DNA of 32,591 nt from an uncultured Neglectibacter sp. (GTDB lineage Bacteria; Bacillota; Clostridia; Oscillospirales; Acutalibacteraceae). Positions 1 to 32,591 of the stretch are shown here, in pieces. The stretch spans positions 1 to 32,591 of the forward strand of contig CAJFEW010000017.1 of the NCBI GenBank assembly GCA_904374805.1, given 5' to 3'. A model generated the notes under the pieces. The model was not told where the DNA came from. It saw only the letters and a list, made by a program, of their open reading frames with translations, and did no database searches. How positions within the stretch are numbered: the stretch's first letter is position 1; each line of letters starts with the position of its first letter. The position numbers were made by a program, and so were the translations under genes.

Positions 1-231
1 GGCCATCTGCGCCACGATCTGCTCCATCCGGCGCTGGGCGGTCTGCTGGATCTCCGCCAGATGGCTGTTCAGCTTGCCGCTGGTCAGCAGGTTGGTGTAG
101 GTAATTTTCCGATGCTCCTGCAAAAAGCGTTTCCGTATCCGGGCGTATTTGCCCATGGGCACTGGCTCCTCCTGGGGCGGCAGTAGGTTGGGAAGCTGGT
201 AGTCCCCCTGCATGGTGTAGGTCACTTCCAT
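1..231 (-). CDS. TnpV-family transposon-encoded protein, N-terminal part (runs off the window)
   Basis: This frame begins at an ATG at 231 and stays open to the window edge (77 codons). The ribosome site AGAAAGGAG lies eight bases before the ATG. The product resembles the small TnpV proteins of Clostridia mobile elements: an early 'QGDYQLPNLL' segment, 'GKYARIRKRFLQEHR', then 'TNLLTSGKLNSHLAEI'. The function of TnpV is not established. The frame lies wholly inside another open frame on the same strand, that of the large helicase-like protein starting at 1075. Either both are translated, or one of the two similarities is a by-product of the other. Recognition is from memory of the family, not from a search. 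Confidence 0.6.
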   Translation of the reverse strand, partial: MEVTYTMQGDYQLPNLLPPQEEPVPMGKYARIRKRFLQEHRKITYTNLLTSGKLNSHLAEIQQTAQRRMEQIVAQMA

Positions 232-1075
232 CGTGTGGGCTCCTTTCTGGTGAGTTTTCGGGTTCTCTGGCTTCAGCATACAGCCTTGTGGGGGAATTTG
301 CAAATGTGCGATTTTCTTTTTGGATCTGCCGTTCTAGGGGGAGCACCGTGCGGGCGATTTCGTCCAGGCACATCCGGGCGATGTCCCGGGTGGCTACCCC
401 CAGGGCGTTGTGGGTTTCCGGGGTGTTGAAGTTCCCAACATCTTGAAAATCCTCGTCCTCTAGGTAGCTGGCCGGGTCTATTCCACAGCGGGCCAGCAGC
501 ATGGCCGCCACGCTGTTTCCCAACACCGTGCGGAATTGCAGCGCCAGGTTGTCCCCATCCAATTCTTCCAGCAGGCTCCCTTGGGTGAGCTGTTCCAGCT
601 CACCCAAGTAGTCCTCCATGTTGTCCTCCACCGCGTTTCGGGCAGCAGAGAGCAGGGTGTTTCCCAAATCCTCCCGGTGTTCCAACTCTCCGAAGCTGTT
701 TTCCAAAGTTTCCACTACATCTTGCTCATACTCTGGACGCACCTGCCACAGGGGCACGGGCCGGGACATCCTGGTTTCGTGAGTATCGGCCACGTCAAAG
801 TAGTAGCGAAGCCGGTTTGGATGCTCCCGGTCAAACACAGCGATGCCTTTAGCGCCTCGGTTGACCCACCGTCCGAACCGCTGGTTCCACCGATCCAGTT
901 CCAGAACGGCGGTGGCGTCCGGCCGCTGGGCGTAAATCAAAAGCTGCTCGTCAAAGGGCAGGCGGTAGTTGCGGCAGGCAAAGGTGAGAAATGCCCTCCA
1001 GCTAGAAGGAGTAGCAGTCACCTCCCGAGCAGTTTGCTTAAATAACTCAGTTATCTGTTCCCAGCGTGTAGCCAT
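1..1075 (-). CDS. Giant ICE helicase/methylase-like polyvalent protein, N-terminal part (runs off the window)
   Basis: The frame opens at an ATG at 1075, behind GGGAGG at five bases, and remains open for 358 codons to the edge. Residues 30-90 contain 'FLTFACRNYRLPFDEQLLIY', 'AQRPDAT' and 'FGRWVNRGAKGIAVFD', the hallmark opening of the very large SNF2-helicase/DNA-methylase-like proteins of Clostridia ICEs. From about residue 270 the sequence becomes rich in Pro, Gly, Asp, Ala and Gln, which is typical of their linker. That linker overlaps the TnpV frame. It follows the DUF7007-like gene by 15 bases, so it is probably in the same transcript. These proteins are thought to act on element DNA during transfer or in the recipient; this is inferred from family context. 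The catalytic domains lie outside the window. Confidence 0.75.
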   Translation of the reverse strand, partial: MATRWEQITELFKQTAREVTATPSSWRAFLTFACRNYRLPFDEQLLIYAQRPDATAVLELDRWNQRFGRWVNRGAKGIAVFDREHPNRLRYYFDVADTHETRMSRPVPLWQVRPEYEQDVVETLENSFGELEHREDLGNTLLSAARNAVEDNMEDYLGELEQLTQGSLLEELDGDNLALQFRTVLGNSVAAMLLARCGIDPASYLEDEDFQDVGNFNTPETHNALGVATRDIARMCLDEIARTVLPLERQIQKENRTFANSPTRLYAEAREPENSPERSPHDGSDLHHAGGLPASQPTAAPGGASAHGQIRPDTETLFAGASENYLHQPADQRQAEQPSGGDPADRPAPDGADRGADG

Positions 1076-1090
1076 GAATTCCTCCCTTCT

Positions 1091-1501
1091 TTATCGTTCT
1101 AGTCCAGACTCTCTTTTCTGGGGAAACAGAGATAGCTGTTCCAGCGGCTCCTTTTCCAACCGGGCGTTTCGGTAGGCCCAATACTCCGGTTGATACAGCT
1201 GGATGGAGCTATCAATGGCAGCTTCATACTCCCCAGGGCCGTAATACTGGTTCACGGGAGCTTTACACAGGCCTTTGTCCATCAACTCCCGGATTGCCAC
1301 CGGCGCTTCACAGTCCTCCTCAAAGCAGAGGTAACCGCCCTCCACAAAGCTATACTGCCGGACGGCCGTGGAAAAGAGCTTGGACGCTCTCCCTAACCGG
1401 GCCATAACTCCCCCATGGCTGGCCGTGGACACCTGGTACACCCCAGGGCAGAGTTCTTCACAATGCTGGATTTCCCCCCAGGGGGAATATTGGGGCCTCA
1501 T
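1091..1501 (-). CDS. DUF7007-like ICE accessory protein
   Basis: The product is 136 residues and starts at an ATG preceded by AGGAGG. The ATG overlaps the stop codon of the upstream gene by four bases (ATGA), which indicates translational coupling. It has the opening 'SPWGEIQHCEELCPGVYQVS', then 'ASHGGVM', 'GGYLCFEEDCEAPVAIREL' and a C-terminal 'IQLYQPEYWAYRNAR'. I recognise this pattern from small proteins encoded just upstream of the giant helicase in Clostridia ICEs, usually annotated DUF7007. There is no signal peptide or membrane segment and no assigned biochemical role. Its place between the 72-residue protein and the helicase suggests a function in element DNA handling, but that is context only. 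Confidence 0.65.
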   Translation of the reverse strand: MRPQYSPWGEIQHCEELCPGVYQVSTASHGGVMARLGRASKLFSTAVRQYSFVEGGYLCFEEDCEAPVAIRELMDKGLCKAPVNQYYGPGEYEAAIDSSIQLYQPEYWAYRNARLEKEPLEQLSLFPQKRESGLER

Positions 1502-1716
1502 CTCTTGTCCTCCTGGTAAACCGACCGGAACATCCGGCGCATGGCCTGCTCTCTATCCACCGCCCCCTGCAAGGTCAAGATGGCCCGGATGTTGGGGACA
1601 GTGATCCCCGGCACCTCCACCATCTCTTCCGGGGAGATAGTCAGCAAATCGCTGGGCAAATAGCCAGCCTCTTGGAAAATACGGAATAACCGCTGCTCAA
1701 AATGTTCTCTCGCCAT
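1498..1716 (-). CDS. Small ICE protein with a helix-hairpin-helix-like segment
   Basis: This 72-residue protein starts at ATG 1716 behind GGAGAAAGGAAAT. Residues 25-50 ('ISPEEMVEVPGITVPNIRAI') resemble the helix-hairpin-helix pattern found in DNA-binding proteins and in the RNA polymerase alpha C-terminal domain, with a central 'PGI' hairpin. The remainder is charged and helical. Its stop overlaps the start of the next gene by four bases. A DNA-binding or polymerase-contacting role is possible, but the match is short and the protein is otherwise unknown to me. Confidence 0.6.
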   Translation of the reverse strand: MAREHFEQRLFRIFQEAGYLPSDLLTISPEEMVEVPGITVPNIRAILTLQGAVDREQAMRRMFRSVYQEDKR

Positions 1717-1734
1717 ACAATTTCCTTTCTCCTG

Positions 1735-1824
1735 TCACTTTTTCCGGCTGCGGACAAACAAAAAGCCCAGTCCTGCCAGAATAAACAGAACCAGGCACAG
1801 TGCAAGTATCGTTTTGAATTCCAT
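1735..1824 (-). CDS. 29-residue single-span membrane peptide
   Basis: An AAAGGAG site lies six bases before the ATG at 1824; a second ATG two codons earlier (1830) is too close to it. The peptide is a short lead, then about 18 hydrophobic residues ('ILALCLVLFILAGLGFLF') and a basic tail 'VRSRKK' that fits a cytoplasmic end under the positive-inside rule. It lies 18 bases upstream of the 72-residue ICE gene in the same direction, after the terminator that follows parB. Short hydrophobic peptides like this are common in ICE operons, and no function is known. The clear ribosome site and co-directional spacing argue that it is a real gene. Confidence 0.5.
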   Translation of the reverse strand: MEFKTILALCLVLFILAGLGFLFVRSRKK

Positions 1825-1841
1825 AAACATCTCCTTTACCA

Positions 1842-1882
1842 ACGAAAAAAGAAAAGCCCGGATGTTTAGGCATCCAGGCTTT
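1842..1882 (-). terminator. Rho-independent terminator downstream of parAB
   Basis: The arms at 1853-1864 and 1871-1882 pair over 12 bases with one mismatch and a six-base loop. On the minus strand the hairpin is followed by a T-rich run (1842-1852). It separates parB from the small-gene/helicase operon. Confidence 0.7.
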
Positions 1883-2061
1883 CCGTATTTCTCAAAGTGG
1901 ATAATTCTTCTCTAATTTTCTCTTTCATCTCTCTTGTGGAAAACTTCTTCTTTTTAGGAAGTCTTGGTAGTAGAGGGGGTGAGGTGTGGAGAGGGGGAAC
2001 AGCTGGAAACTCCCATTCCCCGATTGTGGGCGCACTTCCCCCTTGGCGGTACCATTCTTTT

Positions 2062-3033
2062 TCACCGTTCCCTGTCCCGCTGGCGCTTGAGGTACAGCTC
2101 CAGGGCCTTCACAATGGTTTCCTCCATTTTCGCGGCGGGCGTCCCCGCTGGGAAAAACCTTGAAATTCTTTCTTTGGACATTTTAAACTGCTCCACCTGG
2201 TTAGGCTTTTTCTGTTCTAGGATGAAAAGGATCGTATCCCTAGCTACTCGCTGGCCCGGGGCTTTTCCCTCCGATAACTGCCGAAGCTGCAACGCTTGCG
2301 CGTGGGAGGGTGTGGCGTCCAGCTCCTCGATCAGGTCGAACAGGTCAAGCTGCTCCTCTTTTCGCAGGTAGGAAAGCTCCACCGCCGGGCGCAAAGCCAT
2401 TTGGGGCTTGCCAGGCTCCTTCAAAATAGAGTTGTCCACCAGGGAGAGCAGCTCGGGAATTAAGTTGGTTAGGCGGATGTAGCGTTGAATTTGAGTTTTT
2501 CCATCGGGACTTTCTGCTGCAAGCTCTATATTGGAGCGATGTCCTAATAACTTCGGCCCCAGTGGGGCCGAAGTTAAGTCAGACCGGAAACCCTGCCGTT
2601 TCATGGCGTCCAGCTTCATTTTATAGGCAAATGCCTTTTCGCTGGGGAGAATCTGCTCCCGCTGGAGGTTACTGTCCACCATGATGACAACAGCCTGGTC
2701 GTCGGTGAGGTCGCGGACGATGCAGGGGATTTCCCGCAAGCCTGCCAATTCCGCGGCGCGCTTGCGCCGATGACCGGAAACCATCTCGTAGCCGCCACCC
2801 TCCTTGAGCCGCACCAAAGCTGGCACCAGCACCCCGTTCTCCCGGACGCTTTGGGCCATCTCCTTCATGGCCTCGTCCATCCGCACCTGGAAGGGGTGGT
2901 TGGGAAACTCGCTGATGTCCTCCGGCGGCAGCAGCACCACCTTTTCAAGTTTGGCATCCGCCCGTTCCGCCTCGGTGGTGAACAGGTCATCGAGCGAGGG
3001 AAGGTTTAGATTGAATCCGCTGTTTTTCGCCAT
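2062..3033 (-). CDS. parB: ParB-family partition/nucleoid-occlusion protein of the ICE
   Basis: The product is 323 residues. I chose the ATG at 3033 because AAGGAGGTG lies just before it; the frame is open further upstream but only through parA. Residues about 30-100 form the ParB nuclease-like N-domain, including 'NPFQV'-type context ('FPNHPFQVRMDEAM') and the 'MVSGHRRKRAAELAG' box that binds CTP in characterised ParBs. A helix-turn-helix region follows ('TQIQRYIRLTNLIPELL'). It overlaps the end of parA by 47 bases, so the pair is one transcription unit. In the ICE it would stabilise the circular form or regulate element genes. A perfect 29-bp palindrome sits inside the coding region at 2548-2576. 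Confidence 0.9.
   Translation of the reverse strand: MAKNSGFNLNLPSLDDLFTTEAERADAKLEKVVLLPPEDISEFPNHPFQVRMDEAMKEMAQSVRENGVLVPALVRLKEGGGYEMVSGHRRKRAAELAGLREIPCIVRDLTDDQAVVIMVDSNLQREQILPSEKAFAYKMKLDAMKRQGFRSDLTSAPLGPKLLGHRSNIELAAESPDGKTQIQRYIRLTNLIPELLSLVDNSILKEPGKPQMALRPAVELSYLRKEEQLDLFDLIEELDATPSHAQALQLRQLSEGKAPGQRVARDTILFILEQKKPNQVEQFKMSKERISRFFPAGTPAAKMEETIVKALELYLKRQRDRER
2548..2576. repeat. Perfect 29-bp palindrome inside parB
   Basis: Fourteen-base arms (TAACTTCGGCCCCA and its complement) surround a single central G. On the parB message this forms a very stable hairpin. It encodes the residues LTSAPLGPKLL in the linker before the helix-turn-helix. Confidence 0.85.
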
Positions 3034-3817
3034 ACAGCACCTCCTTCGTGAAGGACTCGTAGGCCCCGGCCACTTTACTGCTGGGGTCGTAAGCATAGAT
3101 GCTCTTTCCCGCCGCGCTGACCTCGGCGGCCTTCACCGCCAGGGGAATCTGGCTTTGATAGATGCGGAGCACGCTGCCATAGTTGTTCCGCAGGGTTTCC
3201 GCCGTCTGCCGGGCCAGATTGGTGCGGTTGTCCACCAAAGTGAGGAGAACGCCGTCCACCCGCAAATTGGGGTTGATCTGCCGTTTCACTTTCCCGATGG
3301 TGTGCAGCAGCTGGGTCATACCCTTGGCGGGGAGATACTGGGCCTGGACGGGAATGATAACGCTGTCCGCCGCAGCCAAGGCGTTGACCGTGATCATGCC
3401 CAGAGAGGGCATACAGTCGATGAGGATGTAATCGTACTGGTTCCGCGCCTGGCACAACCCTTCCTTCAAGGCAAACTCCCTGCTCATGGCGGTAACCAGG
3501 GCCATCTCCATGGCGGAAAGCTCAATGTTAGAGGGCAGCAGGTCTACGCCTTCGCGGTGGTGGAGCAAGGCTGCTTGGATGTCCACCGGTTCATCCCGGA
3601 TAGTCTGTTCCACAAGGGTGGCTAGGGTGGCAGGCAGGTTATCTTGGTTTTGCCAGCCCAGGCAGGTGGTAAGGTCCCCCTGGGGATCGGCGTCCACCAA
3701 AAGGACACGTTTCCCCTGGCGGGCCAGGGCTACCCCCAGGTTGACAGTGGTGGTGGTTTTGCCGGTGCCGCCCTTCTGGTTAGCCAGGGCGATGATCCGG
3801 CAGTTGGGTTGATTCAT
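2987..3817 (-). CDS. parA: ParA-family partition ATPase of the ICE
   Basis: The product is 276 residues and starts at an ATG with AAAGGAGGA in front. It has the deviant Walker A motif KGGTGKTT at residues 15-22, the 'LLVDADPQGD' switch region and 'DYILIDCMPSLGMIT' as the Walker B region, all diagnostic for MinD/ParA/Soj ATPases. It would move or position ICE DNA together with the overlapping parB. A terminator hairpin lies about 65 bases upstream on the same strand (3873-3898). The parA promoter must therefore sit in the short space between them, or transcription reads through. Confidence 0.93.
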   Translation of the reverse strand: MNQPNCRIIALANQKGGTGKTTTTVNLGVALARQGKRVLLVDADPQGDLTTCLGWQNQDNLPATLATLVEQTIRDEPVDIQAALLHHREGVDLLPSNIELSAMEMALVTAMSREFALKEGLCQARNQYDYILIDCMPSLGMITVNALAAADSVIIPVQAQYLPAKGMTQLLHTIGKVKRQINPNLRVDGVLLTLVDNRTNLARQTAETLRNNYGSVLRIYQSQIPLAVKAAEVSAAGKSIYAYDPSSKVAGAYESFTKEVLYGEKQRIQSKPSLAR

Positions 3818-3872
3818 GGGATTCCTCCTTTCTGCTTGCCGCCTCCATCTTTGGGACGGCTATGTAACAGCA

Positions 3873-3898
3873 TGAAAAAAGCACCCTGGCGGGGTGCT
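3873..3898 (-). terminator. Terminator upstream of parA (minus strand)
   Basis: The arms AGCACCC/GGGTGCT (3880-3886 and 3892-3898) are followed on the minus strand by six T. The gene it should end is not adjacent: the sequence upstream on that strand is a cargo fragment. It fits instead as the original terminator of the 55-residue gene at 9177-9344. Confidence 0.7.
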
Positions 3899-3903
3899 CT
3901 TTT
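3885..3903. repeat. Left copy of a 19-bp direct repeat bounding the cargo segment
   Basis: CCTGGCGGGGTGCTCTTTT occurs here and again, exactly and in the same orientation, at 9153-9171. Here it forms half of the terminator upstream of parA. Confidence 0.9.
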
Positions 3904-3910
3904 GGCTGAT

Positions 3911-4213
3911 ATGGAACCCGTTATGGGACTTAATAGACATACAAATTACTCCGTATCGATTAGTCCTGGATCTTATGAATGGACGGCTAACTTTTATGTC
4001 GAAATCGGGGGTTCTGATCTGACAAGAACCTCTGCAGGTTTTTACAGCCCAGATGTAAGTGGAGGAAGTGACTACTTTACAGTTAGCAATCCAAAACTGG
4101 ATACACAAAAGAAACAACTTACTTGGACTGTCAAAGTAAACAGCGGCATTGATTTCGATTTCTCGCAGTTATATGGAACAAATATCAGCGCAATAACAAA
4201 CCAAAAGACCTAA
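3911..4213 (+). pseudogene. C-terminal fragment of a beta-rich, probably secreted protein
   Basis: This plus-strand frame starts immediately inside the left 19-bp repeat and ends at TAA 4211-4213. It is visibly more AT-rich than its neighbours. The sequence alternates polar and hydrophobic residues with many Ser, Thr, Gly and Tyr ('GSYEWTANFYVEI', 'SDYFTVSNPKL', 'KKQLTWTVKV'), which suggests a beta-sandwich domain of an exported protein. There is no ribosome site, signal peptide or plausible start, so it reads as the 3' remnant of a longer gene. A 10-bp tandem duplication (GACCTAATCA twice) covers its stop codon. I do not recognise the family. Confidence 0.45.
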
Positions 4214-4234
4214 TCAGACCTAATCACATAGAGA

Positions 4235-4267
4235 AAGGCTCCTGGCGTTTGCCAGGGGCCTTCTTTT
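4235..4267 (+). terminator. Terminator after the beta-rich fragment
   Basis: The arms at 4235-4246 and 4251-4262 have a four-base GTTT loop, with one unpaired position, and are followed by a T-rich tail. The retained terminator supports the view that a real gene once ended at 4213. Confidence 0.65.
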
Positions 4268-4271
4268 ACGC

Positions 4272-4805
4272 CTATTCTTTCACTTGGTACAACCCCGCCT
4301 CAATGAGTTTGTCCCACTCCGGCACCACGATTTTGATAGCGTGCCGGTCTGGGAACACATGCTTTTTCTGAGTGAACCAGCCGTTCTTCACCATTTCAGA
4401 AAATGCTGCCTCCACATTTTGCAAAGGCAGGTTGTGCTTTGTAGCCACATCGTTTGCCACCCGCAGAAAAGTCAGCAGCGCGTTAGGCCGGCGCTCCGCC
4501 ATTTCATCAAAGTAATCCACAATGAGCTGCCAGTAGATCCTCATTTGGGCTTCTTCATCGGGAAACTCCCTGCATTCGCTGGCAGCGTCTTTTAGAATCC
4601 CATACAAGATCACATTTTTACGTAAATCTTGAACCAAATACCTCACAGCCGGCGCGAAATGTCCATCCCCCGTGAAAAGAATAAAAGTCCTGGGAGAATG
4701 CCTGTCCGCAGCCGCCCGATAGATATAGTCCAGCATAACGAAGTCAGACATGTCTTTCTTATGGCTCCCAGGCAAACCAAATTGGGTTTCAATAAAACAA
4801 CCTGA
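4272..4805 (-). pseudogene. NYN-domain (LabA/DUF88-type) RNase-like protein, 5'-truncated
   Basis: The frame contains 'ETQFGLPGSHKKDMSDFVML', then 'TFILFTGDGHFAPAVRYL', which is the second half of a NYN/PIN-like nuclease fold (SHKK, DxxM and GDGHF motifs). About 100 helical residues follow, ending 'VVPEWDKLIEAGLY'. The N-terminal half of the fold, which carries the first catalytic aspartate, is absent: the frame is closed by TAA at 4806-4808 and the upstream 180 bases do not encode it in any frame I could follow. The only internal starts (a TTG at 4775, ATGs later) have no ribosome site. I call it a truncated gene, possibly once paired with the repressor gene upstream. NYN proteins cleave RNA in known cases; this copy is probably inactive. 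Confidence 0.6.
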
Positions 4806-4986
4806 TTAACAGCTGAAATCTTGTGGTTCTTGGGCGGGATTATGTGTTCCCTTCAGTTCAAAAAGAAACTCCAAAGAATAGTTGCGCAGCAACGTGACGT
4901 CGCTGAGTGTTAGAAAATTAACTAGCACGCTAGCATTCCTCCTTCCCAGTAGAAGGCGCGGAAATCTCGGCCGTAGACAGCCCGGT

Positions 4987-5374
4987 CTAAGAGCGCAGCA
5001 TCTCCTTTGCTGTCCGATAGATCTCTTGCCGGCTTGCGGGGTCGCAGCGGCGGAATATGGCAATCAAGGACTTCTCCTCTGGGCGGAGCTGGCCCAGAGA
5101 ATCAGGTTTCGCAGCCACTTTCTTTGGTGGTCTGCTTTTTGGCCGGGCACGCTCTATCTCTTCGGGATTGGATAGCAGCTCCACCAGTGCATCTACAGGA
5201 ATAGCGAATATCTTTGCCAGCTCTCTTATACGCTGGAGGTCTGGCTGCGTTTTTCCGGTTTCGTGAAAGGTATAGGTTGCTCGGTCTACATTAAGAGCGT
5301 CTGCCACCGCTTTTTGTGTGAGTCCACGTTCTATTCGCAGTTTCGACTTCTCCTGGGGTCTTGCATTGCATCAT
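4987..5374 (-). pseudogene. XRE-family (Cro/CI-type) repressor, apparently frameshifted near its start
   Basis: The main frame gives a clear helix-turn-helix ('RIERGLTQKAVADALNVDRA' and 'YTFHETGKTQPDLQRIRELA'), followed by a basic linker and a helical C-terminus. The first in-frame ATG (5307) would delete the first half of this domain. A proper start with an AGAGGTGAG site exists at 5374/5371 (ATGATG), but it is in another frame; the two frames would join at about 5340-5350 if one base were restored. A CTG start at 5340 is the alternative. I favour a frameshifted gene. It is divergent from the small regulator at 5597 across a repeated operator, the classical layout of a regulatory switch. Confidence 0.55.
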
Positions 5375-5524
5375 CTCACCTCTATGACTTATTGTGAATT
5401 TATTTCGCTAAACGCTGTAAAATGATTGGCAGACACCTGTGGGAACCCCCAAGGAAATCTGCCTATGGTTGGATGGTATTTTGCTTAAGGCACAACCCCT
5501 TTCTGTGTTTGAAAAGAAGTAGCT

Positions 5525-5588
5525 GGGGGTTATATCCCCTTAATAAACCTGATTATAACCCCCATACTAACGTAAAAAAGTATGGGGG
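5525..5588. promoter_or_regulatory. Cluster of GGGGGTTATA / GTATGGGGG inverted repeats (likely operator)
   Basis: GGGGGTTATA at 5525-5534 is mirrored by TATAACCCCC at 5554-5563. The last five bases of that copy also start CCCCCATAC (5559-5567), mirrored by GTATGGGGG at 5580-5588. The three half-sites overlap the likely promoter and the ribosome site of the XRE gene at 5597, so binding by that protein or its divergent partner could shut it off. Confidence 0.6.
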
Positions 5589-5596
5589 ATTCGTGG

Positions 5597-5800
5597 ATGA
5601 TTGTGTTTGACCGGCTCTGGGATGTCATGGAAAAACAAGGTGTTTCCACCTACCAGTTGCGAGAGAAGTGCGGCATTGACAGCCAAACCATCCGCCGCCT
5701 GCGGGCCAATGAAAACATCGAGACAAAAACGTTGGATAAATTGTGCCGCGCATTGTCCTGCCGTTTGGAGGACATTGCAGAGTATAGACCAGATCTTTGA
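5597..5800 (+). CDS. Small XRE-family transcriptional regulator
   Basis: The product is 67 residues from the ATG at 5597 (an ATG at 5582 is in frame but lacks a ribosome site, whereas GGGGGA lies eight bases before 5597). It is a single helix-turn-helix domain: 'LWDVMEKQGVSTYQLREKCG', 'IDSQTIRRLRANENIETKTL' and 'CRALSCRLEDIAEY'. This is the compact Cro/CI-like type common on ICEs and transposons. The upstream inverted repeats overlap its translation start, pointing to autoregulation. It lies divergent from the frameshifted repressor and may now be the only working regulator of the cargo. Confidence 0.8.
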   Translation: MIVFDRLWDVMEKQGVSTYQLREKCGIDSQTIRRLRANENIETKTLDKLCRALSCRLEDIAEYRPDL

Positions 5801-6117
5801 CGTTTCCTTGTATTTAGGAAACTTATCTAGCCGTCCTTTTTACTTACATCATCTTTAAGCTGAGAATAGCGATGTGTATGGCGGCAAAAGTTCTTAACCC
5901 GCGGATGTACCGGAAATTCTTTGACTCGACAAGGAGAAAGCTGGCGGATGTCCTTCTAGGTACAACGCGATTAAAGAAAAACTAATCAATTCCTACAAGC
6001 GAGAAGAAAATAGCAGTGAGCCGCCCTTGAATGTGCTATGGGTATTTGCTGATTTCTTTAGAGTCATAATGGATAAAAGCAGCGAGGATACACGCAGTAG
6101 GGTGTCCTCGCTTTTTT
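5801..6117 (+). other. Gene-poor stretch with remnants, ending in a terminator
   Basis: No convincing gene is seen. A weak hairpin (GTTTCC/GGAAAC, 5802-5822) follows the XRE gene. A 37-codon frame at 5872-5985, with several Arg/Lys and no ribosome site, may be debris. A strong terminator with arms AGCGAGGA/TCCTCGCT occupies 6081-6111 and is followed by six T, which insulates the surface-protein gene from upstream transcription. Confidence 0.5.
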
Positions 6118-6167
6118 GCGTAGACGAAAAAAATATGCGCAAACAACTCACACCTCGGAGAAAAATA

Positions 6168-6176
6168 TGGTATAAT
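6168..6176 (+). promoter_or_regulatory. Extended -10 promoter of the surface-protein gene
   Basis: TATAAT at 6171-6176 is preceded by TGG (extended -10). There is no good -35 at 17 bases (TCACAC). It would give a leader of roughly 135 bases. Confidence 0.55.
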
Positions 6177-6217
6177 ACTCCTTGTATTGGGAAATCCCCG
6201 GCGATCAATAGACGAAT

Positions 6218-6281
6218 GAGAAAGGCCATGGCCTTTCTCTGTTGTGGTTCCACAACAGAATTTCCCACTTTCGCGCGAAAG
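6218..6281 (+). promoter_or_regulatory. Three consecutive perfect palindromes in the leader of the surface-protein gene
   Basis: The three are GAGAAAGGCC-AT-GGCCTTTCTC (6218-6239), TGTTGTGG-TT-CCACAACA (6240-6257) and CTTTCGCGCGAAAG (6268-6281). All fall between the promoter and the ribosome site at about 6307-6313, so they would be transcribed as a row of hairpins. Confidence 0.75.
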
Positions 6282-6319
6282 AGATTGTCTCCCTCAGAGG
6301 AGAAAAAGGAGGAGTTACC

Positions 6320-9058
6320 TTGAAACAATTTTGGAGCAAATCGTTGGCCTGCCTGCTGTGCCTGGCGCTGCTGGCAGGGATGCTGCCTGTGGCGGCGCTG
6401 GCGGAGGATAATCCCCCGGCAAACGGCGAGGTCAGCCTGGCAGATGCGGCTACCGACACCCCTATAAAGATTAGTTCGGCAGAAAACCTTAAAAAGATAG
6501 GTACGGAACCCGGTTTTCCCATGGACGGCAGCTATGTTCTCACCGAGGACATAGACCTCAGGGGCGAGGAAAACCCGTGGAAGTCGATTGGAAAAGGCGG
6601 CAAATCCTTCACCGGCACCTTTGACGGAGATGGGCATACAATAAGCGGGCTGTATTTAAACTTCAGCAGCATCGGTGGAACAGACCCAGGCGCAGGCTTG
6701 TTCACATCTGTGGGTCAAGACGGCTCGGTAAAGAACCTGACTGTGGAAGGGAAAATCGACCCCACTGGACTTGAACGCTCCTCTATTGGCGGCGTCGTGG
6801 GAGTAAACAACGGCGGCACAATCAGCAGCTGTACCGGCAGCGTGGTCATCAACGGTAATGCCAATTTCTCTGTTGGCGGCGTCGTAGGAGCGAATAGCGG
6901 TGGCACAATCAGCAGCTGCACCGGCAGCGTGGTCATCAACGGTAATGCCAATTTCTCTGTTGGCGGCATCGTGGGGTCTAGCGAAAACGGCACCATCGAG
7001 AACTGCCACAACACCGGCAGTATCAACGTCACCTGTAGCAGTGCTGGTTCCATGACTGGCATTGGCGGCATCGTTGGACTGACAAACAACGGCACTGTAG
7101 AGAACTGCGAGAACACCGGCAATGTCACCGTAAAAGGTAACGCCGACGGCACCGGCGGTATTGTGGGGTATGCTTTGGGAGGCAGCAAGGTCAGCAACTG
7201 CCGCAACAGCGGCTCTATCGATGGAAATAAAAGCAAAACCGGCGGCATCGTGGGGGAAAACTACGGCGCTGTTCTTAAGTGCTACAACACCGGTGACGTC
7301 CGCAGCGACGGCACAACAGGCGGCATTGCAGGAAGAAATGTTAGTGAAAACAGCGGCTCCGGCAGCACCGTTGAGAACTGCTACAACATAGGTGACGTCA
7401 CAGGCGCCGTCAGCGGCAGCGGCGACGTTGGCGGCATCGTGGGGTATAACAACAACAGCGAGAACTTTGACTCTAAAATCAAGAATTGCTACAATACCGG
7501 CGCTGTCATCAGCGGAAACAGCAGCAACGTTGGGGGCGTTGTGGGACAAATTGAAACAGGCGATGTCAGCGACTGCTATTACCTCAGGCAAGAGGGGCTG
7601 CCTGGCATTGGCAGCGTCACCATTGAAACCGGTACAAAAGTTGAAAATATTATACAAAAAGCCGCCGAGCAGTTTGCTTCCGGCGAGGTGGCTTGGCTGC
7701 TGCAAAGCGGGCAGGCTGAGCCGGTTTGGGGGCAGCAAAACCTCGGAGATGCTGACAGTTTACCCGAACTGACCAGCAAAAAGGCTTACAGCGTCATACA
7801 GGTTACCTTTAAAATAAGCAAAGAAGATTCTCAGCCTTATACTGTGTACACCACCCCCGGCAGCACAGTGACCTTCCCCGCCGACCCCGAAGCGCCGGAA
7901 GGCAAGGCCTTTGCCGGCTGGTATAGCGACGATACAAAGTGCGAAAGCGGCGCAACATTCACGAAGGACACAACGCTGACCGCGAAGTTTAAAACAGCCT
8001 ATACGGTCACGGTAAACGGCAGCTATGCCGCCGGGACGGGCGCGGGCAGCTATCTTGCGGGTGCAAGCGTCACCGTCAGCGCCGGTGCGCGGCCGGGCTA
8101 CCGCTTCGCCGGCTGGACGGCGGAGGGCGTCACCCTCACCAACGCCAGCGCGGAGACGGTCACCTTTGTAATGCCGGCCAGCAATGTCACCCTGACGGCG
8201 TCGTGGGACTACATCGTCATCCCCAGCGACCCTACCTACCCGCCTACCATTGACGAGCCGGAAAACGGCACTGTGACCACCAGCCCCAGCCGCCCGGAGG
8301 AAGGGGATGTGGTGACCATCACCCCCAAGCCGGACGAGGGCTTTGAGGTGGATGAAATCCTGGTGAAAGACGAGGACGGCAAGGAGATTAAGGTCACCCA
8401 GAACCCGGACGGCACCTACACCTTCACCCAGCCCGACGGGAAAGTGACCATCACCGTGACCTTCCGCTGCGACGGCGGCGAGCTTTGCCCCGGCCACCAC
8501 CTGACGGACGTGCGCAAGGACGCCTGGTACCATGCCGCCGTGGACTATGTGGTAGAACAGGGCATCATGGAGGGCATGAGCGCTACAACCTTCTCTCCCA
8601 ACACAGAGGTGACCCGCGCCCAGGCGGTGCAGATTCTCTACAACCTGGAGGGCAAGCCGGACCTCTCCGACGAGAACCTGGGCTACCCCTACGAGGATGT
8701 GGACGCGCAAGCCTGGTACGGCGATGCGGTGTACTGGGCCAGGATCACCGGTGTAGCCATCGGCTACGGGGATGGGACTTTCCAGCCCGGCGATAACATC
8801 ACCCGCCAGGAGTTCGCTCAAATGCTCTACAACTACGCCAAGTATAAGGACTATGACTTGACTGCCCAGGGTGACCTTTCCCAGTTCCCGGACAGCGGCA
8901 GCGTAGCCGATTGGGCGGAAGCAGCCATGAGCTGGGCCAACGGCAACGAGCTGATTAACGGCCACGACAACGGCACCATCGACGCGGGAGGCACGGCTAT
9001 TCGCGCCCAGGCGGCAAGTATCTTGATGCGGTTCGACCAGAACCTGGTGAAAAATTGA
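6320..9058 (+). CDS. Secreted surface protein: GLUG repeats, InlB-like repeats and three SLH domains
   Basis: The product is 912 residues from a TTG start at 6320; AAAGGAGG stands seven bases before it and the signal peptide begins exactly there (basic start, hydrophobic core, 'ALA' cleavage near residue 28). Residues about 95-425 are GLUG-type repeats ('GGIVG' and 'NCYNTG' units), the beta-solenoid pattern of adhesins and peptidases. Residues about 490-630 are two InlB/Flg_new-type repeats ('FAGWYSDD', 'FAGWTAEG'), followed by a further beta domain to about 715. Three SLH domains end the protein (about 725-907; 'WYHAAVDYVVEQGIMEG', 'AWYGDAVYWARITGVAIGYG', 'WANGNELINGHDNG') and should bind pyruvylated secondary cell-wall polymer. 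It is ICE cargo and probably alters attachment or surface identity of the host. Confidence 0.9.
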   Translation: MKQFWSKSLACLLCLALLAGMLPVAALAEDNPPANGEVSLADAATDTPIKISSAENLKKIGTEPGFPMDGSYVLTEDIDLRGEENPWKSIGKGGKSFTGTFDGDGHTISGLYLNFSSIGGTDPGAGLFTSVGQDGSVKNLTVEGKIDPTGLERSSIGGVVGVNNGGTISSCTGSVVINGNANFSVGGVVGANSGGTISSCTGSVVINGNANFSVGGIVGSSENGTIENCHNTGSINVTCSSAGSMTGIGGIVGLTNNGTVENCENTGNVTVKGNADGTGGIVGYALGGSKVSNCRNSGSIDGNKSKTGGIVGENYGAVLKCYNTGDVRSDGTTGGIAGRNVSENSGSGSTVENCYNIGDVTGAVSGSGDVGGIVGYNNNSENFDSKIKNCYNTGAVISGNSSNVGGVVGQIETGDVSDCYYLRQEGLPGIGSVTIETGTKVENIIQKAAEQFASGEVAWLLQSGQAEPVWGQQNLGDADSLPELTSKKAYSVIQVTFKISKEDSQPYTVYTTPGSTVTFPADPEAPEGKAFAGWYSDDTKCESGATFTKDTTLTAKFKTAYTVTVNGSYAAGTGAGSYLAGASVTVSAGARPGYRFAGWTAEGVTLTNASAETVTFVMPASNVTLTASWDYIVIPSDPTYPPTIDEPENGTVTTSPSRPEEGDVVTITPKPDEGFEVDEILVKDEDGKEIKVTQNPDGTYTFTQPDGKVTITVTFRCDGGELCPGHHLTDVRKDAWYHAAVDYVVEQGIMEGMSATTFSPNTEVTRAQAVQILYNLEGKPDLSDENLGYPYEDVDAQAWYGDAVYWARITGVAIGYGDGTFQPGDNITRQEFAQMLYNYAKYKDYDLTAQGDLSQFPDSGSVADWAEAAMSWANGNELINGHDNGTIDAGGTAIRAQAASILMRFDQNLVKN
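6788..6961 (+). repeat. Two 87-bp tandem repeats in the GLUG region
   Basis: Units at 6788-6874 and 6875-6961 are nearly identical (29 residues each, differing at a handful of bases). This indicates recent duplication and likely copy-number variation. Confidence 0.9.
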
Positions 9059-9071
9059 ATTTTTATGCGGA

Positions 9072-9095
9072 GGCCGGGAGCAATCCCGGCCTTTT
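9072..9095 (+). terminator. Terminator of the surface-protein gene
   Basis: Arms GGCCGGGA/TCCCGGCC with a GCAA tetraloop are followed by TTTT, 14 bases after the stop codon. Confidence 0.85.
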
Positions 9096-9123
9096 GCGTA
9101 AGCGTCAAATGAGAGGAAAGAAC

Positions 9124-9149
9124 GAGCCGCACACTGCTGTGTGCGGCTC
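9124..9149. repeat. Perfect 11-bp-arm hairpin at the right end of the cargo
   Basis: GAGCCGCACAC and its complement enclose TGCT, ending four bases before the right 19-bp repeat. It has only a weak T tail on the minus strand, so it may be a terminator or a recombination end. Confidence 0.7.
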
Positions 9150-9152
9150 CAG

Positions 9153-9171
9153 CCTGGCGGGGTGCTCTTTT
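9153..9171. repeat. Right copy of the 19-bp direct repeat bounding the cargo segment
   Basis: Identical over 19 bases, in the same orientation, to 3885-3903. It lies in the 3' untranslated part of the 55-residue gene, where the left copy would complete a terminator. Confidence 0.9.
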
Positions 9172-9176
9172 CCTCA

Positions 9177-9344
9177 TTATGTACGCAGCTTCTTTTCCGA
9201 CTTTTTGATGAGGTGTAGGAACACTTCGTCCACCAGGTAGGTGTCCCGCCCCTCTTCCAGCCATTTGTTCCGTAATTCATTGAGGCCGTGAAGCAGGACG
9301 TTGGCTTCGGTAGGGGTAAGGTTTAGGCGGATGGTTTGTTTCAT
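9177..9344 (-). CDS. 55-residue ICE protein of unknown function
   Basis: The gene starts at ATG 9344 behind GAGGAGG and has a near-consensus promoter 30 bases further up. The product opens 'MKQTIRLNLTPTEANVLLHG' and continues with charged helices to 'LIKKSEKKLRT'. The pattern resembles short helical proteins that recur in Clostridia ICEs and phages; I cannot name a function. Downstream on the same strand comes the right 19-bp repeat. If the cargo were removed, this gene would be followed directly by an intact terminator and then parA. Confidence 0.7.
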   Translation of the reverse strand: MKQTIRLNLTPTEANVLLHGLNELRNKWLEEGRDTYLVDEVFLHLIKKSEKKLRT

Positions 9345-9373
9345 GGGGTGGCCTCCTCTCTTTTGATGGTTTC

Positions 9374-9403
9374 ATTATAGAGAAAAAGACGGATTTTTGC
9401 CAA
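9374..9403 (-). promoter_or_regulatory. Promoter of the 55-residue gene
   Basis: TTGGCA (9403-9398), an 18-base spacer and TATAAT (9379-9374) on the minus strand, about 30 bases before the start codon. Confidence 0.75.
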
Positions 9404-9560
9404 TGTGCGAATCGATGAGGCCAATTTTACCATTTTTGCAACATTGCCGATGGCTGCAAACCGCATAAAACCTGAGTTTTTCCAGGCCCCTTATGGTTCT
9501 TACTTTCTTTAGGACTTCCTACCTTAAGGGCGGCAAGGTCGGCTATCTACATACAGCAAA

Positions 9561-9590
9561 CGGCGATACTCCTGCTCTGGAATATCGCCG
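9561..9590. repeat. Inverted repeat near the ICE end
   Basis: CGGCGATA at 9561-9568 is mirrored by TATCGCCG at 9583-9590 across 14 bases. It lies between the last ICE gene and the attachment junction and could be an integrase or excisionase site. The surrounding 9404-9621 holds no gene I can support. Confidence 0.4.
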
Positions 9591-9621
9591 CTTATGTTCT
9601 CCTATATCGAAACTTGTCACA

Positions 9622-9753
9622 TCAAGGTTCTTTCGAAAATGGTGTAGTAGTGGTGTAGTAAGCGCCTTTTCGCTTCGTGAAACCCTTGATTTTACTGGCT
9701 TTTCCGGGATTTTTAAGGATACTGCCGTGGCACACGAAAAGTATTTTTATCAT
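9622..9753 (-). pseudogene. 5' end of a low-molecular-weight protein tyrosine phosphatase fused to ICE sequence (attachment junction)
   Basis: A 43-codon frame starts at ATG 9753 behind AAAGGAG. Its first twelve residues, MIKILFVCHGSI, match the start and P-loop entry of LMW tyrosine phosphatases (VCxGNxCRS). From there the sequence diverges: 'LKNPGKASKIKGF', then 'YYTTTTPFSKEP' and a stop, with no catalytic Arg, no Asp and none of the remaining fold of about 140 residues. The simplest reading is that the ICE integrated within the P-loop codons and supplied the tail. I recall similar chimeric short proteins at ICE ends in other Clostridia. The remaining phosphatase codons should lie at the far end of the ICE. 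The direct repeat GGTGTAGTA (9641-9649, 9652-9660) encodes the threonine run. Confidence 0.65.
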
Positions 9754-9936
9754 GAGTTTAAAGCTCCTTTGCTTCTTCTAGTTTTTCTCGGAGAATACAT
9801 TTATCCGGTTGTCGTACGCCGAGCTGTTTTATTCTAAGGACCCTCCATTCCAAACCCCGGGCTATACCTTCATCTTTCTCCCCGTTCCCGGAAAAATATT
9901 GCTGCAGAGAACACAGAGGCTGCTATTTCGCAGAAA

Positions 9937-9968
9937 ACACTCCCAAGGGATTCTCCCTTTGAGAGTGT
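9937..9968 (-). terminator. Terminator of the PAP2 gene
   Basis: Arms around ACACTC/GAGTGT (9937-9942, 9963-9968) with further pairing inside are followed by TGTTTTC on the minus strand, 50 bases past the PAP2 stop. The rest of 9754-10015 shows no gene. Confidence 0.55.
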
Positions 9969-10015
9969 CTCATTGCGTGCTGGAACGGAGTCTCTTGCAG
10001 GCTTTCATCCCATTC

Positions 10016-10687
10016 TTATCGAATTCGATCTCTCCTTCGGGGCTGCACTCTTTGAAACGGAAGAAGAGCGCCCCTCAAATATACCAGGAAAAATACGCAC
10101 CCATACAGGACAATGCCAAAGATCACATCCACCACAGAATGCTGCTTCAGGAATACAGTGGACAAGATAATGAAAATTGCCAAAATCCAAGAAGCCTTTT
10201 GCAGAAGCCAATGCTTATGCAGTGCCTCGGAACGGTCGATGGCCACCGCTACGGCCAGGGAATTGAACACATGGATGCTGGGAAGAATATTTGTAGACGT
10301 ATCCACACGATACAAGGCGCGCACCAATTGCACAAAGAAGTTTCCATCCGCAGGCAGTTCTGGACGAAGATTGTGTCCGTTTGGGTAAAGCCAGGACACC
10401 ACAAGGAACAGGGTCATTCCAATTCCCAAACTGATGGTAAGCTGCCAATACTCCCGCATATTCTTCTGCACACACAAGAAGTAGATCCACGCGGCGCCTA
10501 CATATACAAACCAAAGCAAATAGGGAACAACAAAATATTCACAAAACGGGATGGCGTCGTCGAGCCGTGTGTGAACCATGTGCCAATGATCCACCTTTCT
10601 CGTCTCGAGAAACTCAAAAGCCAACAAGTAGCAAATCACATAGCCGATGACCAGACCGCTATGCCTTCTCTCGAAAAATTGCTTCAT
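10016..10687 (-). CDS. PAP2-superfamily membrane phosphatase
   Basis: This 223-residue integral membrane protein has about six hydrophobic segments. The PAP2 signature is present in divergent, inositolphosphotransferase-like form: 'NLRPELP' (Arg108-Pro109), 'LPSIHV' (His139 in place of PSGH) and 'LKQHSVVD' (His183, Asp187). These would form the acid phosphatase/transferase site acting on a lipid phosphate at the membrane, such as phosphatidic acid or undecaprenyl pyrophosphate; the substrate cannot be told from sequence. It stands alone between the ICE junction and the nitroreductase, with its own terminator. AAGGAG lies 11 bases before the ATG, slightly far. The C-terminus is Arg-rich. Confidence 0.85.
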   Translation of the reverse strand: MKQFFERRHSGLVIGYVICYLLAFEFLETRKVDHWHMVHTRLDDAIPFCEYFVVPYLLWFVYVGAAWIYFLCVQKNMREYWQLTISLGIGMTLFLVVSWLYPNGHNLRPELPADGNFFVQLVRALYRVDTSTNILPSIHVFNSLAVAVAIDRSEALHKHWLLQKASWILAIFIILSTVFLKQHSVVDVIFGIVLYGCVFFLVYLRGALLPFQRVQPRRRDRIR

Positions 10688-10934
10688 AGGGCCTTATGCT
10701 CCTTCTTTTGTCACCCAGTCGAGTTATACTCTCAAAAACCGCTTCCCCTACAACCAAGTGGGAACCTTGGAAGCTTCTCCCGCAGGATGTCCGCACAGAA
10801 AACGTGTGGTTAACATGTGAGAAGCATTATAGCACACCATTTCAATTTTTTCTAGACCTTTTGAACAGAAACTCTCTTGTCCTCTCTTCGCGTCCCTGCA
10901 CAAAAGCTGTAGAAAACTCCACACGAAAAGAGCT

Positions 10935-11618
10935 TCAGTTTTTCCAGGAGAAATTCTCTTTTCCTGCGCCTACCTCAAAGTGGTACTTGACGATGCCCAA
11001 ATCCACCTTTGTGTAAAAACCTCCCAAGGATTTGGCCGACACCGTGCTGCCTTGGAGAGAGAGAAGGAATTTCTGCTGATTCATCGCCGTAGGGGCAAGC
11101 TGGGCCGCTTCCATCCCCTTGCGGAACCAATCCGGCATAGAGCCTTCCACCTGGCAGAGCTTTTCCAGGGGTTTGCTTTTGTGGGCAATCCCCTGGGTGG
11201 TCCCCTTGCCCAGGGCAAGAACGCACACCAGCTTTTCCCCCGGCGCGATGGTGCAGCGGTTCTTCGCCGCCCCTTTGCCAAAGGTCAATGCTACCCAGCA
11301 GGTGTTCAGACCCAGCGTCTGCGCAAACAAAGCCAACCGTTCTCCATAATAGCCCAGCTTCTCTTCTAAATCAGCACTCTTTTTCCCAATTAGGGCAATG
11401 TAATTTTGCACCCCGGAAAATTTGCCATAATGGGCCATCAAGCTGTCAAAGGCCTTGGGCTCCCCTGCCACCAGCTGCATGTGCAGACCCCCCTCTCGAT
11501 TGCATCTCTCTATTTCCTGCTGCAAAGCAGCGGCAGCATCCGGACGAAGGGGAATCCCCTTATAACTGCGCACAGAATGGCGGTTTTGCATGGCTTCTAA
11601 AATCGTCACAATGTTCAT
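10935..11618 (-). CDS. Nitroreductase-family flavoprotein
   Basis: The product is 227 residues from ATG 11618, whose ATGA overlaps the stop of the arsR gene, so translation is coupled; AGAAAGG directly abuts the ATG. The N-terminus 'ILEAMQNRHSVRSYKGIPL' is the FMN-phosphate-binding signature (RxSxR) of the nitroreductase fold. 'GERLALFAQTLGLNTCWV' and 'APTAMNQQKFLLSL' are the other conserved stretches. This is the TM1586-like two-lobe type rather than classical NfsB. It probably reduces a quinone, nitro or similar electrophilic compound using NAD(P)H. Control by the co-transcribed ArsR protein suggests induction by a toxic ligand or by redox state. Confidence 0.85.
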   Translation of the reverse strand: MNIVTILEAMQNRHSVRSYKGIPLRPDAAAALQQEIERCNREGGLHMQLVAGEPKAFDSLMAHYGKFSGVQNYIALIGKKSADLEEKLGYYGERLALFAQTLGLNTCWVALTFGKGAAKNRCTIAPGEKLVCVLALGKGTTQGIAHKSKPLEKLCQVEGSMPDWFRKGMEAAQLAPTAMNQQKFLLSLQGSTVSAKSLGGFYTKVDLGIVKYHFEVGAGKENFSWKN

Positions 11619-11986
11619 CCTTTCTGTTGTAAATTGGGATAATGGGCTCGGGCGGCATCCTGCGCCACTTGGCAAACATGATCTACCAAAACTTTGATCT
11701 CTCCCCATTTTCCCAGATTAGCGTCCACATAGTAATAATTCATGGTCCCCTGGCGGTGTACATTGACCAACCCGGCATCTTTTAGGATGCGCAAGTGGTG
11801 AGACACTGCCGGGCGAGAAAGGTGGGTTCGTCTGGTGATTTCCGGCACCCGCATTCCAACGGTTTCATATTCCAGCAGAGCGATAAAAATCTGCTGACGG
11901 GTTTCGTCTCCCAGAGCTACAAAAAAACTTTGCAATTCTTTAAACTCCTCCGCCAGAGATTGGCGCTGTGCCCTGCAAGCATCCAT
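11615..11986 (-). CDS. ArsR-family winged-helix repressor
   Basis: The product is 123 residues and starts at an ATG behind GGGAGGAGGAG. The winged helix is plain: 'FFVALGDETRQQIFIALLEY', 'VPEITRRTHLSRPAVSHHLR', 'ILKDAGLVNVHRQGTMNYYY'. There is no CxC metal box in the recognition helix. A single Cys sits near the C-terminus ('DHVCQVAQDAARAH') next to His residues, so sensing by metal or thiol is possible but not shown. It is the first gene of a two-gene operon with the nitroreductase, and a 24-bp near-palindrome overlaps its -10 box, consistent with autorepression. Confidence 0.9.
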   Translation of the reverse strand: MDACRAQRQSLAEEFKELQSFFVALGDETRQQIFIALLEYETVGMRVPEITRRTHLSRPAVSHHLRILKDAGLVNVHRQGTMNYYYVDANLGKWGEIKVLVDHVCQVAQDAARAHYPNLQQKG

Positions 11987-12013
11987 CGCTCCTCCTCCCT
12001 TCGCAAATACACC

Positions 12014-12040
12014 AATGGTTTAAACGCTTGAACCATTATA
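12014..12040 (-). promoter_or_regulatory. -10 box and palindromic operator of the arsR operon
   Basis: TATAAT on the minus strand (12040-12035) is overlapped by a 24-bp near-palindrome at 12014-12037. The arms AATGGTT/AACCATT are perfect, with two mismatched pairs nearer the centre. This is the size and position typical for an ArsR-family dimer site. Confidence 0.75.
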
Positions 12041-12108
12041 GCACAACTTCCCCCTTTTGTGTGCATTGGGAAAGAAAATAGAGACGATCAAGCGTGGAAA
12101 AGTCACGC

Positions 12109-12807
12109 TTACCTAGTAGAACAACCGCAGCGGTCTTCCCTGGTTTCAGAAGAACACAGCTTTTCTAAGGCGGATGAATCCAGCACCTGCACCCTCCCTC
12201 GGGAAGTGGCGACAATCCCTCTGCGGCGAAGTTCAGAAAGTCCCCGGGTAAGCTGCACCCGGCTGATTCCTAAAATCTCCGCCAGTTCGTCCTGGGTCAT
12301 GTCCACTTTTAAGGCAGGGACGGCGCTTTGCTGGGACGCCAGCAGATACAGCAGATTGCTCAGCTTCACCAAGGAAGGATTGTACTCTTGGTGAATGGTT
12401 TCGAACAGGAACAAATTGACATAGGAGGCATACCAATCCACCACCTGCTCCCCCAGGGCTGGATTCGCCTGGAACATCTCCCGAAACTGGGCAACGGAGA
12501 ATTCCAGCACACGCATGGGGGAAAGCGCTACTGTCACCAAAGAAAGCTCGATTTTAAAATCTTGCCGGTGGTATCCAGGGAAGACGGTTCCCGCCCCATG
12601 AAAACTGATGATCTTCCGTCGGCCTCGCTCATGATCGGCATAGTGCATCTCCAGTCCGGAAAGGATATAGTGGATTTTTTCGTAAGGTTGCCCCGGCTTC
12701 CACAGCAATTCTCCCTTTTGCACGGTGCGCATAACATGGGGCTGTGCTGCAAAGAAGTCTTGAAAAGCCGAAAAATCTCCCGCAAAATAGTAGCGCGGCG
12801 TCAGCAA
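12109..12807 (-). CDS. Crp/Fnr-family transcriptional regulator
   Basis: The product is 232 residues from a TTG start at 12807 (GGGAGGG eight bases before). Residues about 20-120 are the cyclic-nucleotide-binding-like barrel ('VQKGELLWKPGQPYEKIHYI', 'GAGTVFPGYH'), a long dimer helix follows, then a Crp-type winged helix ('MTQDELAEILGISRVQLTRG', 'RRGIVATSRGRVQVLD'). The phosphate-binding Arg-Ser of true cAMP receptors and the N-terminal Cys cluster of Fnr are not evident. The C-terminal tail contains three Cys ('LEKLCSS' and 'RCGC'), unusual for the family. Its targets are unknown. It is transcribed toward the arsR operon but has its own promoter. Confidence 0.85.
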   Translation of the reverse strand: MLTPRYYFAGDFSAFQDFFAAQPHVMRTVQKGELLWKPGQPYEKIHYILSGLEMHYADHERGRRKIISFHGAGTVFPGYHRQDFKIELSLVTVALSPMRVLEFSVAQFREMFQANPALGEQVVDWYASYVNLFLFETIHQEYNPSLVKLSNLLYLLASQQSAVPALKVDMTQDELAEILGISRVQLTRGLSELRRRGIVATSRGRVQVLDSSALEKLCSSETREDRCGCSTR

Positions 12808-12846
12808 AAGATTTCCCTCCCCACTGCCTGTGTATTGCTTTTTTCT

Positions 12847-12875
12847 ATTCTACCACAGGGGCGTTTCCCCTGCAA
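12847..12875 (-). promoter_or_regulatory. Promoter of the Crp/Fnr-family gene
   Basis: TTGCAG (12875-12870), a 17-base spacer and TAGAAT (12852-12847) on the minus strand. The spacer contains the inverted repeat AGGGG/CCCCT, a candidate operator. From 12876 to 13165 nothing further is recognisable. Confidence 0.65.
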
Positions 12876-13165
12876 TTGTCCCCAGGAACCTGAAGCGACG
12901 CGGCCTCTGGATAGCCCGGCAAAAGGCAACAGCGCAGACCTCCACGAAATAGAGGCCCACGCTGCAACCACACACGCACATTGGTTTTTACTACACGCCG
13001 GAGCTACACGAGTCTCCTTTGCCGCTGTACGCCGGTCAATCTCTGGAAGGGATTTCCCACCAGGGGGCTGTACTCCGGAAAAAACGCTGCCTTTCCAATA
13101 ATACCCCAAGAATATCTCTGTACTGGCTTAGGGGCAGTTGGAAAGGGTCCCCTCTCAAAAAAGCC

Positions 13166-13194
13166 TTGACAAAACCGACGATTTGTGGTATAAG
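13166..13194 (+). promoter_or_regulatory. Promoter of the riboswitch-FAD dehydrogenase unit
   Basis: TTGACA (13166-13171), a 17-base spacer and TATAAG (13189-13194), placed just ahead of the riboswitch aptamer. Confidence 0.85.
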
Positions 13195-13209
13195 GTTTAC
13201 TTGGCAAAT

Positions 13210-13316
13210 GTGTTATATAGGTTCCCGACTTGGGGGAACGTTTCTACCGGCCGCCTGAAGGCCGACTATAACGCGCCGCATCAGGCGGGCGTATAGCCGG
13301 ATTGGGCGGCTTTTTT
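13210..13316 (+). promoter_or_regulatory. Purine riboswitch, guanine type, with downstream terminator
   Basis: The aptamer occupies 13210-13274. P1 is GTGTTA/TAACGC. P2 is GTTCCC/GGGAAC with the seven-base loop GACTTGG. The conserved junction is TTTCTACC at 13241-13248. P3 is GGCC/GGCC with loop GCCTGAA, and the closing junction is GACTAT. The GG of loop 2 can pair with the CC of loop 3, as in known structures. The specificity base in GACTAT is C (13266), which in characterised examples selects guanine or hypoxanthine; U would select adenine. A terminator (AGCCG/CGGCT at 13295-13311, then T) follows, so ligand binding should switch the downstream gene off. Confidence 0.9.
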
Positions 13317-13350
13317 GTGCATACTACCAGGAAGAAAGGTGGATTATTTT

Positions 13351-14757
13351 ATGAACACAGACATTCTCATTATCGGCGCTGGGCCCGCGGGCATTTTCAC
13401 CGCCATGGAGCTGCTCCGTCAAGGCAGCCGTCAAAAAATCCTGCTGGTGGAAAAAGGCAAGGCCGTGGAGGAACGCCGCTGTCCGAAAGGGCAGACCGGT
13501 CGCTGCATGAACTGCAAACCCTACTGCCATATCACCACCGGTTTTTCCGGGGCAGGAGCTTTTTCCGATGGAAAGCTCTCTCTTTCCACCGAAGTGGGCG
13601 GCGACCTGCCCCAGCTCATTGGAGACGATTTGGCCCAATCCCTGCTTGCATATACAGACTCCATCTATTTGGAATTCGGTGCGGATTCCCACGTGGAAGG
13701 CGTCTCGGAAAAAGAGGCCGTTAAGGAAATCCGCAAAAGGGCCATTCAAACCGGTTTAAAGCTGGTGGACTGTCCCATCCGTCACCTGGGCACGGAGAAA
13801 GCCCAGGAAATTTACACGGCCATCGAGCGTTATCTGCTGGAAAACGGGGTGGAAATTCGTTTTGGCTGCGCCTGTACCGACCTGATTCTGCAGGATGGCG
13901 TATGTTTGGGCGCTTATTTGACAGAAGGGCAAACGGAATATTCCGTATTTGCCAAGCACACCATTGTGGCCGCCGGACGGCGTGGCGCCGACTGGTTTGA
14001 CAAACTCTGCGCCCAACACGGCATTGCCCACGCTCCGGGCACAGTGGACATTGGCGTGCGGGTGGAAGTGCGCAATGAGGTTATGGAGACAGTCAACAAT
14101 GTACTGTACGAGTCCAAGCTGATTGGGTATCCCAAACCCTTTAAAAACAAGGTGCGCACCTTTTGCCAAAATCCTGGAGGATTTGTCAGCCAAGAAAACT
14201 ACGACAACAACCTGGCTGTCGTCAACGGCCATTCCTACAAAGACAAAAAATCTTCCAACACCAACCTGGCCATTCTCTGCTCGCACAACTTTACGGAACC
14301 CTTCCACCAACCCATTGAGTACGCACAAAAAGTGGGAGAGCTCACCAATATGCTGGGAGCAGGGCACATTTTGGTGCAGCGCTACGGGGATATTCTAGAC
14401 GGCAAGCGCACCTGGCAGGAGGAGCTTTCCCGCTCCAACCTCAAGCCCACTTTGCCCGACGCTGTAGCAGGCGACATTACGGCAGCCATGCCCTACCGGG
14501 CCATGGTGAACATCCTCCATTTTATGCAGGCTGTAGACCACGTGGTGCCTGGCTTCGCAGCTGTGGAAACTTTGCTCTATTCCCCGGAACTGAAGTTCTA
14601 CAGCAACCGGGTGAAGATGGATGCGCAGTTAAACACCAGCGTCCCCAACCTCCACTGTCTGGGAGATTCCAGCGGATGGACCCGGGGCCTGATGATGGCA
14701 TCCGCCATGGGCGTGCTCATGGGCCGGCTTCTGGCGGCGGAATCTCCCACCGCTTAA
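13351..14757 (+). CDS. COG2509-like FAD-dependent dehydrogenase under a guanine riboswitch
   Basis: The product is 468 residues, with ATG 13351 behind GAAAGGTGG. Residues 4-35 form the FAD-binding dinucleotide fold ('DILIIGAGPAGIFTAMELLR', 'LLVEKG'). A Cys-containing segment follows ('GRCMNCKPYCHITTGFSGAG'), then 'FSDGKLSL' and a C-terminal FAD contact 'LGDSSGWTRGLMMASAMG'. This pattern belongs to uncharacterised FAD-dependent dehydrogenases (COG2509). The substrate is unknown. Its control by a guanine-type riboswitch links it to purine metabolism or salvage; oxidation or reduction of a purine-derived compound is a reasonable guess and nothing more. It is monocistronic, closed by a strong terminator. 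Confidence 0.88.
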   Translation: MNTDILIIGAGPAGIFTAMELLRQGSRQKILLVEKGKAVEERRCPKGQTGRCMNCKPYCHITTGFSGAGAFSDGKLSLSTEVGGDLPQLIGDDLAQSLLAYTDSIYLEFGADSHVEGVSEKEAVKEIRKRAIQTGLKLVDCPIRHLGTEKAQEIYTAIERYLLENGVEIRFGCACTDLILQDGVCLGAYLTEGQTEYSVFAKHTIVAAGRRGADWFDKLCAQHGIAHAPGTVDIGVRVEVRNEVMETVNNVLYESKLIGYPKPFKNKVRTFCQNPGGFVSQENYDNNLAVVNGHSYKDKKSSNTNLAILCSHNFTEPFHQPIEYAQKVGELTNMLGAGHILVQRYGDILDGKRTWQEELSRSNLKPTLPDAVAGDITAAMPYRAMVNILHFMQAVDHVVPGFAAVETLLYSPELKFYSNRVKMDAQLNTSVPNLHCLGDSSGWTRGLMMASAMGVLMGRLLAAESPTA

Positions 14758-14788
14758 ACGGCTGCCTCCTCTTTCCCAAAAAAGAAAA

Positions 14789-14826
14789 CGTGGGAACCCT
14801 TCCCCCGGGGGTTCCCACGTTTTTTT
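14789..14826 (+). terminator. Bidirectional terminator between the FAD dehydrogenase and the cis-prenyltransferase
   Basis: The 11-base arms CGTGGGAACCC/GGGTTCCCACG are followed by seven T on the plus strand and by a T-rich run on the minus strand, so it can also serve the convergent gene at 14940. Confidence 0.85.
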
Positions 14827-14939
14827 ATGCTGCAAGTATGGGAATACAAGTTGTGTTTTCCCTTGGAACCTGCTCACGCCAAGCATTCCCGGAAAAGGGT
14901 CGAACACGGGATCTGTGCCTTACCGGCCCGGACCAGCCC

Positions 14940-15581
14940 TTATCCCCCCAGCGTTATGTCCTGTCTCTGGTACCACTGCAGCGCTTGGAAAAAATCTTCC
15001 GGCTGAAAATCCGGCCACAGGCGGTCTACCACAAAAAAATCCGCGTACACAGATTGCACCGGCAAAAAACCGGACAACCGGCGCATGCCGCCCCAGCGGA
15101 TCACCAGATCCACCCGGGAAATGTCCCACGTGCGCAGCTGCTGGCGGATCCACTTGCGGCAGTTTCCCGGCCGGTCCATCTGGGCCAAATCCCATTCCCA
15201 TCCATAGTTTACCAAGAAGTTGACCCGCATTCCCCCACTGTTTCGGTCCTGTCGCACGGTGTACGGCAGCAGCTCCTTAGGAAACGCGGGGGCGTCTTTG
15301 TCCCCCACAACCAAAAGGGAGATGGGTTCCAAAGCAACACGTTCCACGGCTTCCACGCAAGCTCTCGAAAAAGCTTGCACCTGTTCCAGCGGCCGTCCGC
15401 AATTATCGGTGGTAAACCCGTAAAATGTCAGCTCCTGAACGCCTGCCTCCCGAGCCAGATGCAGCAGTTCCACGCCGGGCACAAGGCCATGCGCATATCC
15501 CTCTTGTTTGGCCAAACCCGCCTGTTTGGCCCATCGCCGGTTGCCGTCTGGAATGATCCCCACATGTTTTGGAATGCGCAT
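14940..15581 (-). CDS. Undecaprenyl diphosphate synthase-like cis-prenyltransferase (divergent)
   Basis: The product is 213 residues, with ATG 15581 behind GGGGAGGTG. It keeps the family core: 'HVGIIPDGNRRWAK' (catalytic Asp, usually MDGNGRWA), 'LTFYGFTTDNCGRP' (usually LYAFSTENWxRP) and 'VYADFFVVDRLWPDF'. It differs at the C-terminal active-site segment: 'IRWGGMRRLSGF' replaces the usual IRTGGExRxSNF, so the Glu that helps bind magnesium in characterised enzymes is Met here. It is also shorter than housekeeping UppS (about 240-250). It is probably a second, specialised paralogue that makes or modifies an isoprenoid chain. No cdsA or dxr neighbour, the usual uppS context, is present. Confidence 0.8.
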   Translation of the reverse strand: MRIPKHVGIIPDGNRRWAKQAGLAKQEGYAHGLVPGVELLHLAREAGVQELTFYGFTTDNCGRPLEQVQAFSRACVEAVERVALEPISLLVVGDKDAPAFPKELLPYTVRQDRNSGGMRVNFLVNYGWEWDLAQMDRPGNCRKWIRQQLRTWDISRVDLVIRWGGMRRLSGFLPVQSVYADFFVVDRLWPDFQPEDFFQALQWYQRQDITLGG

Positions 15582-15785
15582 TGTATCACCTCCCCTGCAG
15601 TATGTGTTCTCTCCCCAACAAGTATACACCTCCTTCCTGAAAAAAGACCAGCATTTCCAGCCGGGTCCCTCTCGACCTTTCCCCCTGCAATAACCCAAAA
15701 ACAAGCACTTGCACAATCACCTTACCCTGCTAAAAAGCAAAAAATCACTTTACACAAAAATAGATAAGGTTTTGTTCGCGTTTTC

Positions 15786-15976
15786 TTGTTTTATGGCAAG
15801 ATATTTGCTATAATAAGCCCACAGAGGCACGTAAGACTATAGAAAAAACTTGTATACCTCTGAAATGTCCATCATACAAAGAAAGCTAGGAATAAAAAAT
15901 TCCTTGCTCTACTTCTCCAATCTAGTTGGAGCTTGCATTTGTTTCACATGCGCCGGGAGCCATTACCTGCTCCCGG
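15786..15976 (+). promoter_or_regulatory. Promoter and structured leader of glgA
   Basis: TTGTTT (15786-15791), 17 bases and TATAAT (15809-15814). This implies a leader of about 185 bases before the glgA start. The leader contains hairpins TCCAA/TTGGA (15916-15930) and CCGGGAG/CTCCCGG (15953-15959, 15970-15976). The rest of 15582-16005 shows no separate gene. Confidence 0.65.
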
Positions 15977-16005
15977 ACGAAAGATATGGGAAAGGAAGGT
16001 TCGTT

Positions 16006-18138
16006 ATGGCTCGGAAAAAAGCAGATCCAGCAAAGAAGAAACCCACTCCAAAAAAGGCGGATGCCCCCACCGTAGAAAAGGAAGCGCCTGCCGCAGCAGT
16101 TCCCACCTCTCCGAAGGATTCGACCCCTGTTTCGCCTAAGGGGACGGCTCCCGCCAAAAAAGACAGTTCTCTCACGGCGGAAAAGACGACTCCTGCTCCG
16201 GCTGTGGAGAAACCCGCTTCGAAAAAGGAGACTCCCGCTCAGGGAACTGCTTCTCCCGCAGTGGAAAAGGCAGCTCCTGCTCCGGCTGTGGAAAAACCCG
16301 CTCCGAAAAAGGAAACTCCACCTCAGGAAACTACTTCTCCCGCAGTGAAAAAAGCCGCTCCTGCTCCGGCTGTGGAGAAACCCGCTTCGAAAAAGGAAAC
16401 TCCTCCTCAGGAAACTGCTTCTCCCGCAGTGGAAAAGGCCGCTTCTGCTCCGGCTGTGGAGAAACCCGCTTCGAAAAAGGAGACTCCCACTCAGGAAATT
16501 GCTTCTCCTGCAGTGGAAAAGGCAGCTCCTGCAAAGAAGGCGGCCGCTTCCAAAAAGGCTGCCACTCCGAAACCGAAGGCCGCACCGGCTGAGAAAGAAC
16601 CTGCTCCCGCGGAACAAGCAGGCCCGAAGGAGCCCGCTCCCGTCGCAGAGGAACCGGCAGGTGTGCAGGTGCTCTCGGAACTGCCCCGCCGCAGCGTAGC
16701 CTTTATTGGATCTGAGTGTCATCCCTTCGTCAAAACAGGAGGCTTAGGGGATGTGATGTATGCCCTGCCCCGGGAGCTGGTCCGCCTCAACTGCGATGTG
16801 CGGGTGATTTTGCCTCGTTACGCCTGCATTCCCCAGAAGTACCAGGACAAAATGGTCTACCGGGGTGAATTCTACATGGATGTGGGTAACACCGGCCGCC
16901 AGTACTATGTGGGTATTATGGAGTACATCTGCGACGGCGTAGTCTATGACTTTATCGACAACCAGGAGTTTTTCTCCTCCGGGAATCCCTATGTGAACCT
17001 GGTGGACGACATTCCCAAGTACTGTTTCTTCAGCAAGGCTGCTTTGGCCGCTTTGAACTTTATGAACTGGATTCCCGATGTGATCCACTGCCACGACTGG
17101 CAGGCCGCGCTGGTGCCCATCTACCTGCGCACCCTCTTTAAAAACTCTCCTGTGGGACATGCAAAATCGATCCTCACCATTCACAATCTCCGGTTCCAGG
17201 GAATCTACAACATTCCCACCATTCAATATTGGACCGGCTTGCCCAACGACGTGTTCAATATGGGCGCGCTGAAACAGGGCTGGGAAGACGCCAACATGTT
17301 CAAGGGCGGCCTGGCGTACGCAGACCGCATCACCACCGTCAGCGGCACCTACGCCCAGGAAATCCAAACCAGTGAGTACGGCGAGGGTTTGGAGGGGCAT
17401 CTGCGGTATCACAGCTACAAACTGCGGGGCATTGTCAACGGCATTGACTACGACATGTGGAACCCGGAAACCGACCCTGCCTTGGCGGTCAACTACGGGC
17501 TCTCCACAGTGTTGGAGCATAAAATGGAGAACAAGCTGGCTCTGCAAAAAGAGCTGGGCCTGGAGGAAAACCAGGACAAATTCGTGATCGGACTGATCTC
17601 CCGTTTGACGAACCAAAAGGGATTGGATCTGGTCAGCGCAGTGATTCCTCAGGTAATGGACGGCAACACCCAAGTGGTGATTTTGGGAACCGGCGACAAA
17701 GAGTTTGAGGACACGTTCCGCTATTACGAAGGCGCTTATAAGGGGCAGTTTGCCGCCTGTATTCAGTACGATGAATCTCGTGCACACCGCATTTACGCCG
17801 GTGCAGACGCACTGTTGGTGCCCTCCCGTTTTGAGCCCTGCGGCCTGACCCAGCTCAACGCCATGCACTACGGAACCCTGCCCATTGTGCGGGAAACCGG
17901 CGGCTTAAAGGACACTGTAGAGCCTTACAACACCTTCTCTGGCGATGGGAACGGCTTCACGTTCGACCGGTACGAATCCGGTCTGTTGCTGGACGCCATC
18001 AACCGAGCCAAGACATTGTACTTTACCAACCGCTATCACTGGGACGAGGTGGTCCAGCGGGATATGGCCAAAGACGTTTCCTGGGAGCATTCTGCAAAGC
18101 AGTACAAGGATCTATACCTGGAATTGACCCAATGGTAA
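16006..18138 (+). CDS. glgA: Glycogen synthase (ADP-glucose) with a Lys/Ala/Pro-rich repeat extension
   Basis: The product is 710 residues, with ATG 16006 behind GGAAAGGAAGG. Residues about 230-710 are a complete GT5 glycogen synthase: 'KTGGLGDV' (ADP-glucose Lys about residue 243), 'VIHCHDWQAALVP', 'TIHNLRFQG', 'GIVNGIDYDMWNP', 'ISRLTNQKG' and 'PSRFEPCGLTQLNAMHYG'. It transfers glucose from ADP-glucose to growing glycogen. Residues 1-225 are an added low-complexity tail, strongly basic at the start ('MARKKADPAKKK') and dominated by Lys, Ala, Pro, Glu and Thr, including four 28-residue repeats. Such tails resemble histone H1-like proteins and are not normal in GlgA, usually about 480 residues. 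No other glg gene is adjacent. Confidence 0.93.
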   Translation: MARKKADPAKKKPTPKKADAPTVEKEAPAAAVPTSPKDSTPVSPKGTAPAKKDSSLTAEKTTPAPAVEKPASKKETPAQGTASPAVEKAAPAPAVEKPAPKKETPPQETTSPAVKKAAPAPAVEKPASKKETPPQETASPAVEKAASAPAVEKPASKKETPTQEIASPAVEKAAPAKKAAASKKAATPKPKAAPAEKEPAPAEQAGPKEPAPVAEEPAGVQVLSELPRRSVAFIGSECHPFVKTGGLGDVMYALPRELVRLNCDVRVILPRYACIPQKYQDKMVYRGEFYMDVGNTGRQYYVGIMEYICDGVVYDFIDNQEFFSSGNPYVNLVDDIPKYCFFSKAALAALNFMNWIPDVIHCHDWQAALVPIYLRTLFKNSPVGHAKSILTIHNLRFQGIYNIPTIQYWTGLPNDVFNMGALKQGWEDANMFKGGLAYADRITTVSGTYAQEIQTSEYGEGLEGHLRYHSYKLRGIVNGIDYDMWNPETDPALAVNYGLSTVLEHKMENKLALQKELGLEENQDKFVIGLISRLTNQKGLDLVSAVIPQVMDGNTQVVILGTGDKEFEDTFRYYEGAYKGQFAACIQYDESRAHRIYAGADALLVPSRFEPCGLTQLNAMHYGTLPIVRETGGLKDTVEPYNTFSGDGNGFTFDRYESGLLLDAINRAKTLYFTNRYHWDEVVQRDMAKDVSWEHSAKQYKDLYLELTQW
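16195..16530 (+). repeat. Four 84-bp tandem repeats in the 5' part of glgA
   Basis: Units begin at 16195, 16279, 16363 and 16447. Each encodes 28 residues of the type APAVEKPASKKETP plus an ATS/PAVEKAAP half, with few differences between units. Confidence 0.92.
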
Positions 18139-18198
18139 ACCTCACCTAAGCTTGCGGGGCTCTCCTCTGCATCCCAAGCGGCATTGCATCACAGTAAA

Positions 18199-18236
18199 AC
18201 CGGCAGTTGGCCTTGACGGCCCCTGCCGGTTTTTTC
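18199..18236 (+). terminator. Terminator of glgA
   Basis: Arms ACCGGCAG/CTGCCGGT, with inner GGCC pairing, are followed by six T. Confidence 0.85.
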
Positions 18237-18255
18237 TGCATTCCATAGGGTCCAA

Positions 18256-18643
18256 CTAGGCAGCAGCTCTTGCAAGGTTTTTCCAACCAGGACTGAAAAG
18301 CTGCGCCCCGTTTTCATTCTCCTTTATCCGGAACGCCAAGGCCTGCACGCTGCAGAGAAACGTTTCTCCCTGCAGAACTTTGTCAGGCTTGAAAGAGATG
18401 GAAAGAAGATTGCCGCAGCGTCCACTCGCCCGTCTCCTCTTTTTCAAAGAGGTTCTCTTCGTAATAGAAGAAACACCGAAGCACGCCGGCAGCTGCTTGA
18501 GGCGCCAGATAAAACAGCCGGTTAGTGAGCTGGCCGCCTTCTTCCTTCACATCCAGATTGGCAAAGGGAATGCCCGGCACCCGGCCATCCTCTGCTTTGC
18601 CACCCCATGCCACATATTTTTCCAAAAGTTCTCGTTTGTCCAT
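18256..18643 (-). pseudogene. Unknown protein, probably frameshifted
   Basis: A frame from ATG 18643 encodes 86 residues ('MDKRELLEKYVAWGG', 'FANLDVKEEGGQLTNRLFYL', 'VLRCFFYYEE') and stops at 18383. A second frame then continues the coding character to 18256 ('LLSISFKPDKVLQGETFL', 'FRIKENENGAQLFSPGW'). A one-base shift near 18400-18412 would join them into a product of about 128 residues. It follows the XRE gene by 27 bases in the same direction, so the two are likely one operon. I do not recognise the family. It may be a genuine 86-residue protein instead. Confidence 0.45.
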
Positions 18644-18670
18644 AGAAACACCCTTTCCCTACTGCGTATC

Positions 18671-18907
18671 TTACTTGAAGACCATGTCGCCCTCCTCCCG
18701 CTCAATCCGCATGAAGGTGTCCATAGAAACACCTAGGATATAGGAGATTTTGCATACTACTTGAGCGGAGGGATTGCTTTTTCGTCCCGTTTCCAGATCG
18801 CGTATGTAGTGATCCGAACTGCCGGCCTGGCTTGCCAAGGACACTTGTGAAAGGTCGCGGCTTTTGCGTACCTCCCGAAGCTTTTTCCCGTCAAAGTTTG
18901 CCTCCAT
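18671..18907 (-). CDS. XRE-family transcriptional regulator
   Basis: The product is 78 residues, with ATG 18907 eight bases after AAGGAGG; an upstream GTG in frame is too close to that site. It is one helix-turn-helix domain: 'LREVRKSRDLSQVSLASQAG', 'SSDHYIRDLETGRKSNPSAQ' and 'VCKISYILGVSMDTFMRI'. The acidic C-terminal tail is short, so there is no separate sensor domain. It is the first gene of a likely two-gene operon with the 86-residue protein and probably controls that unit. From 18908 to 19172 I see no gene. Confidence 0.85.
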   Translation of the reverse strand: MEANFDGKKLREVRKSRDLSQVSLASQAGSSDHYIRDLETGRKSNPSAQVVCKISYILGVSMDTFMRIEREEGDMVFK

Positions 18908-19172
18908 TTTTCTCACCTCCTTTATACCAATGATAAAGGAAAATGAGGTGCATCAGTGAGTATCTATAGCTCCTATTTTATAAAAAATATTCGAAAAAGA
19001 TATTTAATACTCTCACTCTTCTTGAAAATCCTGCAGACAGAGATCCACAGCCTCTAAAAATCTATACGGGCCCGAAGTTTCTCTGCAGGCTTGCATTTCC
19101 CGGCAGCGTGCAGGGAACACCCCATCTCCGGATGGAGCGGAGAGAAAGGCCCTCCCCTCTGGAAACTCCCTA

Positions 19173-19201
19173 TTGAAAACTGACGGAAAAACCAGTAGAA
19201 T
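19173..19201 (+). promoter_or_regulatory. Promoter of the GH4 glycosidase gene
   Basis: TTGAAA (19173-19178), 17 bases and TAGAAT (19196-19201), ending 45 bases before the start codon. Confidence 0.7.
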
Positions 19202-19246
19202 GAGAGAAACCGGAAGACCCGGAAAAACAAAAAGGAGTTGTATTTT

Positions 19247-20569
19247 ATGCCGAAAATCACCTTTATGGGAGCGGGGAGCACTGTGTTTGCCCGCAATGTG
19301 TTGGGGGACTGCATGTGCACCCCCGCCCTGCGGGACAGTGAAATCGCCCTATACGATATTGATGCCCAGAGGCTGGAGGAAAGCTTTATCATCCTCAGCG
19401 CCATCAATCGGAACATCAACGAGGAACGTGCAAAAATCAGCACCTACTGTGGTGTGGAAAACCGGAAGGAAGCCCTGCGCGGCGCAGACTTTGTGGTGAA
19501 TGCCATTCAAGTTGGTTTCTACGAGCCCTGCACTGTCATTGACTTTGAAATCCCCAAAAAATATGGTTTGAGGCAAACCATTGCGGACACCTTAGGCATT
19601 GGCGGCATTATGCGCGGCCTGCGCACCATTCCCGTGCTGGCAGACTTTGCTCGGGATATGGAAGAGGTTTGCCCGGACGCATGGTTCCTAAATTACACCA
19701 ACCCCATGGCCATTTTGTCCGGTTACATGCAGCGGTACACTTCCATCAAAACCGTGGGCCTGTGCCACAGTGTGCAGGTCTGCTCGGAAGGCTTGCTGAA
19801 GTCTCTGGATATGGAAGACAAGCTGGAAGGCCGCAAGGAGCTGATCGCCGGCATCAACCACATGGGCTGGCTGCTGGAACTTCAGGATAAAGAGGGAAAT
19901 GACCTGTATCCGGAAATTCGGAAGAGAGCTGCCGAAAAGAACGCCTCTGAAAAACACAAGGACATGGTCCGCTTTGATTACATCCAAAACTTTGGCTACT
20001 ATTGTACAGAATCCAGCGAGCACAATGCGGAGTATAACCCCTTCTACATCAAGTCCAACTATCCGGAACTGATTGAAAAATTCAACATTCCCCTGGACGA
20101 ATATCCCCGCCGCTGTGTCAACCAAATCCAAGGCTGGAAAGAAGAGAAGGAAAACATTCTGAACAACGGCCAGGTCACCCATGAACGGTCCCGGGAATAC
20201 GCCTCCTACATTATGGAGGCCATGGTCACCGGGAACCCCTACAAAATCGGCGGCAATGTTCTCAACACAGGGTTGATCGACAACCTGCCCTCGGACGCCT
20301 GCGTAGAGGTGCCCTGTCTGGTGGACAATCGGGGCGTCCATCCCTGCCACGTGGGCAAATTGCCCTTGCAGCTGGCGGCCATGAACATGACCAACATCAA
20401 TGCCCAGTTGCTGACCATCCAGGCAGCTGTTACCAAGAAGCGGGAGGACATTTATATGGCGGCCATGCTGGAGCCCCACACCGCCGCCGAGCTCTCCATT
20501 GACGACATCAAAGCCATGGTGGACGAACTGATTGAGGCCCACGGGGACTATATGAAAGACTACCGGTAA
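19247..20569 (+). CDS. melA: GH4 alpha-galactosidase/alpha-glucosidase, MelA type
   Basis: The product is 440 residues, with ATG 19247 nine bases after AAAGGAG. It follows Escherichia coli MelA closely along its length: 'KITFMGAGSTVFARNVLGD' (NAD-binding), 'IQVGFYEPCTVIDFEI', 'QTIADTLGIGGIMR', 'GLCHSVQ' (metal-binding Cys about 173), 'AGINHM' (metal-binding His about 205) and 'YCTESSEHNAEYNP'. GH4 enzymes hydrolyse the glycosidic bond by an unusual NAD- and Mn-dependent oxidation-elimination route in the cytoplasm. MelA types act on unphosphorylated alpha-galactosides such as melibiose. No transporter or regulator is adjacent, so uptake must be encoded elsewhere. Substrate choice between galactoside and glucoside or galacturonide is not certain from sequence. 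Confidence 0.92.
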   Translation: MPKITFMGAGSTVFARNVLGDCMCTPALRDSEIALYDIDAQRLEESFIILSAINRNINEERAKISTYCGVENRKEALRGADFVVNAIQVGFYEPCTVIDFEIPKKYGLRQTIADTLGIGGIMRGLRTIPVLADFARDMEEVCPDAWFLNYTNPMAILSGYMQRYTSIKTVGLCHSVQVCSEGLLKSLDMEDKLEGRKELIAGINHMGWLLELQDKEGNDLYPEIRKRAAEKNASEKHKDMVRFDYIQNFGYYCTESSEHNAEYNPFYIKSNYPELIEKFNIPLDEYPRRCVNQIQGWKEEKENILNNGQVTHERSREYASYIMEAMVTGNPYKIGGNVLNTGLIDNLPSDACVEVPCLVDNRGVHPCHVGKLPLQLAAMNMTNINAQLLTIQAAVTKKREDIYMAAMLEPHTAAELSIDDIKAMVDELIEAHGDYMKDYR

Positions 20570-20637
20570 TACTCCCCATTTTCCCTACCGCCTCTTATGC
20601 AGGAAGTGCGCGCACCCCGAAACCAGAGATAGAACTT

Positions 20638-20678
20638 GAAAAGGAGAGATCGCCTCTGTGAGGTGATCTCTCCTTTTC
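20638..20678 (+). terminator. Long terminator hairpin after melA
   Basis: Nineteen-base arms (20638-20656 and 20660-20678, one G-U pair) with a three-base loop; the T-rich part lies within the 3' arm. It is symmetric, so it may work in both directions. The rest of 20570-20875 has no clear gene; a TTGACC at about 20766 may be a -35 box. Confidence 0.8.
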
Positions 20679-20875
20679 CGTGTTCGACAGCGATCCACGC
20701 AGCCTGTACATGGACCTGCTGGCGCCTGTTTTCTTTCCCAAATAGTCCCCTTTTTTCTCACATTCTCTTGACCTTATTGCTGTATGAGGGTTTGCAATGT
20801 GGGCAGTACTAAAGAGAGAAGTACCGTGTCCTTCTCAAAGCCCATTGGTTCCCTAGAGCAAGGAGGAATTGCAGA

Positions 20876-21715
20876 ATGGAAAAAATTAAGGTTGTGCAAT
20901 ACGGCTGCGGTAAAATGGCCAAGTATACCCTGCGTTATCTGTACGAGCACGGCGCACAAATTGTGGGCGCCATTGATGTGAATCCCCAGGTGGTGGGCAT
21001 GGATGTGGGCGATTACGCCGGGCTGGGTTTGAAAACCGGCGTGCTCATCTCCGACGATACAGACAAGGTGCTGGACGAATGCCAAGCAGACGTGGCGATT
21101 GTTACCCTGTTCAGCTTCATCGGCGACATCTACGACCATGTGGAGAAGTGCGTTCGCCGGGGTATCCATGTAATCACCACCTGCGAAGAAGCCATTTACC
21201 CTTGGACCACCGCCGCTGCACCGATCAATAAGTTGGATACCCTGGCCAAGGAGACCGGCTGCACCATCACCGGCTCCGGCATGCAGGATATCTTTTGGAT
21301 CAACATGGTGGCTATGGTCGCCAGCGGCTGCAACAAGATAGAGAAAATCAAAGGAACCTACAGCTACAATGTGGAAGACTATGGTCTGGCTTTGGAAAAA
21401 GCCCATGGCTGCGGCTTGACTCCAGAAGAATTCGAGGCCCAAATTGCTCACCCAGAAACCCTCCAGGGTATCACCGTTGAAGAGGAAACCATCGGCAAGG
21501 TGTACGGTCCTGACGACGGAGATCAGTGCGACTGGTGGATCACCGGCGAACCTAACACCGAGTTCCATGTGGTTAAACCCGCCACCGTGGAGCACACCTG
21601 TGCCACCGTGGTCAACCGTATTCCCAGCTTGCTCTGCGCCCCCGCAGGTTATGTCACCTGCGACCAGCTGGATCCCCTCTGCTATTTGACCTATCCCATG
21701 GAATATCACTTGTAA
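20876..21715 (+). CDS. DapB-like / diaminopentanoate dehydrogenase-like NAD(P) oxidoreductase
   Basis: The product is 279 residues, with ATG 20876 nine bases after AAGGAGG. It opens with a Rossmann fold ('[20 protein letters not shown]', '[18 protein letters not shown]') and has '[19 protein letters not shown]' and '[17 protein letters not shown]' in the positions of the dihydrodipicolinate reductase-like family that includes 2,4-diaminopentanoate dehydrogenase. It is shorter than that enzyme (about 340), mainly in the C-terminal half, but ends cleanly ('[18 protein letters not shown]'). The substrate is probably an amino or imino acid; it cannot be specified. It is a single-gene unit with its own terminator. 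Confidence 0.75.
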
Positions 21716-21731
21716 AGAATGGAACAACCAA

Positions 21732-21764
21732 GAAAAGGCGCCTCTCTGCGGGAGGCGCCTTTTC
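21732..21764 (+). terminator. Terminator of the DapB-like gene (bidirectional)
   Basis: Thirteen-base arms GAAAAGGCGCCTC and complement with a seven-base loop. The T stretch in the 3' arm on either strand lets it serve the convergent gene at 21794 too. Confidence 0.8.
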
Positions 21765-21793
21765 CCATTTTGGAGCCGAGCAAAGCCGTGGGC

Positions 21794-22066
21794 TCAGGGG
21801 TTTGTCTCCGACGCTAACTTGCCACGAATGACATAGCGGGCTTTGTCCAGATCTTCTTTTTTTACAAAAATCTGGTACAAAACGCTGTAGCGGGTGTTTT
21901 CCCCCAGCGTGCCCACACGGCCAGCTCTTCTGGTTCCATGGTTCATGTGCTGGCCTTTCTGCCGGTAGGGAATGTGCGCCTCTTCTAAAGCGGCGATGCT
22001 TTTAAAAAAACGTTCCTGGTCATTGGTGACTTCCAGTTCCACCCACTTCTGCAAAAAGTTCAGCAT
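21794..22066 (-). CDS. Small conserved-looking protein of unknown function
   Basis: The product is 90 residues, with ATG 22066 behind GAGAGGATC. It has an N-terminal helix ('MLNFLQKWVELEVTNDQERF'), a polar middle with 'GTRRAGRVGTLGE' and a beta-helix end 'SVLYQIFVKKEDLDKARYVI'. The last segment resembles small ferredoxin-fold 'putative signal transducing' proteins (DUF2007 type), but the likeness is weak. It has no membrane segment. A near-consensus promoter about 70 bases upstream supports an expressed gene. Confidence 0.65.
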   Translation of the reverse strand: MLNFLQKWVELEVTNDQERFFKSIAALEEAHIPYRQKGQHMNHGTRRAGRVGTLGENTRYSVLYQIFVKKEDLDKARYVIRGKLASETNP

Positions 22067-22138
22067 GATCCTCTCCTCCCTTTTTCTCCCCGCAAGACCT
22101 CTTGGGGAAGCCAGCGATAGCCGCCTATCTTCTCTTCT

Positions 22139-22167
22139 ATTGTACGTTCCGGCAAACAGGCTGTCAA
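22139..22167 (-). promoter_or_regulatory. Promoter of the 90-residue protein gene
   Basis: TTGACA (22167-22162), 17 bases and TACAAT (22144-22139) on the minus strand, close to consensus. Confidence 0.8.
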
Positions 22168-22205
22168 TAGGAAGGCATCCTTTGCTTTTGCAATTGCGAC
22201 AGGCG

Positions 22206-22248
22206 CAGAAAATCCCCTTGCCGTTGCCTCACAGGCAGGGCAAGGGGA
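22206..22248 (-). terminator. Terminator of the SEC-C gene
   Basis: Ten-base arms TCCCCTTGCC/GGCAAGGGGA (22213-22222, 22239-22248) with an inner GCCT/AGGC pairing; the minus strand continues into ATTTTCTG. Confidence 0.7.
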
Positions 22249-22307
22249 AACACTCGTGGTTCCCTGCTGGACCCATTCCCACAACTTAGGAGGAGATGGG
22301 AAAATCC

Positions 22308-22805
22308 TTACAGATCACGGCCGCAGCATTTCTTGTATTTTTTCCCGCTTCCGCAGGGGCAGGGGTCGTTTCTTCCCACCTTGGGTCCCTTCACAACCGT
22401 CTTGGAAAGTTTTTGCTCTTTGTAGAGTTCCTTACGGCGTTCCTCCGGAAGCAGCTTGTCCCACTGGGGCAGGGTGTACAGCCACTCTGCTTTGGCCTCC
22501 ACCATATTCTTGTACAGAAGTTCCTTGTCGTAATTCAAATTGACTTCCGTATCTTCTTCCATGGTTTCCAGGGGATTCTTTTCCTTCAGGCTGTCGTTGA
22601 TCCCGTCCAGAAAAGCGACCATGGTCATCAGGTCCACTCCGTACTTTTCCGCGTAGCCTTTTACTGTGTTCTTCCGAGGCTTGCTCTCTAAAATGCGGCG
22701 GTAGATCTCCGTTTCCCGCTCAAAGTACTCCTTCCAGAACTGAGCGCCCTTGGGGCCGTTTTGCTGCTCTTCCGCATACTTTCGCCACTGTTCCAGCAAC
22801 GCCAT
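22308..22805 (-). CDS. SEC-C metal-binding motif protein
   Basis: The product is 165 residues, with ATG 22805 behind GGAGAG. The frame is open upstream, but the ribosome site and loss of coding character favour this start. About 140 helical, charged residues ('[15 protein letters not shown]', '[17 protein letters not shown]') lead to a C-terminal zinc-binding SEC-C motif '[19 protein letters not shown]', as at the end of SecA. SEC-C domains contact the ribosome or SecB in known cases. This stand-alone form is common in Clostridia and its role is not defined. Confidence 0.88.
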
Positions 22806-22861
22806 GTTTTTCTCTCCTTCATCCGTTTGTTTTCCGGAAAAATCCCTTTTCCTGGTTTTGT

Positions 22862-22891
22862 ATCTTACCACGAATTCCCGGGGCCTGTCAA
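22862..22891 (-). promoter_or_regulatory. Promoter of the SEC-C gene
   Basis: TTGACA (22891-22886), 18 bases and TAAGAT (22867-22862) on the minus strand. It lies back to back with a likely extended -10 (TGGTAGAAT, about 22921-22929) for the divergent cca gene. A CCGGGAG/CTCCCGG hairpin lies between. Confidence 0.7.
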
Positions 22892-22990
22892 TCCGGGAGC
22901 TTCCCTCCCGGGGGATTTTATGGTAGAATAAGGGGTACTGACCTGCGCTGCCCCACCATGCGCCGGTTTTTCCGGAAAGGAGAGTCCCCT

Positions 22991-24352
22991 GTGAGCAAGA
23001 ATCGATCCATCCCGCTTCCACCCTACGTAGAGACTGCCATAAAACAGCTGGAAAGCCACGGCTTCCAAGCCTGGTGCGTTGGCGGCTGTGTGCGGGATTC
23101 CTTGCTGGGAAACACGCCGCACGACTGGGACATTGCCACCAGCGCCCTCCCTGAGGAGACTCTCGCCTCTTTTCCTGGACAGCGGCTTCTACAAACGGGG
23201 ATTTCCCACGGAACCATTACTCTGCTGCCTGCGGAGGGAACCTCCCTGGAAATCACCACATTCCGGACAGAAAGCGGGTATTCCGATAACCGCCATCCAG
23301 ACCAGGTGCGGTTTTCCACCTCCTTAGAAGAGGACCTTTCCCGCCGCGATTTTACCGTAAACGCCATGGCGTATCATCCGGTTCACGGCATAGTAGATCC
23401 ATTTGGAGGGCAGCGGGACTTGGAGCAGAAAACTCTTCGCGCTGTTGGAGATCCCTGCCGGCGTTTTGCCGAGGATGCCTTGCGAATTTTGCGTGGGCTG
23501 CGTTTTGCTTCTCAGCTTTGTTTCACCATCGAAAGCCACACCTCTTCTGCCCTTGTAAGCGCCCGGCACTTGCTGCAATCCCTCTCCCCGGAGCGCGTGC
23601 AGGGGGAATTGACCAAACTGCTTTGTGGACCGTCCGTTCTCCCTGTGTTACAGCGTTACGCTTCCGTGCTTTTTTCCATTCTGCCAGAACTGGCTCCTAT
23701 GGAAGGCTGCACTCAGGAAACGCCCTATCACTGTTATGACGTTTGGGAGCACACTCTCCACGCCATCGATCACGCCGCTCCCGAGCCTGCCTTGCGTTGG
23801 GCTCTCCTTTTGCATGACGCAGGCAAACCAGAGGCAAAGATCTTTTCCCCGGAAGGACGAGCCCATTTCTATGGTCACCCTGCAAAAAGTGGCAATATTG
23901 CCCGGCAAGTCCTGGCACGCCTGCGGTTTCCCAAAAAGGAACAAGTGTGGATCGGAACTCTGGTGGACCACCACGAAGCTCCCCTCCCTATGACAGAGAA
24001 ACAGCTGAAAGACTTTTTAGGCCGTTATGGGGCCCCTTTTACGTTCCAGCTTCTCGCTTTGATAGAAGCGGATATGTCCGCAAAAGCGCCGGGTGTATTT
24101 GAACGCCGTCTTCCCGATATACAGCTGAGCCGCCGCAGAGCGGAAACCATCCTGGCGCGGGGGGATTGCCTGCAGGTAAAAGACCTGGCCGTTCACGGGG
24201 ATGATTTGCTGCAACTGGGAATTCCCGCCGGCCCCTCCATAGGGGCGCTGCTGCAGTTTCTCCTGCAAGCTGTACAGGATGGGACGACGCCCAACCAAAA
24301 GGACGCCCTGCTGCAGGCCGCCCTCCAGTGGCAGAAGGAGCAGCTCCCCTAA
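22991..24352 (+). CDS. cca: CCA-adding tRNA nucleotidyltransferase
   Basis: The product is 453 residues from GTG 22991, seven bases after AAAGGAGA; an upstream ATG at 22958 has no ribosome site. The class II head domain is complete: '[13 protein letters not shown]', 'HDWDIATSA' (catalytic DxD), '[18 protein letters not shown]', '[13 protein letters not shown]' (CTP/ATP selection neighbourhood), '[20 protein letters not shown]'. An HD-type domain follows ('[14 protein letters not shown]', 'GHPAKSG'). It adds or repairs the 3' CCA of tRNAs without a template. The C-terminal 100 residues match the body/tail of Clostridia enzymes. Confidence 0.95.
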
Positions 24353-24426
24353 AAAGATCCCTGTGACTAGCAACGGGATAGCCGCAGGCAAGCCAGCACT
24401 CGTTGGGATGGCCGTCTCTCTTCATG

Positions 24427-24456
24427 CAAAAAAGAGCTGCTGCACATAGCAGCAGC
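24427..24456 (-). terminator. Terminator of mazF
   Basis: Arms GCTGCTGC/GCAGCAGC (24436-24443, 24449-24456) are followed on the minus strand by TCTTTTTTG. Confidence 0.85.
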
Positions 24457-24459
24457 CCC

Positions 24460-24492
24460 GGTCTGAGCGCTATACTATGTAGCGCTCAGACC
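24460..24492. repeat. Twelve-base inverted repeat over the end of mazF
   Basis: GGTCTGAGCGCT and AGCGCTCAGACC enclose nine bases and cover the last codons and stop of mazF, immediately before its terminator. It may stabilise the message end. Confidence 0.8.
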
Positions 24493-24825
24493 AAAACTGA
24501 TGGATAAAGCGTGGTCCACACGGCTCATCGATTGCTTGTCCAATCTGCCCATTTTCTCTCGGAGCCGGTGTTTATCCAAAGTGCGCACCTGCTCCAACAG
24601 AACAATGGAGTCCTTCATAAGGCCCGATCCCTGGGCATCTACTGAAATATGGGTGGGAAGGTTGGCCTTATCCTTTTGGCTGGTTATGGCCGCGGCAATC
24701 ACGGTGGGGCTGAATTTATTGCCCACATCGTTTTGCACGATGAGCACCGGCCGCACACCTCCTTGTTCCGAGCCGACCACTGGACTTAAATCTGCATAGT
24801 AAATGTCCCCTCTGTGTACAATCAC
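24475..24825 (-). CDS. mazF: MazF/EndoA-type endoribonuclease toxin, no adjacent antitoxin
   Basis: The product is 116 residues from GTG 24825, which aligns with the start of Bacillus subtilis EndoA; a GTG three codons earlier is the alternative. The sequence follows EndoA closely: '[20 protein letters not shown]', '[19 protein letters not shown]', 'AAAITSQ', '[13 protein letters not shown]'. The residues matching the catalytic Arg25 and Thr48 are both present, so it should be an active sequence-specific mRNA nuclease. The usual small antitoxin gene directly upstream is missing: 24826-25055 holds only a hairpin (GAGGATT/AATCCTC at 24876-24894), a possible promoter region and the tRNA promoter. 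The antitoxin may be encoded elsewhere. Confidence 0.93.
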
Positions 24826-24977
24826 GGTTTTCACGCTCCGTTTGAGTTATTTGTCTTTAGTTTTGCCAGGCATTGGAGGATTTAATCAATCCTCTGCAGT
24901 TCCCTTGTCCCATTCTATGGAAGGATTCTCCCCTCGGTTCCAGAAGAAAAAAATTTTTCATTTTTTTGAAAAAAGGC

Positions 24978-25006
24978 TTGCATTTCTTAGAAGCCTGTGG
25001 TAATAT
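24978..25006 (+). promoter_or_regulatory. Promoter of tRNA-Ala
   Basis: TTGCAT (24978-24983), 17 bases and TAATAT (25001-25006), followed by AATGG; transcription would start about 40 bases before the tRNA. Confidence 0.7.
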
Positions 25007-25055
25007 AATGGAGCGCCAAGTGAGAGGCGCAAAAACAAAAGAAAATAGTTCCTAT

Positions 25056-25130
<75 letters not shown>

Positions 25131-25131
<1 letters not shown>

Positions 25132-25165
25132 AAAAGAACGAAACCAATTTGGTTTCGTTCTTTTT
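25131..25165 (+). terminator. Terminator of tRNA-Ala
   Basis: Seventeen-base arms (25131-25147 and 25149-25165) form a perfect palindrome ending in TTTTT, starting at the last base of the tRNA. Confidence 0.85.
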
Positions 25166-25166
25166 C

Positions 25167-25468
25167 TTTGCTGTCTTCAGGTTAACAAAACCCCTGGTTC
25201 TACCAGGGGTAAATAAAAAGACCTCGGCAGATATATTTTGGGAAGCACATGCAGATAAAGAAAGAGGCGCAAAAGTGCCTTACCCCGCAAAGGTCGCGGA
25301 GATTTCCGCGAGGGATATTCCATTTGCAGAAATAGACCGGGAAGCGAAACAACTGATTTACCAGTCGAAGAGCAAGCGATGCGAGGGCAGTCCTTCCGCA
25401 AGTACTTACCCCTCTGGGGTCTGAGCAAACCACTAGTTTACTAGTGGTTTTGATTTGCTGTCTTTCAG
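25167..25468. mobile_element. Possible small palindrome-bounded element (IS200/IS605- or MITE-like)
   Basis: About 300 bases lie between two copies of TTTGCTGTCTT(T)CAG (25167-25180 and 25454-25468, same orientation). Just inside are hairpins at both ends: ACCCCTGGT/ACCAGGGGT with a three-base loop (25190-25210) and AAACCACTAG/CTAGTGGTTT with a TTTA loop (25427-25450), plus a small ACCCC/GGGGT hairpin (25408-25420). No transposase is encoded and no frame looks coding. Subterminal hairpins are the mark of IS200/IS605 relatives, but near-direct repeats are not, so the class is open. The remaining bases to 25598 contain nothing I recognise. Confidence 0.4.
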
Positions 25469-25591
25469 CGAAACGCTTTCTTGGTCGGAGGAATCCGTAC
25501 GGGCCTCTCTTGAATCTGCGTAACGCCCTTGGCTTTGCCTGGCTTTCCGAAAGAAAAGGATTGCCTGCATAAACAGACAACCCCCTTCACC

Positions 25592-25626
25592 ACAAAACAA
25601 AAAAGCGCCGGAGATCCGGCGCTTTT
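25592..25626 (-). terminator. Terminator of the sugar isomerase-like gene
   Basis: Arms AAAAGCGCCGG/CCGGCGCTTTT with an AGAT loop (25601-25626); the minus strand continues in T-rich sequence. Confidence 0.88.
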
Positions 25627-25647
25627 TCTTAACTCATAGGAAAGCAT

Positions 25648-26619
25648 TTACATCCAACGAGCCTTGGTCATCTTATCTTCAAAAGTGATGGCGCGCTTGA
25701 GCACGTCGCAGGCCTTAACCAGGCCTTCGTTCTTGCTCATCAGGCTGTCCTCATGCTCAATGGACAGAACATAGTCATAGCCCACCAGACGCAGCTGGCT
25801 GACAAAGTCCTTCCAGAACAGCTCGTCGTGACCATAGCCGATGGAACGGAAGATCCAGGAGCGATGGATCTCGTCGCCATAGGGACGATAATCCAGGGTC
25901 CCGTCGATGGGAGCATTGATGGGATCGATCTTGGTATCCTTGGCGTGCACGTGGAAGATAGCGTCCCCGCCCAGAGCGCGGATAACCTGAATGGGATCCA
26001 TGCCCTGCCAAATCAAGTGGCTGGGATCCAGGTTGGCACCGATTTCGGGGCCAACTGCCTCACGCAACCGCTTCAAGGTGTAGGTGTTGTACACGCAGAA
26101 GCCCTGGTGCATCTCCAAAGCGATCTTGTTGACGCCATGCTCCTTTGCAAAAGCCACAAAGTTCTTCCAATAAGGAATGAGCACTTCGTTCCACTGCCAC
26201 TCCTGGACCTCCAGGAATTCGTTAGGCCATGCGCAAACCACCCAGTTGGGGTTCTTGCTCTCAGGGCAGTCACCGGGGCAGCCGGAGAAGCAGTTGATCT
26301 GATGAATGCCCAGCTTTTCTGCCATGAGAACCGCATTGTGCATGTCGTCGTCAAACTGCTTGGCAATCTCTTTGTTGGGATGAACCGGGTTGCCATGGCA
26401 GCTGAGGGCGCTAATTTCCAGGCCAGACTCTTCGATGGTCTTCACAAACTCCTGGAACTTGGCTTCGTCGTGCAGCAGAACGCCAGGATCACAGTGGTCC
26501 TTGCCGGGATAGCCGCCGCAGCCAATTTCTACCATCTGGGCGCCCAGGGATTTAAAATAGGCCAGAGCTTCCTTCAGAGGAGTCTCGCCGATCACATTGG
26601 TCAGTACGCCTAATTTCAT
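25648..26619 (-). CDS. Sugar phosphate isomerase/epimerase-like TIM-barrel protein
   Basis: The product is 323 residues, with ATG 26619 behind AAGGAGTG. It has the xylose-isomerase-like TIM-barrel layout with metal ligands spaced along the strands: 'KIALEMHQGF' (Glu), 'IGANLDPSHLIWQG' (Asp, His), 'DAIFHVHAKD' (His, Asp) and 'DYVLSIEHEDSL' (Glu). This family epimerises, isomerises or dehydrates sugars and keto-sugars using a divalent metal; the exact substrate is not readable. It is a single-gene unit with a consensus-like promoter and a strong terminator, and seems well adapted for high expression. Confidence 0.88.
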   Translation of the reverse strand: MKLGVLTNVIGETPLKEALAYFKSLGAQMVEIGCGGYPGKDHCDPGVLLHDEAKFQEFVKTIEESGLEISALSCHGNPVHPNKEIAKQFDDDMHNAVLMAEKLGIHQINCFSGCPGDCPESKNPNWVVCAWPNEFLEVQEWQWNEVLIPYWKNFVAFAKEHGVNKIALEMHQGFCVYNTYTLKRLREAVGPEIGANLDPSHLIWQGMDPIQVIRALGGDAIFHVHAKDTKIDPINAPIDGTLDYRPYGDEIHRSWIFRSIGYGHDELFWKDFVSQLRLVGYDYVLSIEHEDSLMSKNEGLVKACDVLKRAITFEDKMTKARWM

Positions 26620-26670
26620 TGGAATATCACTCCTTCATGAGCTTGAGGGGACAAACTCCCCATTGCTTCC

Positions 26671-26699
26671 ATTATAGAGACTTTGCTGGAAAAATGCAA
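26671..26699 (-). promoter_or_regulatory. Promoter of the sugar isomerase-like gene
   Basis: TTGCAT (26699-26694), 17 bases and TATAAT (26676-26671) on the minus strand. Confidence 0.82.
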
Positions 26700-26771
26700 T
26701 CCCCCACCGGAAAATTTATCAAAAAACAACCTGTTTTTTTACCATTTCTCCCCTAGAGCGCTGCAAACCTT

Positions 26772-28349
26772 TCACTCTTTTCCAGAAACCTCTGCCTTCA
26801 AAAGCAGATATTCCATAGAGTCCTCCAAAGCCTTCCAACTGGCGGCCACCACGTCTCCAGAAACCCCCACGGTGGTAAAGGCGTGCTCTCTATCGGAAGA
26901 GGTGATCAGCACTCGTACGCCTGCTGCTGTGGCGCTCTTACTGTCCAGCACCCGGACCTTATAGTCGGTCAGCTTTACCTGGGACAACACGGGGTAAAAC
27001 AATTCCAGCGCTTTTCGGAGAGCTTTATCCAAAGCGTTCACCGGGCCGTTGCCTTCCGCTGCCATCAGCTGGATCTCCCCTCCCACCCGCACTTTGACGG
27101 TGGCACTGGCGCCTCGGTCCTTGCCGTCGCTGTAATCGGTATAAATATGATAGTAAAGCAGCTCAAAGAACGGGGGAAACGGCCGCAGCCGTTTGCGGAC
27201 AAGCAGTTCAAAGGAGGCGTCCGCCCCTTCGAATTGATAGCCGCCGGACTCCAGGTCTTTGAGTTCCCGCAGGAGGGCGCGGGCCTCTTGGGAATCCACG
27301 CTCACGTGGGGAAAAATGCGTTTCACCTTCTCCAGAACCACCGCCTTCCCCGATATCTCCGAAGCAGGGAAGCGTCGCGTGTTTCCCACCAGGTAGGGAT
27401 CCACCTGCTCGAAGGAGCGGGGCACTTTGAGCACTGCCGCGGCGTGCATACCGGCTTTGTGGGCAAAGGCGTTCTCCCCCACATAGGGCATCCACGCGGG
27501 CAGGTCCACGTTGGCAATCGCCGCCAGTTCCCGAGCGTGGTGGGTCAAATGGAGCAGTTCCTCCTGGGGAATACAGGGAATTCCCAGCTTCAGCTGCAAA
27601 TCGGGGATAATGGCGGAGAGGTTTGCATTGCCGCAGCGCTCGCCAAATCCCAACAAAGTTCCCTGCACCTGAGAGGCTCCCGCCTTCACGCTCAGCACGG
27701 AGTTGGCGGTGGCCATGCCGCAGTCCTCGTGGAAGTGTACGGCTACCGGCAAAGAGACTCGCCGCACCACTTGCCCCACAATCGCTTCCGCCTCCCCAGG
27801 GAAGGTGCCGCCGTTGGTGTCGCACAGACAAAGCAAATCCGCACCGCCGCGCATGGCGGCTTTTAGCGCTTCCCAGGCAAATTCCTCGTCTTCTTTCCAA
27901 CCGTCAAAGAAGTGCTCCGCGTCAAAGAAGACCGTTCTGCCGTGATCTTTGAGGAACCGACAGCTCTCTTCGATCATGCGAAAATTCTCCTCATAGGAGG
28001 TCTCCAATACGTGGTCCACATGGAATTTAGAGCACTTTCCAAAAATAGAACAACAGGCCGTGTCCGCCGCCAAAATGGCCGCCAAGTTTGCGTCCTCCTG
28101 GAGCAGTGAGTTTTTGCGGCGCGTGCTGCCAAAGGAAACCAGCTGGGCATGGCGCAACGAAAGCCCTGCGGCCCGGTGAAAAAACTCCTGATCTTTAGGG
28201 TTTGAACCGGGATTGCCCGCCTCCACATACTGAATTCCCACTTGGTCCAGCAGCCGAACCGCTGCCAGTTTATCTTCTAGAGAAAAGGAAATGCCGGTTC
28301 CTTGGGCTCCATCCCGTAAGGTGGAGTCAAAAATTGTTACAGGGTTCAT
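26772..28349 (-). CDS. cimA: (R)-citramalate synthase
   Basis: The product is 525 residues, with ATG 28349 behind AAGAAGGG, two bases after the stop of the upstream gene. The N-terminal HMGL-like barrel has 'FDSTLRDGAQGTGISFS' (catalytic Arg-Asp), 'FDAEHFFDGW', 'CDTNGGTFPGEAEAIVG', 'VHFHEDCGMATANS' (metal HxH) and 'GFGERCGNANL'. The C-terminal 150 residues form the LeuA-type dimerisation/regulatory domain. The length and the 'DAEHFFDG' box match the CimA/LeuA-like group that condenses acetyl-CoA with pyruvate to give citramalate, the entry to threonine-independent isoleucine synthesis. Feedback by isoleucine is expected from the family. No leuCD neighbour is present. Confidence 0.93.
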   Translation of the reverse strand: MNPVTIFDSTLRDGAQGTGISFSLEDKLAAVRLLDQVGIQYVEAGNPGSNPKDQEFFHRAAGLSLRHAQLVSFGSTRRKNSLLQEDANLAAILAADTACCSIFGKCSKFHVDHVLETSYEENFRMIEESCRFLKDHGRTVFFDAEHFFDGWKEDEEFAWEALKAAMRGGADLLCLCDTNGGTFPGEAEAIVGQVVRRVSLPVAVHFHEDCGMATANSVLSVKAGASQVQGTLLGFGERCGNANLSAIIPDLQLKLGIPCIPQEELLHLTHHARELAAIANVDLPAWMPYVGENAFAHKAGMHAAAVLKVPRSFEQVDPYLVGNTRRFPASEISGKAVVLEKVKRIFPHVSVDSQEARALLRELKDLESGGYQFEGADASFELLVRKRLRPFPPFFELLYYHIYTDYSDGKDRGASATVKVRVGGEIQLMAAEGNGPVNALDKALRKALELFYPVLSQVKLTDYKVRVLDSKSATAAGVRVLITSSDREHAFTTVGVSGDVVAASWKALEDSMEYLLLKAEVSGKE

Positions 28350-28351
28350 GG

Positions 28352-29107
28352 TTACCCTTCTTCCGTCTGAGTGTTCCCGTTGATGGGCGCGTCCTCTTGC
28401 AAACGCTCCAGCATATCCAAACAGCCCTGGTAGTACTGCTGCTCCTGGTCATTGAGTGGGATTCTGCTTTCGGAAGACCGCACGGAAACCCACAACTGTG
28501 TGTACAAGTTCGTGAGCATATCGCTGGTGTACGTGCCGTCCGAAGTAGGCTGGGGCTCAAACGACGCAAGGCCGGCATAATCGTTCCAAGACAGGCGGGC
28601 ATTTTCAAAGTCTGTCGCATCTTCCCCCATGAGGGTGCCGTCGTTGTATTGGAGCAATCCCTTCAATGCATCCTGCGCTTCCTGAAAGCCGGCTTCTTCA
28701 TAAAAGAAAACCTGCACCTCATTGGAGGCACAATCCGCCTCCAAGCGCATGAGGATGTTTTCCCGCCGCTGGGTATCCACGCTGGAAGGGAAATTGTAGG
28801 TGGAAACAGAGACCAGCACTTCCCCGTCTCCATTGCGGTCGTCCGCATAACGGGCCAACACTTCTTCCAGTTGGTCCACACCTTCCGACGGCATGGTGTA
28901 GGAGGTGATCAACCCCACCCTGTAATCGGGCACAGCGCGGCGCAGCAAGGGAAAGAGCAAGCTTCCCAAAAGGATCAACGCCACAACCACCAGAAGCAAG
29001 TGAATACGATACCGCATCCACCAATTTTTCCACTTCTTCCCTTTGCCTTGCGCGCCGATTTCCTCTAAGCTTTCCCCTGCGCCACGGGGATACAGTTCAT
29101 TTGCCAT
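28352..29107 (-). CDS. Single-span membrane protein of unknown function, operon partner of cimA
   Basis: The product is 251 residues, with ATG 29107 behind AAGGAAAA. A charged cytoplasmic lead of 34 residues ('KGKKWKNWWMRYR') is followed by one membrane helix at about 35-55 ('IHLLLVVVALILLGSLLF'). An extracytoplasmic domain of about 195 residues comes next, with an alpha/beta look and many acidic residues ('DDRNGDGEVLVSVSTYNF', 'LEADCASNEVQVFFYEEAGF'). The tail is Gln/Glu rich. I do not recognise the domain; similar proteins are common in Clostridia without a function. Overlap-like spacing to cimA (two bases) means they share a transcript, though the link to isoleucine synthesis is not obvious. 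Confidence 0.8.
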   Translation of the reverse strand: MANELYPRGAGESLEEIGAQGKGKKWKNWWMRYRIHLLLVVVALILLGSLLFPLLRRAVPDYRVGLITSYTMPSEGVDQLEEVLARYADDRNGDGEVLVSVSTYNFPSSVDTQRRENILMRLEADCASNEVQVFFYEEAGFQEAQDALKGLLQYNDGTLMGEDATDFENARLSWNDYAGLASFEPQPTSDGTYTSDMLTNLYTQLWVSVRSSESRIPLNDQEQQYYQGCLDMLERLQEDAPINGNTQTEEG

Positions 29108-29163
29108 GGCACTTTTTTCCTTCCGATTCCGGTTTTTCCCCGGATTTCCAGGGAATTGTAAAC

Positions 29164-29192
29164 ATTTTATCATACCCCTGCAGGCAATGCAA
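29164..29192 (-). promoter_or_regulatory. Promoter of the membrane protein-cimA operon
   Basis: TTGCAT (29192-29187), 17 bases and TAAAAT (29169-29164) on the minus strand. Confidence 0.78.
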
Positions 29193-29271
29193 GCCCGGGA
29201 AGAGCCGGCCTGTCTTTCGAAAAGAGCGGTTTTTTCAGGCTTTTCCGGCAGGGAACCCTGCCCTTCCCCTA

Positions 29272-29300
29272 TTGCCCCGCCTAGCGGATTTTGCTATACT
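29272..29300 (+). promoter_or_regulatory. Promoter of the lysR-type gene
   Basis: TTGCCC (29272-29277), 17 bases and TATACT (29295-29300), about 45 bases before the GTG start. Confidence 0.72.
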
Positions 29301-29345
29301 AGTAGATAGACAAACACCACTGGACCGCAAAAGGAGGGAACTGCC

Positions 29346-30239
29346 GTGGAGATTCGGGTGCTCCAGTATTTTTTAATGGTGGCCCGGGAAGAAAACATCA
29401 CCCGCGCTGCCCATCTTCTCCATGTAACCCAGCCCACCCTCTCTCGGCAATTGATGCAGTTGGAAGAGGAACTGGGGGTTACGCTCTTTTCACGGGGGAA
29501 CCATCGCATTACCCTTACAGAAGAGGGACTGCTGCTGCGCCGCCGGGCAGAGGAGATTGTGCTTCTCTCTGAAAAGACAAAAGCTGATCTCCAGCGCCGG
29601 GAAGGCGCCCTTTCCGGCACCATATTTGTAGGCGCCGGGGAGCTGCGCAGCTCTCAGTTCCTCGCGCAGCTGATGGCGGCGTTTCGCAAAGACCACCCCC
29701 TTGTTCGCTTCGAATTGTACAGTGGCAACGCAGACAACATCAAAGAGCGGATTGAGCGGGGTGTTTTAGATGTAGGGCTGGTGCCCGAACCGGTGGAGCT
29801 GGCGAAATACGAATTCCTTCGCACCCCCATTCAAGAGCAATGGTGTGCCCTGGTGCGGGAGGACTCCCCTTTGGCGCAGTTGGAACACGTCTGTCCCGAA
29901 GACTTGCTGGGCATTCCTTTAATACTGCCTCAACGGGAAATACTGCAAAAGGAAATGGCTCGCTGGTTTGGCCCTCTCTGGGAGAAACTGGATATTGCTG
30001 CCAGCGGAAACCTGCTGTATAACATGGCCGCTTTGGTGCGGGAAATGGACGGCTGCGTCTTAACCATGCAGCGTCTGGATTGCCAATTTGACGGATTGCT
30101 GCCGGTGCCCCTCTCCCCTCCCCTAGAGGCGGGAACCGTTTTGATTTGGAAAAGATCCCCCACCTTTTCCCCGGTGACCGGCGCTTTCCTGCACTTCTCC
30201 AAATCATTCCTAACAGGCATGAAAGACAATGAAAAATAG
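29346..30239 (+). CDS. LysR-family transcriptional regulator
   Basis: The product is 297 residues from GTG 29346 after AAAGGAGGGAA. The N-terminal winged helix is canonical ('LQYFLMVAREENITRAAHLL', 'HVTQPTLSRQLMQLEEELGV', 'LFSRGNHRITLTEEG'). The effector domain of about 200 residues follows ('LSGTIFVGAGELRSSQFLAQ', 'VLDVGLVPEPV'). It is co-directional with the MerR-like, aldo/keto reductase and decarboxylase-like genes. LysR genes next to reductases of this sort usually control them, so those genes are the likely targets; that is inference. Confidence 0.92.
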   Translation: MEIRVLQYFLMVAREENITRAAHLLHVTQPTLSRQLMQLEEELGVTLFSRGNHRITLTEEGLLLRRRAEEIVLLSEKTKADLQRREGALSGTIFVGAGELRSSQFLAQLMAAFRKDHPLVRFELYSGNADNIKERIERGVLDVGLVPEPVELAKYEFLRTPIQEQWCALVREDSPLAQLEHVCPEDLLGIPLILPQREILQKEMARWFGPLWEKLDIAASGNLLYNMAALVREMDGCVLTMQRLDCQFDGLLPVPLSPPLEAGTVLIWKRSPTFSPVTGAFLHFSKSFLTGMKDNEK

Positions 30240-30242
30240 GCA

Positions 30243-30273
30243 TTAGACTTTCCCCCTTCTTTCGGCGTACAAT
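30243..30273 (+). promoter_or_regulatory. Promoter with a 19-base spacer ahead of the merR-like gene
   Basis: TTAGAC (30243-30248), 19 bases and TACAAT (30268-30273). A 19-base spacer is typical of promoters activated by MerR-family proteins, which fits autoregulation. No clear dyad is visible in the spacer. Confidence 0.45.
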
Positions 30274-30319
30274 AAGGCTGTTCTTACAGAGGCCGCAGCT
30301 TCCGAAAGGAGGGCTTTTT

Positions 30320-30676
30320 GTGAACCGAGAAGAAGTAAGCCGCTGCTATGGGCTTTCCATGGAGCTTTTGGAGCAGTATGAAAACTGGAACTTGCGCAAG
30401 AACGGGGAAAAGGGCTTTTCCTACTCCGCCCAGGATTTACAGCGGCTGAGCTTAGTTGTGCTTTTACGGGACATCGGTTTTTCCTGGGAGGAGTGCCGGG
30501 TTTTTCTCTGTTTGGAAAACAGGGAAGCCAGCTGCCGGCTACAGATGCTGGAACAGCACAGAAACTTACTGCTGGAAGAAATCCACAGGCAGGAAGGGCT
30601 GCTGGAGCAGCTGGATGGCCTGCGCTTTCAGTTAGAGACAAAAAACACCGTTTTTCCCTTGTTTCCAGAAAACTAG
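30320..30676 (+). CDS. MerR-like transcriptional regulator
   Basis: The product is 118 residues from GTG 30320 after AAAGGAGGGC. It has the MerR order of elements: a first helix-turn-helix ('MNREEVSRCYGLSMELLEQY'), then the second winged part ('FSYSAQDLQRLSLVVLLRDI') followed by 'GFSWEECRVFL', and a long dimer coiled coil ('LQMLEQHRNLLLEEIHRQEG'). The N-terminal motif is degenerate (usual YYxxxGLL is reduced). Two Cys ('EECRVFLCL') lie in the linker but not in a metal-site arrangement. It precedes the aldo/keto reductase by 40 bases and probably shares its message. Confidence 0.78.
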   Translation: MNREEVSRCYGLSMELLEQYENWNLRKNGEKGFSYSAQDLQRLSLVVLLRDIGFSWEECRVFLCLENREASCRLQMLEQHRNLLLEEIHRQEGLLEQLDGLRFQLETKNTVFPLFPEN

Positions 30677-30716
30677 GGTTGAAAACAAGGGAAACACAGA
30701 AGAAAGGGGAACAAAT

Positions 30717-31748
30717 ATGCAGTACGTAAAGTTGGGCAATTCCGATTTGCAGGTCTCCCGCATCTGCATGGGATGCATGGGCTTTGGCAACGCAGCCACA
30801 GGACAGCACAGCTGGACCCTGGACGAAACCAGTTCCCGGGAGATCATCAAGCGAGGCCTGGACCTGGGCGTCAACTTTTTCGACACGGCCATCGGCTACC
30901 AAAACGGAACCAGCGAGGAATACCTGGGACGGGCCTTAAAAGACTTGGCCCGCCGGGAGGACGTGGTAGTGGCAACGAAATTCCCCGGCCGGTCCCCGGA
31001 GGAAATTGCCGCCGGGGTCACCGGACAGCAGCATGTCACAAACTTGTTGGATAAGAGCCTGCAGCATTTGGGCATGGACTACGTAGACTTGTACATCTAC
31101 CACATGTGGGACTACGCCACGCCGCTTTATGAGATTCTGGAGGGGCTTTCCCAGGCGGTGAAAGCAGGCAAGGTCCGCTATGTGGGCATCTCCAACTGCT
31201 TCGCCTATCAGCTCGCCAAGGCAAACGCCCTGGCAGAAAAAGAGGGCTTCCCTCAGTTTGTGTCCATTCAGGGACACTACAATCTGATCTTCCGGGAGGA
31301 AGAGCGGGAAATGGCCAAACTCTGTGCCGAGGATAACATTGCCATGACGCCCTACAGCGCTTTGGCAGGGGGACGGCTTTCCAAACATCCGGGAGAAACC
31401 TCCAAGCGCCTGGAAGAGGACAGCTATGCAAAATTTAAATACGATGCCACAGCCCAGCAGGATGGAATCATCATCGACCGGGTGGCCGAGCTGGCGCAAA
31501 AGCGAGGCGTCTCCATGACGGAGATCTCCCTGGCATGGCTGCTGCAAAAGGTCACTGCACCCGTGGTGGGCGCCACCAAACTGCACCACATCGAAGGAGC
31601 CGCCAAAGCCGTAGACCTGGTTTTGACCCCTGAGGAGACAGCGTACCTGGAGGAACCGTATGTACCCCACAAGCTGGTGGGTGTGATGGCACAAAACACC
31701 CCTGCCGCTGCAGGAGGCAAGCAAGTGTGGACCGTGAACAGCAAGTAA
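30717..31748 (+). CDS. Aldo/keto reductase
   Basis: The product is 343 residues, with ATG 30717 behind AGAAAGGGG. It has the complete catalytic tetrad context: 'NFFDTAIGYQNG' (Asp, Tyr), 'VVVATKFPG' (Lys) and 'DYVDLYIYHMWD' (His). The barrel ends with 'ISLAWLLQKVTAPVVGATKL' (cofactor phosphate region). The sequence is close to the YajO/general stress 69-type reductases. It reduces aldehydes or ketones with NADPH in the cytoplasm; the physiological substrate is unknown. It is followed 17 bases later by the decarboxylase-like gene, so the two are probably made together. Confidence 0.92.
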   Translation: MQYVKLGNSDLQVSRICMGCMGFGNAATGQHSWTLDETSSREIIKRGLDLGVNFFDTAIGYQNGTSEEYLGRALKDLARREDVVVATKFPGRSPEEIAAGVTGQQHVTNLLDKSLQHLGMDYVDLYIYHMWDYATPLYEILEGLSQAVKAGKVRYVGISNCFAYQLAKANALAEKEGFPQFVSIQGHYNLIFREEEREMAKLCAEDNIAMTPYSALAGGRLSKHPGETSKRLEEDSYAKFKYDATAQQDGIIIDRVAELAQKRGVSMTEISLAWLLQKVTAPVVGATKLHHIEGAAKAVDLVLTPEETAYLEEPYVPHKLVGVMAQNTPAAAGGKQVWTVNSK

Positions 31749-31765
31749 TAAAGGAGGAAATCCCC

Positions 31766-32455
31766 ATGTTTGACTTTCGAAAAAACGATCCGGAGTTTGC
31801 GGAGCGATTCGAGCACTTTGCCTTGGAAGAAGTGGTGAACGAACCTGGTCAGCAGCTGGACCCGGTCACCCGGCACTTGGCCATTTTAGCCACCTTGCTG
31901 GGCTGCCAAGGGATCGATGCTTTTCGGGAAGAACTGCCGGTTGCCTTGGACGCCGGGGTGACTCCTGTGATGGCCAAGGAAGTGGTCTACCAAGGGGTGG
32001 ATTACTTGGGAATTGGGAGAGTTTTCCCCTTTTTGCAGGCTGCCAATGAAATCTTCCAGGAGCGGGGCATCCCCCTTCCCTTGGAAGGCCAAGCCACTAC
32101 AACCATGGAAAATCGTCTGGAGAAAGGCGCCCAAGCACAGGCGGAAATCTTTGGCGACCATATGCTGGAAGCATGGAAACAGGGACATATCAATCGCTGG
32201 CTGGCCGCCAACTGCTTCGGGGACTACTACACCCGCACAGGCTTGGATCTAAAGCAGCGAGAAATGATCACCTTCTGCTACCTGGCCGCCCAAGGAGGGT
32301 GTGAACCCCAGCTGGTTGCCCACGCCAAAGGAAACATCCGCTTGGGAAACGATGGGGCGTTTCTCACTAAAGTGGTCTCCCAATGCCTGCCCTACATCGG
32401 CTACCCCCGCAGTTTGAACGCCATCACCTGTATTCACAAGGCGGAGGAGAACTGA
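31766..32455 (+). CDS. Carboxymuconolactone decarboxylase-family protein (two tandem domains)
   Basis: The product is 229 residues, with ATG 31766 behind AAAGGAGG. Two CMD/AhpD-like helical domains are visible: residues about 20-95 ('LDPVTRHLAILATLLGCQGI') and about 135-225 ('DLKQREMITFCYLAAQGGCE', 'CLPYIGYPRSLNAI'). The AhpD active-site CxxC is absent, so peroxidase activity by that route is unlikely. Such proteins are frequent partners of aldo/keto reductases in Clostridia and other anaerobes, but the reaction is not established. The gene ends the LysR/MerR cluster before a hairpin. Confidence 0.88.
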   Translation: MFDFRKNDPEFAERFEHFALEEVVNEPGQQLDPVTRHLAILATLLGCQGIDAFREELPVALDAGVTPVMAKEVVYQGVDYLGIGRVFPFLQAANEIFQERGIPLPLEGQATTTMENRLEKGAQAQAEIFGDHMLEAWKQGHINRWLAANCFGDYYTRTGLDLKQREMITFCYLAAQGGCEPQLVAHAKGNIRLGNDGAFLTKVVSQCLPYIGYPRSLNAITCIHKAEEN

Positions 32456-32468
32456 AACATCGCAAAAA

Positions 32469-32493
32469 AGCAGCCAGTTTGCCACTGGCTGCT
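32469..32493. terminator. Hairpin after the CMD-family gene
   Basis: Arms AGCAGCCAGT/ACTGGCTGCT with a five-base loop. The six A before it make it a good minus-strand terminator; the plus-strand T tail is weak. Confidence 0.65.
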
Positions 32494-32500
32494 TCAGCTT

Positions 32501-32576
32501 GTCGAAAAAGTCTCATAGGAGGGCAGCCGGCCGCAGAAGCGGGGCCTTCGGCCCCTGTCTGCTGACTTTTTTGTCG
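32501..32576 (+). repeat. Nested stem element at the window end
   Basis: The outer arms AAAAAGTC/GACTTTTT (32505-32512, 32564-32571) enclose GCAGA/TCTGC and a GGGGCC-TTC-GGCCCC hairpin (32541-32555), closing in TTTTTTG. It could be a terminator or a dispersed structured repeat. Confidence 0.5.
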
Positions 32577-32591
32577 CTGAGTGTCCCTTAA

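Follow-up and report, generated by a model that had tools for sequence, protein, structure and literature searches.

A 19-bp direct repeat of half a terminator flanks a probable 5.2-kb insertion beside parA in an ICE of a Neglectibacter species

Introduction

Cargo insertions in Tn1549-like ICEs of Clostridia place accessory genes in an intergenic gap of a backbone that includes parA, parB and a 55-residue gene. Islands moved by tyrosine recombinases are att-flanked, with direct repeats of about 15–25 bp, and a direct repeat of 19 bp is of normal size for an att core. Smaller elements are also known to integrate into ICEs. Insertion sequences, too, leave a direct repeat of the target around foreign DNA; for the IS1202 family, terminal inverted repeats of 24–26 bp are reported and, for some elements, duplications of more than 15 bp of the target (PMC10132070).

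Here, we analysed a 32,591-nt stretch of DNA from an uncultured Neglectibacter sp. (the window, to which all positions refer), in which a 19-bp direct repeat surrounds a group of cargo genes within an ICE. The locus resembles the described ICE cargo insertions in its backbone and in the intergenic position of its accessory genes, but differs from them in having no defined borders, in occurring in one genome only, and in its 19-bp duplication of half a terminator. It resembles the products of insertion sequences in the direct target repeat around foreign DNA, but no terminal inverted repeats are seen by eye and no transposase was recognised. From the tyrosine-recombinase islands, which it resembles in the size of its repeats, it differs in that no integrase was recognised, no att site recurs, and the left end lies inside a gene.

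Results

The 19-mer CCTGGCGGGGTGCTCTTTT is present twice in the window, at 3885–3903 and 9153–9171, as exact copies on the plus strand, in agreement with the preliminary description of this DNA. It occurs nowhere else in the window when up to 3 mismatches are allowed (chance expectation 0.01), and nowhere else in the genome with up to 2 mismatches. When the window was resampled 200 times under a Markov-1 model, no exact direct repeat of at least 19 nt arose, and the longer exact repeats of the window itself all lie inside one of two repetitive genes. Clearly, the repeat is not due to chance. It stretches to 22 nt with one mismatch (3882–3903 and 9150–9171), an extension that could be a chance one. 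Among 398 genomes of the family, six of them from the same genus with the genome under study included, only the latter contained the 19-mer, and it was found in none of the viral contigs, which rules out that it is a common terminator sequence scattered through genomes, an objection that the preliminary description had raised against itself. Nor was any site found in which two copies of the 19-mer enclose other cargo, as that description envisaged for other ICEs.

The backbone to the left of the segment consists of a parB-like gene (2062–3096, minus strand; Pfam ParB_N, 1.7e-20; NCBIfam parB_part) and parA (2987–3817, minus strand; Pfam AAA_31, 7.4e-60), which adjoins the insertion. To the right lies the 55-residue gene (9177–9344, minus strand), a member of a small conserved family that has no Pfam or NCBIfam name; 11 places of the family were found with parA. 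In two genomes of the same genus, G003 and G013, which were outside the draw of 398, the 55-residue gene is followed by one terminator and then by parA, with a gap of 93 bp and 101 bp, respectively. The empty-site contig of G003 (L045, contig C136) encodes a ParA protein 91% identical to that of the window, and its 55-residue gene is 96% identical. In G013 (L046), the same backbone genes are followed by those for a relaxase and a T4SS coupling protein. The backbone thus qualifies, as judged from its gene content, as a putative part of a conjugative element, with ParA and ParB seen in the window and the relaxase and coupling protein read in L046, the window's own lying off the contig. The other short-spacer sites that were measured are empty (17/17, or about 12 when near-identical ones are counted once).

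On both sides of the window segment, the sequence agrees with the empty site as far as the boundary of the repeat, the loop excepted. As the sites of the relatives are empty and have a single terminator, the insertion in the window is the derived state, amounting to 5,249 bp (3904–9152) that are missing from the homologous interval, with a 19-bp target duplication. The comparison therefore supports the interior as an insertion and the order 55-residue gene, terminator, parA as ancestral; this order had been predicted, along with relatives carrying a single-copy empty site, before any relative was examined. The single sites of G003 and G013 differ in sequence from the 19-mer: both window copies read CTGGCGGGG, and the same place in G003 reads CTGACGGG. 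This indicates that a single local site gave rise to both copies, as happens in a target duplication.

Folding showed that the left copy (3885–3903, plus strand) is the 3' half of a complete bidirectional terminator at about 3875–3903, with a free energy of -16.4 kcal/mol on the minus strand (z -3.9) and a single-copy counterpart in G003. The right copy (9153–9171, plus strand) is only half of the original terminator, one arm of which has been lost. The duplicated 19 bp comprise the A/T tract, one arm and the loop of the hairpin, together with two bases of its second arm, so the duplicated stretch stops just beyond the loop of the target hairpin. The perfect hairpin with 11-bp arms noticed earlier beside the right copy was found at 9124–9149; it ends 3 nt ahead of that copy, is terminator-like on the minus strand, and could serve there as a terminator for the 55-residue gene. 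The right end of the insert thus lies 3 nt beyond a hairpin, and the left end has none. As a repeated mobile end, the 9124–9149 hairpin was not found in viral contigs. Another terminator hairpin, at 9072–9091 on the plus strand, belongs to the last gene of the insert and is common, by comparison and folding, to the corresponding genes of relatives. Apart from one sub-threshold match, Rfam gave nothing at the gathering score in the segment.

The gene list first drawn up from the sequence was borne out by Pfam, with one assignment below the curated cut-off. That one is the 3' fragment of a secreted DUF5626-like gene (3905–4213, plus strand; E 0.0023), the 5' side of which is cut at the left junction, so the left insert end cuts into a gene. 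It is followed by a 5'-truncated NYN-domain gene (4272–4775, minus strand; 2.2e-5), a truncated and frameshifted XRE-family regulator recognised from HTH_3 (3.4e-5) and its reading frames (4987–5307, minus strand), and an intact small Cro/C1-type regulator (5582–5800, plus strand; HTH_26, 1.9e-17). The main cargo is an intact gene for a secreted surface protein with GLUG, InlB-like repeat and SLH domains (6320–9058, plus strand; Pfam Glug, Flg_new_2, SLH). In the 11 insert ORFs examined (6 and 5 further), no recombinase was recognised, as had been noted before, and no transposase; an inverted repeat common to the insert ends was not seen by eye in the 60 nt compared from each.

The GC content is 46.6% in the left part of the insert, 57.9% in the SLH gene and 56.6% in the ICE. 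The preliminary description had held that the interior differs in style from the ICE. By dinucleotide signature, this applies to the repetitive SLH gene, the value of which (124) is the only one outside the range of its own genome (37 pieces, mean 60, sd 18, max 95), but not to the left part, with a value of 67.

The interior proved to be a mosaic of a genus-like SLH gene, a DUF5626-like fragment without a match in 197 other genomes (it was found only in its own genome among the 198 searched), and broken NYN and XRE genes. The SLH gene shares 82% DNA identity over 8563–9097 with contig C227 of G012, and 70% over 8266–9103 with contig C42 of its own genome. When the SLH end was compared with 29 same-genus genomes, 18 matched, its own included, and the closest homology stopped at the SLH terminator. 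Relatives of the NYN gene (44% identical, contig C21) and of the XRE gene lie on one contig of G010 about 6 kb apart, in an arrangement different from that of the window. A search with the left 2.4 kb of the insert in 250 family genomes, with two candidates scored per genome, gave only short pieces of single genes. It matched 38 genomes, its own included: 34 of the 37 others, and so 34 of the 249 other family genomes, did so through the region of the widespread HTH_26 gene, one of them with an additional NYN match of 136 bp and one with an additional XRE piece, and for the remaining three the only match was a short one, in XRE or elsewhere.

The window's own genome yielded no second copy of the segment; the matches there were SLH paralogues on contigs C42 and C45, one 26-bp terminator match and one self match. 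Plasmids gave no match, phages gave two short ones only (98 bp and 50 bp), and viral contigs contained no confirmed relative of the SLH, NYN, DUF5626 or 55-residue proteins. Thus, no donor locus was found in own-genome, family, plasmid, phage or viral-contig searches. Of the two origins proposed earlier, the trace of one insertion event fits these results. A cassette moved by an enzyme encoded elsewhere is unsupported, as these searches gave no second copy of the segment, the 19-mer does not recur in the family genomes or viral contigs searched, and the insert starts inside a gene, which is not expected of a cassette with defined ends.

Discussion

We estimate at about an even chance that the segment arrived once, by illegitimate recombination linked to repair or replication, at the terminator hairpin. 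Synthesis could, for example, have copied the A-tract, the 5' arm and the loop, which make up the duplicated part, and then have stalled at the 3' arm, switched onto donor DNA itself ending at a hairpin, and resumed where the same target hairpin begins. It is the geometry of the junctions that suggests such template switching; alternatively, a break with a long stagger may have been filled in around captured DNA. The insertion was probably tolerated at this position because it lies in a gap between two backbone transcription units and because the cargo brings its own terminators, which would leave the 55-residue gene and parA insulated. The segment would not be self-mobile, but would be transferred passively with the ICE. 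One insertion with a 19-bp target duplication is known, hence a single duplication length.

Rather unlikely is a relic of site-specific integration, in which a small island or mobilizable element with a 19-bp att core inserted itself into the terminator and its integrase was lost afterwards. The size of the repeat is usual for such a core, ICEs do receive smaller integrating elements, the two repeats are identical, and the interior genes are decayed. However, no integrase or piece of one was recognised in the 11 insert ORFs, the 19-mer is missing from the 397 other family genomes and the viral contigs, the left end is inside a gene, and no related island was found.

It is quite improbable that unrelated pieces were joined through the 19-mer during assembly, although the genome is a draft in 100 contigs and the shortest overlaps used by some assemblers are close to 19 bp. 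For a chimera, the foreign piece would have to carry the 19-mer at each end, a sequence that was found nowhere else; moreover, the agreement of the flanks with the empty site reaches the repeat, the loop excepted, and the SLH part is genus-like.

Insertion by a transposase acting in trans or since lost is very improbable. The long target duplications of some IS1202-family elements (over 15 bp) would allow for it, but the terminal inverted repeats of 24–26 bp given for the family in the same account (PMC10132070) have no counterpart at the insert ends by eye, and no transposase was recognised among the 11 ORFs inside.

Least probable of all is that the segment belongs to a trans-mobilised cassette system using the interval between the 55-residue gene and parA as a landing slot in this ICE family. 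In its favour, 10 of 36 surveyed loci carry cargo ORFs there, which run opposite to parA (the transposon genes of L084 excepted), as do the SLH, HTH_26 and DUF5626 pieces of the window, and the cargo of L081 lies between copies of the terminator region (92 nt, 78%). However, the GACAAAYTGRAATTT / AAATTCAAATTTGTC borders that mark the precise sub-group are missing from the window, the NYN and XRE pieces of the window have the same direction as parA, and all 17 other short-spacer sites measured are empty.

A single illegitimate insertion, which we prefer, would make the 19-bp repeat the clean footprint of one event with a sequenced empty site, and a terminator hairpin the breakpoint at which an ICE acquired a surface-protein gene. 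Since this interval holds cargo in other ICEs of the family as well, in some of them within precise and constant borders, the site may nevertheless not be accidental. In the region upstream of parA, six other loci among 80 have direct repeats of 15–22 nt that are more than 300 bp apart (L081, L119, L113, L065, L066 and L078). L081 is a real parallel to the window. The repeat pair of L119 was discarded as a parallel, as it involves an assembly gap of N, and the repeats of L113 presumably lie inside a RhuM-like gene. It is doubtful that a widespread family of Clostridia ICEs uses the interval as a general landing slot, where an enzyme acting in trans swaps small cargo units antisense to parA, bounded by terminators or by inverted borders, with the window as a large decayed instance made at the terminator. 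In a limited literature search covering titles and the starts of abstracts, we met no paper that describes this interval as a site of cargo. The side result on related ICEs may outweigh the original finding. The shared interval and constant borders make directly testable how ICEs acquire and exchange cargo without a resident enzyme.

In one sub-group of related ICEs, five kinds of cargo lie between the constant inverted borders GACAAAYTGRAATTT / AAATTCAAATTTGTC, and both borders were found in all four loci L258–L261. The interval of one related ICE carries a streptomycin-adenylyltransferase-like gene.

A Duplicated Half-Terminator Bounds the Segment

The 19-mer CCTGGCGGGGTGCTCTTTT occurs twice in the same orientation, at 3885–3903 and 9153–9171. 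No further copies were found at up to three mismatches in the window or at up to two in the 2.27-Mb genome, and an exact direct repeat of at least 19 nt arose in none of 200 Markov-1 resamples of the window, whose longer exact repeats are all confined to two repetitive genes. These searches confirmed the preliminary description, in which the repeat was taken to bound a cargo segment; the interior spans 3904–9152 (5,249 bp). The 19-mer is not a common terminator sequence scattered through genomes: it was present in 1 of 398 family genomes, its own, where it has two copies, and in none of the viral contigs.

A complete bidirectional terminator (−16.4 kcal/mol on the minus strand, z −3.9) has the left copy as its second half. 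In the right copy only the tract, one arm, the loop, and two bases of the opposite arm survive; 3 nt away is the perfect 11-bp-arm hairpin noticed earlier, which we located at 9124–9149. The duplicated 19 bp are not arbitrary, since in the minus-strand reading they comprise the terminator A-tract, 5′ arm, loop, and two 3′-arm bases.

Related Genomes Carry the Empty Site

The segment separates parA (2987..3817, minus strand) from the 55-residue gene (9177..9344, minus strand), a small conserved backbone gene without a Pfam or NCBIfam name. Among 99 surveyed genomes, its own included, the right flank was matched in three others; the match in one of them (G045) was set aside, as its 23 bp are uninformative. 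In G003 and G013, both of the same genus, the 55-residue gene and parA are neighbours with one terminator between them, at gaps of 93 and 101 bp; this is the single-copy order proposed earlier as ancestral. The left- and right-flank alignments to G003 share about 20 bp, located at the terminator, the single copy. The corresponding gap in the window is 5,363 bp; subtracting 93 bp leaves 5,270 bp, near 5,249 + 19, and the loop differs. Both window copies read CTGGCGGGG, as opposed to CTGACGGG at the G003 site, indicating that both come from one local site. The segment is thus very probably a real insertion with a target duplication.

A ParA scan of genome contigs gave at least 591 stretches, at least 565 of them encoding relatives. 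In the best 80 of these at least 565, a profile of the 55-residue family placed a member upstream of parA in 36 loci, at distances of 93–164 bp (7 loci), 359–623 bp (18), or at least 849 bp (11, including L119, which is 36% N). In a separate search, a member of the 55-residue family was present in 80 of 398 family genomes. Of the more than 100 places it gave, we examined 60; parA was in reach in 11 (ten at 135–263 bp, one at 498 bp), and the other 49 had no parA within the stretch examined, many owing to contig ends. Besides the window, all 17 short-spacer sites measured (93–263 bp) were empty, a count in which occupied sites would be under-represented wherever contigs break. Several are near-identical (L047/L048/L049/L191, L175/L178, and L206/L218), so about 12 are distinct.

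A Single Insertion Is More Probable than a Cassette

No second copy of the segment as a unit turned up in its own genome, plasmids, phages, or viral contigs, or in 250 family genomes searched with the left 2.4 kb, where two candidates per genome were scored and weak pieces could be missed. Comparison by eye revealed no inverted repeat between the insert ends, one end falls inside a gene, and no recombinase or transposase was recognised among the 11 insert ORFs tested; the preliminary description had likewise placed no recombinase inside the segment. Together with the confinement of the 19-mer to one genome, this favours a single illegitimate insertion.

Judging from the geometry, a repair or replication route is at best an even proposition. 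A polymerase would halt on reaching the 3′ arm of the terminator and later resume at the hairpin start, giving the duplicated pattern. The donor part adjoining the right copy ends at the hairpin; the other insert end has none. The same footprint would be expected from a break with a long stagger, filled in around captured DNA. An old island that has lost its integrase is possible, but on these findings one illegitimate insertion is a better account than a site-specific cassette. Of the two origins offered earlier, the trace of one insertion fits, and a cassette moved in trans is not supported, given the rarity of the 19-mer and the failure of the searches to find a second copy. The event is ordinary in kind with an unusually clean footprint, and does not point to a mobile cassette.

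By insertion, the 55-residue gene would have lost its own terminator and gained the 9124–9149 hairpin, terminator-like on that gene's strand, while the old terminator would remain upstream of parA. The SLH gene has its own terminator (9072–9091). The transcription units would therefore stay insulated, and the insertion may have persisted for that reason.

The Segment Is a Partly Decayed Mosaic

At its left end, the segment carries a DUF5626-like secreted-protein gene that the junction cuts down to its final 102 residues (Pfam E 0.0023, under the cut-off). To its right follow a 5′-truncated NYN gene and an XRE gene that is also truncated, then an intact HTH_26 gene and the gene for a GLUG/InlB-repeat/SLH protein. 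The last is genus-like, with 82% DNA identity to G012 over 8563–9097 and 70% to a paralogue on contig C42 of its own genome, both having an almost identical first terminator. For the DUF5626 fragment, 197 other genomes yielded no relative; for the NYN gene, G010 has one at 44% identity. With its cut and truncated genes, the segment is thus a partly decayed mosaic. GC falls to 46.6% in the left part, whose dinucleotide signature is within the own-genome range, so composition gives no proof of foreign origin.

The HTH_26 regulator, with the DNA just upstream (5524–5793), has matches in 34 of 249 other family genomes. The hairpin CCCCCATACT/AGTATGGGGG adjoins its start on the upstream side, and the protein is weakly similar to the VanU model, far under its cut-off.

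Cargo in the Same Interval of Related ICEs

Of the 36 loci (from the best 80 of at least 565), 10 carry cargo in the gap separating parA from the 55-residue gene: a flavodoxin-like gene and a second ORF (L073), an Na/H exchanger-like gene (L076), streptomycin-adenylyltransferase-like and phosphorylase-like genes (L079, L086), a 73-aa ORF without a name from searches (L083), the same ORF with an IS91-type transposase (L084), two GNAT genes (L090), two methyltransferase-like genes (L107), an ORF6N gene (L081), and a 56-aa ORF without a name from searches (L082). With the exception of the L084 transposon genes, all these ORFs are antisense to parA.

In seven loci with five cargo kinds (L076, L079, L082, L083, L084, L086, and L090), both borders are fixed in place. 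One is GACAAAYTGRAATTT; the other consists of AAATTC, two variable bases, and ATTTKTC, the pair forming a near inverted repeat. The transposon of L084 splits the GACAAAYTGRAATTT border, and L107 and L073 match partially. The flanks of L082 and L083 are 99–100% identical, with different cargo. A pattern of the promoter-like stretch beside the border matched 4 of 291 class genomes; all four loci have both borders and cargo of kinds already seen (exchanger, L258; 73-aa ORF, L259; GNAT, L260; 56-aa ORF, L261). ICEs that had each acquired cargo at one site may have exchanged it by homologous recombination, but this would leave the exactness of the borders to be explained. These borders are absent from the window.

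In L081 (8720–9940), the ORF6N gene, between a 55-residue-family gene and parA, is flanked by an imperfect copy of the terminator region (92 nt, 78%). L081 and the window thus both have cargo flanked by terminator-region copies, but the cargo differs. In L090, the one locus scanned, a pemK RNA (RF02913, 70 bits) lies at 9779–9836 in the approximately 500-bp spacer upstream of parA, which aligns with that of several other ICEs. In L113 (9316 and 9749), an inverted repeat, ACTTCCGTGCA/TGCACGGAAGT, lies within a short ORF upstream of parA, and part of it recurs 433 bp away as an 18-nt direct repeat.

A second 55-residue-family member of the window's own genome (L161; contig C56, 4742–4897) directly precedes a T4SS coupling-protein gene, with no parA in the 11 kb examined downstream; this region is a second conjugative element or module. 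In the window, a purine riboswitch (RF00167, 40.1 bits, barely over the gathering score) lies at 13193–13288, ahead of the ORF at 13315.
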